The notes beneath the pieces were generated by a model that searched no databases, was not told the origin of the DNA, and was given only the letters and a program-made list of their open reading frames with translations. The translations under genes were made by a program, and so were the position numbers. Positions 1 through 64,000 of a stretch of 64,000 bases of DNA are shown piece by piece. The first letter of the stretch is position 1. Each line of letters begins with the position of its first letter. This stretch comes from Acidobacteriota bacterium (GTDB taxonomy: Bacteria; Acidobacteriota; Thermoanaerobaculia; Multivoradales; Multivoraceae). Where the stretch lies: NCBI GenBank assembly GCA_011525365.1, contig WTGQ01000002.1, positions 1,539,367-1,603,366 on the forward strand. Direction: 5' to 3'.

Positions 1-2450
1 CAGGTGTGCGCGGCCAGGAACTCGCTGTCCTGCTCGCGGCCTTCGAGCTGGTTGATGATGTGATCAGTCATGAGCGGCAGGTAGGCCACCGTGTCCTGCC
101 CCAGCGCGTCCTGGATGGCGCACAGGAGCGCGGCGCAGCCGGCGCCCATCGGCGGTTCGCCGATGCCCTTGGAACCCACCGGGTTGTTCGGATCCGGCAT
201 GTTCACCGCGTCCCACTCCATCTCGAGCGGCACGTCGAGGATCGTCGCCGGCCGGGCGGTGTAGAAGCGGTTCGCGAACGGGATGCCCCATTGCGGGTCG
301 TAGACCCACTTCTGGCCGACCGCGCAGCCGAAGCCCTGAACGGCGCCGCCGTGAAGCTGGCCGCCGAGGCTCCGCGGGTTGAGGACGGTGCCGCAGTCGG
401 TGACCGCCTTGTAGTCAGTGAGCTCGATGACCCCGGTCTCCTTGTCGAGCTCGATCTCGGCGTAGGCCACGACCCAGGAGTAGACGTCGCCGGCGCGACC
501 GTAGTTGTCCTTGGCGGCGGCCAGCAGCCCCTTGCCCTTGAGAACCGCGGCGCCGCCGAGCGTGATCGGGCTCAGTCCTTCGTTGAGCTCGGTGCCGTCG
601 TAGCGGCCTCCCATCTCGACCGCTTTCTGGGCGGCCTGGGCCAGGCTCAGGCCCGCCGCGCGGTTGCCGCGGCGGTAGACGCGCTCACCGGCGACGACGT
701 ACTGCGAGGCCGATCCGCCGTGGACCTGGGCTGCGAGCTCCTGGAGCTTCGTCTTCATGTCGGTGGCGGCGGCGTGGGTGGCGCGCGTGATCGCGTGGGT
801 GGTCTGGCTACCCGCCTGCACGCAGGTGTGAGGCACGCCCTTGCCGGTATCGCCCCAGACCATGTCCACCTTCTCCCACGGTACGTCGAGCAGGTCGGCT
901 GCGACGCGCGCAGTGTCGGAGAAGGAGTGCGTGCCGAGGTTGCCGATTCCGGTGTGGATCTCGAGCCGTCCTTCAGGCGTGATCAGCATCAGTCCGTCGA
1001 ATCCGCTCGAACCGGCGGTGTAGGTCGAACTCGCGATACCGACGCCGGTGACCTTCGAGCCGTTCATCTGCCCGCTACGGGCCCTGGCGTCTTCCCAGTC
1101 GACCATCTCGGCCAGCCGGTCCCAGGCCTCGGTGACGTAGGCGGTGGTCACGTTCCGACCTTCTGCCTCCCCGAACTTCGCGCCGTTCTTGGCGATGTTG
1201 ATCTGGCGGATCGTCAGGCGGTCGATCCCCAGATGGTCCGCGGCGCGGTCGAGCAGGGGCTCGACCATGGCCGACATCTGCACGCCGCCCGGCGCTCGCT
1301 GCGGGGCCCGCGGGGGGGTGTTCGTCGCGATGGAGAGACCGCGGTGGCGCATGCTCTCGGGCTGGTAGGTGAGGGACACCATGTTGCCCGAGGTGCCCAT
1401 GTCGCTCTGACGGCCGTAAGGACCGTTGTCCTGGATCACCGCCCAGTCGAAGGCGGAGATGCGCCCGTCGTTCTTGAAGCCGATCCTGGCCCAGCCCTGG
1501 AAGCCCGGCCGGGCGCGGCCGATGTAGTTCTCCTCGTAGCGGGTGACCCGGTGCATGACCGGCTTGCCGGTCTTCTTGGCCAGGTAGACCGGCACCGCCA
1601 TGTTGCTGGTGCCGACGATCTTGCTGCCGAAGCCGCCGCCGGTGTACTCGGCGTGGACGATCAGGTTCTGCGGCGGCACGCCGACCGTGCCCTGGCCCGC
1701 GAGCAGCGTGAAGGCGACGCTCTGGGTCGAGGGGTAGAGGTGACAGGTGTCGCCGTCCCAGTGGGCCATGCAGCTCCGCGGCTCCATCGGGTGATGGGTG
1801 ACCGACTGGAAGAAGAGCGGTTCGTCGATGATGTAGTCGGCGTCGGCGAAGCCCTTCTCGAGGTCGCCGTTGGTCCACTCGTCCTGGAACACGCCCTCGG
1901 GCATCCTGCCCTTCTCGCCATTCGAGCCCCGCGCCGTGGCGAGGTCTTCGGCCGTCCACTCGACGCGCTCGACGACGGTTTCCATTCCCGTGTCGGTGCG
2001 CCGGCGGATGATGCTGTTGCCGTCGGGCAGGGAGTTGGCGCCTCCCGGTGCGATCGAATCCAGCGGATCCAGCGCGAACGGCAGCGGCTCGAAGTCGACC
2101 TTGATCTTCTCGATCGCGTCGGCGGCGATCTTCTCGGTGACGGCGGCGACGGCGAGCACGGGCTCGCCCTCGTACTTCGGATGGTTCGTCAGGGAGCGCT
2201 CATCCAGCGGCCCCGCTTCGCCCATGTACTCCGCGAGGTCGTCCGCGGTGAGAACCGCCTCGACGCCTTCCATCGCCAGCGCGGCGGAGGCATCGATGTT
2301 CCGTACCCGCGCGTGGGGCATCGGCGACAGCAACTGCTTCGCGAACAGCATGCCCTCGGCGCGCCAGTCCTCGGCGTACTTGGCGCGTCCGGTGATCTTC
2401 TCGATCAGATCGGGTGGAGCGTAGTCGGTGCCGACAAGGGTCTTGGCCAT
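1..2450 (-). CDS. Molybdopterin-binding large subunit of a xanthine dehydrogenase/aldehyde oxidase family enzyme (3' end cut by window edge)
   Basis: This reading frame is absent from the ORF track because it stays open to the left edge; I translated it by hand. It starts MAKTLVGTDYAPPDL and runs about 816 residues without a stop. It carries the molybdenum-cofactor motifs of the family: GGFGSK near residue 272, GGQLHGGAVQGFG, and KGIGEPP near residue 760, whose Glu is the usual catalytic base. The family hydroxylates aldehydes or N-heterocycles using water. The ATG has a GAGGAG ribosome site about 6 nt upstream and lies 10 nt after the [2Fe-2S] subunit gene, so the two are co-translated partners. 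The subunit has no signal of its own and is probably exported with its Tat-bearing partner. The substrate cannot be told from sequence. A FAD or cytochrome subunit could lie beyond the edge. Confidence 0.9.
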   Translation of the reverse strand, partial: MAKTLVGTDYAPPDLIEKITGRAKYAEDWRAEGMLFAKQLLSPMPHARVRNIDASAALAMEGVEAVLTADDLAEYMGEAGPLDERSLTNHPKYEGEPVLAVAAVTEKIAADAIEKIKVDFEPLPFALDPLDSIAPGGANSLPDGNSIIRRRTDTGMETVVERVEWTAEDLATARGSNGEKGRMPEGVFQDEWTNGDLEKGFADADYIIDEPLFFQSVTHHPMEPRSCMAHWDGDTCHLYPSTQSVAFTLLAGQGTVGVPPQNLIVHAEYTGGGFGSKIVGTSNMAVPVYLAKKTGKPVMHRVTRYEENYIGRARPGFQGWARIGFKNDGRISAFDWAVIQDNGPYGRQSDMGTSGNMVSLTYQPESMRHRGLSIATNTPPRAPQRAPGGVQMSAMVEPLLDRAADHLGIDRLTIRQINIAKNGAKFGEAEGRNVTTAYVTEAWDRLAEMVDWEDARARSGQMNGSKVTGVGIASSTYTAGSSGFDGLMLITPEGRLEIHTGIGNLGTHSFSDTARVAADLLDVPWEKVDMVWGDTGKGVPHTCVQAGSQTTHAITRATHAAATDMKTKLQELAAQVHGGSASQYVVAGERVYRRGNRAAGLSLAQAAQKAVEMGGRYDGTELNEGLSPITLGGAAVLKGKGLLAAAKDNYGRAGDVYSWVVAYAEIELDKETGVIELTDYKAVTDCGTVLNPRSLGGQLHGGAVQGFGCAVGQKWVYDPQWGIPFANRFYTARPATILDVPLEMEWDAVNMPDPNNPVGSKGIGEPPMGAGCAALLCAIQDALGQDTVAYLPLMTDHIINQLEGREQDSEFLAAHT

Positions 2451-2460
2451 GCTTTACTCC

Positions 2461-3156
2461 TCAGCTCAGGGTGGCGCGTGCGTTCTCGAGCGCGCGTTCG
2501 GCCGTGTTCAGGATCTTGTTGTAGTCGCCGCAGCGGCATATGTGGCCGGCGAGCCACTTCTGGGCGTCCGCGCGGGTCGCGTTCGGGTTGGCCTTGACCA
2601 GGCCCGCCATGCTCATGATGAAGCCCGGGGCGCAGAACGCGCACTGGAAGCCCATCTCGTCGAGCACCGCCTGCTGGACCGGGTGAAGAACGCCGTCCTG
2701 CTCCAGCCCTTCGACCGTGGTCACTTCACGACCGCGGACCTGGTGCACCAGGATCGAGCAGCCGTAGTGGGGAACGTCGTCGATCAGCACGGTGCAGGCG
2801 CCGCACTCGGCGCGGTCGCAACCGAGCTTGGTGCCGGTCAGGTCCAGCCCGTAGCGCAGCACCATGGCCAGCGTGTCCATCGGCTCGACTTCCAGCTCGT
2901 GGGTCTCGCCGTTCACACGCAGCTCGATCGTGCGGGCCACCGGCTCCGTGGCGGCGCGCAGCACATCGGGCTGCAGCAGATTGCCGCCCGCGATCGAGAC
3001 GGCAGCGCCGGTGGCGACGGAACCCTGGATGAAGGTCCGTCGGGTGACGTTCGAGGGGCCGGAGCCGACGCCGTCCTCCTCAAGTTCCTGGGGGTCCTGC
3101 CGAAGTTCCTCGAGCAGATCGTCCTGCAGGAAGGTGTCTTCTCTCAACTCATCCAT
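2461..3156 (-). CDS. Tat-exported [2Fe-2S] small subunit of the molybdenum hydroxylase
   Basis: This is the electron-transfer subunit of a two- or three-subunit molybdenum hydroxylase (CoxS/IorA-like). A twin-arginine motif (TRRTFIQG, RR at about residues 39-40) precedes a hydrophobic stretch, which indicates folded export to the periplasm. The plant-type ferredoxin cluster is seen as CDRAECGAC plus a later Cys (HYGC). The C-terminal four-Cys cluster is seen as CAFC and CRCGDY. The track begins at a TTG (3165), but the GGAGG ribosome site directly abuts that TTG. The ATG at 3156 sits 9 nt after it and is the better start, giving 231 aa. The large subunit follows after 10 nt. The N-terminal region before RR is unusually long and acidic. 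Confidence 0.92.
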   Translation of the reverse strand: MDELREDTFLQDDLLEELRQDPQELEEDGVGSGPSNVTRRTFIQGSVATGAAVSIAGGNLLQPDVLRAATEPVARTIELRVNGETHELEVEPMDTLAMVLRYGLDLTGTKLGCDRAECGACTVLIDDVPHYGCSILVHQVRGREVTTVEGLEQDGVLHPVQQAVLDEMGFQCAFCAPGFIMSMAGLVKANPNATRADAQKWLAGHICRCGDYNKILNTAERALENARATLS

Positions 3157-3274
3157 GGTCTCCAACCTCCGTTGGGGGAGTCATGCCGGTGCGTTGCCTA
3201 GAGGCGGGCTGTCGTCAGCTTGTGCGGTCAGGAGCATACATCATCGTTTTCGGTGGAGTGCGGCGCGCCCGGCC

Positions 3275-4975
3275 TCAGATCCGGCCGCCGATGATCACGT
3301 CGAGCAGGTAGGGGCCGCCCGTCGCGAAGGCCTCCCGCAGCGCCTCCTCGACGTCCGCCGGATCCTCGACCCTTCGCCCCGGAACGCCCATTCCTGCGGC
3401 CATCTCGACGAAGTCGAGTTCCGGCTCGGTCAGGTTCATGTGGGGGTAGGGCCGATCCGCCGGAATCCCGAAGCGTTCGCGGTAGACATCCATGTTGATC
3501 TTCAGGATCTTGTACTCGCGGTTGTGCAGGATCAGGAACACGATCGGCATGTCGTAGTGGGCGGCGGTCCAGAGCGCCTGGATCGAGTACATCGCCGAAC
3601 CATCGCCGGAAAAGACGATGACCGGCCGTTCGGGGTGGGCCAGCGAAGCGCCGATGCCGCCCACCAGTCCCTGGCCGATGCCGCCACCGCGGGTGCCGCA
3701 GTAGCGGTCCGGATCGTCGATAGGAAGGAAACCGAGCAGGTCGCCGCCCGCGGTGATCGACTCGTTGACGATCACGGCGTCGTCGGGCACGGCTCTGGCG
3801 ACCTCGGACATGAGGCGTGCCGGCGACATGGGGGCGTCGTCGAAATGGGCGGCCAGCCGCTTCTGGCGCGCGGCGCGTGCGCCCTCGCTGGCCGTCCGCA
3901 GCTTGTCCATGCGCTCCGCGGCGACAGCCCGGAAGCCCGCGTCGGCGGACTCTTCGAGTGCTGCCCGCAGGGCCGCGAGCCCGGCGTGCGGGTCGGCGAG
4001 CATTCCCACCTCGACCGCGAAGTTGAAGGCGAGGCGGTCCGGCGCGTCCTCGATCTGGAGCACGGTGGCGTCGGCGCCGAACGGTGAGTCCGGGTCGAAC
4101 CAGACCTCCTCGAAGAACGAACCGCCGACCAGCAGGACGACGTCCGCGCCGCCGAGGGCGTGCTGGATGCCGGCGTGGTTGAGCGGCATGCGCGGCCGGA
4201 AACAGGGGTGGCTCTGCGGGAAGTTGAGACGCTGCATCAGCCCTTCCGGGTAGACGCCCGCGCCGACGAACTCGGCAAGGGCCACGAGTTCCTGCTGGCC
4301 GCCGCTTCGGGCGACGCCGTCTCCGATCACGATCGCCGGCTGGCGCGCCTGGCTCAGTACCGCGGCCATGCGGGCGACCGCGGCCGCTTCCGGCTGCGGC
4401 GCTCTGTAGAGGTCGCCGAGCGGCCGTACAGGCTCCGCGGTCTCTTCCTCCAGGACGTTCAACGGCAGGGCGACGAAGACCGGTCCGGCGGGTGGATCGT
4501 GGGCGACTTTGAAGGCCCGGTGGAGGATCGGTGCGAACTCGTCGGCGCGCTCGACCTGGACGCTCCACTTGACCAGGGGCTCGGCCATGGCCACCAGGTC
4601 GTGTCCGAGCAGGGGCTCGCGGAGCCGCGAGCGGGTGTCCTGCTGGCCGGCCGTGATCACCATCGGGGTGTTCGCCTCCCAGGCGTTGTAGAGCATGCCG
4701 AGGGCATTGCCGAGTCCCGGCGCCACGTGCAGGTTGACGACGCCGGTGACCCCGGTCGACTGGGCGTAATAGTGGGCGGCGCCAAGCGCCACGGACTCAT
4801 GCAGGGCGAGGACGTAGCGCAGATCCGGATGGTCGCCGAGCCGGTCCATCAGCGGACTCTCGGTGGTGCCTGGATTGCCGAACAGGAACGGAATGCCGTA
4901 CTCGGTCAGTGCCTCGAGCAGGACGTCTCCGCCACGCTGTGGACTGTGCTTGGGACGCATCGCTGGCAGGCTCAT
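3275..4975 (-). CDS. Thiamine-diphosphate-dependent enzyme, benzoylformate decarboxylase-like
   Basis: The 566-aa product has the three-domain ThDP layout: N-terminal Pyr domain with GNPGTTES (activating Glu39), a central domain, and a C-terminal PP domain with GDGSAMYSIQ... ending in an Asn (the GDG-N diphosphate/Mg motif, near residue 450). HESVALG in the Pyr domain resembles the active-site His region of benzoylformate decarboxylases and 2-oxoacid lyases. No carboxylated-FAD features of acetolactate synthase stand out, so a 2-oxoacid decarboxylase is more likely, though an acetolactate-synthase-like role is not excluded. It lies 118 nt upstream of the molybdenum hydroxylase genes on the same strand. 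A decarboxylase making an aldehyde next to an aldehyde oxidoreductase suggests a shared route; that is inference. Confidence 0.85.
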   Translation of the reverse strand: MSLPAMRPKHSPQRGGDVLLEALTEYGIPFLFGNPGTTESPLMDRLGDHPDLRYVLALHESVALGAAHYYAQSTGVTGVVNLHVAPGLGNALGMLYNAWEANTPMVITAGQQDTRSRLREPLLGHDLVAMAEPLVKWSVQVERADEFAPILHRAFKVAHDPPAGPVFVALPLNVLEEETAEPVRPLGDLYRAPQPEAAAVARMAAVLSQARQPAIVIGDGVARSGGQQELVALAEFVGAGVYPEGLMQRLNFPQSHPCFRPRMPLNHAGIQHALGGADVVLLVGGSFFEEVWFDPDSPFGADATVLQIEDAPDRLAFNFAVEVGMLADPHAGLAALRAALEESADAGFRAVAAERMDKLRTASEGARAARQKRLAAHFDDAPMSPARLMSEVARAVPDDAVIVNESITAGGDLLGFLPIDDPDRYCGTRGGGIGQGLVGGIGASLAHPERPVIVFSGDGSAMYSIQALWTAAHYDMPIVFLILHNREYKILKINMDVYRERFGIPADRPYPHMNLTEPELDFVEMAAGMGVPGRRVEDPADVEEALREAFATGGPYLLDVIIGGRI

Positions 4976-5030
4976 GGGCGTGGAGGGTAGCAGGAGGAAG
5001 GGCAGTTCCTGGGCGGCCGTATTGACATCG

Positions 5031-5079
5031 CCGGAAGCGCCCTTCCGGTGCTACGGTTAGCTCCTTCCGGCCCTTCCGG
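5031..5079. repeat. Hairpin plus three CCTTCCGG direct repeats between divergent genes
   Basis: The short spacer between the ThDP enzyme (minus) and isocitrate lyase (plus) holds a perfect 7-bp stem, CCGGAAG-cgcc-CTTCCGG (5031-5048). CCTTCCGG recurs at 5041, 5063 and 5072. It is a candidate operator or RNA structure in the isocitrate lyase leader. No regulator can be named from sequence. Confidence 0.5.
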
Positions 5080-5113
5080 GGCATCCACAACGAGCCGGAT
5101 GGAGATGACGGCA

Positions 5114-7426
5114 ATGGCTAGCGGCGAGACAGGCAACGGGACACTGGAGCAGCAGACCGAGGCGGCAGCGGCGTTCATGGGTGCTGATCGCTTCCACGGC
5201 ATCAGGCGGCTTCACACCGCGCGCGAAGTGGCGGCGCAGCGAGGCACTATTCCGCAGGACTACACGGTGGCGCGGGACGCCGCTGCTGCCTTCCACGCGC
5301 GGCTGCGGGAACTCTTCGAGCAGAGGAAGTCGATCACGACGTTCGGCCCGTACTCGCCGGGCCAGGCGGTGGCGATGAAGCGGCGGGGGATCGAGGGCAT
5401 CTACATCGGCGGCTGGGCGACCTCGGCCAAGGGCTCGATCACCGAGGATCCGGGACCGGACCTCGCCAGCTATCCGCTGAGTCAGGTGCCGGACGAGGCG
5501 GCGGTGGTCGTGCGCGCCCTGCTCACCGCCGACAAGAACCAGACTTTCGTCCGTTCACGGATGAGTGAAGCCGAGCAGCGGGCGAACCCCGCGACCGACT
5601 TCCGGCCGTTCATCATCGCCGACGCGGACACGGGTCACGGCGGCGAACAGCACGTGCGCAACCTGATCCGCCGCTTCGTCGAGGTGGGCGTGCCCGGCTA
5701 CCACATCGAGGACCAGAAGCCCGGAGTCAAGAAGTGCGGCCATCAGGCGGGAAAGGTCCTGGTGGCGCAGGACGAACAGAACAAGCGACTGAACTCCGCC
5801 CGCTTCCAGTTGGACGTGATGGCGGTGCCTGGACTCATCGTCGCCCGCACCGACTCGGAGGCTGCGACGTTCCTCGACGGCAACGGCGACGAGCGCGACC
5901 AGGCGTTCATTCTGGGGGCTACGAACCTCGATCTGCCGAGTTGCAAGACGGCGACCCTGGCGATTCTGCGGCGCTTGAACGCCCTGGGTGCGGAAGACGT
6001 CCGCGGCCACGAGCTCTACGACATATCGAAGGCTGCCTATCACCGCGCCGACGTCTGGCTCGAGGGGGCGGGCGTCTACGAGCAGCTCGAGTCCGCCTAC
6101 CGGAAGATGGCCGCGAACGGCGGCACGGGTATGGAGGCCGTGCTCGACGAGACGATGGCCTCTTTCCTCGACGCCTGGCAGTTGGAAGCGAGGCTCAAGA
6201 CCTACCCGCAGGCGGTGGCGGAGGTGATCGCGTTCCGGGAAGAGGAAGGCGCCGTCTTCGACTTCTCGGTGGAGGAGTGGTTGCAGTTCGCCCACTCGGT
6301 GTCGGTCGAAGAGGCGGCGGCCCGGGCCCGCAAGATGGGCATCAACCTGGTCTGGAACGCCGAGCTGGCGCGGACCCCCGAGGGCTACTACCAGATCCAG
6401 GGCGGCATCGAGTACGCGATCTCCCGTTCGCTGCACGCGGCGCCCTATGCCGACCTGATCTGGATGGAGACGGCGACCGCGAACCTGGCCGATGCCCGGC
6501 GGTTCGCCGAGGCGATTCACGCCGTGTATCCGGACCAGTTGCTGGCCTACAACCTGTCGCCGTCCTTCAACTGGGATACCACCGGCATGTCCGACGAGGA
6601 GATGAAGAAGTTCCCCGAGGAACTCGGCGAGTTGGGCTTCGTGTTCAACTTCATCACCTACGGCGGCCACCAGGTCGACGGTCTGGCGGCCGAGGACTTC
6701 GCCACCGCGCTGCGCGAGGACGGCATGCTCGCCCTGGCTCGGCTCCAGCGCAAGCTTCGCCTCGTGGGGTCGCCCTACCGGACGCCGCAGGCTCTCGTCG
6801 GCGGCGCGCGGCTCGACGGCGGGCTCTCGGCCGCGACCGGCCATACGGCAACGACGAAGGCGATGGGCAAGGGGTCGACCCATGTCCAGCACCTGGCGCA
6901 GACCGAAGTGCCGCCGCGGCTGCTCGAGGAGTGGCTCGATCTCTGGCGCGACAAGTACGACATCGACGAGAGTCTGCGAGTGGAGCTCCGGCCTCACGTC
7001 GCCGGTTCCGAGCTCCTCGAACTCAACGTCATGGCGCAGAACGGACGCGAGGAGTCGAAGGCCGCGAACGTCGTCTTCGCGCCCATCCGCGACCGTCGAG
7101 AGCGGATGATCCTCTCGGTTCGCGACCAGAACACGTTCGACACCGACCTGAGGCGACGTCGTCTCATGGCCGTGATGCACGTGTTCCTGATCCATCGGTA
7201 CGGCGCAGTGTGGGTGCACTACGTCAGTCCGACGGACGACAACCAGCACCAGACTCGGCGCATGATCGAACTGGGGATCTTCGAGAGTGCCAACACCGAG
7301 GTCGGCGAGATCATCGTGGCGGCGGTGAACCGGGAGCGGGTCCGCGAACTCGCGGATCCGGACCGCGAGTCGCTAACCGCACTGATCGAGAAGACCGAGC
7401 CGGTGCCGGTGCGGGCCGCATCGTGA
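5114..7426 (+). CDS. aceA: Isocitrate lyase, long form (ICL2-like)
   Basis: This is the glyoxylate-shunt enzyme cleaving isocitrate to glyoxylate and succinate, in the cytoplasm. The family hallmark KKCGH is present, with the catalytic Cys at residue 208 from the chosen start. The product is about 770 aa, matching the long isocitrate lyases (mycobacterial AceA2 type, around 766 aa) rather than the 430-aa form. The track starts at a GTG (5048), but that region is hairpin/repeat DNA. ATG 5114 has a GGAG 9 nt upstream, whereas the nearer ATGs at 5099 and 5105 have no usable spacing. No malate synthase gene is in the window. The downstream metalloprotease is unlikely to be functionally linked. 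Confidence 0.95.
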
Positions 7427-7465
7427 TCCGGGCCGCCCGCTGGGTGCGCGGGTCTGACGTCCGAC

Positions 7466-7574
7466 CGCCCGCGGACGGGCGCTCGGACCGTGACGCTGGT
7501 GGCGCGGACACGCGCCACCAGGGTGCTGACCCGCTGCCGCCGAAGGCGGCCAAGAGCACGCGCCGCGAAGCGGC
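7466..7574 (+). repeat. Cluster of four short perfect palindromes in the aceA-metalloprotease spacer
   Basis: Four stem-loops follow one another: CGCCCG-cgga-CGGGCG (7466-7481), CTGGTGGCGCG-gaca-CGCGCCACCAG (7496-7521, 11-bp perfect stem), GCCGCC-gaa-GGCGGC (7536-7550) and GCCGC-gaa-GCGGC (7562-7574). The 11-bp stem could end aceA transcription, though no T-run follows. The two GAA-loop stems look alike and may be REP-like units. The stretch can be read through in the metalloprotease frame from a GTG overlapping the aceA stop, but the translation is low-complexity, so I treat it as non-coding. Confidence 0.6.
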
Positions 7575-7605
7575 TCCGTCTGGCGGCCGGTTCCCTACCC
7601 GCGTC

Positions 7606-10167
7606 GTGATCGCGATCTGGGCGCTGGCGTCGGTCCTCTCGATCCAGGGGCTTCAGGCGCAGGGTCCGAACGAGGAACCGGCCGAAGAGTCGCCGTCCAT
7701 CTCCGAAGCCACCAGCGGCTTCGACTATCTGCCCGGTTTCCTCGACCTGTACTGGGACAGCCGGGGCGGCAGGCTGTTCCTGAAGGTCGACGTCACCGAC
7801 AGCGACCTGCTCTACATCGAGTCGCTGGCGGCAGGGCTCGGCTCGAACGACATCGGTCTCGACCGCGGGCAACTCGGACGCACCCACCTGGCGAGGTTCG
7901 AGCGGATCGGGCCGAAGGTGCTGCTGGTCCAGCAGAACACGCGCTTCCGGGCGGTGAGCGACAACCCGGACGAACGGCGCGCCGTGGCCGACGCCTTCGC
8001 CCGCTCGGTGCTCTGGGGGTTCGATGTGGCGGCCGAGAACGATGACGGCGCGCTGCTGGTGGATGCGACGGATTTCGTGCTCCGGGACGCGCACGGGGTC
8101 GTGGCGCGGCTGCAGCAACGGGGGCAGGGTAGCTACGAGTTGGACGGCTCGCGCTCGGCGATTCATCGCGCAGGCGTCGCCGCGTTCCCGCGCAACTCGG
8201 AACTCGAAGGCACCCTGACCTTCACGCTGCGGTCCTCGGACCGCGGGCCGGGCGCCTGGGTGCGCCAGGTAGCGCCTTCGCCCGAAGCGCTCACCGTGCG
8301 TGTCCGCCACTCCTTCGTTGCGCTGCCCGAACCCGGGTACGAACCCCGGCGCGCCGATCCCCGCGCCGGCTTCAACACGACTGGCTACTTCGACTACGCG
8401 ACCCCGATCGACCAGCCGCTCGAGGCCAGCTTCATCGACCGGCACCGGTTGGAGAAGCGCGATCCGAACGCCGAGCGGAGCGAACCGGTCGAACCGATCG
8501 TCTACTACCTGGACCGCGGTGCGCCGGAGCCGATCCGCTCCGCGTTGCTCGACGGCGCCCGCTGGTGGAACGAGGCATTCGAGGCGGCGGGCTACATCGA
8601 CGCGTTCCGGGTCGAACTCCTGCCGGAGGGCGCCGACCTGCTCGACGTCCGTTACAACGTGATCCAGTGGGTTCACCGGTCGACCCGCGGATGGTCCTAC
8701 GGCGGCGGGGTCACCGACCCGCGTACCGGCGAGATCATCAAGGGCCACGTGACGCTTGGTTCCCTGCGGGTGCGCCAGGACTTCCTGATCGCCCAGGGGT
8801 TGGTCTCGCCGTACGAGGACGCGGACTCGTCCACCGAGGCGCTCACCGGGATGGCGCTTGCCCGACTGCGTCAGCTTTCGGCCCATGAAGTCGGCCACAC
8901 GATCGGTCTGATGCACAACTTCGCCTCCAGCGTCGATGGACCGAATGGCCGGGAGTCGGTCATGGACTACCCGCATCCGTTGGCCAGGTTGCGCGAGGAC
9001 GGGACGATCGACCTGAGTGCCGCGTACGATGTCGGCGTCGGCGAGTGGGACAAGCGGACGGTCCTCTACGGCTACGCCGACTTCCCCGATGGCGTGAACG
9101 AAGCGGCGGAACTCGACGCCATCCTGCAGGGAACGATCGACGCCGGCCTCCACTACATCAGCGACGAGGACGCGCGGCCGGCGGGCGGCGCCCATCCCCT
9201 GGCTCACCTTTGGGACAACGGCCGTTCCGCGGCCGAGGAGCTGCGCCGCCTCCTGACTGTGCGGCGCGCCGCGCTCGGCCAGTTCTCCGAGCGGAGCATC
9301 CGGGTGAGCGCGCCGCTGTCGGAACTGGAGGACATCTTGACGCCTCTCTACCTGCTGCATCGCTACCAGATCGAGGCGGCCGCGAAGATCGTCGGCGGCG
9401 TCGACTACAGCTACGCCGTACGGGGAGACGGCAGGGCGCCAGTGTCTCTGCTGCCGCCGGCGATGCAGGAGGACGCGCTCGACGCCCTGCTGCGGACGGT
9501 CGATCCGGCCGAACTCACGTTGCCGCAGCGCATACTCGACCTGATTCCGCCGCCTTCTCCGGGACGGAGCCGGGGCCGGGAGCACCTGCCGTCCCGGGTC
9601 GGCCTGACGTTCGATCCGGTCGGGGCGGCCGAGATGGCGGCTGATCTGACCTTCGCCATGGTCTTAGATGGCGAGCGGGCGGCCCGGCTGGTCGATCACC
9701 ATGCCCGTGATGAGGCACAGCCGGCTCTTGGCGCCGTGATCGATCGGGTGCTGGCAAAGACCTGGCGCGCCGATCCCTCGCCGGGCCTCGGCGGAGAAGT
9801 CGGCCGGGCGGTCGACTTCGCCGCCCTGCGGCGGTTGATGGCGCTGGCGGCCGGTGTTCCGGTCAGCATGCCGCCGAACTTCGACTGGCCGGTCGTGCCG
9901 GCCCGGTCGGGATCGTTTCAGGTGCGAGCCGAGGCCCGCTCCGCGCTGTCGGCTCTAGGGCGGTGGCTCGAGGAGAACCCCGGCGCGACGGAAGAGCCTG
10001 CGGAGCGGGCGCATCGGACCTACGGGGGATGGCTGATCGCGCGTTTTCTCGAGGATCCGGGCTCGGTCGAACTACCCGCGCCGCTACGGGCCCCGGACGG
10101 TTCGCCGATCGGCTGCGGCGTGGGCCGAAGCGGCGCGTCCATCCCGGCTCTCGCGCTGCCGCAATGA
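7606..10167 (+). CDS. Secreted zinc-dependent metalloprotease (DUF5117/DUF5118 type)
   Basis: From the GTG at 7606 the 853-aa product opens with a signal peptide (VVIAIWALASVLSIQGLQA, likely cut before QGP). The extended zinc motif HEVGHTIGLMHN lies at about residue 427, the metzincin-like HExxHxxGxxH arrangement with catalytic Glu. The N-terminal half (GFDYLPGFLDLYWD..., YNVIQWVHRS) matches the large acidobacterial and bacteroidetal metalloproteases carrying DUF5118, DUF5117 and DUF4953. It probably degrades proteins outside the cytoplasm. The start is uncertain: a GTG at 7423 overlaps the aceA stop and would add about 61 residues spanning the palindrome cluster. It ends ATGA-coupled to the M20 peptidase gene, which fits a peptide-catabolism pair. 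Confidence 0.85.
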   Translation: MIAIWALASVLSIQGLQAQGPNEEPAEESPSISEATSGFDYLPGFLDLYWDSRGGRLFLKVDVTDSDLLYIESLAAGLGSNDIGLDRGQLGRTHLARFERIGPKVLLVQQNTRFRAVSDNPDERRAVADAFARSVLWGFDVAAENDDGALLVDATDFVLRDAHGVVARLQQRGQGSYELDGSRSAIHRAGVAAFPRNSELEGTLTFTLRSSDRGPGAWVRQVAPSPEALTVRVRHSFVALPEPGYEPRRADPRAGFNTTGYFDYATPIDQPLEASFIDRHRLEKRDPNAERSEPVEPIVYYLDRGAPEPIRSALLDGARWWNEAFEAAGYIDAFRVELLPEGADLLDVRYNVIQWVHRSTRGWSYGGGVTDPRTGEIIKGHVTLGSLRVRQDFLIAQGLVSPYEDADSSTEALTGMALARLRQLSAHEVGHTIGLMHNFASSVDGPNGRESVMDYPHPLARLREDGTIDLSAAYDVGVGEWDKRTVLYGYADFPDGVNEAAELDAILQGTIDAGLHYISDEDARPAGGAHPLAHLWDNGRSAAEELRRLLTVRRAALGQFSERSIRVSAPLSELEDILTPLYLLHRYQIEAAAKIVGGVDYSYAVRGDGRAPVSLLPPAMQEDALDALLRTVDPAELTLPQRILDLIPPPSPGRSRGREHLPSRVGLTFDPVGAAEMAADLTFAMVLDGERAARLVDHHARDEAQPALGAVIDRVLAKTWRADPSPGLGGEVGRAVDFAALRRLMALAAGVPVSMPPNFDWPVVPARSGSFQVRAEARSALSALGRWLEENPGATEEPAERAHRTYGGWLIARFLEDPGSVELPAPLRAPDGSPIGCGVGRSGASIPALALPQ

Positions 10168-11414
10168 GCGGCCATTCGGCCGCATCGCTCCGGTTGCCCG
10201 AGACCGTTTCCGGTCTGTACGGCGCTGGGGCGGTGGAGGCGCTCGTCGATCTTCGACGGACTCTCCACGCCGACCCCGAACTCTCGCTCCAGGAAGAACG
10301 TACGTCCGCCCGTCTTGAGCGGACGCTGGACGAGCTCGGCGTCGACGGAGTCACGCGCGTGGCCGGCACCGGCGTCGTCGGGCGTATACCCGGCCGCGAC
10401 CGGAAGGCGGCGCCGGTCGCGGTCCGCGGCGACATCGACGCGCTGCCGATCCAGGAAGACACCGGCCTGCCGTTTGCGTCGCGCAACGCAGGAGTGATGC
10501 ACGCCTGCGGCCATGACGTGCACGCCTCGTGGACGGTCGCCGCCGCCCGCCTGCTCCGGGACGAGCCGGCGGCAGGGGACGTGCTGGTCGTGCTGCAGCC
10601 GGCCGAAGAGACCGGCGAGGGGGCGGCGGCCGTGCTGTCGACCGGTGTCCTGGACGATGTGGCGGCGATCTTCGGCGCCCATGTCGATCTCACCTTCGAG
10701 GTCGGCCAGGCGATGATCCAGCCCGGTGCCGTGGGCGCCGCCGCCGACCGCTTCGAGGTCGAACTCCGAGGCAAGGGAGCGCATGGCGCAAGGCCCCACC
10801 AGGGCCTGGACCCGATCGTCGGCGCGGCCCAGGTCGTTTCCGCCCTGCAGACGGTCGTCTCCCGGCGGATGCCGCCCGATCAGCCGGCGGTGGTCACCGT
10901 CGGCGCCATCGAGGCGGGCACGGCTCACAACGTGATTCCCGACCGTGCCGTGCTCAAGGGCACCATGCGGTCGCTCGACCCGGCCATCCGGAAGTCGCTG
11001 GCGGACGAGGTGCGACACGTCGCTGAATCGGTCGCCGCGGCCTGCCGGCTCGAGGCCCGGGTGCGAATGCTCCAGGGAACGCCGGCCGTGCTGAACGACA
11101 GGCGTGCCGCCGCCTGGGCCCGTGAGGCCGCGGCGACGGTGATCGGCGGCGAGTCGGTCAAGCCGCTGCCGGCCGCCAACATGGGCGGCGAGGACTTCGC
11201 CTTCTACCTGGAGCGGATCCCGGGCTGCTTCATCCGGGTCGGTGCGCGGCGCCCGGGCGACCCGGTGGTCGGCGCCCACACGCCGTACTTCGCGCCGGCA
11301 GAGGAGGCGATCTTCGTGGGCGGGGCGCTGCTCGCGGCGGCGGCGCGTCGCGCTTCGGCGGAGCTTGCGGGAAACAGGGGCGGAGCGGCCGGTATCGGTC
11401 CACTGGGGAGGTAG
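10164..11414 (+). CDS. M20-family metal-dependent amidohydrolase/peptidase
   Basis: The ATG overlaps the metalloprotease stop (ATGA), so translation is coupled; the track start at 9963 is inside the upstream gene. The 416-aa product has the M20D metal site: HACGHD (His113, Cys115, Asp118) and the EE pair in QPAEETGEG at about 148-149. A dimerisation insert and a C-terminal catalytic part (NMGGEDFAFY) follow. Relatives are hippurate hydrolase, N-acyl-amino-acid amidohydrolase and IAA-amino-acid hydrolase. No signal peptide is seen, so it is cytoplasmic. It plausibly deacylates amino acids or peptides released by its neighbour; the exact substrate is not predictable. Confidence 0.92.
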   Translation: MSGHSAASLRLPETVSGLYGAGAVEALVDLRRTLHADPELSLQEERTSARLERTLDELGVDGVTRVAGTGVVGRIPGRDRKAAPVAVRGDIDALPIQEDTGLPFASRNAGVMHACGHDVHASWTVAAARLLRDEPAAGDVLVVLQPAEETGEGAAAVLSTGVLDDVAAIFGAHVDLTFEVGQAMIQPGAVGAAADRFEVELRGKGAHGARPHQGLDPIVGAAQVVSALQTVVSRRMPPDQPAVVTVGAIEAGTAHNVIPDRAVLKGTMRSLDPAIRKSLADEVRHVAESVAAACRLEARVRMLQGTPAVLNDRRAAAWAREAAATVIGGESVKPLPAANMGGEDFAFYLERIPGCFIRVGARRPGDPVVGAHTPYFAPAEEAIFVGGALLAAAARRASAELAGNRGGAAGIGPLGR

Positions 11415-11453
11415 TCAGTCGACGTCACACGAGGAGGAGCGGACCGCTCTGCC

Positions 11454-11487
11454 CCTGTCCCCGGTTTACGCAACGGGACCGGACAGG
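11454..11487. terminator. Possible terminator between convergent M20 gene and fabI
   Basis: CCTGTCC-cc-GGT pairs with ACC-GGACAGG around a short loop (10 bp with a 2-nt bulge). It sits in the 95-nt gap between two convergent genes, where a bidirectional terminator is expected. There is no clear T-run. Confidence 0.4.
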
Positions 11488-11509
11488 GTTTCGGATGCGG
11501 CGCGGCCTC

Positions 11510-12370
11510 TTAACCGCTCGTCGTGCCCCGGTCCGGGTGGCGCATTGCGGTGATGTTGAACCCGGCGTCCACGAAGTGGATGCCGCCCGTGGTTCCGGCG
11601 CTCAGGTCGGACAGCAGGTACGCGGCGGTGGCGCCGACATCGTCGACGGTGATGTTGCGCTGGAGGGGTGCCCGTTCCGGCATGACCTTCAGCATGCCGC
11701 GCATCCCTGAGACGCCCGAGGCGGCGAGCGTCCTCACCGGGCCGGCGGAGATGCCGTGCACGCGGATGTTCTTCGGGCCAAGATCGACGGCGAGATAGCG
11801 GATGGAGGCCTCGAGCGCCGCCTTGGCGATACCCATCACGTTGTAGTTCGGGGTGGCCTTGGTGGCGCCGTAGTAGGTCATCGCGATGATGCTGCCGCCG
11901 TCGGTCATCAGCGGTTCGGCGGCGCGGGCGAGAGCGATCAGGGAGTAGCAACTGATGTCGAGCGCGGTGACGAAGCCACTGCGCGACGTGTCGATCGTGC
12001 GCCCCAGCAGGTCCTCGCGGTTGGCGTAGGCGACGGAGTGGACCAGGAAGTCCAGGTGTCCCCAGCGCTCGCGAAGCCCGGCGAAGACGGCATCGAGCTG
12101 GTCGTCGTCGGTGACGTCGAGCGGTTCCACGACGGTTGAGCCCACGCTCTCCGCGAGGGGCCGCACCCGCCGTTCGAGGGCGTCGCCCTGGAAGGTGAAC
12201 GCGAGTTCGGCGCCTTCCTCGTGGGCGCGCCGTGCGATGCCCCAGGCCAGGGATCGCTTGTTCGCGACGCCGACGACCAGTCCCCGCCGGCCGGCGAGGA
12301 GTCCCTTCGAACTGGCGCCGCCAGTGGCCTCGGAGGGGATGTCGCCGGGCGATGATTCGGGCGGAGTCAC
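11510..12370 (-). CDS. fabI: Enoyl-[acyl-carrier-protein] reductase, NADH
   Basis: This enzyme reduces enoyl-ACP in the last step of the fatty-acid elongation cycle (type II FAS), in the cytoplasm. The 286-aa product is a divergent short-chain dehydrogenase. It has the FabI-type cofactor site GVANKRSLAWGIA, the SVAYA segment, the catalytic Tyr-x6-Lys (YNVMGIAK), and the GPVRTLAASG loop typical of FabI. The start is a GTG. About 20 residues (MTPPESSPGDI...) precede the conserved domain, longer than in E. coli FabI, and no better internal start exists. It is divergent from the EamA transporter, with only 54 nt between them. Confidence 0.95.
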   Translation of the reverse strand: MTPPESSPGDIPSEATGGASSKGLLAGRRGLVVGVANKRSLAWGIARRAHEEGAELAFTFQGDALERRVRPLAESVGSTVVEPLDVTDDDQLDAVFAGLRERWGHLDFLVHSVAYANREDLLGRTIDTSRSGFVTALDISCYSLIALARAAEPLMTDGGSIIAMTYYGATKATPNYNVMGIAKAALEASIRYLAVDLGPKNIRVHGISAGPVRTLAASGVSGMRGMLKVMPERAPLQRNITVDDVGATAAYLLSDLSAGTTGGIHFVDAGFNITAMRHPDRGTTSG

Positions 12371-12424
12371 GGGCGCCGGGATTGTAGCGCTCCGCGGCGC
12401 AAGCCCCTAGACTGACCCCGGCAC

Positions 12425-13312
12425 ATGGTCTCTCTGCTCGGCATCGTGCTGGTCGTCGGCGCGACGCTCTGCTTCTCGCTGTTCGACCTTCTGCGCAAGA
12501 AGCTGACCGGTCGCCTGAGCGACGGCTTCCTGGTCATGGTTCTCGCGCTCGGCGCCGTACCCCTCTACGGCCTGTGGGTGGCATTGCAGCCGCCCGCCGC
12601 CGTGAGCGCCGCGTACGTGTGGCCGGGTGTCGCCTCCGTCGCGTGCAATCTGGGCGCCAACTACGGCTTCCTGCGCTCCGTGCGTCTCTCCGGGCTGAGC
12701 GCGGTGATTCCCCTGCTCTCGCTGACGCCGGTGTTCACGTCGCTGCTCGCGATTCCTCTGCTGGGCGAGTTGCCGGGCGCCCGGGAGTGGCTCGGCATCG
12801 CGATGGTCGTGCTCGGCGCTCTTGCCCTCCAGTTGGGCGAGAGGACCGGAGAGCGTCGCCAGCCGTGGAGGCTGAGCGCGGGAGCGTGGTGGATGATCCT
12901 TGTCGCCCTTCTGTGGGCATCGGCGCTGCCGCTCGACAAGCTCGCGACCGAAGCCTCGAATGCGGCCTTCCACGGCCTGGTCATGCACCTCGGCGTCGGC
13001 CTGTCCGTGCTGACGCTCGCGCTTCGCGGCCTCCGCGAGGTGCCGGGAGGGCGCCGTCGCGCGGATGTTCGGGCGGGAGCCGGGACCTGGGCCCTGCTGC
13101 TGACCGGGGTCGTTCTCGGGGCTGCCGCGCAGGGACTCCAGTTGCTGGCGCTGCAGCACGCCTGGGTCGGCTTCGTCGAGACGGTGAAACGGGGCATCGG
13201 ATCGTCGCTGGCGCTGGTGCTGGGCCGGGTCTTCTTCGCGGAGCCGCTCACGCTACGCAAGGTGTTGACGGTGGCCGTGATCGCGGCCGGTGTCGCGGTG
13301 ATGCTCTGGTAG
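12425..13312 (+). CDS. EamA/DMT-family membrane transporter
   Basis: The 295-aa product has ten predicted hydrophobic helices in two homologous halves of about 140 residues, as expected for drug/metabolite transporters. The first half opens with SLLGIVLVVGATLCFSLFDLLRKK and the second with AWWMILVALLWASALPLDK; a short basic loop between them holds GERTGERR. Family members export amino acids, nucleobases or other small metabolites; no substrate can be assigned here. The gene is 54 nt from divergent fabI and 11 nt before the propeller gene, so it may start a plus-strand unit. Confidence 0.88.
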   Translation: MVSLLGIVLVVGATLCFSLFDLLRKKLTGRLSDGFLVMVLALGAVPLYGLWVALQPPAAVSAAYVWPGVASVACNLGANYGFLRSVRLSGLSAVIPLLSLTPVFTSLLAIPLLGELPGAREWLGIAMVVLGALALQLGERTGERRQPWRLSAGAWWMILVALLWASALPLDKLATEASNAAFHGLVMHLGVGLSVLTLALRGLREVPGGRRRADVRAGAGTWALLLTGVVLGAAAQGLQLLALQHAWVGFVETVKRGIGSSLALVLGRVFFAEPLTLRKVLTVAVIAAGVAVMLW

Positions 13313-13323
13313 CTTGATTGTTG

Positions 13324-14889
<1,566 letters not shown>

Positions 14890-14964
14890 CGATACTCTCG
14901 TCGCTTCCACGCTCCCGGCACCCGTTTCCGGGACGCGCCGTTCAACCACTTCAGGAGTTGCTGC

Positions 14965-16155
14965 ATGCTCCGTTCCCCGCTTTCCGCGTCGCGCGCCCGG
15001 CTCTCTTCACGCGCAACCGTGCTTTCCTTCTGCGCCTTCTTCATGGTCATCACGTTCACCGCGGGGACCGTGTCGGCTGCCGATGACGACGAACTCCGTC
15101 TGGACGCGATCGAACTGCCCGCCGGCTTCTCGATCGGCGTCTTCGCCGCGGAGATCGACAATGCACGCTCGCTGGCCCAGAGTCCGTCCGGGACCGTCTT
15201 CGTCGGCACCGGGCGCAGGGGCGGCGGAGTCGTCCACGCCGTCGTCGATCGGGACGGCGACGGAAGGGCCGACGACCGCCATCGCATCGGCTCCAACCTG
15301 AACTGGCCGAACGGCGTCGCTTTCCACGACGGCGATCTCTACGTCGCGGAGATCAGCCGCGTGCTCCGTTTCGAGGAGATCGAGAGCCGGCTCGACTCAC
15401 CGCCGGCGCCGGTCGTGGTCACCGCCGACCTGCCGGAGGAGACCCATCACGGCTGGAAGTTCATCCGCTTCGGTCCCGACGCGCGGCTCTACGTGCCCGT
15501 GGGCGCCCCGTGCAACATCTGCGACGAAGGGGATCCCTTCGCGACGATTCTTCGACTGGACGAGACCGGCGCCTACGAAGTCGTCGCCCGGGGTGTGCGA
15601 AACACGGTCGGATTCGACTGGCGCCCAGGCACGAGCGAACTGTGGTTCACCGACAACGGCCGCGACATGATGGGCGACGACATTCCGCCCGACGAGTTGA
15701 ACGTGCTGACGAAGGACGGCCAGCATTTCGGCTACCCGTATTGCCACGGTCAGGACATCCAGGACCCGGAGTTCGGCGACCAGCGTTCCTGCGGCGAACT
15801 CGTGCCGCCGGCAATCGACCTCGACCCTCACGTGGCGGCGGTAGGGATGCGCTTCTACCGGGGCACCGCGTTTCCTGAACGCTACCGCGGGCAGATCTTC
15901 ATCGCCGAGCACGGTTCGTGGAACCGCAGCAACAAGATCGGCTACCGCGTCATGGTAGTTCATGTCGACCGGGACGGCCGGGCCACGGAGTACGAGGAGT
16001 TCGCGACCGGTTGGCTCCAGGGCGAAGACTCGTGGGGCCGGCCGGTCGACGTGATGGAGCGGGCCGACGGGTCGCTCCTCGTATCGGACGACCTGCGAGG
16101 GGTGATCTACCGCATCGCCTACGACGGGGCCGCGGCGGCGGCCGCCGGAGAGTAG
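14965..16155 (+). CDS. Second PQQ-dehydrogenase-like beta-propeller (tandem paralogue, no C-terminal domain)
   Basis: The 396-aa product is a close paralogue of the preceding gene. It shares ETHHGWKFIRFGPD, YVPVGAPCNIC, GVRNTVGFDW, FTDNGRD and IFIAEHGSWNR in the same order. It begins with its own signal peptide (SFCAFFMVITFTAGTVSAA) and an AGGAG ribosome site 8 nt before ATG. It stops right after the propeller (VIYRIAYDG) with an Ala-rich tail, lacking the linker and Cys-bounded domain. The pair looks like a tandem duplication followed by domain gain or loss. The 75-nt gap holds no evident promoter, so the two are probably co-transcribed. Confidence 0.85.
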   Translation: MLRSPLSASRARLSSRATVLSFCAFFMVITFTAGTVSAADDDELRLDAIELPAGFSIGVFAAEIDNARSLAQSPSGTVFVGTGRRGGGVVHAVVDRDGDGRADDRHRIGSNLNWPNGVAFHDGDLYVAEISRVLRFEEIESRLDSPPAPVVVTADLPEETHHGWKFIRFGPDARLYVPVGAPCNICDEGDPFATILRLDETGAYEVVARGVRNTVGFDWRPGTSELWFTDNGRDMMGDDIPPDELNVLTKDGQHFGYPYCHGQDIQDPEFGDQRSCGELVPPAIDLDPHVAAVGMRFYRGTAFPERYRGQIFIAEHGSWNRSNKIGYRVMVVHVDRDGRATEYEEFATGWLQGEDSWGRPVDVMERADGSLLVSDDLRGVIYRIAYDGAAAAAAGE

Positions 16156-16159
16156 GGAC

Positions 16160-17419
16160 GTGCCGGCGATCGATCCGGCCATAGTCGAAGCGGCGCGCGG
16201 CCGGTACGACGCGGCCCGCGCGGCAGGCCTCAACCTCGACATGACGCGGGGCAAGCCGTCGCCGGAGCAGCTCGCCCGGTCCCATGGGCTCCTGGCTGCG
16301 GTCGGCCAGGAGGACAGCCCAGCCGGCGACGGCACGGACTGCCGCAACTATGGCGGCGACCCGCGCGGCCTGCCGGAGATGCGGACGATCTTCGCCGAGA
16401 TCCTCGAGGTCGATGCGGATCTGGTCTTCGTCGGCGGCAACGCAAGCCTGCAGTGGATGCACGACCTCGTCGTGCAGGCGATGCTCGTCGGGGTTCCGGG
16501 CGGCGATCCGTGGGGCGGACCGAGGCGCTCGACGCCGGTGAAGTTCCTCTGCCCCTGCCCCGGCTACGACCGTCACTTCTCCGTGCTGGAGCGCTACGGG
16601 ATCGAGATGCTGCCGATCGGGATGGGTGACGACGGCCCGGACGTCGAGGAGATCGCGCGTCTTGCCGGCGAGGATCGGAACGTCAAGGGGATGTTCTGCG
16701 TGCCCCGCTACAGCAATCCGACCGGCGTGACCTACTTGGACGACGTGGTCGAGGCGATCGCCGCGATGCCGGCCGCGGCAGCCGACTTCCGCGTCATCTG
16801 GGACGACGCGTACGCCTTGCACGCGTTCGAGGGTGATCCGGATCGGCTGGCCAACCTGTACGACCGTTGCGTCGCTCATGGCCACGAGGACCGACCCTTC
16901 ATCGTCACCTCGTTCTCGAAGGTCACCTTCGGCGGCGCCGGGCTGGCGGCGGTAGCCGCGAGCCCCGCGAACGGCGAGTGGATCCGGAGCTTCCGTTCGA
17001 TTCAGACGATCGGACCGAACAAGCTGAACCAGCTCGCCCACGCGCGCTTCTTCGCCGGCGGCCTCGCGAGTGTCCGTGAGCACATGCGAGGGCACGCTGA
17101 GTTGATCCGGCCGAAGTTCGAGACAGTGCTGCGCGTTCTCGACGACTTGCTGGGAGGCCTGGGCGTTGCGACCTGGAGCCGGCCCCGAGGCGGTTACTTC
17201 GTGAGTCTGGACACGGAGCCCGGCTGCGCGCGGGCGGTGGTCGAGATGGCGGGCCTGGCGGGAGTCAAGCTGACCCCCGCGGGCGCTACGTTCCCGTACG
17301 GCGTCGACCCGAAGGACCGGAACATCCGCATCGCGCCGACGCTGCCGGGTGTCGCCGAGATCGAGACCGCGACGCGGCTGCTTGCCGATTGCGTCGTGCT
17401 GGTCAGCGCCGGCGAGTAG
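16160..17419 (+). CDS. PLP-dependent aminotransferase, class 1c aspartate aminotransferase type (PF12897-like)
   Basis: The GTG start lies 4 nt after the propeller stop, with GGAG about 10 nt upstream. The 419-aa product has the opening signature NLDMTRGKPSPEQL and the PLP-binding Lys in SFSKVTFGGAG. It also has NYGGDPRGL and the WDDAYALH aspartate that contacts PLP. These match the MocR-like/alanine-glyoxylate-type family that includes aspartate aminotransferase of Corynebacterium (AspT). It is most likely a cytoplasmic 2-oxoglutarate-using transaminase. Its link to the upstream propellers is only positional. Confidence 0.88.
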   Translation: MPAIDPAIVEAARGRYDAARAAGLNLDMTRGKPSPEQLARSHGLLAAVGQEDSPAGDGTDCRNYGGDPRGLPEMRTIFAEILEVDADLVFVGGNASLQWMHDLVVQAMLVGVPGGDPWGGPRRSTPVKFLCPCPGYDRHFSVLERYGIEMLPIGMGDDGPDVEEIARLAGEDRNVKGMFCVPRYSNPTGVTYLDDVVEAIAAMPAAAADFRVIWDDAYALHAFEGDPDRLANLYDRCVAHGHEDRPFIVTSFSKVTFGGAGLAAVAASPANGEWIRSFRSIQTIGPNKLNQLAHARFFAGGLASVREHMRGHAELIRPKFETVLRVLDDLLGGLGVATWSRPRGGYFVSLDTEPGCARAVVEMAGLAGVKLTPAGATFPYGVDPKDRNIRIAPTLPGVAEIETATRLLADCVVLVSAGE

Positions 17420-17431
17420 CGGGGCGAGCGG

Positions 17432-18772
17432 CTAGTCGATGTAGCCGAGGCTCTTCAACTGGCGGACGTCCTCCTCGCTGAGGACCGTTCCGCTCCTCGC
17501 CTCGTACTTCGGCAGGTCCCGATACCAGTTCACGAGACGCCGGCCGAGCGGCGGCACCAGGTCGACCGGCGGCGCGGGCAGCGGCCGCTCCTCCTGGGGG
17601 TCGACGGTGAGATCGAAGTAGACGGTCCTGCGCTTCGAGAAGTCGTGCAGAACCTTGGCGCCGTCCAGCTCCATGCTGATCTGCAGGGGGTCGTCGTAGG
17701 GCGCGTTGCGCCGCGACCTCGCCAGCAGGGCGCTGTGCTTGTCGCCGATCATGTAACGGGGTCGTGTCTCGCCGGCGGGCTCGGCGCCGACCGGAACCAG
17801 GCTCCGTCCGGCGACGCCCGAGGGGGCTTCGAGTTCGAGCAGGTCGAGCACGGTCGGCAGAACGTCGACCACGCCAACCGCGGCGCCTACCCGCCGGCCC
17901 TTCGGAATCCCCGGACCCGCGAGGATCATGGGTATGCGCGCGTTGGGCCAGTGAACGTTCTTGCCGTGTCCCCAGTAGCCGTGCTCGCCCATGCTCTCGC
18001 CGTGGTCGCTCAGGAACAGGGTGTAACGGGGGCCGGCGAGGAGTTCGTCGATCGCCTCGGACAGGCGGCCGAGCCAGTGGTCGACGTAGTTCACCTCCGA
18101 CTGGTAGCGCCAGCGCCGTTGCCAGCCACTGCTGCGCTGCTCGCGGGGCGGCTGCGGGGGCGTGAAGCCCCTGCGTTCCAGGTAAGGGCTGTGTGGATCG
18201 GAGAAGTGGACCCAGAGGAAGAGAGGGCGGCCGCGCCGGTCCTCGTCGCTGTCACGCCGACGCAGCCATCGCTCGGCCGCTCTCGCGACATCGTCGGCGT
18301 GACGCTCCATCACGCCCACGGCGTTCCGCGCTTCGGTGAACTCCTCGTCGTAGTGGTCGAAACCGCGGTTCAGACCGACCAGGTCGGAACGCAGCGTCCA
18401 GTTCGAGATGAACGCCGCGGCTTCGTAGCCGGCGTCGTCCAGAATCTCGGCAAGGACGGGGATGTCGCCTCGCATCCGCTGGGCGTTGCGCCGCGAACCG
18501 TGGGTCGGCGGGTAGAGGGACGTGAAGATCGAGGCGAAGGCCGGGCCCGTCTTGCCGATCGTGGTGTGCGCGTCCTCGAACAGCACGCCTCCGGCGGCGA
18601 GGGCGTCGATCGCGGGCGTCGTGGCGGCCTCGCCGCCGTAGGCCCCGAGCGCGTCGGCGCGCAGAGTGTCCACGGAGAGCAGCACGAGGTGCGGCTCGGC
18701 TGCGGGCAGCGGCGCGCAGATCGCGGCTGCCAGCGCCGTGCAGAGGAGGAGGCGTCTTCCGGCGAAGGTCAC
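17432..18772 (-). CDS. Sulfatase/alkaline-phosphatase superfamily hydrolase, exported, without a formylglycine site
   Basis: The GTG start overlaps the upstream stop (GTGA), giving 446 aa; the 840-aa track ORF is an artefact of reading upstream. A signal peptide (LLLCTALAAAICAPLPA) precedes LVLLSVDTLRAD, the metal-binding Asp segment. LFLSDHGESMGEHGYWGHGK carries the second metal site. Where true sulfatases have C/S-x-P-x-R, this protein has KTGPAFASIFTSLYPPTHG. The nucleophile position is therefore Thr, which cannot become formylglycine, and the Arg is missing. It may be a phosphodiesterase or phosphotransferase rather than a sulfatase. It is coupled to a nucleotidyltransferase, suggesting work on an activated envelope or glycan precursor. 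Confidence 0.8.
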   Translation of the reverse strand: MTFAGRRLLLCTALAAAICAPLPAAEPHLVLLSVDTLRADALGAYGGEAATTPAIDALAAGGVLFEDAHTTIGKTGPAFASIFTSLYPPTHGSRRNAQRMRGDIPVLAEILDDAGYEAAAFISNWTLRSDLVGLNRGFDHYDEEFTEARNAVGVMERHADDVARAAERWLRRRDSDEDRRGRPLFLWVHFSDPHSPYLERRGFTPPQPPREQRSSGWQRRWRYQSEVNYVDHWLGRLSEAIDELLAGPRYTLFLSDHGESMGEHGYWGHGKNVHWPNARIPMILAGPGIPKGRRVGAAVGVVDVLPTVLDLLELEAPSGVAGRSLVPVGAEPAGETRPRYMIGDKHSALLARSRRNAPYDDPLQISMELDGAKVLHDFSKRRTVYFDLTVDPQEERPLPAPPVDLVPPLGRRLVNWYRDLPKYEARSGTVLSEEDVRQLKSLGYID

Positions 18773-19704
18773 GCCGTGACGGCCCCGAAGGCGATCGCCT
18801 CCTCCTGCGTATCGATGTCGCGGGCCAGGGACATCGCGTCGACGACCGGCATCCGGACCTTGCGGTCGGGATGCCTGCGGCGGTGGCGTCGCTTGATGAA
18901 CATGCGGCGCAGGGCCAGCTCGAGTTCGGACTGCTGGATGACCTTCTCCTTGAGGCGCCGTGCCGCGCGCGTGCCCGAGAGCAGGGTGTCCCAGGTAAAC
19001 GTCGGCAGCCGGAGATTCAGGAGGTGGATGAAGTCCTGAACGAGCATGATCCAGAGCAGGCGTCGTGCCATGTAGGCGTTGCGATAGAGGATCGGCCGGT
19101 TGCGTGTCCGGTAACCGAGGTCCATCAGCCGGTAGATGAACTTCCAGCGGAGTGCCGCGGAGTCGAACATGGCCAGGTGACCGGGCAGCACGGGGACGGG
19201 CTCGGAAGCCCCCTCGGGCTTGACGTGGTACTGCGGCTTCCACCCGGATTCGCCGAGCCGTTCGGGGTCTCGCGGCGCCCGGATCATGGGGAAGAAGAAG
19301 TCCAGGGGGCTGTGGCTCCAGAAGTCGTTGACCACCCTCTTCATCTCGGCGGGATCGGGAACGATGTCGCAGGTGACGATCGCCAGGGGTCCGTCGCCGT
19401 TCTGCCGGCGGGCGGTCTCCACGCCGACCTGGATGTTGCGGCCGAAGCCGCCGTCGGTGTCGACGGAGATCCCGTCGGGAAGGGACCGGTAGGCGTGACC
19501 GGGTCCGGCGACGTAGATCGGGTCGAAGGCTTCGACCTGGCGGATCCGCTCGATGACCACCTCGATCAGCCGCCTGCCCCCGATCTTCACGTCCACGCCC
19601 TTGATGCCGGCGAGCGGGTGCTTGGAACGTCCTCCCGGGGGCATGTAGGCGGGCCTGCGGTCGCTGCCTCCCAGGATGACGAGTGGTACGGATTTGTAGG
19701 CCAT
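18769..19704 (-). CDS. Nucleotidyltransferase-fold protein (MobA/GlmU-like NTP transferase)
   Basis: I place the start at the ATG of MAYKSVPLVILGG (311 aa); the 49 residues the track adds upstream read into the divergent promoter. LVILGGSDRRPAYMP...GRSKHPLAGI resembles the N-terminal nucleotide-binding loop of NTP transferases. GRRLIEVVIERIRQV, AGPGHAYRS and AIVTCDIVPD (metal Asp) follow the same fold to about residue 150. The C-terminal half is helical and very basic (MFIKRRHRRRHPDRK) and has no family I recognise. It is coupled to the sulfatase-like gene by a GTGA overlap. The sugar or other acceptor is unknown. Confidence 0.7.
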   Translation of the reverse strand: MAYKSVPLVILGGSDRRPAYMPPGGRSKHPLAGIKGVDVKIGGRRLIEVVIERIRQVEAFDPIYVAGPGHAYRSLPDGISVDTDGGFGRNIQVGVETARRQNGDGPLAIVTCDIVPDPAEMKRVVNDFWSHSPLDFFFPMIRAPRDPERLGESGWKPQYHVKPEGASEPVPVLPGHLAMFDSAALRWKFIYRLMDLGYRTRNRPILYRNAYMARRLLWIMLVQDFIHLLNLRLPTFTWDTLLSGTRAARRLKEKVIQQSELELALRRMFIKRRHRRRHPDRKVRMPVVDAMSLARDIDTQEEAIAFGAVTA

Positions 19705-19850
19705 CGGTCGTCTGTCCGGTTCTCTCGTCGGGACGGTCCGATTGTACGCCGGGGACTTCCGACACCCAAGACTCCACACGTGTGCGCCCCCTGCTGGCGC
19801 TAGCATCCGGCCGGCGACGGTCCCCGCCTGGGTCGCCGCCTGTCTGTTCA

Positions 19851-21026
19851 ATGACCCTCCCTCCGCCGCCGGCCCCCGAGGTCGTGGACCACGACGATCG
19901 ACTCGCCGGTCTCGCCGAACGTTGGCTGCGCGAGCCGGCCGTTGGCCTGGACACCGAGTTCGTGCGGGAGCGGACGTTCTTTGCGCGGCTTGGCCTGATT
20001 CAGGTGGCGGATTCGGAGGGCTGCTATCTGGTCGACATGGTCTCGATCAGGGATCGAGCGCCGCTGGTTGCCGTCGTCGAGGCGTCGGAGGTGACGAAGG
20101 TGTTCCATTCGCCGAGTGAGGATCTGGAGATCTTCCACAACGCTCTCGGGTGCGCTCCGGTACCGCTGTTCGACTGCCAGGTCGCCGCCACGCTCTGCGG
20201 CCTGGGCGGGTCGCTGGGCTACGTCCACCTCGTTTCGCGGCTCTTCGGTGTCGAGCTGGGGAAGGGCGTGCAGCGCTCGAACTGGTTGCGGCGTCCGCTC
20301 AGCGACGAGCAGGTGCGGTACGCCGGTCTTGATGTGGCCTACCTTCTACCGGCCCACGAGCGGTTGCAGGCGCGGCTCCGTGAACTCGGTCGGGAGTCCT
20401 GGGCCGAGGGGGAGTTCGACCGGTTCCTGAGAAACGCCGAGGCGCGTCTGGATCCGGAGTGGTCCTACAGCCGGCTACGGCGACCGGGCATGTCCAGGCG
20501 TCAACTGGCGACGCTTCAGGCCGTGTGCGAGTGGCGCGAGGGCCGGGCCCGCCGGCGGGACGTGCCCCGGGGTTTCGTGCTGAAGGACGAGACCCTGGTC
20601 GACGTGGCGCGACGCCTGCCACGGACGTCGGAGGATCTGGCGCCGGTGAGGAGCCTGGGGCCGCGTCAGGCACGACGGCACGGGCCAAAGCTGCTCGAGC
20701 TGGTGCGTGGCGCCCGCTCGCTGCCGGAGGATCGGCTTCCGGAGCGTTTGGAACGCTCCGGAAGACGGTCATCGAGCGGCCTGTCGGAGGGACTGCGGAA
20801 ACTGGTTGCAGGAGTCGCCGCCGATCTCGACGTACCGGCCGAGTTCCTCGTGCCCAGGAGGGCTCTCGAGGCCTGGGCGGCGCGCAGTCTTGAGCGGGGC
20901 ATGTGGGTGTGGCCGGCGGAGATCGAAGGCTGGCGCCGCTCGGTACTCGAGCCGGAGGTGGAACGCTCTGCACTCCTCGAGTTCGGCGTCGCCAGGAAAC
21001 GGCGGAACAGGTCGTTGCGCCGCTGA
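19851..21026 (+). CDS. rnd: Ribonuclease D-like 3'-5' exoribonuclease
   Basis: The 391-aa product starts at ATG 19851; the track extends 56 codons upstream into the divergent promoter. The DEDDy exonuclease residues are visible: LDTEFVRE (D, E), FHSPSEDLEIF (D) and YAGLDVAYLL (Y, D). An HRDC-like helical region follows (GMSRRQLATLQAVCEWRE...). A second helical domain, with LAPVRSLGPRQARRHG, also resembles HRDC, as in RNase D. It trims tRNA precursors and other structured RNAs in the cytoplasm. The 146-nt gap to the divergent nucleotidyltransferase must hold both promoters; I see no clear -35/-10 pair. Confidence 0.93.
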   Translation: MTLPPPPAPEVVDHDDRLAGLAERWLREPAVGLDTEFVRERTFFARLGLIQVADSEGCYLVDMVSIRDRAPLVAVVEASEVTKVFHSPSEDLEIFHNALGCAPVPLFDCQVAATLCGLGGSLGYVHLVSRLFGVELGKGVQRSNWLRRPLSDEQVRYAGLDVAYLLPAHERLQARLRELGRESWAEGEFDRFLRNAEARLDPEWSYSRLRRPGMSRRQLATLQAVCEWREGRARRRDVPRGFVLKDETLVDVARRLPRTSEDLAPVRSLGPRQARRHGPKLLELVRGARSLPEDRLPERLERSGRRSSSGLSEGLRKLVAGVAADLDVPAEFLVPRRALEAWAARSLERGMWVWPAEIEGWRRSVLEPEVERSALLEFGVARKRRNRSLRR

Positions 21027-21080
21027 AGGGGGACCAGCCTCGGATGAGCGTCGACGGCATTACCGGTAGAGTCCGCCGCC

Positions 21081-21686
21081 GTGAAAGAGGTGATAGCGCA
21101 GGCGCACGACATTGGCGACCTGTACGGGCTGTTCGGCCGGCGGGCTCCCGAAGCCGTGGTCGTGCCGCGGGCTGCCGTTCCACGGCCCCAGCGGGCTCTG
21201 CTGGATCACGAAGATCACATGACAGTGACCCTGGAGGCCCACCACGGTGGCGTGGTCGACGTCGACGTCCTGGACCGCGTGGCTTACGGCGGACGCTACG
21301 CGCGGAGAATCCTCCTGCGGCGTGCTTCGGCCGCCGTCGTCATGTTCGGCATCGTGCTGATCGACTTCCGGTTTACGACCGAAGCAGCCCGGCGCGAAGT
21401 CCTGAGCGAAACGACTCCGCTCGGCCACGTGTTGATTCGCCACAGTCGTTTGCGGCGGATCAGCACCCACTGTCTGCTCGAGATCGAGCCGGACCGCGAG
21501 ATGCGGCGCCACTTCGGTCTGGGTGACCGGGTGGACTGCAACCGGTCGCCGGTTCATGGTCGTCTCGCGACGATCTTCTGCGACGGGCGGCCCGCGGTCG
21601 AACTCCTGGAAGTGGTGCCGCCCGGCCCGTCCGCTCAGGCCCGTTCCACCGGAAACGCGATGACCTCGTCGATGCTCCCGGCCTGA
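21081..21686 (+). CDS. Chorismate-lyase-like protein (UbiC/UTRA fold)
   Basis: The 201-aa product starts at a GTG. The core (MTVTLEAHHGGVVDVDVL, YARRILLR, VMFGIVLIDF, TPLGHVLIRHSRLRRI, VELLEVVPP) follows the pattern of chorismate pyruvate-lyases and related UTRA-fold proteins: R...L, PLG(R/H)(I/V)L and a closing E-L-L-E-V. If active it would release pyruvate from chorismate to give an aromatic acid, but the identity is distant and the assignment tentative. Its last 52 nt overlap the end of epmA on the other strand, so the C-terminal ~17 residues are encoded in the overlap. No quinone-pathway genes are nearby. Confidence 0.6.
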   Translation: MKEVIAQAHDIGDLYGLFGRRAPEAVVVPRAAVPRPQRALLDHEDHMTVTLEAHHGGVVDVDVLDRVAYGGRYARRILLRRASAAVVMFGIVLIDFRFTTEAARREVLSETTPLGHVLIRHSRLRRISTHCLLEIEPDREMRRHFGLGDRVDCNRSPVHGRLATIFCDGRPAVELLEVVPPGPSAQARSTGNAMTSSMLPA

Positions 21687-22621
21687 AGATCGAGGCCCAA
21701 CAGCCGGTCCAATCCAAGGGCTACTCCAGCGCAGTACGGGAGCCCCGAACCCAGCGCCGCCAGGAACCGGGACGGCGTCGGCGGAAGTGGTCGGCCGGTT
21801 CTGCGGCGGTTCGCCAGGTCGCCTTCCAGGCGTAGCCGCTGTTCGGCCGGATCGGAGAGTTCGCCGTAGCCGTTGGCGAGCTCGATGTTCCCGACGTAGG
21901 CCTCGAAACGCTCGGCGGTGCGGGGATCGGAGGCGTTCAACCGCGCCATCGCTGCCTGGGAGGCGGGGTAGTCGAAGACGACCGTGACGCGGTCGGGCGC
22001 GAACCGGGTCTCGACCCGTTCGCCGAACAGCCGCGAGAGCAGGTCGTCCCGGTCGAGGCCGCTGGTGTCGACCGGTGAAGAGCCGTCCGCGACAGCCCGT
22101 CGCAGGGCCTGGCTCGAGGCTTCGTGCGGATCGATCCCGGCGTGACGGCGCATGAGATGCCCGTAGCTCTCGTAGACTGCCGGCTCCAGGCGCCGTGAGC
22201 CGGCAAGCAGGGTCTCGATCAGGGCCGCGACTTCCCTCATCAGCCGGTGCACGTCCCAGCCGACGCGATACCACTCCAGGATCGTGAACTCGGGGTTGTG
22301 CCAGCGGCCGCGCTCGCCGCCGCGGAACGCCTTGCACACCTGGTAGATCGAACCGGAGCCTGCGGCCAGCAGGCGTTTCATCGCCAGTTCCGGCGAGGTC
22401 TGGAGGTACATCCGCCGACCCTCGATCCCCGGCGCGGCGACCTGGGAGCTCATGGGTTCCAGGTGCACGTCGAGGGTGGTCTCGGTGGACAGCAGCGGGG
22501 TTTCGACCTCGAGCACGCCTCGCTCGGCGAAGAAAGCGCGCAACTCGGCCAGCATGGCCGCGCGTCGTTGCAGGGCGGTCAGCCCGGCGGTGGGCCGCCA
22601 CTCCACGGCTTCGCCCGTCAC
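21635..22621 (-). CDS. epmA: EF-P--(R)-beta-lysine ligase (GenX/PoxA-type lysyl-tRNA synthetase paralogue)
   Basis: The 328-aa product is a class II aminoacyl-tRNA-synthetase catalytic domain without an anticodon-binding domain, the size of EpmA. Motif 2 appears as YQVCKAFRGGERGRWHNPEFTILEWYR and motif 3 as GVALGLDRLLGLDL. LQTSPELAMKRLLAAG is also typical. It attaches beta-lysine to Lys34 of EF-P in the cytoplasm. The GTG start is 7 nt after efp, making an efp-epmA operon. The aminomutase EpmB, which supplies beta-lysine, is not in this window. Confidence 0.93.
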   Translation of the reverse strand: MTGEAVEWRPTAGLTALQRRAAMLAELRAFFAERGVLEVETPLLSTETTLDVHLEPMSSQVAAPGIEGRRMYLQTSPELAMKRLLAAGSGSIYQVCKAFRGGERGRWHNPEFTILEWYRVGWDVHRLMREVAALIETLLAGSRRLEPAVYESYGHLMRRHAGIDPHEASSQALRRAVADGSSPVDTSGLDRDDLLSRLFGERVETRFAPDRVTVVFDYPASQAAMARLNASDPRTAERFEAYVGNIELANGYGELSDPAEQRLRLEGDLANRRRTGRPLPPTPSRFLAALGSGLPYCAGVALGLDRLLGLDLQAGSIDEVIAFPVERA

Positions 22622-22628
22622 CGCGACG

Positions 22629-23198
22629 CTAGGTCTTGCCGCGGGAAACGTACTCGCCGGTGCGGGTGTCGACCCGGATCGACTCGCCGGTCTGGATGAA
22701 GAGCGGCACCTTGACCACCGCGCCGGTCTCGAGCTTTGCGGGCTTGCTGCCGCCGCTGGAGGTGTCTCCCTTGAGCCCGGGGTCCGTTTCGACCACCTCC
22801 CGGGTCACGAAGTTCGGCGCCGCGACGAGGATCGGATGGCCATTCCACAGCGTCACGTTGCAGATGTCCTCCTCCCTGATCCACTGCTCGGCGCCGCCCA
22901 GCGCCGCGGCATCGGCCTCGACCTGGTCGTAGGTGTCGGGGTTCATGAAGAACCAGTGCTCGCCGTCGGTGTAGAGGTACTGCATCGAGGTCTCGATGAC
23001 GTCGGCGCCTTCGAGCAGGTCGCCCGGCTTGTAGGTCTTCTCGTTGACCCGCCCGTTCAGGAGGTTGCGCATCTTGACCCGGGTGAACGCCTGGCCCTTG
23101 CCGGGCTTGATGAAGTCGCACGAGATGATCACGTTCGGCTCGCCGCCTTCGAGCACCTTGAGCCCAGTGCGGACCTGGTTCATGTTGTAGCTGGCCAT
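22629..23198 (-). CDS. efp: Translation elongation factor P
   Basis: EF-P relieves ribosomes stalled at polyproline. The 189-aa product has the three OB-like domains; the loop [11 protein letters not shown] places Lys34 at the classical modification site. Modification with beta-lysine is expected because epmA follows in the same operon. The C-terminal signature ([20 protein letters not shown]) is intact. A GGAGGAA lies 12 nt upstream of ATG. The window encodes proline-rich proteins (the PDPEP linker, for instance) that could need it. Confidence 0.97.
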
Positions 23199-23364
23199 CG
23201 ATCCCGAGCGTTCCTCCGCCGGCGACTCCCGTTGCGGCGAACCCTAGCAGCAGCGAAGCGCTGAAACCCGCCGCCTCCTGCGTCCGTTGTAAGGCGGTAA
23301 GGGCGGCAGATCCCGGTCCTTCCCGGCCGCGACGGAAGCCCGGCCCCGAACCTCGGAGAGCGAA

Positions 23365-24567
23365 ATGACCAACCAACCTTCGACCCCCCCTCCGGATTCC
23401 AACGCTCCGATCAGTCGCTGCGGGCCGCTGGCCCGTGGCGGCCTGACAGTCGCCTCGCTGGTCGCGGCGACCTTTCTCTCGGCGCCGGCGTTCGCCGAGT
23501 TCGACGAGAGCCACCGCTTCGACGCCCGTTCCCTGGTGGTGACCAACCTGATCGGCAAGGTCGACATCGGGCAGGCGACCGGCGACGAGTTCGAGGTCGA
23601 GGTCTCCGTGCGCGGCGCCGACGGTGTGCCGCGTAACATCAGGATCGAGCAGGAGCGCGGTTCCCGCGCCCGGCTGGACGTCGTCTTTCCGGTCGACGAC
23701 GAGCGCCGCTTCGTGTACCCGGAGTTCAGCCGTCGGCGGGCTCAGCTCTGGTTCCGCGAGGGTCGCTCCAGCAGCCTGCTGGGGGAGATCCTGCGTGCCG
23801 TCTCGGGTCGTCGCGTTCGGGTCGAGCGGAGCGGTAGGGGCATGGAGGTGTGGGCGGATCTGGCGATTCGGGTTCCCGAGGGGCGGTCGCTCAAGGTCGA
23901 ACTGGGAGCGGGCGACATCGATGTCTCGGATCTCGCCGGCGATCTGGCGCTCAAGACGAGAGCCGGCATGGCCGAAGCCGCCGGCCTCGACGGCGACGTG
24001 AAGATCGACGTCGGCAGCGGTGGCCTGGCGGTGCGGGACGTGCGCGGCCGGCTGGACCTGGACACGGGCAGCGGCAGCGCCAGTCTCGACCGTTTCGAGG
24101 GCTCGGCGCTCTCGATCGACACCGGCAGCGGCCCGGTGGCGGTGACGGAAGTGGCGGCCGAGGCGATCGACATTGACACCGGCAGCGGCGGAGTCACGGT
24201 GGACGGCCTGGAAGCCGAACGGTTGTCGATCGACACGGGCAGCGGCAGCGTTCGGGTCGAGTCCGCGGGCGCCGACGCCGCGGAGATCGATACGGGCAGC
24301 GGCAGGGTGCATCTGGCCCTGGAACGGATGGGTGACGGCAGGTTCGAGATCGGCACCGGCTCCGGCGGCATCGTCATGCTGGTTCCGGAGGATCTGTCGG
24401 CCCGGTTCGACATCGACATCGGCAGTGGCGGTATCGATGTCGACGTGCCGATCGCGAAGACGCTGCACAAGTCGCGGGGCGAGATGCGGTTCATTGCCGG
24501 CGACGGCGATGCGAGCGTGATCCTCGACACGGGCTCGGGAAGCGTCCGCGTCGCGAACGTGAACTGA
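23365..24567 (+). CDS. Secreted DUF4097-type beta-repeat protein
   Basis: The 400-aa product begins with an N-terminal signal (GGLTVASLVAATFLSAPAFA, cut before EFDES). The mature protein opens with FDARSLVVTNLIGKVDIGQ, the usual start of DUF4097 proteins. About nine copies of a short strand-turn unit (variants of IDTGSGxVxV) follow from about residue 213 to the end, forming a predicted right-handed beta-solenoid. It is probably periplasmic or surface-exposed. Related proteins sit with anti-sigma or stress systems, but no such partner is adjacent here. A GGAGAG lies 4 nt before ATG. The opposite-strand ORFs here are shadows of the repeats. Confidence 0.85.
   Translation: MTNQPSTPPPDSNAPISRCGPLARGGLTVASLVAATFLSAPAFAEFDESHRFDARSLVVTNLIGKVDIGQATGDEFEVEVSVRGADGVPRNIRIEQERGSRARLDVVFPVDDERRFVYPEFSRRRAQLWFREGRSSSLLGEILRAVSGRRVRVERSGRGMEVWADLAIRVPEGRSLKVELGAGDIDVSDLAGDLALKTRAGMAEAAGLDGDVKIDVGSGGLAVRDVRGRLDLDTGSGSASLDRFEGSALSIDTGSGPVAVTEVAAEAIDIDTGSGGVTVDGLEAERLSIDTGSGSVRVESAGADAAEIDTGSGRVHLALERMGDGRFEIGTGSGGIVMLVPEDLSARFDIDIGSGGIDVDVPIAKTLHKSRGEMRFIAGDGDASVILDTGSGSVRVANVN
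24001..24560 (+). repeat. About nine imperfect tandem repeats of an ATCGACACCGGCAGCGGC-like unit
   Basis: The unit encodes (I/L)DTGSG and recurs every ~50-70 nt across the DUF4097 gene. Late copies diverge (EIGTGSG, DIDIGSG, ILDTGSG). Such identity could allow slippage or recombination. Confidence 0.75.
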
Positions 24568-24573
24568 CCGACG

Positions 24574-25050
24574 TCAGCGCGCCCCAGCCATCGCGCACAC
24601 GATCCGCCACTCCCGTTCGGTCACTGGCTGAACGGAGAGCCGCTGGCCGCGGCGGAGCAGGGCCATCCCGTCCAGGTCGGGTCGCTGGCGTAGCTCGGCC
24701 AGCGTGACGGACTCGTCGAACTTGCACTCGAACTCGATGTCGACGAGATACCACCGAGGATTCTCCGGGTCCGATTTCGGGTCGTAGTGAGAGTCGTCCG
24801 GGTCGAACTGGGTCGGATCGGGATAGGACTCGCTGCATACCCGGGCCAGTCCGACTACCGCCGTCGGCTTGGCGTTCGAGTGGTAGTAGAGGACCCCGTC
24901 GCCGATCCGCATCCGGTCCCGCATCAGGTTGCGCGCCTGGTAGTTGCGCACGCCGTCCCAGTAGGTCTTGCCGTCCCGGGCCAGGTCGTCGATCGAGTAC
25001 TCGCCAGGCTCGCTCTTCATCAGCCAGTACTGGCGGGGTTCGTCGGTCAT
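24574..25050 (-). CDS. EVE-domain protein
   Basis: The 158-aa product starts at ATG 25050 with GGAG just upstream; the track's longer ORF is an artefact. YWLMKSEPGEYSIDDL at the N terminus, then YWDGVRNYQARNLMRD and GDGVLYYHSNAKP, are the EVE (PUA-like) signature, and VGLARV follows. EVE domains bind modified bases in DNA or RNA, and stand-alone forms occur widely in bacteria. The role here is unknown. Arginase lies upstream (26-nt gap), so the two genes are probably co-transcribed, with EVE second. Confidence 0.92.
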   Translation of the reverse strand: MTDEPRQYWLMKSEPGEYSIDDLARDGKTYWDGVRNYQARNLMRDRMRIGDGVLYYHSNAKPTAVVGLARVCSESYPDPTQFDPDDSHYDPKSDPENPRWYLVDIEFECKFDESVTLAELRQRPDLDGMALLRRGQRLSVQPVTEREWRIVCAMAGAR

Positions 25051-25076
25051 GGGCGGTCTCCTGGTTGTTACGTGTG

Positions 25077-25982
25077 CTACAGGATGCTGCGTCCGAAGAG
25101 CGAACTCAGCAGGCCGAGGGCGAGCTTCGCGGTCTGATTGCGGGTGTCGAGAATGGGGTTGACTTCGACGACGTCGACGGAACCCAGGCCGCCGTGCTCG
25201 GCGATCAGTTCCATCAGCAGGTGCCCCTCGCGGTAGCTCAGGCCGCCGGGCGCCTGGGTGCCCACGCCCGGCGCCTCGCGCGGATCGATCGCGTCCATGT
25301 CCAGGCTGACGTGGAGCCGGTCCACGTGCCCCAGGCGTTCGAGGGCTTCGCTGGCGAGGGGAGCCAGACCGCGCTCGTCGATCTGGCGCATCGTGTAGAC
25401 GGTGACACCGGCTCGCTGGATCAGCGTCTGCTCGCCCGGGTCGAGGTAGCGGACCCCGAACAGGACGACGTCTTCCGGCCGGAGCTTGACGCCGGGGCGA
25501 CCGGCATCGACGAGCTCCGGGGCCCCATAGCCGCAGAGCGCCGCGAGCGGCATGCCGTGGAGGTTGCCGGTGGGGGACGTTTCGGGCGTGTTGAAGTCGC
25601 CGTGGGCGTCGATCCAAAGCACGCCGGTGCGACGCTCGTGCGTAACGCCGCCCACGGTGCCCACGGCGATCGAGTGATCGCCGCCCAGGACCAGCGGCAC
25701 GGCGCCGTCGGCGACGGCTTGCCTGCTTGCCTCGTAGATGCGCTCGCAGGCGTCGACAACCGGCCGGAGAAAGCCCAGGCCGGGCTCCTCCGGAACGGAG
25801 TCGCGCTCGACCGTCTCGATGTTGCCGCGGTCTTCCACGCGGTAGCCGAGGCCCAGGAGGGCCGACTTGAGACCGGCGTAGCGGAGCGCGGTGGGACCCA
25901 GGTCCACTCCGCGCCGCGCCTGCCCGAGATCGAGCGGCGCGCCGACGATCCGAATCGTGGTCTGGGCAGCGGGGGTGGACAT
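25077..25982 (-). CDS. rocF: Arginase
   Basis: This ureohydrolase converts arginine to ornithine and urea. The 301-aa product has the binuclear Mn site in order: GGDHS, DAHGDFN and SLDMDAIDP. The N-terminal LGQARRGVDLGPTALR and PGGLSYREGHLL are typical of RocF/arginase rather than agmatinase. It is cytoplasmic. Divergent lepA starts 53 nt away, so promoters for both must be packed in that gap. Agmatinase activity cannot be excluded without biochemistry. Confidence 0.93.
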   Translation of the reverse strand: MSTPAAQTTIRIVGAPLDLGQARRGVDLGPTALRYAGLKSALLGLGYRVEDRGNIETVERDSVPEEPGLGFLRPVVDACERIYEASRQAVADGAVPLVLGGDHSIAVGTVGGVTHERRTGVLWIDAHGDFNTPETSPTGNLHGMPLAALCGYGAPELVDAGRPGVKLRPEDVVLFGVRYLDPGEQTLIQRAGVTVYTMRQIDERGLAPLASEALERLGHVDRLHVSLDMDAIDPREAPGVGTQAPGGLSYREGHLLMELIAEHGGLGSVDVVEVNPILDTRNQTAKLALGLLSSLFGRSIL

Positions 25983-26035
25983 GGGTGGGAAGTTAGCGCA
26001 CCTTCGGGCGCAAGCTCATAGGATGCGGATCGGCC

Positions 26036-27826
26036 ATGTCCGTCCGCAACTTCTGCATCATCGCGCACATCGACCACGGCAAGTCGACGCTTGCCGACCG
26101 CCTGATCCAGCACTGCGGAGCGATCGAGGACCGGGAGTTCCGCGACCAGATCCTCGATTCGATGGACATCGAGCGGGAGCGGGGGATCACGATCAAGAGC
26201 AACACGGTGACGCTCCGGCACCAGGACGCGGAGGGCCGGCCCTGCCGTCTGAACCTGATCGACACGCCGGGGCATGTCGACTTCTCGCACGAGGTGCGGC
26301 GGTCGCTCATGTCGTGCGAGGGGGCGCTGCTCCTGATCGATGCGTCCCAGGGTGTTGAAGCGCAGACGGTGGCCAATCTCTACCTGGCGCTGGAGTACGA
26401 CCTGACCATCATCCCGGTGATCAACAAGATCGACCTGCCCTCGGCCGATGTCGATCGGGTGCGCGAGGAGATCGAGAGCGACCTGGGCCTCGACCCGTTC
26501 GAGGCGGTGCTGTGCTCGGCCAAGACGGGCGAGGGCGTCGAGGATGTGCTCGACGCGATCGTGGAGCGGCTGCCGCCGCCGGAGGGCGACGGGTCGGCGC
26601 CACTGAAGGCGCTGGTCTTCGACGCCCAGTACGACCCGTACCGTGGCGTCGTGATGCTGGTCCGGGTGCGCCAGGGCACTCTCCGTCCGAAGCAGAAGAT
26701 CCGCCTGATGCACACCGGCAGCGAGCACGAAGTGGAGGAGATCGGGACCCTGCTGCTCAAGCGAAGAGAGCGCGAGGAGCTGGAAGCCGGTGCCGTGGGT
26801 TACGTCATCGCCGGGATCAGGAAGATCTCCGAGATCGACATCGGCGACACGATCACGAGCGTCCCGGACGGCGCCGCGGAGCCCATCCCGGGTTACCGCG
26901 AGGCGAAGCCGGTCGTCTTCTCCTCGATCTATCCCGTATCGAGTCACGACTACGAGGATCTGACGCGCGCGCTCGAGAAGCTGGCCCTGAACGACGCCTC
27001 GCTGACCTACGAGAAGGACTCGTCGTCGGCGCTCGGGTTCGGTTTCCGGTGCGGATTCCTCGGCCTGCTGCATCTGGACGTCGTCCAGGAGCGCCTGGAG
27101 CGGGAGTACGGGCTGTCGCTCGTCCTGTCGGCGCCGTCGGTGCGATATCGCGTGGAGATGTCGGATGGCGCGGAGCGGCTGATCGACAACCCGGCCGCCT
27201 ATCCGGACCCGTCCGAGATCGAGGGGGTCGCCGAGCCCTACATCAAGGCCTCCATCATGCTGCCGGAGCGCTATCTCGGCGCGGTGATGGAACTCTGCCT
27301 GGAGCGTCGCGGCGGCAAGACGAACATCCACTACCTGGCCGTGGGCCGGGTCGAGCTGACCTGCGAGCTGCCGCTGGCCGAGGTTCTCTTCGACTTCTAC
27401 GACAGGCTGAAGACGGTGACCCAGGGCTATGGCTCGTTCGACTACGAGTTGATCGGCTCACGCGAGACGGACCTGGTCAAGGTCGACATCCTGGTCAATG
27501 GCGAACGGGTCGATGCGCTATCCCAGCTCGTTCACCGGGACAAGGCACGGCGGCGGGCGCTCCGCTACTGCGAGCGCCTCAAGGACACGATTCCGCGCCA
27601 GCAGTTCAAGATCGCGATCCAGGGCGCGATTGGCGGCCAGATCATCGCCCGCACGACGATCAGCGCCTTCCGCAAGGACGTCACCGCCAAGTGCTACGGC
27701 GGCGACATCACCCGCAAGCGGAAGCTCCTCGAGAAGCAGCGCGAGGGCAAGAAGCGGATGAAACGCGTCGGCTCCGTCGACATTCCGCAGGAGGCCTTTG
27801 TGTCGGTGTTGCGCAGCGACGGCTAG
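26036..27826 (+). CDS. lepA: Elongation factor 4
   Basis: This ribosome-associated GTPase promotes back-translocation and initiation fidelity. The 596-aa product has G1 AHIDHGKST at residues 10-18, G2 RGITI, G3 DTPGH and G4 NKIDL. The LepA-specific C-terminal domain ends with KRKLLEKQREGKKRMKRVG. Length matches the family (~598 aa). It overlaps the end of the convergent SRPBCC gene by 4 nt. Confidence 0.98.
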   Translation: MSVRNFCIIAHIDHGKSTLADRLIQHCGAIEDREFRDQILDSMDIERERGITIKSNTVTLRHQDAEGRPCRLNLIDTPGHVDFSHEVRRSLMSCEGALLLIDASQGVEAQTVANLYLALEYDLTIIPVINKIDLPSADVDRVREEIESDLGLDPFEAVLCSAKTGEGVEDVLDAIVERLPPPEGDGSAPLKALVFDAQYDPYRGVVMLVRVRQGTLRPKQKIRLMHTGSEHEVEEIGTLLLKRREREELEAGAVGYVIAGIRKISEIDIGDTITSVPDGAAEPIPGYREAKPVVFSSIYPVSSHDYEDLTRALEKLALNDASLTYEKDSSSALGFGFRCGFLGLLHLDVVQERLEREYGLSLVLSAPSVRYRVEMSDGAERLIDNPAAYPDPSEIEGVAEPYIKASIMLPERYLGAVMELCLERRGGKTNIHYLAVGRVELTCELPLAEVLFDFYDRLKTVTQGYGSFDYELIGSRETDLVKVDILVNGERVDALSQLVHRDKARRRALRYCERLKDTIPRQQFKIAIQGAIGGQIIARTTISAFRKDVTAKCYGGDITRKRKLLEKQREGKKRMKRVGSVDIPQEAFVSVLRSDG

Positions 27827-28449
27827 GGCTCGCCGGTGTAGAAGGCGGTCGTGCGGTCTGCGGCGGCGTGGGCAGCGTCGGCGTTCATGCCGGCGGCGAT
27901 CGCCGCTTCTCCCCATGCTTCGCTGCTGCCGGTAATGAGAGCTTTGCCCTCCGGTGACATGGCGAAGGCGGCTTCGTCCGGCTGCGGTTCGTCCGGCTGC
28001 TCGAGGTGGAGCGCGAGTCGCAGCAGGCCCAGTTCCCAGCCAACGCCGGCCGAGCCTGGGCCGTACTGGTCCCAGTGCGGGGACCAGAGGAAGGAGTGGG
28101 CGAGCTCGAGGCGGCTGCCGGCCCTGTCCTCACTGCATCGGACCTCCACCCAGCTCGTGTCCCCCACGAACTCCCAGGTGACGGCGTAGCGGGACGGCGG
28201 CTCGCAGGCCGTAATGACGCCGCCGGCGTTGCCTTCGAGTTGAAAGCGGCCGCCGGGTTCGAGATTGCCGGTGATTGGCAGGAACCAGCGTGGAATGCGG
28301 TCGCCGTTGGTCACGGCGTCCCAGACGTCCGCCAGGGGGGCGGGGAAGCTCCGGACGAGGGTGATCGAGCAGGCGGGGCGGCCGTCGCGTTCGAGCGACA
28401 GGACGGACCGGTCAACTGCGCGCAGGTGTCGTTCGACGTCGAAGCTCAT
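27823..28449 (-). CDS. SRPBCC/AHSA1-like START-fold protein
   Basis: The 208-aa product has the AHSA1-type beginning, TLVRSFPAPLADVWDAVTNGDRIPRWFLP, and GGRFQLEGNAGGVI within a predicted hydrophobic cavity. A C-terminal extension (PDEAAFAMSPEGKALITGSSEAWGEA) resembles SRPBCC proteins of actinobacteria and acidobacteria with an extra helical tail. The fold binds lipids or small hydrophobic ligands. No operon partner points to a function. Confidence 0.85.
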   Translation of the reverse strand: MSFDVERHLRAVDRSVLSLERDGRPACSITLVRSFPAPLADVWDAVTNGDRIPRWFLPITGNLEPGGRFQLEGNAGGVITACEPPSRYAVTWEFVGDTSWVEVRCSEDRAGSRLELAHSFLWSPHWDQYGPGSAGVGWELGLLRLALHLEQPDEPQPDEAAFAMSPEGKALITGSSEAWGEAAIAAGMNADAAHAAADRTTAFYTGEP

Positions 28450-28493
28450 GTTCTCGACGGCGGACTATACGCGCCGGCGCGCAGTCAGGTGTG

Positions 28494-30419
28494 CTACTCG
28501 GGTGTGTACCAGATCGGCGACGACCAGGCGCGTTCCTGGATCGTCGGCAAGACGTCGTAGCGGGGCTCGACGCCTTCGCGGAGGGCGTCCCAGGTCGACC
28601 AGCGGCAGGTCGGGTTCTCGAGAACGCGGACGTAGTAGAAGGCGCGCTTCGAGGCGTCGAAGTCGGGGTCCGTCCAGACCGCGCTGAGGTCGTCGGCGCC
28701 GGCGTCGTCGCTGATCCGGCAGGTGGCGAGGTCGACCGTCGCGCCGTTGCCGGGGCAGCGGTGGGTGGCCGGATCGACCTCGGCGCCGTCCGAGCAGGCC
28801 ACGTCGTAGACCATCTCGGCGCCCTGGCCGTCGCTGGACCATCCCTTGATTACCTGTACGCGGTCTAGCGGCGCGGCCATCACGTCGCGGATCGCCATGA
28901 CCGCGAAGGTAGGCGCCTCGCCGACATCGGAAGCCAGCAGGTCGCCGCCCATCGGCACCCCTTCCGCGTAGGCCCTGGTCAGGAACTCCGCATCGTCGAG
29001 ATCTCCCTCTTCGAAGTCGCCGGCGAAGAAGCGGACCTTCATGCGCGGCCCGGACGTCGCGAACGTCTCCCTGTTGCGCATCGCGTCGAAGATCGCTTCG
29101 CGGGTGTTCTCCTCCGCCCAGACGCCGGCCAGGCCGGAGGCGCCCCAGGTGTAGTAGTAGGTGTCGCGGAAGGTCCGGCCCGAACCGTCGTCGGTGCGCT
29201 CGGCCGAGTCCGACTGCTGTGCCGCGTCGCCCAGGGTCTGGTTGGCGCCCGTGCCGGGTACGGAGCCGCGAAGATGGGCTTCGGCGTCCAGGATGCCGAC
29301 CTTCGACCAGTAGTCGTCCTCCCGGAATGCGCCGCCGGAGACGTGCGTGTCGCTGGCGCCGATCAGGCCGAACTTGTACGGGTTGGTCAGGCCGCCGTCG
29401 GCCAGACGGAGGCCCCGGATCAGGGCGTCCCGGACGTAGCTGCCTTCCGGCTGGCTGACGATCGTCGTCGCGATCTTGTACGGCATGATCTCGAACTCGG
29501 CCCACTCGTCGTTGGGCGACAGGAGCGGATGGGTGTCCGACGTGCCCTTGACCTGGGTCATCTCGACGATCGGCTCGTTGCGCGTCCGGACGTCGGCGTA
29601 GTCCTCGTCGAGAGGGTCGCCGTAGAACTTCTCCATCTCGAACATGCGGCCGCCGGAGCCGTTGGGATTGTGGGGAATGGCGAGCGCGTCGATTCCCTGG
29701 TCCCGCCACTCGTCCATCGCGGCCCAGAGATCCTCGGGGTTCTGGGAGTCGATCCGGCTGAACGGCGCGTCCGGGGCCTCGGAGCCGCGGAAGACGACGT
29801 TGCGGTGCAGGTTGTCCCGCTCGTAGCCGGACGAGGTGTACTCGTAGGCGATGAAGGTCGTGAAGGTCCCCGGATCGTTATGCGCCTCGGCCGCCTCGAT
29901 GATCTTCGACCAGGCGTTCCGAACGACCCCCATGTCGAGATGCTCGTCCTCGCCCTTCCGGGCGGCCAGGTAGGGACTCATGCCGACGAAGATGCCGCGC
30001 CGCTCGTCGGCCTCCTCGGCGGCGCGCAGGTCGGCGGCGACCGGGTGGTCGTACGCCGGGGAACCCTCTTCGGTCATCGCCGGCAGCATTCCCAGGTACA
30101 TGCCGTGGTCGGTCACGCCCTGGAAGTCGAGCGGCCGGTCGAGCTTCATGTCGAAGCCGGCGGGGTGCTTGATCGTGCCGCCCTTGGCGAACTCGTAGGC
30201 GTCGTTCGGATCCGTCGTCGTGCCGAAGATGAACGCGTCGAACGAGTAGCGGGTGTGGACGTGGAGGTCGCCGAAGTAGGCGTTCTTCGTCGGGTTGGGG
30301 CCTTCCGTCACCGCGGTGGTCGCCTCGCCTCCGTCGGCGGCGTCTTCGCTCGGCGCGCAGGCGGCAATCAGTAGCGTGGAAAACGCGGCCGCTGCCGCGA
30401 CCATGAAGGACTTCTTCAT
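28494..30419 (-). CDS. DUF3604 lipoprotein (PHP-like metal hydrolase fold)
   Basis: The start is ATG 30419, with GGAG 7 nt upstream (641 aa); the longer track ORF runs into the divergent gene. The signal ends with a lipobox, LIAACAP, giving an outer- or inner-membrane lipoprotein. The PHP-like HVHTRYS motif near residue 52, GVTDHGMYLG and IPHNPNGSGG carry the metal ligands of DUF3604. ATSGPRMKVRFFAGD and a Cys-containing C-terminal part follow. The family is widespread in Acidobacteriota and marine bacteria but lacks an established substrate. It sits divergent to a second DUF3604 gene. Confidence 0.87.
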   Translation of the reverse strand: MKKSFMVAAAAAFSTLLIAACAPSEDAADGGEATTAVTEGPNPTKNAYFGDLHVHTRYSFDAFIFGTTTDPNDAYEFAKGGTIKHPAGFDMKLDRPLDFQGVTDHGMYLGMLPAMTEEGSPAYDHPVAADLRAAEEADERRGIFVGMSPYLAARKGEDEHLDMGVVRNAWSKIIEAAEAHNDPGTFTTFIAYEYTSSGYERDNLHRNVVFRGSEAPDAPFSRIDSQNPEDLWAAMDEWRDQGIDALAIPHNPNGSGGRMFEMEKFYGDPLDEDYADVRTRNEPIVEMTQVKGTSDTHPLLSPNDEWAEFEIMPYKIATTIVSQPEGSYVRDALIRGLRLADGGLTNPYKFGLIGASDTHVSGGAFREDDYWSKVGILDAEAHLRGSVPGTGANQTLGDAAQQSDSAERTDDGSGRTFRDTYYYTWGASGLAGVWAEENTREAIFDAMRNRETFATSGPRMKVRFFAGDFEEGDLDDAEFLTRAYAEGVPMGGDLLASDVGEAPTFAVMAIRDVMAAPLDRVQVIKGWSSDGQGAEMVYDVACSDGAEVDPATHRCPGNGATVDLATCRISDDAGADDLSAVWTDPDFDASKRAFYYVRVLENPTCRWSTWDALREGVEPRYDVLPTIQERAWSSPIWYTPE

Positions 30420-30518
30420 CGGCTTCTCCTCAAGAGCGGAATCGCGGCAGTCTACTATTGGCGCTTCCGCCAGCAGTGCTCGGGATTCCTGGTTGGGGTC
30501 GTGAAGGGAGGACGCGTC

Positions 30519-33104
30519 GTGAGGAAGCTGATCGGTGGACTCATTCTCGTGCTTGCGGGTGTGTTGGCGGCGCCGGTACCGACCGCCGGCGCTGAACTGG
30601 ACCCCGGTCTGAGGGCCCGCGTGAACGCGCTGATCGCGGACGTCGGGCGGTCGCCGACCACCGCCGCGACCATCGCCGAGCGGATTCCGGTGCTGTGGGA
30701 GTGGGCGAATGCCGTCTCGATGCAGGGAGGGTTCGTGCCCAAGAACCTGCCGCTGGTCGCGTTCTTCGGACCGTTTCCCCGGCCCGGAACGGAACCGGCG
30801 CCGTACCAGATCGAGGCGGTGGACGACTACGTACGCCAGCTTGCCTGGCTGGACGCGGACGAGGAGGCCCTCGGCACGGTCACGCGAACCGGGTCCGAGG
30901 TGTTCGAGGCGCGGAGTTGGGCGACCCTCGAAGTCGTCTACACCGTCGGCTCGCTGGGCATGGAGGAGGGCGGCGGGATCGTCGTCTCGACGCAGGGCGC
31001 GGGTGGCTATGGTCGGCTGCAGACGGCGGATGCCGCCGCCGACCACTACGTCTCCGCCCGGGTCAGCAGGGAGGGGATTCGCCTCGAGCAGGACAGGCAC
31101 CCGATCTGGGGTCCCTACGGGGGTTTCCGTCGTCCGGCCGGTTTCCCCATGTTCCGCGTTCGCGGCGGGGATCTCGGAGCCGGCGACACGATCACCCTCA
31201 CCTACGGCGACACGTCGGGCGGTGGACGCGGCCTCGGGGTCGGCGAGTTCAGCAACGACCGGATCGCCCTGCCGATTCACGTCGACCCGGGCGACGGCCG
31301 GGTTTACGAGATGTGGCCCGCGACGTTCGAGGTCGTCGGTGGAGCGGCTGAGCGGGTCCACGGCTTCGCTCCCTCGATCGTCGGCACAGGCGAACCGTTC
31401 GTCATCTCCGTACGCGCCGAGGACCGCGCCTACAACCGCGCGACCCGCGACATTCCGGGCCTCCAGGTGTTCCGGGACGGTGAGCAGGTGGCCGAACTAC
31501 CGGCCGGGCAGGCGATCCACCTGGTGGAGTTGGTGGCCGACACGGAGGGAGTCCACCGCTACACGTTCCGCAGCCCGGACGGCGAGGTGACCGGCGCCGC
31601 CAATCCGGTGTGGGTGCGGGCGGACCCCGAACACCGCCTCTACTGGGGCGAGACCCACGGCCACTCGGGCTTCGCCGAGGGCCAGGGTACGCCGGAGGGC
31701 TACTTCGCCTTCGCCCGCGACGACGCCCGCCTCGACTTCGTCACCCTGAGCGAGCACGACATCTGGCTGACCGACGGGCTGTGGGAGCATCTGAACGAGG
31801 CGGTCCGCGAGTTTCACCATGAGGGGGAGCTGCTGGTCTTCGCCGGCTACGAGTGGACGTCGCCCCGTCAGCGCGGCGGTCACCACAACGTGTTCTTCCG
31901 CAACGTCGGCATGCAGCGGGTGGGCGTGCAGGCAGCGCCGAACCTGTCCGATCTCTATCGCGGCCTGCGCGCCGAGTACGACACGGACGACGTGCTGATC
32001 ATTCCCCACGCCCACCAGAACGGGGACTGGCGGCAGAACGACTTCGAGATGGAGAACCTGATCGAGATCATGTCCGGCCACGGTACGTTCGAGTGGTTCG
32101 GCAGCCGCTACCTTGAGCAGGGCTTCCGGGTCGGCTTCGTGTCCGCGTCGGACGACCACCGGGGCCATCCCGGCTACTCGCCCGGCCACCAGGCCGGCGC
32201 CTCCGGGCGGCGATCGAACATCTTCCAGTTCGGCGGCCTGGCGGCCGCCTGGGCGCCGGCGCGCACCACGGACGCCGTCTTCGGCGCCCTCAAGTCCCGC
32301 CGCGCCTACGCGACGACCGGCGCGCAGCGCATCGTCCTCGACGCCCGGCTGAACGGCGCCGTGATGGGCAGCGAACTGGACCAGACCGATCGCCGCGTCC
32401 TGGAGGGACGAGCCATCGGCACGGGACCGATCCGCCGGGTCGACCTGATCCGCAACGGCGAGGTCGTGGCGACGTTCGACACCCGCGGCGCGGGCGGCTC
32501 AGCGCTGCCGGAGGGCCAGTTCGAGGCCCTGGTCAGCTTCTTCTCGGAAACCTGGGTCGACATCCGGGACAACCCGCGCGGCCAGCGGCCGTGGCAGGGT
32601 ACGGTGACTGTTGAAGGCGCGAACCTGGTCAGCGGTCGTCTGACCGGGACGCCGCTGTCGGCGGATACCTTCGCGGTCGACGGCAACGCGGCGAGCTTCG
32701 ACTTCACGACCCGCGGTTCGCGGCGTTCGTTCGCGCTGGTGCTCGAGGGCGATCCGGCGGCGGTGCGGCTCAGCCTGGAGATCGCGGCCGCCGTCGAGTA
32801 CGGCACCGCGCCGACCCAGGTGCGCACGCCGCAGCAGTTCGCGGCGGCGGAGTTCACGCTTGCCCTGCCGGCGGCGCCGGGCACGTCGGCAGGCGCCCGC
32901 GGAGGCAACGAGCACGTCTTCCACGAAGGCGACTACCGCGACGGCGTCCGTGTCGACTTCCTCGAGGGCCTCCGGGACGACGTCACCTTCCGCTTCACCG
33001 ACTTCGGCGAAGAGGAGGACTGGTACTATCTCCGCGTCGAGCAGATCGACGGCCACCTCGCCTGGTCGAGCCCCTGGTGGGTCGGCGGCGAGAAGCCGCG
33101 CTAG
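30519..33104 (+). CDS. DUF3604 protein, secreted, with N-terminal beta-domain
   Basis: GGGAGG lies 6-8 nt before GTG 30519, preferred over the track's GTG 30501; this gives 861 aa. A signal peptide (LIGGLILVLAGVLAAPVPTAGA) leads to ~350 residues of beta-rich sequence with no clear family. The metal-fold DUF3604 domain then runs from YWGETHGHSGFAEG through TLSEHDIWL and IPHAHQNGDW to ASDDHRGHPG. ETHGHS replaces the HVHTRYS form in the divergent lipoprotein. A C-terminal beta-region ends with YYLRVEQIDGHLAWSSPWW, shared in style with its neighbour. It is probably extracellular, with substrate unknown. Confidence 0.85.
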   Translation: MRKLIGGLILVLAGVLAAPVPTAGAELDPGLRARVNALIADVGRSPTTAATIAERIPVLWEWANAVSMQGGFVPKNLPLVAFFGPFPRPGTEPAPYQIEAVDDYVRQLAWLDADEEALGTVTRTGSEVFEARSWATLEVVYTVGSLGMEEGGGIVVSTQGAGGYGRLQTADAAADHYVSARVSREGIRLEQDRHPIWGPYGGFRRPAGFPMFRVRGGDLGAGDTITLTYGDTSGGGRGLGVGEFSNDRIALPIHVDPGDGRVYEMWPATFEVVGGAAERVHGFAPSIVGTGEPFVISVRAEDRAYNRATRDIPGLQVFRDGEQVAELPAGQAIHLVELVADTEGVHRYTFRSPDGEVTGAANPVWVRADPEHRLYWGETHGHSGFAEGQGTPEGYFAFARDDARLDFVTLSEHDIWLTDGLWEHLNEAVREFHHEGELLVFAGYEWTSPRQRGGHHNVFFRNVGMQRVGVQAAPNLSDLYRGLRAEYDTDDVLIIPHAHQNGDWRQNDFEMENLIEIMSGHGTFEWFGSRYLEQGFRVGFVSASDDHRGHPGYSPGHQAGASGRRSNIFQFGGLAAAWAPARTTDAVFGALKSRRAYATTGAQRIVLDARLNGAVMGSELDQTDRRVLEGRAIGTGPIRRVDLIRNGEVVATFDTRGAGGSALPEGQFEALVSFFSETWVDIRDNPRGQRPWQGTVTVEGANLVSGRLTGTPLSADTFAVDGNAASFDFTTRGSRRSFALVLEGDPAAVRLSLEIAAAVEYGTAPTQVRTPQQFAAAEFTLALPAAPGTSAGARGGNEHVFHEGDYRDGVRVDFLEGLRDDVTFRFTDFGEEEDWYYLRVEQIDGHLAWSSPWWVGGEKPR

Positions 33105-33106
33105 GT

Positions 33107-34264
33107 GTGACGGAGGCGGCCGGGCTCTACGTCCACACTCCGTTTTGTTCGGCGGTCTGTCCTTACTGCGACTTCGCGGTGGCGCGGGGTGGCGGGGCGG
33201 ATCGGGAGCGGTTCGTGGCCGCTCTGTCCAGGGAGATCGAGAATCGGTCGGGTCGGAACGAAGGCGCCTTCGAGTCCGCTCGGTTCGACACGGTGTACTT
33301 CGGGGGCGGTACGCCGTCGGCTTTGAGCGTGGAGCAGCTTGGGGCGATTCGGCGGCGACTGGTCGGGACGTTCGCGATCGATCCGGAGGCTGAATGGACA
33401 ATCGAGGTGAATCCGGAGGATGCCTCGGCTGAGTCGTTGGCGCGGTGGCGCGAGCTTGGTTTCGATCGGATCAGCCTGGGGCTGCAGGCTCTGGACGACC
33501 GGGCGTTGCGGTTTCTCGGCCGGCGGCATGACGCGGCGGCGTCGCGTGAGTGCGTTGAACGGGCGCGGGAGGCGGGTTTCCGGTCGGTGTCGGTCGACCT
33601 GATCTACTCCCTGCCCGGATTCGATGCCGGTTGGTGGCTCGAGACGCTGGATGAGGTGGGGGCGCTCGGGCCGGATCACCTCTCCTGCTACGAGCTGACC
33701 ATCCACCACGGTACGCCGTTCGGCCGCCGGCGGGACGCGGGCCGGCTGCGGGAAACCGGCGAGGACGAGCGGGCCGCGAACTTCGTGGCTACTCACCGTC
33801 GCCTCGCGGAGCTCGGCTACGAGGGGTACGAGGTTTCGAACTTCGCCCGCCGCGAGGCGGATCGGAGTCGCCACAACCGGAAGTACTGGCGGCACCAGCC
33901 CTACCTGGGGCTGGGACCCTCCTCGCACTCCTTCGCCGGTCGCAGGCGTTGGTGGAACGTCGCTCCGTGGAAGGACTGGAGCGCCGCGGTAGCGGGCGGC
34001 GACTCGCCCGTGGCCGGCTGCGAGAAGCTGACCGACCACCAGTTGTTGCTGGAGGCCGTGATGATGGGACTTCGCCAGCGGTCCGGTGTCGACTGCGCCG
34101 CCCTGGAGCGGCGCTTCGGCACTGATCCGGCCGCTGGCGCCGCCGGGCAGATCGAAGCCTGGGAGAAGGCGGGCTGGCTCCGCGTGCGCGGTCGTCGCCT
34201 GGAGCCGACCCTCGAGGGCATGGCGCGGGCCGACCGCCTGGCGGGGGAGTGGAGGTTGCCCTAG
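33107..34264 (+). CDS. hemW: Radical SAM protein HemW (coproporphyrinogen dehydrogenase-like haem chaperone)
   Basis: The GTG two bases after the preceding stop gives 385 aa; the track start lies inside the upstream gene. VHTPFCSAVCPYCDF has the CxxxCxxC cluster-binding motif, and GGGTPSAL plus IEVNPED match the HemN/HemW group. A C-terminal HemW-like domain (YLGLGPSSHSF, MMGLRQRSGVD) follows. Known HemW proteins deliver haem to respiratory proteins rather than oxidising coproporphyrinogen. The last 4 nt overlap a convergent TPR gene. Confidence 0.93.
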   Translation: MTEAAGLYVHTPFCSAVCPYCDFAVARGGGADRERFVAALSREIENRSGRNEGAFESARFDTVYFGGGTPSALSVEQLGAIRRRLVGTFAIDPEAEWTIEVNPEDASAESLARWRELGFDRISLGLQALDDRALRFLGRRHDAAASRECVERAREAGFRSVSVDLIYSLPGFDAGWWLETLDEVGALGPDHLSCYELTIHHGTPFGRRRDAGRLRETGEDERAANFVATHRRLAELGYEGYEVSNFARREADRSRHNRKYWRHQPYLGLGPSSHSFAGRRRWWNVAPWKDWSAAVAGGDSPVAGCEKLTDHQLLLEAVMMGLRQRSGVDCAALERRFGTDPAAGAAGQIEAWEKAGWLRVRGRRLEPTLEGMARADRLAGEWRLP

Positions 34265-35910
34265 CGGAAGACCGACGCTTCAAGTTCCACGTCGGCGCTC
34301 TGCCACGCCTTCACGAAACGCTCCTCCACTGCGTCCGCTTCCTGCTCCCGGTCCTGTGCGCGCAGGGCCTCCGCGAGGCCGAACAGGGACCAGCCGTTGT
34401 GCGGGTTGTGCTCCAGGTCGCGGCGGTAGACGGCTTCGGCCTCGGTGGCCCGTCCGGCTTCGAGCAGCACTGCGCCGAGGGACTGGCGCACGGGATAGTG
34501 GAAGGATGGCGGTTCGGCGTAGCGGAGGCTGTCCTGGAGTGCGACTGCCGAGCGCATCTCGTCGATCGCCCGGCCCATCCGGCCTCGTGCCGCCTGGATC
34601 TCGCCGGCGAGCAGGTGCTCGGTCAGGCGCACCAGGTTGGAGCCGGTGGCGAACGAGATGCTCAGCTCCGAGAGTTCGGGGCTTCGCCGCAGCTTGCCGA
34701 GCGCCTTGAGGTGCCGCCTGGCGCCGCGCGGATCGCCGCCCGCGGCCAAAGCCAGCCCCTGGGCGTAGTGCCACATCGCGGTCTGGAAGGTCTGGCCGGC
34801 GGGAGGTCGCGGGGTGTCGAGCACCTCCTGCCAGCGGCCGAAGCGGACGCGGGCGAACAGCGGCGTCGCCAGGTAGTTCTGGAGGAAGGCGAGAGTCGGA
34901 GCGAGTTCGACCGGGACTTCATCAGCCAGGTGGTCGGCAGTCTCGATCGCGAGTTCGGCGCGGCCGCCGAAGGTGGCGGAGGCCCACAGGAAGTGGATGT
35001 TGTGGGGGTAGTAGCCGACCGCGTAGAGCCCCTGGGCGTTGCACTGTGCGATGTAGTCGACATCGGCGGCGATCGCGCGCTGGTTGGACTCGACCGCGTC
35101 GTCGTAGCGGCCGACGCGGATGTAGATGTGAGCCGGCATGTGGACCAGGTGGCCGGCAGCCGGCATCAGCTTGCCGAGGGCGTCGGCGCTCGGCTCGGCG
35201 AGCAGCGGTTCCCGGGCTTCCATCAGGTGGATGTAGTAGTGGTGGGCGCCCGGGTGGTCGGGATGGGCCGCCATCACTCGCTCGAGGAGTTCCTTCGCCT
35301 CCAGGGTTCCCGGCTGCGCCTCGCCGCCGCGCCAGTAGTCCCAGGGCATCGTGTTCATGATCGCCGCGGCGTGCAGGGTGGCCGCTTCCGGGTCGTCCGG
35401 GAAGCGCTTCGCGACCGCCGCGATGGCGTCGACCCACGCCGCGTCGAACGCCGGCCGGTCGGCGTCCTCGTCGGCGGAGTAGCGGCTCGCCAGAGCGTCG
35501 ATCAGGGCCTGCTCCCGCTCGTTTCCGTTGGCGCGCCGTTCCTGGGCCTGCTCCAGGCTGGCCAGGGCCTGGAGTTCGCGCTCGCGCGGCATCCCGTCGT
35601 TCAGGTTGCGGCCCAGGGCCAGCGCCTTGCCCCAGTACGGCATCGGCGCCTCCGGGTCGAGCCGCGAAGCTTCGTCGAAGGCCCGGATCGCCTCGTCGTG
35701 GTTGAACGCGTAGACGAGTCGCAGTCCCTGATCGAAGAAGCGCTGCGCCGCCTCCGACGAGGTCGTGATGGCGTAGTGCAGGTCGCCCAGACCTTCCAGC
35801 GTTGGCGCGAGCGGCTCTCCGGCGTCGTCGGCTGCGATCGCGGAGACGCCGACTAACGGAATCGTGAACCCGACGATGAGGGTTCGCAGAGTGCGTGTGC
35901 TGGTCCTCAT
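34261..35910 (-). CDS. Exported tetratricopeptide-repeat protein
   Basis: The 549-aa product starts at ATG 35910 with a signal peptide (TLIVGFTIPLVGVSAIA, cut before ADD). TPR-like units are visible: FNHDEAIRAFDEASRLDPEAPMPYWG near residue 70 and RYDDAVESNQRAIAAD near 270. Another, ATEAEAVYRRDLEHNPHNGWSLFGLAEAL, is at the end. A middle section with HHYYIHLMEA and HMPAHIYIRVG is characteristic of a family of large TPR proteins in Acidobacteriota. It is probably periplasmic, with function unknown. It is divergent from ddl by 60 nt. Confidence 0.85.
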   Translation of the reverse strand: MRTSTRTLRTLIVGFTIPLVGVSAIAADDAGEPLAPTLEGLGDLHYAITTSSEAAQRFFDQGLRLVYAFNHDEAIRAFDEASRLDPEAPMPYWGKALALGRNLNDGMPRERELQALASLEQAQERRANGNEREQALIDALASRYSADEDADRPAFDAAWVDAIAAVAKRFPDDPEAATLHAAAIMNTMPWDYWRGGEAQPGTLEAKELLERVMAAHPDHPGAHHYYIHLMEAREPLLAEPSADALGKLMPAAGHLVHMPAHIYIRVGRYDDAVESNQRAIAADVDYIAQCNAQGLYAVGYYPHNIHFLWASATFGGRAELAIETADHLADEVPVELAPTLAFLQNYLATPLFARVRFGRWQEVLDTPRPPAGQTFQTAMWHYAQGLALAAGGDPRGARRHLKALGKLRRSPELSELSISFATGSNLVRLTEHLLAGEIQAARGRMGRAIDEMRSAVALQDSLRYAEPPSFHYPVRQSLGAVLLEAGRATEAEAVYRRDLEHNPHNGWSLFGLAEALRAQDREQEADAVEERFVKAWQSADVELEASVFR

Positions 35911-35970
35911 GGCGGTCAGAGTAACAGCGGCGGCCGAACGACAGTAGCATCCGCTCCCGGTGGGTAAGGC

Positions 35971-36978
35971 ATGGCGCGAATCGCAGTTCTGACCGGAGGT
36001 TCGACGCCGGAGCGGACGGTCGCCCTGGCCGGCGCGGCCAAGGTCTCGGCCGCGCTCCGCGCCCGCGGCCACGACGTCACCGTCTTCGACACGATCGAAC
36101 CGGGCCCCCTCGACGCCGAACTGGAACGGCAGCGTCTGGGCCGGGCCGTCGGCACCCGCCCGCCGTCCCTGGCCGAACTGCGCGAGCTGGAAGCTCGGGA
36201 AGACCTGCCGGCCCTGGTCGCGGGCGACCTCGGAAACCACGACGCCGTCTTCCTCGTGCTCCACGGCCGCCAGGGCGAGGGCGGCGACATCCAGGAGCTT
36301 CTGGAGGCCGCCGGTATCGCCTTCACCGGAAGCGACGCCCGCGGCAGCCGGCTGGCGATGGACAAGGACCGGAGCAAGCGTCGCTTCCGCGATGCCGGCA
36401 TTCCAACTCCCGACTGGCTGACCTGGCAGGCCCGGCAATCCGATATCGAACAACTCGGCCTGCCCCTGATCGTCAAGCCGTCACGGGTGGGCTCGACGGT
36501 CGGGCTGACCCTCATGTCGGATCTCCTCGACCTCGACTCGGCGGTCGGCAAGGCCCTGACCTTCGACGACCAGGTGATCCTCGAGCGGTTCCTGCCGGGA
36601 CGGGAGTACACCGTCGGCGTGCTGGACGGCCAGGCCCTGGGCGTCGGCGAGATCATCTCGCCGGGCGTGATCTTCGACTTCCACAGCAAGTACACGCCGG
36701 GCCGGGCCCAGGAACTCTTCCCGGCGGAGGTCGACCCGGGTCTCGAGCAACGCCTTCGCGAACTCGCCCTCGCGGCCCACGAGGCGCTGGCCCTCCGCGA
36801 CTTCTCACGGGTCGATTTCCGTCTCGACGCAGCCGGCAACCCCTACTGCCTCGAAGTCAACACCCTGCCGGGCATGACGCCCACCAGCCTCCTCCCACAG
36901 TCTGCAGCAGTCTTCGGGATCTCCTTCGAAGACCTCTGCGACCGAATGATCCGCCTGGCCCTCGGCCGCGCTCCGTAG
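35971..36978 (+). CDS. ddl: D-alanine--D-alanine ligase
   Basis: This ATP-grasp enzyme makes the D-Ala-D-Ala dipeptide for peptidoglycan. The 335-aa product has the N-terminal GGSTPERTVAL loop, HGRQGEGGDIQ, the ATP-grasp segment LIVKPSRVGSTVGL, and the Mg-binding VDFRLD...CLEVNTLPGMTPTSL. GGSTPERTV at the N terminus differs slightly from the usual GG.S.E.E(I/V)S form, but the core is intact. No ddl-linked mur cluster is nearby. It ends 9 nt from convergent metB. Confidence 0.95.
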   Translation: MARIAVLTGGSTPERTVALAGAAKVSAALRARGHDVTVFDTIEPGPLDAELERQRLGRAVGTRPPSLAELRELEAREDLPALVAGDLGNHDAVFLVLHGRQGEGGDIQELLEAAGIAFTGSDARGSRLAMDKDRSKRRFRDAGIPTPDWLTWQARQSDIEQLGLPLIVKPSRVGSTVGLTLMSDLLDLDSAVGKALTFDDQVILERFLPGREYTVGVLDGQALGVGEIISPGVIFDFHSKYTPGRAQELFPAEVDPGLEQRLRELALAAHEALALRDFSRVDFRLDAAGNPYCLEVNTLPGMTPTSLLPQSAAVFGISFEDLCDRMIRLALGRAP

Positions 36979-36987
36979 CCGCCGGCG

Positions 36988-38169
36988 CTACGCCGTAGCC
37001 GACCGCGGCCGGCGCAGGACGCGGTCGAGCGCCCCGCGCAGATCAGCCACCAGGTCGTCCGCGTGCTCGATGCCGATCGAGAGCCGCAGAAGCTGGTCGC
37101 TGATGCCGGCCGCGGCGCGAGCTTCCGCCGTCATCGAGGCGTGGCTCATCGTGGCCGGGTGGGAGATCAGACTCTCGACGCCGCCGAGGGACTCGGCGAA
37201 GGAGAAGCACGTCAGGTGCGAGACCAGGTGGGCTACGTCGCCAGTGTCGCCTCGGAGGTCGAAGCTCGCCATGGCGCCGAAGCCGTCCTGCTGCCGGCTT
37301 GCGATCTTGTGGCCGGGATGGTCCGGCAGGCTCGGATGGTAGACGCGCTCGACGGCGGGATGCTCACGGAGCATCCCGACGACAGCGAGCGCGTTCTCCT
37401 CGTGGCAGCGCAGACGACTGTGCAGGGTGCGCAGCCCGCGCAGGGTCAGGTAGCTGTCGAAAGGCGCTCCGGCTACGCCCATCATGTTCGCCCACTCCTC
37501 GAAGAACTCGTGGAGCTCGGGACTCGCCGCGATGACCGCGCCGCCGACGACGTCGCTGTGGCCGTTCAGGTACTTGGTCGTCGAGTGGATCACCACGTCG
37601 GCGCCCCGTTCGATGGGCCTTTGGAGCGCCGGCGACATGAACGTGTTGTCGGCCACGACCAGCGCGCCGGCCTGCTTCGCGTGCCGGCACACGGCTTCCA
37701 GATCGGTGATCCGGAGCAGCGGGTTGCTGGGCGTCTCGACCAGGACCAGCTTCGGACGGGAGGCGAGAGCCGCCGCCATTTCCTGCCGGTTCGTGAGGTC
37801 GACGAAGTCGACTTCGAGCAGGCCGCGCTGCTGGTAGCGGTCCAGGAGCCGGAAGGTGCCGCCGTAGCAGTCGTGGGCGGCGACGATGCGGTTTCCGGGG
37901 TCCAGCAATTGGCAGGCCAGGGTGACGGCCGCCATGCCGGAGGCGGTGACGACCGCGCCGTGTCCGCCTTCGGCCCCGGCGAGCGCATCCGCGAGGGCCG
38001 AGCGCGTCGGGTTGCCGGAACGCGTGTAGTCGTAGGGACGTTTGCCGTCCAGCCCGGCGAACGTGAAGTTGGCCGAGAGATGCAGCGGCGGAACGACCGC
38101 TCCGTGGTGTTCGTCGGTGGCGAGCGCCGCGCGGACGGCGCGGGTTGCCGGGTCGTGGTTCTTTGTCAT
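36988..38169 (-). CDS. metB: Cystathionine gamma-synthase-type PLP enzyme (transsulfuration)
   Basis: The 393-aa product starts at ATG 38169, 6 nt after an ACCGGAG ribosome site; the track's extra 18 residues run into the leader. Cys/Met-metabolism PLP family features: YDYTRSGNPTR, TASGMAAVTL, DNTFMSPALQRPIERGADVV, and the PLP Lys in HSTTKYLNGHSDVVGG. SHLTCFSFAESLGGVESLISHPATMSH near the end is the typical C-terminal segment. MetB, cystathionine gamma-lyase and O-acyl-homoserine sulfhydrylase share these motifs. The SAM riboswitch upstream argues for methionine synthesis rather than cysteine breakdown. Confidence 0.9.
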   Translation of the reverse strand: MTKNHDPATRAVRAALATDEHHGAVVPPLHLSANFTFAGLDGKRPYDYTRSGNPTRSALADALAGAEGGHGAVVTASGMAAVTLACQLLDPGNRIVAAHDCYGGTFRLLDRYQQRGLLEVDFVDLTNRQEMAAALASRPKLVLVETPSNPLLRITDLEAVCRHAKQAGALVVADNTFMSPALQRPIERGADVVIHSTTKYLNGHSDVVGGAVIAASPELHEFFEEWANMMGVAGAPFDSYLTLRGLRTLHSRLRCHEENALAVVGMLREHPAVERVYHPSLPDHPGHKIASRQQDGFGAMASFDLRGDTGDVAHLVSHLTCFSFAESLGGVESLISHPATMSHASMTAEARAAAGISDQLLRLSIGIEHADDLVADLRGALDRVLRRPRSATA

Positions 38170-38292
38170 GTGAGTCTCCGGTCGAAAGGGAGTTGGGTGG
38201 GTCCCGCAGGCAGGACTAGTCAACGCTCTCTCGAGAAGACTTCTACGGAGAGTGAACCGGAGGAGGCGCCGAAACCGCTTGCGCGGCTCGTT
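38170..38292 (-). promoter_or_regulatory. Expression platform of the SAM riboswitch with anti-SD pairing
   Basis: Between the aptamer and metB, CTCCGGTT (38262-38255 on minus) can pair over 8 nt (one G-U) with the ribosome site GACCGGAG (38183-38176). No U-rich terminator tail is seen. This suggests ligand-dependent blocking of translation initiation rather than transcription termination. Confidence 0.6.
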
Positions 38293-38420
38293 GACTCATC
38301 TCTCGGCAAGCCCCGCCCGAGGGCGGAACTCCCGTAGGAGTTGGCACCTCCCGGGGTTGCGAAGCCCCGGTGGTTGCCCCGGCGTCGACGGGCCTGTCCC
38401 TCAGCCGGTCTCGATGAGTT
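38293..38420 (-). ncRNA. SAM-I (S-box) riboswitch aptamer
   Basis: Read on the minus strand, the stretch matches the S-box core. It has the P1 strand AACTCATC, then CTGAGGGACAGGCCC, GGCAACC and GGTGCCAACTCC. GAGAGATGAGTC closes P1, with ACTCATC pairing to GATGAGT. The P3 hairpin CGGGGCTTCGCAACCCCG is also clear. S-adenosylmethionine binding is expected to turn the downstream metB off. The element lies 124 nt before the metB start. The plus-strand ORFs over it are shadows. Confidence 0.93.
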
Positions 38421-38621
38421 GCCCCGGTCACGGCGAACCGCACCGGAGCGGGCGCATGCTAGCAGACCGTACTTCCCGGTTGGTCGCCTCGCGGAGTTCG
38501 CGCGGTGCTATGCTGCCAGCGACCCCACTGATCCGAATTCGACGGCAGACGCCGTTTGGTTTTCTTGACTCGGTTGCCCCGCACCTCCGCTCCGGGGGTG
38601 CATAACGGAAGGAGGCGCTGG
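38421..38621 (+). promoter_or_regulatory. Promoter and leader region of the TonB receptor gene (also metB transcript start on minus)
   Basis: This is the divergent regulatory gap. It holds a short stem ACGGC-agac-GCCGT followed by T-rich DNA (38538-38560), and at the 3' end GGAAGGAGG 6 nt before the receptor ATG. I could not place a convincing -35/-10 pair on either strand. No gene is seen. Confidence 0.4.
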
Positions 38622-41600
38622 ATGAGGAACTTGGTTGGCTGGATCCGATCGGTTGGTCTTGTTGCACTTGCGCTTGCACTGTGCGCCACGGGCGCCTGGG
38701 CGCAGGCCACAGGACAGTTGAGCGGCTTCGTCACGGATGCCGAGGGTGGCGCCCTGCCGGGCGTCAGCGTCACGGTGACGAACGTCGACACGAATCAGTC
38801 CCGGCTGGTGATGACCGGGCAGGACGGGTACTTCGCGGCGCCGCTCCTGGCGCCGGGCGACTACAACGTCGTTGCCGCGCTCGATGGCTTCGTCCAGTTG
38901 AGCCGCGAAGGCGTCCGCGTCACCGCGGCCGAGACCGCACGGATCAGCATGGCGCTTTCCGTCGGCGAGTTCTCGGAGACGATGACCGTCACCGGCGAGA
39001 CGCCGCTGATCGAGACCTCGAACGCCACCCTGGGCGTCGTCGTCGATGAGGCGAAGATCGTCCAGTTGCCGCTCAACGGCCGCAACTTCACGCAGTTGGG
39101 CACCCTGATTCCGGGCGTGGTCGAGCCGCCGGCGCGTCTTGGCGGCGCCCGCGGCGACGCCGACGCCGCGATCCACGGCTTCGGCGCGGTCACCGCCGGC
39201 TTCGCGGTCAACGGTGTGCGCAACCAGTCGAACAACTTCCTGCTCGACGGCGCCGCCAACAACGACACGTTCAACACCGGCTTCGTCGTGCGCCCGCCGC
39301 CGGACGCGATCGAGGAGTTCAAGATCCTGACCCACTCCTACACGGCGGAGTTCGGCCGGAACGCCGGCTCGATCGTCAACGTGGTGACGAAGTCGGGTGG
39401 CAACAGCCTGCAGGGGGGTATCTGGGAGTTCAACCGCGACGATTCGCTGGAATCCCGGAATTACTTCTCGCCGCCCGACCAGGAGAAGCCGACCCTCGCG
39501 CAGGATCAGTTCGGCGGCACCATCGGCGGTCCGCTGGTCACCGACCGGTTGTTCGGCTTCGGCTACTACGAGGGCTTCCGCAACACGCGCGGGACGACCC
39601 AGAACATCGCCGTGATGTCCGCGGCCGAGCGGATGGGCGACTTCTCGGGCGGCCGCACGATCATCGACCCGATGACCGGCGCGCCCTTCCCCGGCAACGT
39701 GATCCCGGCCGACCGGCTGAGCCCGATCTCGACCCGGATAATCAGCGAGTTCATGCCGCTGGCCAACGTGGGCAGCCGCTACATCGCTTCACCCGACGTG
39801 ACCGACGATCGCGACCAGTTCGGGCTGCGCCTGGACTTCCGGGTCGCCGACTCGCAGAACGTGCTGGTACGCGCTCTCAGGAGCACGTCCGATCGCTTCG
39901 AGCCGCCGACGGTGCGGCCGATCGGCAACACGGCGGCGTCCACGCTCGAGGACTACATGGTGTCCCACACGGCGACCGTCGGATCGAACGTGTTCAACCA
40001 GGTGCGCGTCATGTCGAGCGCGATCGACGCGGAACCGGTGGTCACCAGCGGTCTGACGAACTCCGAGTACGGCATCAACCTCCCCAACATCAACGAACTG
40101 GCGGTCGGTCTGCCGCAGTTCTCGATCTCGGGTTTCCCGAGCATGGGGGACCGGAACCAGCCGTTCGTCAAGAGGGAGAACGAAGTCGAGCAGTTCACCG
40201 AGGATCTCACCATTCTGCGCGGCCGCCACACGATCAAGGCGGGAGTCGAGTATCGCAACGAGAAGATGTTCATCGGCTTCATCAACCGGCCGAACGGCGA
40301 CTTCCTCTTCAACGGCATCCATACCGGCAGCGCGGCGGCCGACTTCCTGCTCGGGTTGCCCTCGCTGGTCCGCACGGCCGTCCCGGGCGCCGACTCGATC
40401 AACGAGGGCGACGGCTCGCTGTACGCCGGCTACATCCAGGACGAGTTCCGGTTGTCACCGCGGCTGACGTTGAACCTGGGTCTCCGCTACGAGCTGGCGG
40501 AGCCCTTCGAAGACAGCGGCGATGCGCTGAACAGCTTCCGGCCCGGCCAGCAGTCGACGCGCTTCCCCGATGCACCGACCGGCCTCGTCTATCCGGGCGA
40601 CGCGGGGGTGCCGGCGGGGACCTACGACACGGACTCGAACAACTTCGCGCCGCGGCTGGCGATGGTCTGGGATCCCGAGGGCGACGGCCGGTCGAGCCTG
40701 CGCCTCGGCTGGGGGCTGTTCCACGACAGCCTGCCGGGCCAGGGCGACTTCTTCCAGAACTCGGTCCTGGCGCCGCCGTTCAACCCGCTGGTCCAGCTCA
40801 ACGCTCCGCCGGCCGTGGTGCCGCTTGCGGATCCTCTCGTGAACCTCACGGGCGGGCCGACGAGGTTCCCGCCGGGGATCATCTTCATCGGCTGGGGTAG
40901 CGAGTTCACGACGCCGAACTACCAGCACTACAACCTGACCTACCAGCGCCAGCTCGGCCAGAACATCGGGCTCGAGGTTGGTTGGGTCGGCTCGCGCGGT
41001 CGGAACCTGCCGATCTTCATGGAGGTCAACCCGCGGGTCGTCGAGCCCGGCCAGACCACGCTTGGGCCGCGCCTGTACCGGGCTTTCAGCCTCGTGCGGC
41101 CGACGTTCACGGTGGCGAAGTCCTGGTATGACGCATTCCAGGCCAGTATCCGCATGCGGCCGACGCGCGGGCTCAACTTCCTCTTCTCGTACACCTACGG
41201 CGAGGCGGAGGACCACGTCTCCGGGCTCAACATCGGCGGCGAGGAGCGGCCGATCGTCCCGGTCGACCTGGAGCGCCGGACTTCGATCGACCAGGCGCTC
41301 GAGCGCGAGCGCGGCCCGGCGCTGTTCGACGTCGAGCACCGCCTCGTCCTCAGCTTCGGCTACGACCTGCCGTCGCTCGAAGGGAGCAGCGGGTTCGTGC
41401 GAGGGGTGTTCGGCAACTGGCAGTTGAACGGCATCCTGCAGTACCAGACGGGCTATCCGTTCCCGATCCGCGTTCGCGGCGACGACATCCGCGGTCTGAC
41501 CTCGCGCCCGGACCAGGTCTGCGACCCGAACGCGGGAGCACCGAACACGGTCGAGAAGTGGTTCAACACGGAGTGCTTCGTGTTTCGGACTCTGGCGGAG

Positions 41601-41861
41601 ACCGCCGAGCGGCGCGGCAACGCGGGCCGCAACCCGATTCGCGGTCCGGACTTCGAGCGAGTCGATCTGTCGCTGATCAAGCACATTCCGCTTGGCGGCG
41701 GCGACCGGTCGCTGCAGCTCCGGGTCGAGGCGTTCAACGTCTTCGACCGGGTCAACTTCGCCCAGCCGGGGAACCGGATCGGCGATCGCAACTACGGCGT
41801 GATCACCGCTACGAACGGCGACGGCCGGATCGTTCAGCTCGGAATCAAGTACAGCTTCTAG
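38622..41861 (+). CDS. TonB-dependent receptor with N-terminal carboxypeptidase-regulatory-like domain
   Basis: ATG 38622 has a strong GGAAGGAGG 6 nt before it, giving 1079 aa. The signal peptide ends at ATGAWAQ. Residues ~30-110 form a carboxypeptidase-regulatory-like beta-sandwich (GQLSGFVTDAEGGALPGVSVTVTN...). A plug domain follows (LPLNGRNFTQLGTLIPGV, GVRNQSNNFLLDG, SIVNVVTKSGGN). The large beta-barrel ends with RIVQLGIKYSF, an aromatic C-terminal signal for outer-membrane insertion. This Oar/SusC-like architecture is expanded in Acidobacteriota and takes up polymers or peptides. No substrate-binding partner gene follows. Confidence 0.95.
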   Translation: MRNLVGWIRSVGLVALALALCATGAWAQATGQLSGFVTDAEGGALPGVSVTVTNVDTNQSRLVMTGQDGYFAAPLLAPGDYNVVAALDGFVQLSREGVRVTAAETARISMALSVGEFSETMTVTGETPLIETSNATLGVVVDEAKIVQLPLNGRNFTQLGTLIPGVVEPPARLGGARGDADAAIHGFGAVTAGFAVNGVRNQSNNFLLDGAANNDTFNTGFVVRPPPDAIEEFKILTHSYTAEFGRNAGSIVNVVTKSGGNSLQGGIWEFNRDDSLESRNYFSPPDQEKPTLAQDQFGGTIGGPLVTDRLFGFGYYEGFRNTRGTTQNIAVMSAAERMGDFSGGRTIIDPMTGAPFPGNVIPADRLSPISTRIISEFMPLANVGSRYIASPDVTDDRDQFGLRLDFRVADSQNVLVRALRSTSDRFEPPTVRPIGNTAASTLEDYMVSHTATVGSNVFNQVRVMSSAIDAEPVVTSGLTNSEYGINLPNINELAVGLPQFSISGFPSMGDRNQPFVKRENEVEQFTEDLTILRGRHTIKAGVEYRNEKMFIGFINRPNGDFLFNGIHTGSAAADFLLGLPSLVRTAVPGADSINEGDGSLYAGYIQDEFRLSPRLTLNLGLRYELAEPFEDSGDALNSFRPGQQSTRFPDAPTGLVYPGDAGVPAGTYDTDSNNFAPRLAMVWDPEGDGRSSLRLGWGLFHDSLPGQGDFFQNSVLAPPFNPLVQLNAPPAVVPLADPLVNLTGGPTRFPPGIIFIGWGSEFTTPNYQHYNLTYQRQLGQNIGLEVGWVGSRGRNLPIFMEVNPRVVEPGQTTLGPRLYRAFSLVRPTFTVAKSWYDAFQASIRMRPTRGLNFLFSYTYGEAEDHVSGLNIGGEERPIVPVDLERRTSIDQALERERGPALFDVEHRLVLSFGYDLPSLEGSSGFVRGVFGNWQLNGILQYQTGYPFPIRVRGDDIRGLTSRPDQVCDPNAGAPNTVEKWFNTECFVFRTLAETAERRGNAGRNPIRGPDFERVDLSLIKHIPLGGGDRSLQLRVEAFNVFDRVNFAQPGNRIGDRNYGVITATNGDGRIVQLGIKYSF

Positions 41862-41870
41862 GTCGAAGCT

Positions 41871-41903
41871 GTCGCCCGCATCCTGAACCGGGATGCGGGC
41901 GAC
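41871..41903. terminator. Bidirectional terminator-like stem-loop
   Basis: GTCGCCCGCATCC pairs perfectly with GGATGCGGGCGAC (13 bp, 7-nt loop). It lies in the 51-nt gap between the convergent receptor gene and the lipid-A-N gene. Neither side has a T-run, so it may act with Rho or as a stable 3' end. Confidence 0.65.
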
Positions 41904-41912
41904 TCGCCGTTC

Positions 41913-42197
41913 TCAGCGGGTTTCGTCCGCCTTTCCCCGGTGCACGAACCAGAGGTTGCGCGAGTACACGAGGACGCCGAAGCTCTGGCCGGTGATGAAG
42001 ACCGGATCGCCGATGCTCAGGGCGTAGCTCAGGAGGACGAGTCCGCCACCCAGGCTCAGATACCAGAACGCGGTCGGAACGACGCTTTGACGCCGTCGTT
42101 CGGTGGCGATCCACTGGACGAGAAAGCGGGAACCGAAGAGGGCCTGCCCTCCGAAGCCGACGGCTACCCAGATGCTCTCGGGCGTGAGGAATGACAT
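41913..42197 (-). CDS. Lipid-A-disaccharide-synthase N-terminal-domain membrane protein (LAB_N)
   Basis: The 94-aa product starts at ATG 42197, inside the 3' end of the glycosyltransferase gene. It has three hydrophobic helices and the family's conserved pattern: WVAVGFGGQALFGSRFLVQWI..., PTAFWYLSLGGGLVLLSYAL and GQSFGVLVYSRNLWFV. LAB_N proteins are small membrane proteins fused to or next to lipid-A or dolichyl-phosphate-type glycosyltransferases. The neighbour here is such a glycosyltransferase, so they probably act together at the inner membrane. Confidence 0.92.
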   Translation of the reverse strand: MSFLTPESIWVAVGFGGQALFGSRFLVQWIATERRRQSVVPTAFWYLSLGGGLVLLSYALSIGDPVFITGQSFGVLVYSRNLWFVHRGKADETR

Positions 42198-42916
42198 GTC
42201 GAACTCTCCAGTGAGTAAGCGGTAGCGGAGACTGCGCGGTAGCGATACCAGCACACCCCGAACAGGTCCAGGATGCCGCGCAGGAGGCGGCCGCGCAGCG
42301 TGTACTTGCTGGTGCCGCTCGTGCGGGGCCGGTGGCCGACCGGGATCTCGGCGTAGCTGCCGCCGTGGCGGAGCGCCAGCACCGGGAGAAAGCGGTGCAG
42401 GCCGTCGAATGCCGGGAGGTCATCGAGGACGTCGGACCGGTAGCCCTTGAGCGCGCAGCCTATGTCCGTGCAGGGATCACCGAGGACCCACCGCCGCACC
42501 TGGTTCGAGGCCCGGCTTGCGAGCCGTCGAGACACGGTGTCGCGACGTGTGACCCGCACGCCGGATGCGACGTCATGGTCCTTGAGCAGGACGACGATCG
42601 CCGGGATGTCGGCCGGGTCGTTCTGCAGGTCGGCGTCCATCGTGATGACCAGGGGCGCCCGAGCGGCCCGCAGCCCCGCAAGCAACGCCGCCGACTGACC
42701 CGCATGCCGTTCGAGACTCAGGGCTCGCAGTCTCTGGTTGCCGGCTGCCATTTCCACGAGTGCGTCGCGGCTGCCGTCGGTGCTGCGGTCGTCGACCAGG
42801 ATTAACTCGTAGTCGAGGCCGGCCGCCTCGATGGAATCGTGCGTTTCCGCCACGAGTCGTTCCAGGTTGCCCGCCTCGTTGTACACCGGGGCGACGATCG
42901 AGAGCTGCGGCGGCAT
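42164..42916 (-). CDS. Glycosyltransferase family 2, dolichyl-phosphate-mannose-synthase/ArnC-like
   Basis: The 250-aa product starts at ATG 42916. GT2 features: LSIVAPVYNEAGNLERLV, ELILVDDRSTDGS (nucleotide Asp) and ITMDADLQNDPADIP (DxD). A basic C-terminal segment (HRPRTSGTSKYTLRGRL) is shared with DPM1/ArnC/YfdH-type enzymes that charge polyprenyl phosphate. No C-terminal helices remain, so membrane anchoring probably comes from the LAB_N partner, whose gene overlaps this one by 34 nt. The likely product is polyprenyl-phosphate-sugar for envelope glycolipids. Confidence 0.9.
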   Translation of the reverse strand: MPPQLSIVAPVYNEAGNLERLVAETHDSIEAAGLDYELILVDDRSTDGSRDALVEMAAGNQRLRALSLERHAGQSAALLAGLRAARAPLVITMDADLQNDPADIPAIVVLLKDHDVASGVRVTRRDTVSRRLASRASNQVRRWVLGDPCTDIGCALKGYRSDVLDDLPAFDGLHRFLPVLALRHGGSYAEIPVGHRPRTSGTSKYTLRGRLLRGILDLFGVCWYRYRAVSATAYSLESSTCHSSRPRASG

Positions 42917-42988
42917 GGCGACGATTCCGATCCTAGCCCCGCTGCAGAGCTCGTCGTGTCCGGAAGGCGCGTTGATACCCTCCCGCCC

Positions 42989-43609
42989 GTGCTGCTCATC
43001 GTGCGCCACGGCGAGACCGCGTCGAACGCCGCCCGCGTCGTACAGACGCCAGGCACGCCTCTCAACGAGCGCGGGGTCGGTCAGGCGGAGCGCCTGGCGT
43101 CGCGGTTGCTGGAGCACCACCGGCAACGTCCGATCGGCTGCGTGGTCGCGAGCGACCTCCGCCGTGCGGAGATGACCGCGGAACCGGTGGCAGGGGCCCT
43201 GGGACTGCCTCTGCTCATCGAGCCGCTTCTCGCCGAGAGGAACTTCGGCGACCTGCGAGGGCGGGCCTACGCCGACATCGGTCTCGACATCATGGAACCC
43301 GGCTACGCGCCGCCGGGCGGAGAGGACTGGGAGACCTTTCACCTTCGGGTGGATGCGGCCTGGGCCCGGATTCGGCAGACGGCCGAAGCGGCCGAGGGAG
43401 ATAGCGTCTTCGTCACCCACGGCCTCGTCTGCTACTCGCTGGCGCTCCGTCATCTACACCTCGGTGACGATGTGGAGCCTCCGACCCGGTGGGGCAACAC
43501 GTCCGTAACCCATGTGCGGGCCCGCGCGCCCTGGGAAGCGTCCCTGGTCAACTGCTGCGACCACCTCGATGCCACGACCGCGGACGGCGGTCAGGTGTCC
43601 GGTATCTGA
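42989..43609 (+). CDS. Histidine phosphatase superfamily (phosphoglycerate-mutase-like) protein
   Basis: The GTG at 42989 gives 206 aa; the track start at 42839 reads into the divergent glycosyltransferase. VRHGETASN has the catalytic phospho-His in RHG. ASDLRRAEMTAEPVA, LLAERNFGDLRG and FVTHGLVC supply the second His and the acidic residue. The family hydrolyses phosphate monoesters such as phosphosugars or cobalamin phosphates. The substrate is not predictable, and no pathway neighbours are present. Confidence 0.9.
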   Translation: MLLIVRHGETASNAARVVQTPGTPLNERGVGQAERLASRLLEHHRQRPIGCVVASDLRRAEMTAEPVAGALGLPLLIEPLLAERNFGDLRGRAYADIGLDIMEPGYAPPGGEDWETFHLRVDAAWARIRQTAEAAEGDSVFVTHGLVCYSLALRHLHLGDDVEPPTRWGNTSVTHVRARAPWEASLVNCCDHLDATTADGGQVSGI

Positions 43610-43738
43610 CGGCCGGGTCGGCTTTCGCGGCCGCCCGTTTCGGGCCGGACGCTCGGATAAAGTTCGATCCCCCGCTGTTCTGGAAGAACTCGGGCGGGAA
43701 GAACCCGGGGTTTCCGGGGGTTGGGAGAGTCGACCGAG

Positions 43739-44806
43739 ATGACGATGGATTCGAGCGAGAACATTCCAACCGAGCAGCCTTTGGCGGTGCCCCAGGCGCC
43801 GCCTGCCGGTCCTGCCGTACCGGGTGTCAGCGAAGAGCTGCGCACGGAGATCGCCGCCCAGGCCGACCTGCTGGAGCGCGTCCGCGCCGAGGTGGCCAAG
43901 GTGATCGTCGGCCAGACCTACATGATCGATCGGTTGCTGATGGCGCTCATCGCCGACGGTCACGTCCTGGTCGAGGGCATTCCGGGACTGGCCAAGACGA
44001 CCGCGATCAAGACCCTGGCTGAAGCGGTTCACACCGGTTTCTCGCGCATCCAGTTCACGCCGGACCTGCTGCCAGCGGACCTCTTGGGCACACAGATCTA
44101 CCGGGCCGATCAGCACGACTTCCAGGTCAAGCAGGGACCGATCTTCACCAACCTGCTGCTTGCCGACGAGATCAACCGTGCCCCGGCCAAGGTCCAGAGC
44201 GCGTTGCTCGAGGCGATGCAGGAACGGCAGGTGACGTTGGGCGACGAGACATTCGATCTGCCGGATCCGTTTCTTGTCCTCGCGACCCAGAACCCGATCG
44301 AACAGGAGGGCACCTATCCGCTGCCGGAGGCGCAGGTCGACCGCTTCATGCTGAAGCTGCGCGTGGACTACCCGGACCGCCAGGAGGAGATGGAGATCAT
44401 GCGGCGGATGGCCCGTCGCGAGCGGCCGGCGGTTGAGGCGGTCGTGACCCCGGGGGACATCCGCCGCGCGCGCGACGTGGCCGACGCGATCTATCTCGAC
44501 CCGAAAGTCGAGGAGTACGTAGTCGACCTCGTGTTCGCGACGCGGGAGCCGGCAGGGGTCGGTCTGGAGAAGCTCGAGCCGTTGATCGAGTACGGAGCGT
44601 CGCCGCGCGCGACGATCTACCTCGCTGCCGCCGCCCGGGTGCAGGCCCTGATGTCCGGCCGGGCCTACGTCACGCCGCAGGACGTCAAGACCGTGGCCCC
44701 CGACGTGCTCAGGCACCGGGTGCTGATCTCGTACGAAGCCGAGGCCAGGGATCTAACCCCGGACGACCTGATCCAGGAACTCCTCAACACCGTCGACGTT
44801 CCCTGA
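43739..44806 (+). CDS. moxR: MoxR-type AAA+ ATPase, first gene of the Bat operon
   Basis: The 355-aa product has ATG 43739 about 10 nt after GGGAGAG; the track begins at a TTG six codons earlier. Walker A is GIPGLAKTT, Walker B LLLADEINRA, and sensor 1 LATQNPIEQEGTYPLPEAQVDRF, all MoxR hallmarks. MoxR ATPases work as chaperones for metal insertion or complex assembly with VWA partners. The downstream DUF58 and VWA proteins are the expected partners. A small hairpin (AACCCGGGG...CCGGGGGTT) lies in the leader just upstream. Confidence 0.95.
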   Translation: MTMDSSENIPTEQPLAVPQAPPAGPAVPGVSEELRTEIAAQADLLERVRAEVAKVIVGQTYMIDRLLMALIADGHVLVEGIPGLAKTTAIKTLAEAVHTGFSRIQFTPDLLPADLLGTQIYRADQHDFQVKQGPIFTNLLLADEINRAPAKVQSALLEAMQERQVTLGDETFDLPDPFLVLATQNPIEQEGTYPLPEAQVDRFMLKLRVDYPDRQEEMEIMRRMARRERPAVEAVVTPGDIRRARDVADAIYLDPKVEEYVVDLVFATREPAGVGLEKLEPLIEYGASPRATIYLAAAARVQALMSGRAYVTPQDVKTVAPDVLRHRVLISYEAEARDLTPDDLIQELLNTVDVP

Positions 44807-44856
44807 GGCCGCCCAGGCAAAGAGGGGCCCAAGCAAAGAGGGGATCGCGGGGATCG

Positions 44857-45789
44857 ATGTTCTTCTTCAAGACAAAGCGGAACGAGGCCTCGGAGCAGAC
44901 GACGGCCACCCTTTCGCCCGAGCTGCTCGCGCGGATCAAGGCGATCCAGATCCGCACCCAGCGCCTGGTGACCGATGCGCTGGCCGGTGAGTACCACAGC
45001 GCCTTCAAGGGAAGGGGCATGGAGTTCGAGCAGGTCCGCGAGTACGCACCGGGGGACGACATTCGCCACATCGACTGGAACGTGACGGCGCGCATGTCGA
45101 GCCCCTTCGTCAAGGAACACCGCGAGGAGCGGGAGCTGACCGTGATGCTGATCGTCGACGTCAGTTCCTCGGGGGCGTTCGGCACCTCCGGCAAGCAGAA
45201 GCGGGAGGTCGTCGCCGAGCTGGCGGCCGTGCTCGCTTACCTCGCGATCCAGAACAACGACCGGGTCGGGATGATCATCTTCTCGGACCGGATCGAGCGG
45301 TTCATACCGCCCAAGAAGGGCCGCGCGCACGTGTGGCGCGTGATCCGGGAAGTCCTGAGCTTCCGGCCCACCGGTCGCGGCACGGACCTCGACGGCGCGC
45401 TCGAGTACCTGGGCCGGGTCGTGCGTCGCCGGTCGGTGGGTTTCGTCATCTCGGACTTTCTCGACACGGGCTTCGCGGAACGCCTGCGGGTCGCGGCGCG
45501 GCGTCACGATCTGACGGCGATCCGAGTGCTCGACCAGCGCGAGGTGAGCCTGCCGCGCATGGGGCTCATCGAACTCGAGGACGCTGAAACGGGCCAGACG
45601 CTGGTTGTCGACACGGCGGACCGGAGGGTGTCGGAGAGCTTCGTCCGGCTGGCCAGGCAGGACATGGAGCGGCGGACGGAACAGTTCCGCCAGGCGGGTG
45701 TCGGCGAGATACAGGTCTGGGCCGACCAGCCCTGGATCGAGCCCCTGGTGCGCTACATGAGAGCGCGCGAGCAGTCGGTGCGGGTGTAG
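44857..45789 (+). CDS. DUF58 domain protein
   Basis: The 310-aa product carries the DUF58 core FKGRGMEFEQVREYAPGDDIRHIDWNVTARM. This leads to a VWA-like domain whose metal motif (DVSSSG) is partly degenerate. FIPPKKGRAHVWRVIREVL and WIEPLVRYMRAR near the end are typical of MoxR-linked DUF58 proteins. No transmembrane helix is seen, so it is cytoplasmic. It is the usual MoxR substrate-recruiting partner. The 50-nt gap after moxR is small, so the operon is continuous. Confidence 0.92.
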   Translation: MFFFKTKRNEASEQTTATLSPELLARIKAIQIRTQRLVTDALAGEYHSAFKGRGMEFEQVREYAPGDDIRHIDWNVTARMSSPFVKEHREERELTVMLIVDVSSSGAFGTSGKQKREVVAELAAVLAYLAIQNNDRVGMIIFSDRIERFIPPKKGRAHVWRVIREVLSFRPTGRGTDLDGALEYLGRVVRRRSVGFVISDFLDTGFAERLRVAARRHDLTAIRVLDQREVSLPRMGLIELEDAETGQTLVVDTADRRVSESFVRLARQDMERRTEQFRQAGVGEIQVWADQPWIEPLVRYMRAREQSVRV

Positions 45790-45791
45790 GG

Positions 45792-46805
45792 ATGGCTTTG
45801 CGGAGCATCAGCGCCCGGGTCGCGTCGGCGTTCGCCGCGGCGACGCTCGTGGCGTGCGCTTCGGGTGAACCGGCCGGCGACGCCGAAGCGAAGCCGCCCG
45901 CCGAGCTGCGTGCCTCCGTGGACCGGACGGTCGCCACGACGGGAGACCTGATCACCTACACGGTGGAAGTCGAGCGCGACCCGGAGGTCGAGGTGGAGCT
46001 CGATGAGCCTGGCGCGGACATCGCCGGTTTCCGCATCGTCGATCTGGGGCGGGCCCCGGCGGAGACCCTGGCTTCCGGCCGCCTCCTCGAACGCAGGTGG
46101 TACGAACTCCGCGCCGACCTCGTCGGCTCCTACGTCCTTCCGGCGTTGACCGCGACGTACCGCGAGCCGTCCGGCGGTGGCGAGGTGGAAGCGGGGGAGA
46201 TCTCCGTCGAGGTCGAGTCCGTCCTGCCGGAGGACCGGAGTGAAGCGACCGACATCCGCGACATCAAACCATTGCGCCGAATCGACACCGCGGCCTCGTG
46301 GCTGCTGTGGACGGGTTTGGCCCTGGCCGCCGCCGCGCTCGGGCTGGCGGCGTGGTGGTGGTGGCGCCGTCGCGGACCGGAGGGCGGCGCGCCCGAAGCG
46401 CCTCCGGTTCCGCCCTACGACATGGCGATCCGGGAGCTGGAGCGGTTGCGTCGCACGGACTTCTCCGACCTGCGGGAACTCCGTCGTTACTACTTCGCCG
46501 TTTCGTCGGTGGTGAGGGCCTACGTCGAAGGCCGGTTCGGGTTGAACGCGACCGACCTGACCACCGAGGAGATCCTGGGGCGACTGGGCGGGTTGGTGCG
46601 GCTCGAGCCCCTGCAGGCGAGGCGCCTGGAGCGGTTCCTGGTCGCCACCGATCAGGTCAAGTTCGCGGCCCACCTGCCGGCGTCCGAGGAGATCGAGAGC
46701 ACCTACGAGCAGGCCCTGGGCTTCGTCACGGCGACACGGCCCGGGGAAGACGCGGAAGACGGCGAGAGCGCGGCGGCCTCCGGCCAGACGGAGAAGGCGG
46801 CATGA
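45792..46805 (+). CDS. Membrane-anchored lipoprotein-like protein in the Bat operon
   Basis: The 337-aa product begins with SAFAAATLVACASGEP, a lipobox-like end (LVAC). Residues ~35-165 form a beta-rich domain (LRASVDRTVATTGDLITYTVEVERDP...) like the repeats of BatD. One transmembrane helix follows (LLWTGLALAAAALGLAAWWWW), then a cytoplasmic helical tail (LERLRRTDFSDLRELRRYYFAVSSVVRAYVE) resembling the C-terminal region of DUF4381 proteins. It has no standard name. It couples to the next gene by ATGA overlap. The mixture suggests a BatD-like protein that presents its cytoplasmic tail to the VWA partners. Confidence 0.75.
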   Translation: MALRSISARVASAFAAATLVACASGEPAGDAEAKPPAELRASVDRTVATTGDLITYTVEVERDPEVEVELDEPGADIAGFRIVDLGRAPAETLASGRLLERRWYELRADLVGSYVLPALTATYREPSGGGEVEAGEISVEVESVLPEDRSEATDIRDIKPLRRIDTAASWLLWTGLALAAAALGLAAWWWWRRRGPEGGAPEAPPVPPYDMAIRELERLRRTDFSDLRELRRYYFAVSSVVRAYVEGRFGLNATDLTTEEILGRLGGLVRLEPLQARRLERFLVATDQVKFAAHLPASEEIESTYEQALGFVTATRPGEDAEDGESAAASGQTEKAA

Positions 46806-47860
46806 CGGAACAGTTCGTCTTCGCCGATGCGCGCTGGCTCTGGGTGCTGCTTCCGCTGTACGTGATCTGGACGCTCCTGTGGTGGCTCCGGCCGCGCCTG
46901 CGCCAGATCGCGGCGAAGCGCGACGCCGGTGGCGACAGCGCGGCGGTGGCGTACTCGTCGCTTGGCCATGCGCGGCGAACCCCGCGCTCCGGCACCCTGA
47001 CCGCCCGCCGGCTGGTCTCGGCCCTGCGGCTCCTCGTCGTTGCCCTCGTCCTGCTTGCCGTGATGCGGCCGCAGACCGGCCGCGCGCTGACCGAGGTGAG
47101 CACCGAGGGCATCGACATCGTGCTCGTGATCGACACCTCGGGATCGATGCGGGCGCTGGACCTGGACGCGCACGAGCGTTCGCTGAGTCGCCGGAGGGAC
47201 CGGCTCGAGGTGGCGAAGGGAGTCGTCGAGACGTTCATCGCCGCCCGGCCCAACGACCGTGTCGGCCTGGTCGTCTTCGGCGAGGAGGCCTTCACCCAGT
47301 GTCCGCTGACGCTCGACCACGGGGTCGCGGCCACCTTTCTCGAGCAACTGGAAATCGGCATGGCCGGAGACGCCACGGCGATCGGATCGGCGGTCGGAGT
47401 CGCCACCAAGCGCCTCAAGGACTCGGACGCCGAGTCGAAGGTGGCCATCCTGCTCACGGATGGGCGGAGCAACGCCGGATCCCTGTCGCCGCTGCGAGCC
47501 GCCGAAGCGGCGGCGGCGCTGGGAGTCCGGCTCTACACGATCGGCGTCGGCACCAGGGGGCAGGCGCCCTTCGTCGTCGAGACCGGCTTCGGGCCGCGGG
47601 TCGTCTACCAGGACGTGGAGATCGACGAGGAGACCCTGCGCCGGATGGCGGACGCTACAGGCGGCGCCTACTACCGGGCCGAGGACGAGGCGGGCCTGGA
47701 GCAGATCTACGCACGGATCGACGAGCTCGAGAAGACGGAGATCAGCCAGGAGTCGTTCATGGAGTACGAGGAGCGGTTCGCCTGGCTGGTGGCGCCGGCC
47801 GTGTTCCTGCTGCTGCTCGAGGTCGTGCTGCTCGATACCCGCTTGAGGAAGCTGCCGTGA
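46802..47860 (+). CDS. batA: VWA-domain membrane protein, BatA-like
   Basis: ATG 46802 overlaps the previous stop (ATGA) and gives 352 aa. Two N-terminal helices (LLPLYVIWTLLWWL; ALRLLVVALVLLAVM) lead to a VWA domain with an intact MIDAS, VLVIDTSGSM. TDGRSNAGS and GAYYRAEDEAGLEQIYARID, typical of BatA/BatB, follow. The final helix (FAWLVAPAVFLLLLEVVLL) anchors the C terminus. It should form a membrane complex with BatB. Bat proteins were first linked to aerotolerance. Confidence 0.92.
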   Translation: MTEQFVFADARWLWVLLPLYVIWTLLWWLRPRLRQIAAKRDAGGDSAAVAYSSLGHARRTPRSGTLTARRLVSALRLLVVALVLLAVMRPQTGRALTEVSTEGIDIVLVIDTSGSMRALDLDAHERSLSRRRDRLEVAKGVVETFIAARPNDRVGLVVFGEEAFTQCPLTLDHGVAATFLEQLEIGMAGDATAIGSAVGVATKRLKDSDAESKVAILLTDGRSNAGSLSPLRAAEAAAALGVRLYTIGVGTRGQAPFVVETGFGPRVVYQDVEIDEETLRRMADATGGAYYRAEDEAGLEQIYARIDELEKTEISQESFMEYEERFAWLVAPAVFLLLLEVVLLDTRLRKLP

Positions 47861-49026
47861 CCGGAGGGTGTGCAAGCCGTAACACGGGGCCAAGTGGCGC
47901 CGGCCCGCGCCGTGGCTGGGAACTGCTGGCGCTGGCCCCGGCCCTGCTGCTGGTCGGCGGCTGCGAGATGCGGACCGGCCGGCCGGATGCGCTCTGGCTG
48001 CTGTGGCTTGGCCCGGCGCTCCTGCTGTTCTACGTCTACGCTTTTCGCACCCGCGCGCGTTTGCTCGGCCGCTTCGCGTCTCGTGAGATGTTGCCGGGGC
48101 TGACCGCCGGAGTCAGCCGGCCGAGACGGCGCCTGAAGGCGGTTCTCGTTCTCGTCGCGGTGCTCGCGCTGGTGGCGTCCCTGGCTCAGCCGCGCTGGGG
48201 CTTCGTGTGGGAGGAGGTCCACCGGGAGGGCGTCGACATCGTGGTCGCTCTCGACGTATCGGACTCGATGCTCGTGCTGGACGCGGAGGCGGGCGGCGAA
48301 CTGAGCCGGCTCGAACGCGCCAGACGCGAGATCGCCGACCTCTTGCAGCGGCTGGAAGGAGACCGGATCGCGCTGGTCGCGTTTGCCGGCAGCGCGTTTC
48401 TGGAACTGCCCCTGACGCTGGACTACTCGGCGGCGGCGCTGTTTCTCGAGGCGATGGAGCCGGACCTGATTCCGGTCAAGGGCACCGCCATCGGAGAGGC
48501 GCTCCGCGTTTCGCTCGAGGCCTTCGACCGGGTGGCCCAGACGGGGTCGCGGAAGTCGCGGGCGATCATCCTGATCACCGACGGCGAGGATCACCTCGGC
48601 GAGGCCCAGGACGCCGCCGAGGCCGCGGCCGAGGCGGGTGTGCGCATCTTCGCGATTGGCATCGGACGGGACGAGGGCGCGCCCATACCCAGGGAGGGTG
48701 GGGGCTTCCGCACCGACCGCCGTGGCGAGATCGTTCTGAGCCGGCTCGACGAGGCGGCGTTGCAGCGGATCGCCCTCACCACGGGCGGCCGCTATGTACG
48801 CTCGGTGACTGGCGACGTGGACCTCGAGCAGATCTACGCGCAGGGCATCAAGGCGCAGTTGGAGGACCAGGAGCTGGGCTCCAGCCGGCAGCAGCGTTGG
48901 GAGGAGCGATTCCAGTGGCTGCTGGTCATCGCGCTGGCGGCGCTGATGCTCGAACCACTCATCGGCGAGCGGCTGGGGCGCCGTGGTTCCGGACGGGAGG
49001 GAAGGGATCATGCCGCGGTCGCATGA
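47857..49026 (+). CDS. batB: VWA-domain membrane protein, BatB-like
   Basis: GTG 47857 overlaps the batA stop (GTGA), giving 389 aa. The short N-terminal extension holds a lipobox-like LLLVGGC before the first helix (LWLLWLGPALLLFYVYAF); an ATG at 47968 is a possible shorter start. The VWA MIDAS is VVALDVSDSM, with LITDGEDHLGEA further on. GGFRTDRRGEIVLSRLDEAALQRIA sits where BatB proteins have their insert. The last helix is FQWLLVIALAALMLEPL. It overlaps the TPR gene by 17 nt. Confidence 0.9.
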   Translation: MTGGCASRNTGPSGAGPRRGWELLALAPALLLVGGCEMRTGRPDALWLLWLGPALLLFYVYAFRTRARLLGRFASREMLPGLTAGVSRPRRRLKAVLVLVAVLALVASLAQPRWGFVWEEVHREGVDIVVALDVSDSMLVLDAEAGGELSRLERARREIADLLQRLEGDRIALVAFAGSAFLELPLTLDYSAAALFLEAMEPDLIPVKGTAIGEALRVSLEAFDRVAQTGSRKSRAIILITDGEDHLGEAQDAAEAAAEAGVRIFAIGIGRDEGAPIPREGGGFRTDRRGEIVLSRLDEAALQRIALTTGGRYVRSVTGDVDLEQIYAQGIKAQLEDQELGSSRQQRWEERFQWLLVIALAALMLEPLIGERLGRRGSGREGRDHAAVA

Positions 49027-49891
49027 GGCAGTGAGTCGGCGTGGACGTCCGGGCCTCAGCGCGGCCTGGCTGCCGGGGCTTGGATTGCTCCTCCTTCCTC
49101 TCGGGGTCACGGCGCAGGCCCCGGAGGAGGAGCCGCCCGCTCCCGCCGAGTACTCGTCGCCCTATGCGGCCTGGGACGCGGGCGCCTACGACCAGGCCCT
49201 GCGAGGGTTCGCGGACCACCAGACGGAGCGGCCGGACGACCCGGAGCTGAGTCTCAACGTCGGCGCCACCCACTACAAGCTGAACGACTTCGAAGCGGCG
49301 GACGGTCAGTTCTACCGGGCCGCGGCCATCGGCGACGACGACCTCCGTGCCGAGGCGCTCTACAACCTGGGCAACAGCGCCTACCGGCAGGGCAAGCTCG
49401 AAGACGCCGTCGACTTCTACATGGCGTCGCTGGAGGCGAATCCCGACGACGTCGACGCGAAGTTCAACCTGGAGTTCGTGCGCGAGGAGATGAGGCGGCG
49501 CCAGGAGCAGAATCAGGAAGGCCAGAACCAGCAGCAGAACGAGCAGCAGCAGGAGGACCAGGGCGCGCAGCAGCAGCCGGAGGGGGACCAGGGTGAGGAC
49601 GAGCAACCGTCCGGTCAGGACCAGGACCAGGGCGACCAGGGGCAGGACCAGCAGCCGCAGGGCGGCGAGGATCCGCAGGACAGCGACGGGGACGGTATCC
49701 CGGACGCTCAGGACCCGGAGCCGCAGGCCGAGGGACCGGAGAGCGGCAACCAGGACCGTCCGCAGGAACAGCAGCCGGGCATGACGCCGGAGGAGGCGGA
49801 GCGCTACCTGCAGGCCCTGGAAGAGGGCCGGCCGGATCCGACTCGCCGGGGCCAGCGCGGGCGCCGGAGCCGTCTGGCGAAGGACTGGTAG
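49010..49891 (+). CDS. batC: Exported TPR protein with Gln/Asp-rich tail, BatC-like
   Basis: ATG 49010 is preceded by GGGAGGGAAGGG; the track starts nine codons earlier. A signal peptide (LPGLGLLLLPLGVTAQA) leads to TPR units (YDQALRGFADHQTERPDDPELSLNVGATHYKLNDF; AEALYNLGNSAYRQGKLEDAVDFY). An unusual Gln/Asp/Glu/Gly-rich tract follows (about 110 residues). It includes DSDGDGIPDAQDPEP, a thrombospondin-type-3-like Ca-binding motif. A final TPR-like MTPEEAERYLQALEEG ends the 293-aa protein. It is periplasmic and a likely partner of BatA/BatB. Confidence 0.88.
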   Translation: MPRSHEAVSRRGRPGLSAAWLPGLGLLLLPLGVTAQAPEEEPPAPAEYSSPYAAWDAGAYDQALRGFADHQTERPDDPELSLNVGATHYKLNDFEAADGQFYRAAAIGDDDLRAEALYNLGNSAYRQGKLEDAVDFYMASLEANPDDVDAKFNLEFVREEMRRRQEQNQEGQNQQQNEQQQEDQGAQQQPEGDQGEDEQPSGQDQDQGDQGQDQQPQGGEDPQDSDGDGIPDAQDPEPQAEGPESGNQDRPQEQQPGMTPEEAERYLQALEEGRPDPTRRGQRGRRSRLAKDW

Positions 49892-49895
49892 CGCG

Positions 49896-51722
49896 ATGGA
49901 CGGCAGCACACGTGGGTGGTCCTTCGACTGGCGCCGGGCAGCGGCTCTCGTTGCGTGGACCTGCTTCCTGGGCCCGGCCGGGGCGGGCGCCCAGGAGCCG
50001 GACCGGATCCAGGTCACCGTCGACCGCAATCAGGTCGCTCTCGGCGACCAGCTCTACCTGACGATCAGGATCGAAGGGTCGCCGGACGAACCGCCGGGGC
50101 TGCCCGAACTGCCGGACTTTCGCGTCCTGTCGCGGGGCGAGCGGCGCGACATGCAGATCACCAACGGCCGCGTCAGCAACAGTACGTCTTACAACTACCT
50201 GCTGATCCCGACGCGAGCCGGCAGCTTCGAGATCGGTCCCGCGACCGCCCTGATCGACGGCGCCGAGGTCAGGAGCCGGCCGTTCACGATTCAGGTCTCC
50301 GCCGGCGAGGACCAGAGCGACGAGCAGGATCGGGATCTCTTCGTCACTTCGACCGTGTCGACGGATCGACCGTGGCAGGGCCAGCAGGTCATCTATACCT
50401 GGCGCTTCTACAGTCGCGTGCCCGTGGGGCAGGGGTCGATCGAGTCGATGGACTTCGGCAGCGACGTGGTGGTGGAGGACCTCGGCGAGGTGCGGCAGTT
50501 TTCAACCTCCATCGACGGCGTCCAGTACTCGGTGAACGAGGTGCGCAAGGCGCTGTTCCCCCAGCGACCCGGCGAACTGACGCTGCCGCAGACCCAGCTC
50601 CGGGTGCAGGTGGAAGTCGAGCAGGCGCGCCGGCTGAACCCGAGGCGCAGCATCTTCGACGAGTTCGACAGTCTGCTCGGAACGGGCGGCCGCTGGGCGA
50701 CGAAGTACCTGCTGACGGAGCCGCTGACTCTCGACGTCCGGCCGCTCCCGCCGGCTCCAGCCGGTTGGAACGGTTTGGTCGGAGACTTCGACATTGGGGC
50801 GTCGCTCAGCCGGAGCGAACTGCAGGTGGGCCAGTCAGCCACGCTCGAGGTGCGGGTCGGCGGCAGCGGCAACGTGCAACTCCTCACTGAGCCTGACATC
50901 CCGGAACTGCCCGCGTTCAAGATCTACCCGGACCAGCCGGACGCGAGCATCGACCGCAGCGGACACCTGCTGACCGGTCGCAAGGTGTTCCGGCGCGCCC
51001 TGGTTCCGCTGGTGGCCGGCCCCCTCGATGTCCCGCCGATCGATCTCGTCTACTTCGATCCTGAGCTTGGCGACTACGCGACACGGTCGACCGAGCGCAT
51101 CGACCTCGAGGTCACGCCGGCCGACGGTGAGGAGGAGCTGATGCTCACCGAGTCGCTGGCGCCAACCACGGGCAAGGTGGCAGTGCGGATCCTCGCCGAC
51201 GACATCCTGCCGATTCGCCGGGCGGCGGCCGGTATCGCCTCGGTCACGCCCCAGGGGTGGCGCCTGTGGGTCTGGTTCGCCTGCGGCGTGTTGCCGCCCC
51301 TGATCTACCTGGCCCTGCTGGCGCACCACCGGCGCGAACGCCGCTACGCCGCCGACCGGACGCTGCGCCGGCGCCAGCGGGCGTTGCGCGATGCCCTGTC
51401 CGTTGCGAGGAAGCTCCGCTCCGGCGCGGGGCCCGCTTCCGCAGCGGAGGCGTCCCGGATCGTGCGTCGTTACGTTGGCGACAAGTTGGGCGTCGAGGGC
51501 CCGGCCTTGACACCGTCGGAGGCGGAGGCCGCGCTGGTGCGGGCCGGCGTGGACGGCGCTCTGGCGGGGCGCTGCCGGACGCTGCTCGAGCGACTGGAGG
51601 CTGCCCAGTACGGCCTGGCGCCGGTGGCGGGAGGCGGTGGGTTGGCGGCGGAAACCAGCACCGAAGGGCTGAGCGATCTGATCAAGACCCTCGACCGGCA
51701 GTTGCGGGGCCGCCAACGATGA
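49896..51722 (+). CDS. batD: BatD-like membrane protein
   Basis: The 608-aa product begins with a signal (AAALVAWTCFLGPAGAGA, cut before QEPD). Repeated beta-sandwich units follow (IQVTVDRNQVALGDQLYLTIRIEGSPDEPP; LPDFRVLSRGERRDM; SYNYLLIPTRAGSFEIGPAT), the DUF layout of BatD. A transmembrane helix near residue 455 (LWVWFACGVLPPLIYLALL) and a cytoplasmic helical tail (ADRTLRRRQRALRDAL..., KTLDRQLRG) end it. It lies 4 nt after batC and overlaps the next gene by ATGA. Confidence 0.9.
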   Translation: MDGSTRGWSFDWRRAAALVAWTCFLGPAGAGAQEPDRIQVTVDRNQVALGDQLYLTIRIEGSPDEPPGLPELPDFRVLSRGERRDMQITNGRVSNSTSYNYLLIPTRAGSFEIGPATALIDGAEVRSRPFTIQVSAGEDQSDEQDRDLFVTSTVSTDRPWQGQQVIYTWRFYSRVPVGQGSIESMDFGSDVVVEDLGEVRQFSTSIDGVQYSVNEVRKALFPQRPGELTLPQTQLRVQVEVEQARRLNPRRSIFDEFDSLLGTGGRWATKYLLTEPLTLDVRPLPPAPAGWNGLVGDFDIGASLSRSELQVGQSATLEVRVGGSGNVQLLTEPDIPELPAFKIYPDQPDASIDRSGHLLTGRKVFRRALVPLVAGPLDVPPIDLVYFDPELGDYATRSTERIDLEVTPADGEEELMLTESLAPTTGKVAVRILADDILPIRRAAAGIASVTPQGWRLWVWFACGVLPPLIYLALLAHHRRERRYAADRTLRRRQRALRDALSVARKLRSGAGPASAAEASRIVRRYVGDKLGVEGPALTPSEAEAALVRAGVDGALAGRCRTLLERLEAAQYGLAPVAGGGGLAAETSTEGLSDLIKTLDRQLRGRQR

Positions 51723-52540
51723 GACATGCCGCCATGAGATGGCTCGCGATCCTCGTCCTGGTCGGTGCGGTGGCGGGCGTCCCGGCTCTCCCCCAGGAGG
51801 AGGAAGTGCCGGTGGTCACCGCGGTTCCTCCGGCGGACGGCTCTCCGGCGGCTCCGGAACCGGCCGAGCTCTGGGTCAACGGCAACGCCGCCTATGAGGC
51901 GGGCGACTTCGGGCGAGCCGTCGCCCTCTACCGCGAAATGCGTGAGATGGGGGTCGACAACGGTCACCTGCACTACAACCTGGGCAACGCCTACCTGCGC
52001 GCCGGCGAACTGGGGCGCTCCATCGCTTCCTACCGTCGTTCACTGAGGCTGTTGCCGCGCGACGAAGACGCCACCGCGAACCTGACCTTCGCTCGCCGGA
52101 GCGCGCGCGACGAGATCGCGCCGCCGGAGCCGCCCGTTCTGCTCCGCACCGTTCTGTTCTGGCACTACAGTCTGGCGCCGGTCGAAGTCCTGAGAAGCGC
52201 GGTGCTGTTCGGCCTCGGCTTCTGGATCGTGCTCGCGGTTCGGCTCTATCGGCCGGCGTCGGAGGTGCTTCGGTGGTCCGCGGTCTGCCTGCTCGTGGTC
52301 GGTCTGGCACTGGCCGGCTCGCTCGTGGCGCACGCCGCGTTCAGTTCTCCGGTCGCGGTCGTGCTTCCGCAAGAGATCGATCTCCACGCGGCTGCCGGCG
52401 AGGGCTCGGTCGTCCGGTTCCAGCTCCACGCCGGCACGGAAGTGCGCGTGGTCGAGCAACGCCCGGCGTGGATCCGCATCGAGCTGCCGGACGGGGAGCG
52501 GGGCTGGTCGCGACGCGAGTACCTGGAGATCGTGGGCTAG
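51719..52540 (+). CDS. batE: TPR/SH3-domain membrane protein, BatE-like, last gene of the Bat operon
   Basis: ATG 51719 overlaps the batD stop; the 273-aa product has a signal (LAILVLVGAVAGVPAL). TPR units follow (GNAAYEAGDFGRAVALYREM; LHYNLGNAYLRAGELGRSIASY). Two membrane helices come next (VLFGLGFWIVLAVRLY; WSAVCLLVVGLALAGSLVAHA). The C-terminal bacterial SH3-like domain (LHAGTEVRVVEQRPAWIRI...GWSRREYLEIV) probably contacts peptidoglycan or the complex. It ends 3 nt from a convergent NUDIX gene. Confidence 0.88.
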   Translation: MRHAAMRWLAILVLVGAVAGVPALPQEEEVPVVTAVPPADGSPAAPEPAELWVNGNAAYEAGDFGRAVALYREMREMGVDNGHLHYNLGNAYLRAGELGRSIASYRRSLRLLPRDEDATANLTFARRSARDEIAPPEPPVLLRTVLFWHYSLAPVEVLRSAVLFGLGFWIVLAVRLYRPASEVLRWSAVCLLVVGLALAGSLVAHAAFSSPVAVVLPQEIDLHAAAGEGSVVRFQLHAGTEVRVVEQRPAWIRIELPDGERGWSRREYLEIVG

Positions 52541-52543
52541 ACG

Positions 52544-53149
52544 CTACCGCCGGCCGTTCGCGGCGAACGGGCGCTCCAGGATCTCGAAGAACGCGGACAG
52601 GAATCGAAACGTCAGGCCCCAGACGATGTGCCGTTCCGGGTCGCCGACGACGACGCCGGGGAAGCTGACGTCGGGATAGGGCGGATGGCGGTAGTCGACG
52701 ACCCGGGAAGGCTCCTGGAACCAGACCAGAGGCACCCAGAACGCTTCGGCGACCTCGTAGTTCGGGACCAGGTCGTCGCCGGCGCCGTCCGCGACTTCAT
52801 AGACGAATGCGGCGATCCGCAGTTGCCGGCCCTGGCCGGCGCGCTGTCCGGTCTGGTCGTCGAGCCGCCCGATCAGACGGGCGCCTTCCAGTGACAGGCC
52901 AACCTCCTCGATCGTCTCACGTTCAGCGGTATGGCGCAGGTCGCGGTCCGTGTCGTCGTGCCGGCCGCCGGGAAACGCCATCTGCCCCGACCAGGGGTCC
53001 TGCGGCTTCTTCGACCGCTCGATGAACAGCGCTTCGGGCCCTTTGGCCGACGGGCGCAACACCATCGCGACGCTGGCCTCGAAGGAGGCTGGCGGGAGGA
53101 TGCGCGGCTCATGGGCCGTCAGTCGCCGACGGATGTCGCCGATGTTCAT
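52544..53149 (-). CDS. NUDIX hydrolase, CoA-pyrophosphatase-like
   Basis: The 201-aa product has a NUDIX box, PGGRHDDTDRDLRHTAERETIEEVGL, with the family's RE..EE core. It follows the spacing of CoA diphosphatases (NudL/YeaB) rather than MutT. SGQMAFPGG and VNYEV-like strands surround it. It would hydrolyse CoA derivatives to phosphopantetheine, in the cytoplasm; the substrate is inferred from family shape only. Confidence 0.88.
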   Translation of the reverse strand: MNIGDIRRRLTAHEPRILPPASFEASVAMVLRPSAKGPEALFIERSKKPQDPWSGQMAFPGGRHDDTDRDLRHTAERETIEEVGLSLEGARLIGRLDDQTGQRAGQGRQLRIAAFVYEVADGAGDDLVPNYEVAEAFWVPLVWFQEPSRVVDYRHPPYPDVSFPGVVVGDPERHIVWGLTFRFLSAFFEILERPFAANGRR

Positions 53150-53172
53150 GGCGTGCTGAGGCGGGGCGCAGG

Positions 53173-54273
53173 CTAGGCGAACGTCGCCTTCAGCCAGTCG
53201 ATCAGCACCCCGTTGAACTCCTCGGGCTTCTCCTGCTGGGTCCAGTGGCCGCAGTCCTCGATCGTGTGCTTGTCGATGTTCGGCACCAGCGCCTCGATGC
53301 CGTCCGCAGAGGAAGGAGGTAACACGACGTCGTTCTCGGCGCCGATGTAGAGGCAGGGTTGGTCGATGTTCTGGTCGATCCCCTTCATCAACTCCCAGTT
53401 GCGGTCGATGTTGCGATACCAGTTGACGCCGCCGGTGAAGCCGGTGCGTTCGTAGGTGGTCACGAAGTGCGCGAGTTCCTCGTCGGTGAGCAGTAGCTCG
53501 CCCCGCAGGTCGTCAGCCGTACCGTGCTTGATGATCTCGAGCAACTGGAACTTCCGCTCCGGCGCGTCGGCGGGGAGCCTGTTGAACTCCTCGGCGTCCC
53601 ACGAGCCGCGCCGCATGAAGGTGCGGAATGACTTCTCGGTGTCCGCCTCGAGCACCTCTTCCGCTTTGTACGGCTCCTGGAAGGCGACGACGTAGTTGTC
53701 TTCGCCACGGACGCGGCGGAGGATCTCGATCGGCGGTTGCGGCGGCTGCGGACCAGTTGGAGTGTTCACACCGACGACGCCGAGCACGCGGTCCGAGTGC
53801 AGCCTGGGCATGGCCCAGACCACGCCGCCGCCCCAGTCGTGGCCGACGAACACCGCCTTCTCGATACCGCGGGCGTCGAGCAGGCCGACCAGGTCGGCGC
53901 ATAGTTCGCCTATGTTGTAGGCCTCGATCGCCAGCGGCCGCTGAGTGTTGCCGTACCCGCGCTGGTCGGGCGCCAGGGCGCGAAAGCCGGCCGCGGCAAG
54001 CGCCGGCAACTGGTGGCGCCAGGAGTAGGCGAGTTCCGGGAAGCCGTGGCTGAGGACGACCGGCACACCTTCTGTCCCGGCCTCGTAGACGGCCATCCGG
54101 AGGCCGCCGTTGCTGCGGACGTAGTTCGGGGCTGGCCAGGCCGGGGCGTCGTCTTGGGCCGTCGCGGCGCCCGGATTCGCGGCGAGTGCGGCGGCGCCGG
54201 CGGCCGAGCTGGCGATCAGGGTGCGGCGGGTCATCGGGGTGTCGGAGTCGCTGGAGTCGTCGTGGGTGGTCAT
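53173..54273 (-). CDS. Tat-exported alpha/beta hydrolase, epoxide-hydrolase-like
   Basis: The 366-aa product opens with an N-terminal twin-arginine signal (TRRTLIASSAAGAAALA, cut near ATAQDD). LSHGFPELAYSWRHQ holds the oxyanion HG. The nucleophile elbow is GHDWGG (Asp, as in epoxide hydrolases and dehalogenases rather than Ser). CGHWTQQEKPEEF near the C terminus carries the catalytic His. A cap region with IEDCGH and NWYRN matches soluble epoxide hydrolases. It acts in the periplasm. Confidence 0.9.
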   Translation of the reverse strand: MTTHDDSSDSDTPMTRRTLIASSAAGAAALAANPGAATAQDDAPAWPAPNYVRSNGGLRMAVYEAGTEGVPVVLSHGFPELAYSWRHQLPALAAAGFRALAPDQRGYGNTQRPLAIEAYNIGELCADLVGLLDARGIEKAVFVGHDWGGGVVWAMPRLHSDRVLGVVGVNTPTGPQPPQPPIEILRRVRGEDNYVVAFQEPYKAEEVLEADTEKSFRTFMRRGSWDAEEFNRLPADAPERKFQLLEIIKHGTADDLRGELLLTDEELAHFVTTYERTGFTGGVNWYRNIDRNWELMKGIDQNIDQPCLYIGAENDVVLPPSSADGIEALVPNIDKHTIEDCGHWTQQEKPEEFNGVLIDWLKATFA

Positions 54274-54315
54274 GGGGAGAATCGTAGCCGACCCCCTGCT
54301 AGCCTGCGTTCAGCG

Positions 54316-54648
54316 ATGAAGCGCTTCTACCTCCTCCTCTGCGTCCTGGGCACCGTGCTGCCGTACTGGCAGTTCCTGCGGTTCTTCCTGGGCGACGGCG
54401 GGTTCGACCTGCCCGGCTTCATCGGCGCGGCGACGGCCAATCCGGTGGCTGCCGGCTTCAGCATCGACCTCGTCGTGTCGTCCGCCGCGTTCTGGGTCTT
54501 CCTGTTCGCGGATGGCCGCCGTCGCCGTATCGGTCATCTCTGGGTGTACGTCGCGGCGAACCTGCTGGTCGGGCTGTCGCTGGCGCTGCCGCTCTACCTC
54601 TACCGCCGCACGGTGGCGATCGAGACGGCGCGGGCCGCAAGGGCCTGA
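54316..54648 (+). CDS. DUF2834 small membrane protein
   Basis: The 110-aa product starts at ATG 54316; the upstream part of the track ORF is a shadow of the hydrolase. It has three hydrophobic stretches: FYLLLCVLGTVLPYWQFLRFF, FSIDLVVSSAAFWVFLFA and LWVYVAANLLVGLSLALPLYLY. The DUF2834 family has no known function. It is divergent from the hydrolase by 42 nt. Confidence 0.82.
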   Translation: MKRFYLLLCVLGTVLPYWQFLRFFLGDGGFDLPGFIGAATANPVAAGFSIDLVVSSAAFWVFLFADGRRRRIGHLWVYVAANLLVGLSLALPLYLYRRTVAIETARAARA

Positions 54649-54669
54649 GCCGGTCCAAGCTTCCGCAAG

Positions 54670-55164
54670 TCAGGGCGTCGCGTCCGGCGGCCACGGCTTG
54701 GTGCGGATGACACGTCCGACGTCGCCTGGTTCGGCGATGCGGCGCTGGGTCTCGAGGACCTCGTGGAAGCGCTCATGGATCTCGGGCGGGAAGAGCGTGC
54801 TGCGCCGCGTGTCCAGGTCGATATGGATGCTCAGCAGCTCGTGGGTCGCGGCGACGTAGCCTTCACCGGCGTGCAGCATGCGCATGAAGGTGTGGTACTT
54901 CTTGTCGTCGAAGCCCAGGAGTTCTGCTTCAACCGCGATGGGGGCGCCCTCAGGCAGCTCCCTCAGCCAGGTGAGATGGCTGTCGATAGAGAACGTGGAG
55001 CGCCGGTTCGACCTGCGGTAGTTCCGGTCGATGCCCAGGAACGCGGTCCAGGGGCCTGTCGCGTCGTCGAATACGACCAGGTAGTAGCCGGCGTTCATGT
55101 GACCGTTGTGGTCGATCCACTCCGGCAGGACCGTGCCGGTCCAGATCTGCTGCGGGTCGGTCAA
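54670..55164 (-). CDS. Acyl-CoA thioesterase of the betainyl-CoA/carnitine-dehydrogenase-linked type
   Basis: The 164-aa product starts at a TTG with no alternative ATG nearby. The hotdog-fold features are WIDHNGHMNAGYYLVVFDDAT near the N terminus and TFSIDSHLTWLRELPEGAPI. The first resembles betainyl-CoA and related thioesterases. It lies opposite an LLM oxidoreductase, 89 nt away, but no carnitine genes are adjacent, so the substrate is open. Confidence 0.78.
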   Translation of the reverse strand: MTDPQQIWTGTVLPEWIDHNGHMNAGYYLVVFDDATGPWTAFLGIDRNYRRSNRRSTFSIDSHLTWLRELPEGAPIAVEAELLGFDDKKYHTFMRMLHAGEGYVAATHELLSIHIDLDTRRSTLFPPEIHERFHEVLETQRRIAEPGDVGRVIRTKPWPPDATP

Positions 55165-55253
55165 GTGGGGGAGTGTAGCTGTAGGTGGCTCTTGAGCCTG
55201 GAACAGCTTGCTACGATCCCGCGCCGGGCACGGCCACCAAAGGAGTCCCTCGC

Positions 55254-56093
55254 ATGAGAGTCGGCATCTCGCTACCGGTCCGCGAACTCAAGGACGATCT
55301 CGGCGCGGTCAAGGCGTTCGCGCAGGCGGCCGACGAGCTCGGCTACACGCACCTGCGAGTGCCGGATCTGGTCGCCCGGCCGAAGAGCGGGCACCTTCAC
55401 GAGCCCCTCCTCCTGCTGGCCTACGCTGCCGCCGTGGTGAAGAACATCGAACTCGTCCCGTCCGTCATCGTCACCCCGTCCCGGCAGACGGTGCTCCTGG
55501 CGAAACAACTGGCGACACTCGAACGGTTGTCGGCCGGAGGCGTGCGTCTCGGCGTGGGCGTTGGCGGCAGCGAAGCGGAGTATCGGGCGCTGGGGCAGGA
55601 CTTCGGCACGCGCGGCGCCCGCTGCGAGGAACAGCTCGAACTGTTGCGGCGCCTGTGGACCGAACCGGAGGTCGACTTCGAGGGCCGCTGGGACGTGGTC
55701 CAGGGCACGGGCATCGATCCCTTGCCGTCTCGTCCGATCCCGATCTGGATCGGCGCGCGCGGGTTGCCGGTGCCTCGCATCCGCCGGCGCATCGGCCGGC
55801 AGGCGGACGGCTGGTTCGTTCTGTGCTCGCCAGAGGACTTCGACGATCTCTCGTCCGACATTCACGCGGCGGCGCGGGCCGCCGGCCGCGATGCGGCGGC
55901 CATCGGCACCGAGGCGGGGGTCGCGGTCGTCGGGCCGCGCGAGCACGAGTGGCAGGACCGTGTCCGGGGCTGGCGGGCGAAGGGGTTGACCCACCTGTGC
56001 CTCCGCACGCTGGGAGGCGGTCTCGGCGGGGACGCGGACGCGCACATTGCGAAGGCAAGGCAGGCCTTCGAGGAGCTGCAGGAGCTGTTCTGA
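55254..56093 (+). CDS. LLM-class flavin-dependent oxidoreductase
   Basis: ATG 55254 has AAGGAG 8 nt upstream; the track's 23 extra residues are upstream noise. The 279-aa TIM-barrel begins RVGISLPVRELKDDL and holds PSVIVTPSRQTVLLAKQLATLERLSAGGVRLGVG. Both are hallmarks of luciferase-like (F420 or FMN) oxidoreductases. RPIPIWIGARG forms the phosphate-binding region. The role is unknown. Its stop is 74 nt before the AAA operon leader. Confidence 0.9.
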   Translation: MRVGISLPVRELKDDLGAVKAFAQAADELGYTHLRVPDLVARPKSGHLHEPLLLLAYAAAVVKNIELVPSVIVTPSRQTVLLAKQLATLERLSAGGVRLGVGVGGSEAEYRALGQDFGTRGARCEEQLELLRRLWTEPEVDFEGRWDVVQGTGIDPLPSRPIPIWIGARGLPVPRIRRRIGRQADGWFVLCSPEDFDDLSSDIHAAARAAGRDAAAIGTEAGVAVVGPREHEWQDRVRGWRAKGLTHLCLRTLGGGLGGDADAHIAKARQAFEELQELF

Positions 56094-56128
56094 CGCCTGT
56101 CGAGCCTCGTCCGGTTTCACCGTTCGCC

Positions 56129-56157
56129 TTGACACGCCGGCGCCCAGCGAGCACAAT
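56129..56157 (+). promoter_or_regulatory. Sigma70-type promoter of the AAA operon
   Basis: TTGACA (56129-56134) is followed by a 17-nt spacer and CACAAT (56152-56157), a near-consensus pair. The expected start near 56164 would leave only a few nucleotides before the leader ATG, so the leader may be read leaderless. Confidence 0.75.
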
Positions 56158-56167
56158 CCGCGCTTCC

Positions 56168-56260
56168 ATGACCCAATCGACGATCACACCGTCTCTGGTC
56201 AAGCCGCTGCACAAGCGGGGCGCGAAGCCCCGAATTCAGGACTGGGTGCCCATCGCCTAG
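56168..56260 (+). CDS. Short leader ORF upstream of homocitrate synthase (candidate leader peptide)
   Basis: Thirty codons, too short for the track as a separate [23 protein letters not shown] then [10 protein letters not shown] and TAG. It has three Lys (AAG) and two Arg codons in the second half, over a hairpin. There is no ribosome site, but it starts a few bases after the predicted transcription start. Leader-peptide attenuation has been reported for the Thermus hcs lysine cluster, which makes the same idea credible here. Coding status is unproven. Confidence 0.5.
56216..56232 (+). promoter_or_regulatory. Hairpin in the leader ORF
   Basis: CGGGGC-gcgaa-GCCCCG, 6 bp. It overlaps codons 17-22 of the leader ORF, next to its Lys codons, where ribosome movement would open it. 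Confidence 0.5.
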
Positions 56261-56281
56261 AGACCCGCAGCGACACTTCTC

Positions 56282-56312
56282 GGCCGGCCATCCAGTTCAG
56301 GATGCGCCGGCC
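56282..56312 (+). promoter_or_regulatory. Large hairpin before homocitrate synthase (attenuator-like)
   Basis: GGCCGGC-CATCC pairs with GGATG-c-GCCGGCC (12 bp, one bulged C, 6-nt loop AGTTCA). It ends 8 nt before the GGAGGA ribosome site. No U-run follows, so it may act on translation or as a Rho-linked element. Confidence 0.55.
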
Positions 56313-56336
56313 TTCGTGTATCTGGAGGAACCCTTG

Positions 56337-57497
56337 ATGCCCTCCCATCCAGCCATCATCGAGTCGACCCTGCGCGAAGGGGAGCAGTTCGCCAACGCCT
56401 TCTTCGACAGCGATCAGAAGGTGGAGATCGCGCGCCTGCTGGACGGGTTCGGGGTCGAGTACCTCGAGTTGACCTCGCCTGCCGCGAGCCGTGGCAGCCG
56501 GGACGACTGCGAACGGGTGGCGAACCTCGGGCTCCGCGCCAGGGTATTGACCCATACGCGATGCCATCTGGACGACGCCAGGCTGGCGCTGGAGACCGGC
56601 GTCGACGGGATCGACGTCGTGTTCGGCACTTCCCGTTACCTGCGGGAGTACTCGCATGGCAAGAGCATGGAGCAGGTGATCGAGACGGCGGTTGAAGTTG
56701 TCGAATACATCCGGTCGCACGGGGTCGAGGTCCGCTTCAGCACGGAGGACTCGTTCCGCAGCGACCTCGACGATTTGGTCCGGGCCTACCGCGCGGTCAA
56801 CACGGTGGGCGTCAACCGGGTGGGGGTCGCGGACACCGTGGGCGTCGCGACTCCCCGCCAGGTCTACGAGCTGGTGCGGCGGCTGCGACGGGAAGTCGAC
56901 TGCGACATCGAGTTCCACGGGCACAACGACACGGGCTGCGCGGTCGCCAACGCGTTCTGCGCGCTGGAAGCGGGCGCGACCCATGTCGACACGTCGGTCC
57001 TCGGAATCGGTGAGCGGAACGGAATCACGCCGCTCGGCGGGCTGGTCGCGCGTCTCTACGCCGAGGATCCCGACGGTGTACGCCGCCGCTACGACCTGCC
57101 GCTCCTGCGCGAGATCGAGAACTACGTTGCCTCCCTGGTCGAGGTCGACGTGCCGTTCAACAACTACATCACCGGCTACACGGCGTTCACGCACAAGGCG
57201 GGCATCCACGCCAAGGCGATCCTCAACGACCCGTCGAGCTACGAGATCCTGGATCCGGCCGACTTCGGGCTCGACCGCTACCTCCACGTCGCGCATCGCC
57301 TCACCGGCTGGAACGCGATCAAGTCCCGCGTCGAGCAGTTACGGCTCGATCTGAGCGACGCGCAGATCAAGGAGATCACGGCCCACATCAAGGCGTTGGC
57401 CGATGAGAAACCGCTCAGCCTGTCGGACGTTGACGCCCTGCTGCGCGGGTACCACACGGCGGAGCTGCTGCCCGCGGTGGCGGGAGCTGCCGGGTGA
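56337..57497 (+). CDS. hcs: Homocitrate synthase
   Basis: This enzyme condenses acetyl-CoA with 2-oxoglutarate to homocitrate, the first step of the alpha-aminoadipate route. ATG 56337 follows GGAGGA by 9 nt; the track's GTG is seven codons early. The 386-aa TIM-barrel has [64 protein letters not shown] and [14 protein letters not shown]. The order and wording match Thermus homocitrate synthase more than isopropylmalate synthase. HGHNDTG holds the metal His. It begins a four-gene operon. Confidence 0.9.
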
Positions 57498-58849
57498 CCG
57501 GGGCCGGTCGGCCGGCCGACATAGCCCGGACCTTCGCGCAGAAGGCGCTGGCCCGAGCCAGCGGCCACGAGTCGGTCGCCGTCGGCGAGATCGTCGACGC
57601 GCGGCCGGACATCGCCCTGAGTCATGACAACACGGCGCCGATCGCCGAAATCTGGCGGCAGTTCGGCCAGGACCGGGTCGCCATCCCGGAGCGGATTGCG
57701 GTCACCCTCGACCACGCTGTGCCGGCCCCGACCGTTCGGCACGCCCGGAACCACGCGGAGGTCCGCGCGTTCGTCGCCGAGCAGGGCATCGGCCACTTCT
57801 TCGAGGTCGGGCGCGGTATCTGCCACCAGGTACTGAGCGAGGAGGCGGTCGTGCTGCCGGGAGACCTGATTCTGGGTTCCGACTCGCACACGCCGCACTT
57901 CGGTTGGCTGGGGGCGTTCGGCGCCGGCGTCGGCCGCAGCGAGATGGCGGTGCTTTGGGCCACCGGCGAACTCTGGCTTCGGGTGCCGGAGTCGATCCGG
58001 ATCCGGCTCGAGGGCGTGCTCGGCGAATGGGTGACGACGAAGGATGTGGCGCTAACGCTGATCGGGGAACTGGGCGCTGGCGGCGCGCTGTACCGCAGCG
58101 TCGAGTTCGAGGGGCCGGCAATCGCGAGCCTGAGCCTCGACTCCCGGGCGGCGCTCGTCAACATGATGGCCGAGATGGGGGCGAAGAACGCGTACATGCC
58201 GCCGGACGAGGACGTCTTCCGGTATCTGGCCGAGCGGTTGCTGACACGTCCGGGGCCTCGCCCGGGTCGCGGGGCGGAGCCCGGTGAGAAGGTGGAGGCG
58301 GTCGCGGCGCGGCTGGAGAGGGGAGCGCTCTTTCCCGATCCCGGCGCAGCGTTCTCGGCGGAACACGTGCTCGATCTGGCGGCCGTCGAGCCCCGGGTGG
58401 CGCGGCCGCACCAGGTCGACGACACGGTCTACGTGGGCGAGCTCGAGTCGGTGCGGGTCGACCAGGCGTTCATCGGCACCTGCACGAACGGCCGGCTGGA
58501 GGATCTGGGCGCGGTCCATCGGGTGATGGCCGGACGGTGTACGGCTCCGGGCACCCGGATGGTCATCGTGCCGGCCTCCAGCGAGGTGTGGAACGAGGCC
58601 CTGGCGCGCGGCTGGGTGGCGGACCTGACCGCGTCCGGCGCCGTCTTTGGGACTCCGGGCTGCGGCCCCTGCATGGGAAACCATCTCGGCGTGCTGGCCC
58701 CGGGTGAGGTCTGCATCTCCAGCGCCAACCGGAACTTCCAGGGCCGGATGGGAGACCGCGGCGCGCAGATCTACCTGGCCTCTCCGGCGGTCGTGGCGGC
58801 GAGCGCCGTCGCCGGGCGGATCGTGCATCCGCGGGAGGTGACGGAATGA
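57494..58849 (+). CDS. lysT: Homoaconitase large subunit (LysT-like aconitase family)
   Basis: GTG 57494 overlaps the hcs stop (GTGA); the 451-aa product is cofactor-binding. The Fe-S cluster Cys are in [11 protein letters not shown] and GCGPCMGNH, and [17 protein letters not shown] is the family's SDSHT segment. It dehydrates and rehydrates homocitrate to homoisocitrate together with the small subunit. Leucine-pathway LeuC is related, but the hcs neighbour and the dehydrogenase type favour homoaconitase. Confidence 0.88.
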
Positions 58850-59364
58850 CCGGCCCGGTCGACGTCGCTCGACCCTTCCGCGGCCGGGTCTTCCGGTACG
58901 GCGATCACGTGAACACGGACGTCATTTTTCCTGGCCGCTACACCTACACGAAAAGCCGGCCGGAGGAGGTTGCTCCTCACGCCCTGGAGGACCTCGACCC
59001 GACCTTTGTCGAGCGCGTGCGACCCGGCGACGTGATCGTCGCCGGCTGGAACTGGGGCTGCGGCTCGAGCCGGGAACAGGCGGCGGTATGCCTGCGCTAC
59101 GCCGGCGTCGGCGCGGTAGTCGCGCGCAGTTTCGGGCGCATCTTCTACCGCAACGCTCTGAACAACGGCCTGCTCGCCATCGTTTGTCCCGAGGCGGTCG
59201 ATGTGCTGGAGGAGGGTGCCGACGTGGAGGTCGATCTCGATGGATCGGTGATCCGCCATGGCGGGACGAGCTTTGGCTTTGCACCCTTCGGTCCGGCCGT
59301 GCGCTCCATGATCGCGGCTGGCGGCCTGATCGAGCAGACGAAGCGCCGGCTGGCGGCGGGGTAG
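58846..59364 (+). CDS. lysU: Homoaconitase small subunit (LysU-like)
   Basis: ATG 58846 overlaps the large-subunit stop (ATGA). The 172-aa swivelling domain has [20 protein letters not shown] at the start and [18 protein letters not shown], the substrate-loop signature. It pairs with the large subunit for the isomerase reaction. Length matches the usual ~165-170 aa. Confidence 0.9.
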
Positions 59365-59371
59365 CGGCGGC

Positions 59372-60397
59372 GTGACGGAAAGCCGGGACGAGTCGGTGGC
59401 GCGGGTCCGCCTCGCCCGCATCGGCGGTGACGGCATCGGCCCGGAGGTCGTCACCGCCGCGGTACGGGTCGTCGACGCGGTCTGCGGCGACTGGATCGAA
59501 TGGGTCGAGGCCGAGATGGGCTGGCGGACCTTCGAACGCACGGGTCGCGCACTGCCCGAGGCCACGGTCGAGATCCTGGAGGGCTGTGCCGGCGCCCTTT
59601 TCGGCGCCGTTTCGTCGCCGAGCCATGCCGTGGCCGGTTACCGCAGCCCGATCGTCGAACTACGGCGACGCCTTGACCTCTATGCGAACGTGCGGCCGCT
59701 GAAGAGCGGCGCCATCGACGCCGTCGTCGTGCGTGAGAACACGGAAGGCTTGTACGCAGGCCGCGAACGTTGGGAACGGGAAGGCGAGGTCGCGATCGCG
59801 GAGCGCGTGATCAGCCGACGGGCGACGGAGCGGATCGTGCGCTTCGCCTGCGAGCTGGCCGTCACTCGGGCCTCCCAACGCGACATCCCGCCGCGGCTCA
59901 CCGTCGTCCACAAGGCGAACGTCCTGCGCCTGAGCGACGGCCTGTTCCGCGAGACGGCGCTCAAGGTCGCGGCTGGTTTCCCCGAGATCGAAATCGAGGA
60001 GCAACTCGTCGACTCGATGGTCTACCGGCTGATCCGGGAACCCGAGCGCTACGACGTGATCGTCGCGCCCAACCTCTACGGCGACATCCTGAGCGACGCC
60101 GGCGCGGCCCTCGTCGGCGGCCTCGGCGTCGTCGGCTCGGCCAACTGCGGCGAACGCTTCTGCCTCGCGGAGCCGGTTCACGGCAGCGCTCCCGACATCG
60201 CCGGCCAGGGAATCGCGAATCCCATCGCCGCCGTTGCCGCCGCGACACTGCTCCTTGAGCGAGTCGGTCTCGGCGACGCCGCGGCGCGCGTCGAGAAGGC
60301 CCTCGCCGAGCACCGGGCGGCTGGCCCTCGAACCCCCGACCGCGGCGGCGCCGCGACCACGGACGAGGCCCTCGCCGACCTGTTGGCCCGCGTCTGA
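59372..60397 (+). CDS. Homoisocitrate dehydrogenase (isocitrate/isopropylmalate dehydrogenase family)
   Basis: The start is GTG 59372, 7 nt after the small subunit stop. The 341-aa product has [26 protein letters not shown] and [15 protein letters not shown]. The NTEGLY form, rather than the LTGGIY of LeuB, points to homoisocitrate or isocitrate dehydrogenase. [13 protein letters not shown] carries the catalytic Lys, and [10 protein letters not shown] with [18 protein letters not shown] follows. It oxidises homoisocitrate to 2-oxoadipate. LysW-dependent later steps are not in the window. Confidence 0.88.
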
Positions 60398-60519
60398 TCC
60401 AATCCGACCTCCGCCCAGTGGGAACACGGCCGGACGCCCTCCTCGAGCGGGGAGCCGTCGTCGACGTCTGCTAGCCTCACAACCCGTTTGTCGCCAGCAA
60501 CCTGCGGAGAAAGCAGCCC

Positions 60520-61704
60520 TTGAGTAACTCCAGCCTCGCGGAGGCGATCGAGCAGGCTTGCCTGCGCCTTGAGGAGGGCAGCGTTCGGACCGAGGCGGAC
60601 GTACGGAACATCATCGTGAATCCGATCCTCGGGCGCCTCGAGTGGAACTTGGCGGATCCGGGCAGCACCAAGCGGGAGTATGCGGTCACTGGCCGGAAGC
60701 GCTTCTTCTTCGACTATGCGCTCCTGTCCGGCGGCGGTGCCGTCGCGGCCGTCATCGAGGCGAAGGCGCCGGGGCAGATGGACGAGAACGCGAGAGATCA
60801 GCTTCTTCTCTACGCGATGAAGACCAGCACGCAGGTTGGTCTGACGACAGACGGTCGCACGTGGGACTTCTACGTTCCGTTGGAGGGCGGTACTTCCGCA
60901 CAGCGGCTTGTACGGAGCGTCGATCTCCTGAAGGCCGAGGTCGAGGAAGCCGCTGGAGTCCTGGACCGCTACCTGGCGCGCGACAGGGTGCTCTCGGGGA
61001 AGGCCCACCGAGCCGCCGCGGACGACAGGGCACGCTTGGCGCTCCAGCGTCTTGTCGAAGCGGGCTGGTCTGATCTGCTCTCCGGCCCAAGCGACGAGAT
61101 CGTCAAGACCGTTGCCTCGGCGGCCAGGAGAGCCGGGAAGAAGGAAGGCCTGCCGCTTCCAAACGCTCGGTCTCTCAACGTGGTCGTGCGGTCCTTCGTC
61201 GGAAGGGGATTCTCGTTCGGGGAGCCCGCCGCCGACCTGGCCGCGCCTGCCGGTTCGCCGTCCGAGCGAGTCGTCGAGGCCGGCGGGAACCCGAAGGCGC
61301 CTTCCGCGCCCAAGGGAACCGCCGTCTGGACCTTCCAAGGCGAACGCCATGTCGAGACGAACCCGACGGATCTCTACGTAGCGGCGATCGGGCGCCTGTA
61401 CGAGTTCGTCGGGGACGAGGGTTTCTACCGGCAGCTTCGGGAGAAGATCCGAGGGCGCAAGCGGGCGCAGATCGCCGAGAGTCCCGAGGGAACCGGGGCG
61501 CCGAAGTACGTCCGTCCGCTTCCTGGCGGGTGGCATCTCAACACCAACCTCTCGACTCGCGACAAGCTGCGCAACCTGGAGCGTGCCTGCGAGGTTGCCG
61601 GCATCGCATTCGGCTCGGACCTCGTGGTCGAGAATGACGGGGAACGTGTAACCCGGAAGAGGATCCTGAGACCACGCGAGTCCGGACGCGCGCTTGCACG
61701 ATAG
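60520..61704 (+). CDS. PD-(D/E)xK nuclease protein with type I restriction HsdR N-terminal-like domain
   Basis: The 394-aa product starts at a TTG with GGAG about 10 nt upstream. The N-terminal domain (LEEGSVRTEADVRNIIVNPILGRLEWNL) resembles HsdR N termini. The PD-(D/E)xK core is FFDYALLSGGG...VIEAKAPG, the Asp and the E-x-K arranged as in restriction nucleases. A DYYV-like strand (TDGRTWDFYVPLEGG) follows. No helicase motifs exist, so this is not a full HsdR. A distinct C-terminal domain (NPTDLYVAAIGRLYEFVGDEG, YVRPLPGGWHLNTNLSTRDKLRNL) is unrecognised. It sits upstream of a HicBA pair. Confidence 0.75.
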   Translation: MSNSSLAEAIEQACLRLEEGSVRTEADVRNIIVNPILGRLEWNLADPGSTKREYAVTGRKRFFFDYALLSGGGAVAAVIEAKAPGQMDENARDQLLLYAMKTSTQVGLTTDGRTWDFYVPLEGGTSAQRLVRSVDLLKAEVEEAAGVLDRYLARDRVLSGKAHRAAADDRARLALQRLVEAGWSDLLSGPSDEIVKTVASAARRAGKKEGLPLPNARSLNVVVRSFVGRGFSFGEPAADLAAPAGSPSERVVEAGGNPKAPSAPKGTAVWTFQGERHVETNPTDLYVAAIGRLYEFVGDEGFYRQLREKIRGRKRAQIAESPEGTGAPKYVRPLPGGWHLNTNLSTRDKLRNLERACEVAGIAFGSDLVVENDGERVTRKRILRPRESGRALAR

Positions 61705-61774
61705 TCTTGGCCGCCTGCCGTTAGCCGAGGCATGGCTCACACGTCTCCGTGCAAACGTCTGGAGCGGCCCTGAA

Positions 61775-62008
61775 ATGGAGCGGATCGTCAACCTGCACAT
61801 CGAGAAGCTGCCTGAAGGGGTGTACCTCGCCACTTCTGAGGACATCCCTGGCTTGGTCGCTCAGGGCCGCACGGTTGCTGAGACCCTGGAGATCGCCCGC
61901 GATGTCGGCACGAAGCTGCTCCAGGCACAGTCCGACCGCCAGGATCGACCGGCCTTGCGTAAGGCCGGATCTTCCTTCGACCATCCTCTGGTGCTCGGCG
62001 GCTTCTGA
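61775..62008 (+). CDS. hicB: HicB-family antitoxin
   Basis: The 77-aa product has ATG 61775 after a GGAG. The HicB fold is seen in IVNLHIEKLPEGVYLATSEDIPGLVAQGRTVAETLEIARDV. It neutralises HicA and probably represses its own operon. It has no ribbon-helix-helix domain, as in short HicB forms. The antitoxin gene precedes the toxin, the reverse of the classical hicAB order. Confidence 0.88.
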   Translation: MERIVNLHIEKLPEGVYLATSEDIPGLVAQGRTVAETLEIARDVGTKLLQAQSDRQDRPALRKAGSSFDHPLVLGGF

Positions 62009-62236
62009 GTGGGTCGGCTGGCCGGCTTCTCCTACCGGCGCGTGGCGGCACGCCTCAGGGAGTCCGGTTTCGCGTTTCACCGACAGGCGGCCGGCTCTCA
62101 TGAGATCTGGTTCAACTCCCGGACGAATCGCTACACGACGGTGCCGAATCACCCTGGCGACGTTCCCGAAGGCACGTTGCGGGCCATCCTGAAGCAGGCT
62201 GGGATCAAGCCTGCCGAGTTCCTGCGATCGAGGTAG
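62009..62236 (+). CDS. hicA: HicA-family mRNA interferase toxin
   Basis: The 75-aa product starts at GTG 62009, directly after the hicB stop. The HicA signature is RRVAARLRESGFAFHRQAAGSHEIWFN, with the catalytic His at GSH (residue 31), then TTVPNHPGDVPEGTLRAILKQAGI. HicA binds RNA through a dsRBD-like fold and cleaves mRNA. The pair is tightly coupled to HicB. Confidence 0.9.
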   Translation: MGRLAGFSYRRVAARLRESGFAFHRQAAGSHEIWFNSRTNRYTTVPNHPGDVPEGTLRAILKQAGIKPAEFLRSR

Positions 62237-62338
62237 CGCGGGCCCCCGCAGATCGTGTCCGCTCGCAGGATCGGCCTGACGGGGATCCGACGAGAGTGCG
62301 CACGGTTCAACGCGCGTGGCTGGCGCGGTTGGAGGCGC

Positions 62339-63247
62339 TTACAAGTCCGAAACACTGACGGAGGACGATCCGGCCGGCGGAACGCCTGGCGTCGGAGGCG
62401 GCTCAGCCGTGAAGTCCGCCCATACCCCGAAGTGATCCGACAAGGGGCCGTCGAGTGTTCGCCGGGGGAAGATGCCGACCGTTCGTTCGGCTCCGTGGCG
62501 GGTTGCGGTGTGGACGAGGGACAGATCCTGAGTGTGAGCAACGTGATCGATGAGTTGATCCTTGTTGCTTCCCCGGCGGACCTCGCTCAAGGATGCCTTC
62601 CATAGCCTCTGGCCCGCATTCGGCGCGCTGGCGCCACGGGCATCGCCGTTCTGCCATGGCAACTCGCCACAGGTCGAAAGCGCCAGCCCCTCGAACGCTC
62701 GTCGGAGCTCTGCGTAGACCAGTTTCGGGGTCCAGCTTCTTGGGATCCTCTGATTGAAGTCACCCAGCACGATGGTCCTCCGCGAAGCGGTCGCAAAGGC
62801 CGTTCGTCCGAAGCTAGAGAGCCAGTCTAGGTGGACTTCCCAAGGTCGTCGGTTCTTGCACCCAGTATCGACATGGGCGAAGTGCCAGGGAATGCAGACG
62901 CCCACCACTGTCAGGCAGCCGATCGGCGTCCTGGTGATTCCAGCCACGAACCGGCCTTCTGGCATCTCCTTGGGACCGAACTCAACACTCTCCCAAGGCT
63001 CCCTACTCCAGAGAAGCACCTTTTTCTGGCCTTCTACGATGGGATACCCCGGGTCGTCGCCCCCCGTGACGATGTTGCCACCCTCCGGGAGGATCTCAGC
63101 GTAGCCCTCGGTGACGCAGAGGATGTCGCAGTCGGGGGCGGCGAGAATCGGGCGCACTCGTTCGCCTCTGACTCGACCGGGCTCGGCGAACTCCGTGTTC
63201 CAGGTGCCGATCCTGGCGAGTGGAGCCGGATGTGACGCGTTCGGCAT
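62339..63247 (-). CDS. Endonuclease/exonuclease/phosphatase (EEP) superfamily protein
   Basis: The 302-aa product has ARIGTWNTEFAE at the start, ILCVTEGYAEIL, GDFNQRIPRS and a terminal SDHFGVWADF: the EEP metal and catalytic residues (Glu, Asp-Asn, Asp-His). No signal peptide is seen. Whether it cuts DNA or a phosphoester is not clear. Its sequence reads as less GC-rich than the flanking genes, which is compatible with transfer along with the nearby HicBA cluster; I have not computed it. Confidence 0.85.
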   Translation of the reverse strand: MPNASHPAPLARIGTWNTEFAEPGRVRGERVRPILAAPDCDILCVTEGYAEILPEGGNIVTGGDDPGYPIVEGQKKVLLWSREPWESVEFGPKEMPEGRFVAGITRTPIGCLTVVGVCIPWHFAHVDTGCKNRRPWEVHLDWLSSFGRTAFATASRRTIVLGDFNQRIPRSWTPKLVYAELRRAFEGLALSTCGELPWQNGDARGASAPNAGQRLWKASLSEVRRGSNKDQLIDHVAHTQDLSLVHTATRHGAERTVGIFPRRTLDGPLSDHFGVWADFTAEPPPTPGVPPAGSSSVSVSDL

Positions 63248-63253
63248 GCGTGC

Positions 63254-64000
63254 CTACCGCTGGAACCAGAACGGCTTGCGCTGCTGCTTCTCGCCGGCGA
63301 TCTCGTTCATCGACAGGGCCTCGAAGATGCGGCCGCCGACCATGACGTAGCGGACGAGTTCGGAGCTGCGGAGGTTCTCGAGCGGGTTCTGCTCGAGGAC
63401 GATCAGGTCGGCCAGCTTGCCGGCTTCGAGCGAGCCGAGGTCGGCTTCCATGCCGATGTAGCGGGCGCCGTTGATCGTCCCTGCGATCAGCGCTCGATGC
63501 GGGCTCATCCCGCCCTGCTCGAACATCCACATCTCCCAGTGCGCGGCGAGGCCCTCGCGCTGGCCGTGGGCGCCGAGCATGATCGGTACGCCGGCCTGGT
63601 CGAGGTCGTTGACGACACTCGCGGCCAGGATGTGGTTGTACTCGCCTTCGGGCGCTTTCTGCCGGCGCCGGGCGCGGGCGTCGATCTGCTCCTGCGGCAC
63701 GTAGTTCAGGAGCCGCTCGTTGGCCCACACGTCCGTGTGCTCGTACCAGTAGTCCTCGCCCTGGATGCCGCCGTAGGCGACTCCCAGGGTGGGCGTGTTG
63801 CCGACCCGGCTGCTGCCCCAGAACTGGATCACGTCGTCGTAGATCGCTCCGACCGAGAGCGAGTGCTCGATGCCGGTGTGGCCGTCCGCGACCATCGTCA
63901 TGTTGTGCTGGAACAGGGCGCCGCCCTCGTTGACGACCAGCATGCCGAGGTCCTGCGCCGCGGCGACGATCATCTGGCGCTGGTCGCGCCGCGGCTGGTT
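63254..64000 (-). CDS. Amidohydrolase, C-terminal part (5' end cut by window edge)
   Basis: The frame stays open to the right edge; the track starts at an internal Met. About 248 residues are visible: MVADGHTGIEHSLSVG and LGAHGQREGLAAHWEMWMFEQGG carry metal-binding His. SLEAGKLADLIVLEQNPLENLRSSELVRYVMVGGRIFE is the typical C-terminal beta-sandwich segment of amidohydrolases (imidazolonepropionase-like, often secreted). The substrate is unknown. Confidence 0.9.
   Translation of the reverse strand, partial: NQPRRDQRQMIVAAAQDLGMLVVNEGGALFQHNMTMVADGHTGIEHSLSVGAIYDDVIQFWGSSRVGNTPTLGVAYGGIQGEDYWYEHTDVWANERLLNYVPQEQIDARARRRQKAPEGEYNHILAASVVNDLDQAGVPIMLGAHGQREGLAAHWEMWMFEQGGMSPHRALIAGTINGARYIGMEADLGSLEAGKLADLIVLEQNPLENLRSSELVRYVMVGGRIFEALSMNEIAGEKQQRKPFWFQR

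Follow-up and report, generated by a model that had tools for sequence, protein, structure and literature searches.

The 64,000-nucleotide stretch of DNA analysed here, referred to as the window, belongs to the genus Candidatus Multivorans (Acidobacteriota, Thermoanaerobaculia), a sponge-associated lineage, and carries four genes in a row preceded by a short leader region with the following features:

56129–56157, + strand: promoter TTGACA-17-CACAAT (10 of 12 consensus bases; sole match within 700 bases, shuffle mean 0.0)
56168–56260, + strand: leader open reading frame (ORF) of 30 codons (open reading frame; genus alignment)
56216–56232, + strand: hairpin CGGGGC-GCGAA-GCCCCG inside the leader ORF (fold; largely kept in relatives)
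56239–56248, + strand: predicted antiterminator 5' arm GGACTGGGTG, coding for QDWV of the peptide (pairs with 56289–56298 in folds of the cut transcript)
56260–56281, + strand: predicted inner antiterminator pairs, GAGA (56260–56263) with TCTC (56278–56281) (fold)
56282–56312, + strand: terminator-type hairpin GGCCGGCCATCC-AGTTCA-GGATGcGCCGGCC (folds; covariance model match at 56284–56314, 18.3 bits)
56324–56329, + strand: ribosome-binding site of hcs, GGAGGA (sequence)
56337–57497, + strand: hcs, homocitrate synthase (TIGR02146, 493.6 bits, cut-off 413.6; PF00682 and PF22617)
57494–58849, + strand: lysT, homoaconitase large-subunit family (TIGR01343, 480.9 bits, cut-off 385.7)
58846–59364, + strand: lysU, homoaconitase small-subunit family (TIGR02087, 178.3 bits, cut-off 109)
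59372–60397, + strand: homoisocitrate dehydrogenase-type enzyme, hicdh (PF00180; best NCBIfam match TIGR02088, 344.6 bits, under the cut-off of 409.8)

The profile matches, together with the 4-base overlaps at hcs/lysT and lysT/lysU and the 7-base gap between lysU and hicdh, bear out the compact four-gene operon for the first aminoadipate steps that an earlier note on this DNA had described. Gene context suggests homoisocitrate as the substrate of the last enzyme. A complete lysW-X-Y-Z-J-K operon lies about 0.9 Mb away in the same genome, and the full LysW-dependent aminoadipate gene set was found (hcs, lysT, lysU, hicdh, lysW, X, Y, Z, J and K). LysW, LysX and the [LysW]-aminoadipate kinase score above cut-off and LysY matches the argC family, while hicdh, LysJ and LysK, all below strict equivalog cut-offs, are assigned by family and position. 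For the diaminopimelate (DAP) route, no lysA scores above the curated cut-off in the source genome, where dapA is also below its cut-off; the best lysA score in genome G000 is 48 bits against a cut-off of 298, and lysA exceeds the cut-off in 1 of 21 Multivorans genomes and in the three genomes from other genera of the same family. The opposite arrangement considered in the earlier note, with lysW absent beside a complete set of dapA-type genes, is therefore not what the genome holds, and gene content indicates that the Multivorans lineage makes lysine via the LysW-dependent α-aminoadipate route.

The promoter elements are kept across the genus alignment as TTGAC...CA(C/G)AAT, and transcription is predicted to start at about 56164, with nearly no 5' untranslated region ahead of the leader ATG. 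Three lysine codons, all AAG (56201–56203, 56213–56215 and 56225–56227), are scattered without tandem repeats among the 30 codons of the leader ORF. Because at least three lysines in 29 codons would be expected with P = 0.022 given the local lysine frequency of 2.1%, their number is only modestly unusual in the window sequence alone; they become convincing because they are conserved in relatives. An ORF of exactly 30 codons is present at 16 of the 20 hcs loci of the genus, the length being the same at all 16 ORF-bearing loci, and Lys16 and Lys20 are kept in every one of these, with Lys12 kept in 13 (replaced by R once and by D twice). Four genomes of the genus (G011–G014) have lost the hcs leader ORF and retained the hairpin. 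Codon-position counts were rejected as proof of leader translation, since variable sites are spread flatly over codon positions 1, 2 and 3 (17, 14 and 14, respectively); the alignment therefore does not itself prove that the leader is translated. Three scattered lysine codons would give a less sensitive switch.

The hairpins that the earlier note had placed within and downstream of this ORF are likewise present, as are the near-consensus promoter and the three-lysine ORF it had pointed out, the latter now with the conservation among relatives that it had suggested looking for. The ORF-internal hairpin is possibly a pause or early hairpin, and its counterpart in the leader of the lysW operon is weak or absent. 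The 12-bp hairpin ahead of the ribosome-binding site, which consists of 7+5 pairs with a one-base bulge, is read as a terminator; hairpin energies in relatives range from −18.5 to −23.0 kcal/mol. In the window its tail is TTCGTGT, a poor U-tract, and a terminator scan of the window leader gave no match at this hairpin. Close relatives have TTTCTTGT or TTTTCTGT at this position, U-runs are found in most relatives, and good U-tracts follow most lysW terminators.

Within the terminator hairpin, positions 56289–56298 double as the 3' arm of the predicted antiterminator. When transcripts cut before the terminator 3' arm were folded with a ribosome placed at the lysine codons or at the stop codon, the antiterminator was obtained in the former state and was gone in the latter, a contrast seen in the hcs leader, the lysW leader and one Chloroflexota leader. 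The hcs antiterminator also forms in cut transcripts without any ribosome. Multivorans hcs leaders have 13.7 pairs to the terminator arm versus 8.2 in shuffles, and the antiterminator duplex reaches z = −2.4 to −2.7 in three close relatives (L007, L005 and L006); the lysW antiterminator is not stronger than GC-matched shuffles (z of about 0.2). Minimum-energy folding of the full-length leader was uninformative as a test of the switch, because the terminator is favoured in every ribosome state, and the switch would therefore depend on the order of folding. The folds thus predict a mutually exclusive antiterminator and terminator, with the choice set by ribosome position.

A second copy of the leader–terminator device is located upstream of lysW and shares with the hcs leader a K...GAK motif and the terminator core. 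The 4.2-Mb source genome has exactly two matches to the terminator pattern, one before each lysine operon. Across 396 Acidobacteriota genomes it occurs at 27 sites, every one before a Multivorans hcs or lysW, and the reversed-pattern control over the same phylum search returned 0 sites.

Related hcs leaders were found in Chloroflexota (Caldilineaceae, Anaerolineae; spread assessed on 80 loci), one Armatimonadota and other Acidobacteriota metagenome-assembled genomes, the nearest of which share the terminator core CCGGCCATCCAG..GGATGnGCCGG with Multivorans. Unlike the Multivorans leaders, they have tandem lysine codons and better U-tracts, their hcs gene often heads one large cluster, and attenuators occur in tandem at two loci. 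The device is more clearly displayed in the Chloroflexota hcs operons, with peptides such as ...KKRSKKQKPD*. At 25 of the 51 non-Multivorans hcs loci, at least four lysines fall in the 8 codons ahead of the terminator (shuffle mean 0.12), and no residue except lysine rises above 2 in the same test. Arginine was rejected as the signal in place of lysine, Arg clusters occurring at shuffle level (2 of the 51 loci). A covariance model, R1, built from 18 Caldilineaceae/Chloroflexota leaders with Multivorans excluded, recovers both the hcs and the lysW leaders of Multivorans at full length in several genomes.

The conserved ORF with its lysine codons, the terminator and antiterminator folds and the second leader before lysW all support the attenuator reading advanced in the earlier note. 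Very probably, 56129–56336 is a ribosome-mediated attenuator that senses lysine via charged tRNA-Lys, with a second copy controlling the unlinked lysW-X-Y-Z-J-K operon. In such a model, transcription would start just ahead of the leader ATG, with a ribosome following. With ample lysine, the ribosome would reach the stop codon and cover GGACTGGGTG, so that the GGCCGGCCATCC/GGATGcGCCGGCC terminator would form and transcription would end before hcs. Under a shortage of lysyl-tRNA, the ribosome would wait at a lysine codon and leave GGACTGGGTG free to pair with CATCCAGTTC once the latter is transcribed, thereby blocking the terminator. That the leader is translated, that ribosomes stall in it, that transcription terminates and that lysine sets the outcome are inferred from these features; most likely, the leader terminators turn both lysine operons on when lysine is short.

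Several observations could be accommodated by other models. It is unlikely that the attenuator has decayed in the genus or strain, leaving expression near constitutive as the lysine cluster and the window U-tract erode. The reduction from the tandem lysines of Chloroflexota (KKRSKKQKPD*) to three scattered ones, the window tail TTCGTGT and the loss of the hcs leader ORF in G011–G014, of which G011 also lacks the lysW leader, would fit such decay; however, the 30-codon length, Lys16, Lys20, the antiterminator arm and the terminator core are near-invariant in most of the genus, and most lysW terminators have retained their good U-tracts.

It is very improbable that the ORF is incidental and the leader a T-box-like RNA or a metabolite-binding riboswitch. 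Such an RNA could explain why third codon positions of the leader ORF show no excess of variation and why nucleotide conservation in the lysW leader extends beyond the stop codon (GACCTGGTAGATCGAGAACGC), but the conserved bases past the stop are accounted for as antiterminator, and lysine-rich ORFs occupy the equivalent place in 25 of the 51 relatives. The lysine riboswitch (L-box) likewise controls lysine genes in cis, those in a published survey being DAP-route and transporter genes (PMC5584792); here, Rfam, including L-box and T-box, gave no match to the hcs leader, the lysW leader or seven other related leaders. It is more improbable still that the inverted repeat acts at the DNA level and not as an RNA hairpin, serving both operons as the operator of a shared lysine-responsive repressor. 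The two lysine operons are indeed the only places in the genome preceded by this palindrome core, but in most relatives T-runs come after the repeat, which lies nearly always 3' of a short lysine-containing ORF and away from the promoter, and the alternative pairing partner sits upstream in the transcript.

Ribosome-mediated attenuation is a known kind of regulation; what is new is the lineage, the two-operon layout and a family absent from Rfam. Attenuators of the trp/his type in Proteobacteria combine a leader ORF containing cognate codons with mutually exclusive antiterminator and terminator hairpins. The Multivorans leader resembles them in both respects and differs in using lysine rather than Trp or His and in having almost no predicted 5' untranslated region before the window ORF; the 1:2 hairpin of this type is clear in Chloroflexota leaders and weak in Multivorans. 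Tsubouchi and colleagues reportedly described in 2005 that the hcs lysine cluster of Thermus thermophilus is controlled by leader-peptide attenuation, and there too an aminoadipate-route homocitrate synthase operon follows a short ORF and attenuator. A Deinococcus plasmid hcs has the leader MTALATASKKPTAPPG*, then a 10-bp hairpin and TTGTTTT; R1 gave no match to this one Deinococcota locus compared. In contrast to the Thermus/Deinococcus type, Multivorans belongs to a different phylum, carries a leader on each of two separate operons, and combines sparse lysine codons with a predicted antiterminator arm within the hcs leader ORF. Such a lysine switch is thus known elsewhere and apparently has not been described in Acidobacteriota.

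In a broad 2010 survey, attenuator functions in Acidobacteria were almost wholly unassigned (PMC2965389). The signal, gene set and mechanism can now be named for one of them, with a covariance model that finds relatives. We see an even chance that this attenuator family (Chloroflexota, Acidobacteriota, Armatimonadota and perhaps others) moved laterally with the aminoadipate operon into sponge symbionts and there gained another copy on an unlinked operon, so that cis-RNA alone would govern a regulon of two operons, with a peptide made from a nearly leaderless transcript. The family is a clean candidate for a cis-regulatory RNA that crossed phyla together with its pathway, and its natural series from tandem-lysine through sparse to lost leaders is suited to testing how attenuator sensitivity is gained and lost.

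The four-gene operon and leader layout described in the earlier note was borne out on re-reading the sequence, and the promoter proposed there is the sole sigma-70-type match within 700 bases. As claimed for the first steps of the aminoadipate route, curated family cut-offs in profile searches were passed by homocitrate synthase (HCS; TIGR02146, 493.6 bits against 413.6) and, at the subfamily level, by both the large and the small homoaconitase-family subunit. The fourth protein belongs to the isocitrate/isopropylmalate dehydrogenase family; no curated NCBIfam cut-off is reached, and the name homoisocitrate dehydrogenase is given to it on the basis of context. Three Lys codons in a 30-codon leader ORF have a probability of 0.022 against the 2.1% Lys of neighbouring proteins, so the case for attenuation requires comparative evidence; codons this sparse would predict modest sensitivity. 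About 4 nt separate the predicted start site from the leader ATG (window:56157-56168), so translation of the leader peptide may take place on a leaderless transcript; 5' UTRs are longer in other members of the genus. The ORF 3' of the operon (window:60520-61704) has a sub-threshold match to PF04313, the type I restriction R-protein N-terminal domain (22.9 bits).

The window genome (G000, 4.2 Mb; window at G000:C1:1539367-1603366) has as near-identical named relatives Candidatus Multivorans thiocomprendens and further Thermoanaerobaculia/Holophagales MAGs. A search for the remaining pathway genes found lysW, lysX, lysZ, lysY and lysJ in a single operon, ordered lysW-lysX-lysY (argC family)-lysZ-lysJ-lysK, with the lysZ product, [LysW]-aminoadipate kinase, above its cut-off. 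The loci bearing on the lysine route are:

G000 C1:2478965-2479147, lysW, LysW score above cut-off
G000:C1:211563-212390, DapA-family protein, 174.6 bits, below the dapA cut-off of 206
G019:C1:18971-20179 (locus L128), full lysA above cut-off, in the sole genus genome with one; possible contamination or a second lysine route

No full-length lysA above cut-off was found in the window genome, nor in 20 of the 21 genus genomes; one is present in searched genomes of three other genera of the family. The earlier note had named complete dapA-type genes without lysW as the contrary case; with a complete LysW operon, no lysA above cut-off and DapA below its cut-off, the gene content indicates that lysine is very probably made by the aminoadipate route alone in this genome. 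The presence of a sub-cut-off DapA-family protein despite the lack of lysA may bear on the cell-wall diamino acid. HCS itself was found in just 3 of the 70 genera of Thermoanaerobaculia.

Comparison of the hcs leader across 20 loci of the genus, with assembly errors possible in the MAG-based relatives, showed the ORF conserved in 16, invariably at 30 codons, with Lys16 and Lys20 in all 16 and Lys12 in 13. The terminator hairpin is retained in 20/20; it is followed by TTTCTTGT or TTTTCTGT in most relatives and by TTCGTGT in the window strain, whose own terminator tail is weak. In four genomes (G011-G014; loci L016-L019) the leader ORF and promoter region are gone and the upstream gene stops just short of the retained hairpin; G011 additionally lacks the lysW leader (L037). 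A second short ORF precedes lysW in 20/21 genus genomes (window-genome peptide MRVLSTSASTAPLAKGHCHGAKRPGHDPG, then stop), followed by a hairpin with the same core as in the hcs leader (GCCGGCCATCCAG..GGATGaGCCGGC); most genomes also have a good U-tract there.

The hairpin pattern occurs at exactly two sites in the whole window genome, upstream of hcs and upstream of lysW. Among 396 Acidobacteriota genomes it was found at 27 sites in 14 genomes, all of this genus and all at hcs or lysW, and the reversed pattern gave no matches in the same genomes. A covariance model trained solely on 18 Chloroflexota hcs leaders gave, as its top whole-genome matches, the lysW leader of Multivorans and, for several genomes, the hcs leader over its full length. 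The window-genome hcs leader scored 18.3 bits (genome-wide E = 0.19), one of just two matches at E <= 0.5. Rfam families gave no matches to the leaders.

Switch folds were computed with the transcript ended just ahead of the terminator 3' arm and the ribosome position varied. With the ribosome at a Lys codon, the hcs leader is predicted to form a 10-pair outer helix (GGACTGGGTG:CATCCAGTTC) and an inner GAGA:TCTC helix (-23.7 kcal/mol). Moving the ribosome to the stop codon abolishes this predicted antiterminator structure (-1.4 kcal/mol). The lysW leader, in which a predicted antiterminator CTGGGTG:CATCCAG encloses a conserved GAGAA..TTCTC hairpin, and one Chloroflexota leader behave likewise. 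Without a ribosome the predicted antiterminator still forms in hcs, but not in the other two. Pairs to the terminator arm averaged 13.7 in the Multivorans hcs group versus 8.2 in dinucleotide shuffles, with 5/7 loci at or below 5/100 shuffles; the lysW group gave 12.2 versus 9.1, with no locus significant. Complete-transcript folds always favour the terminator, as would be expected of a device acting through the order of synthesis.

Among wider relatives, a set of 80 hcs loci, mostly from Chloroflexota, was compared; in this set hcs is frequently the first gene of a large lysine cluster. Lys-rich short ORFs (for example, one ending AKKRSKKQKPD) precede hcs, followed by region 2 (CTGTCTGGA) and a terminator with loop-side arm TCCAGACAG. 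Lys clusters stand ahead of terminators in 25/51 non-Multivorans loci versus 0.12 in shuffles, and clusters of any other amino acid never in more than 2 of the 51. In the 18 model leaders the four helices are paired in 111/126, 99/108, 137/156 and 163/174 cells, which is conservation more than covariation because variation within the set is low. Between lineages the arms co-vary (CTTGGGTGA:TCATCCAAG at locus L074, TATCTGG:CCAGATA at L083, GAGGATGC:GCATCCTC in G002). At two hcs loci, L084:171-424 (Anaerolineales MAG) and L096:588-880 (Blastocatellia MAG), two attenuators lie in tandem, and both have a Lys-rich ORF and a terminator of their own. G002, a genome from another HCS-bearing Thermoanaerobaculia genus, has two leaders (L024/L046), an hcs leader ending TKREEKKPLLN and, about 280 nt upstream of lysW, an ORF rich in Lys/Arg with a terminator; it carries lysA besides.

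In the HCS tree the genus lies inside a 34-row clade (95/95) whose remainder is Caldilineaceae and a few other lineages, and its HCS is 75-81% identical to those of Caldilineaceae. Together with the common terminator core, this placement suggests that operon and leader were acquired by lateral transfer, the direction of which we infer.

In a 2010 survey of premature terminators, nearly all predicted Acidobacteria attenuators were without assigned function (PMC2965389). A Deinococcus plasmid hcs has its own short peptide (MTALATASKKPTAPPG, then stop) and a 10-pair terminator-type hairpin, like the window layout; unlike the Multivorans leaders, it does not match the covariance model. The Thermus hcs cluster is reportedly controlled by a leader peptide. 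Given that precedent and the gap in the survey, the Multivorans leaders would be of an already-known attenuator type; what is new is the phylum and the two-operon layout.
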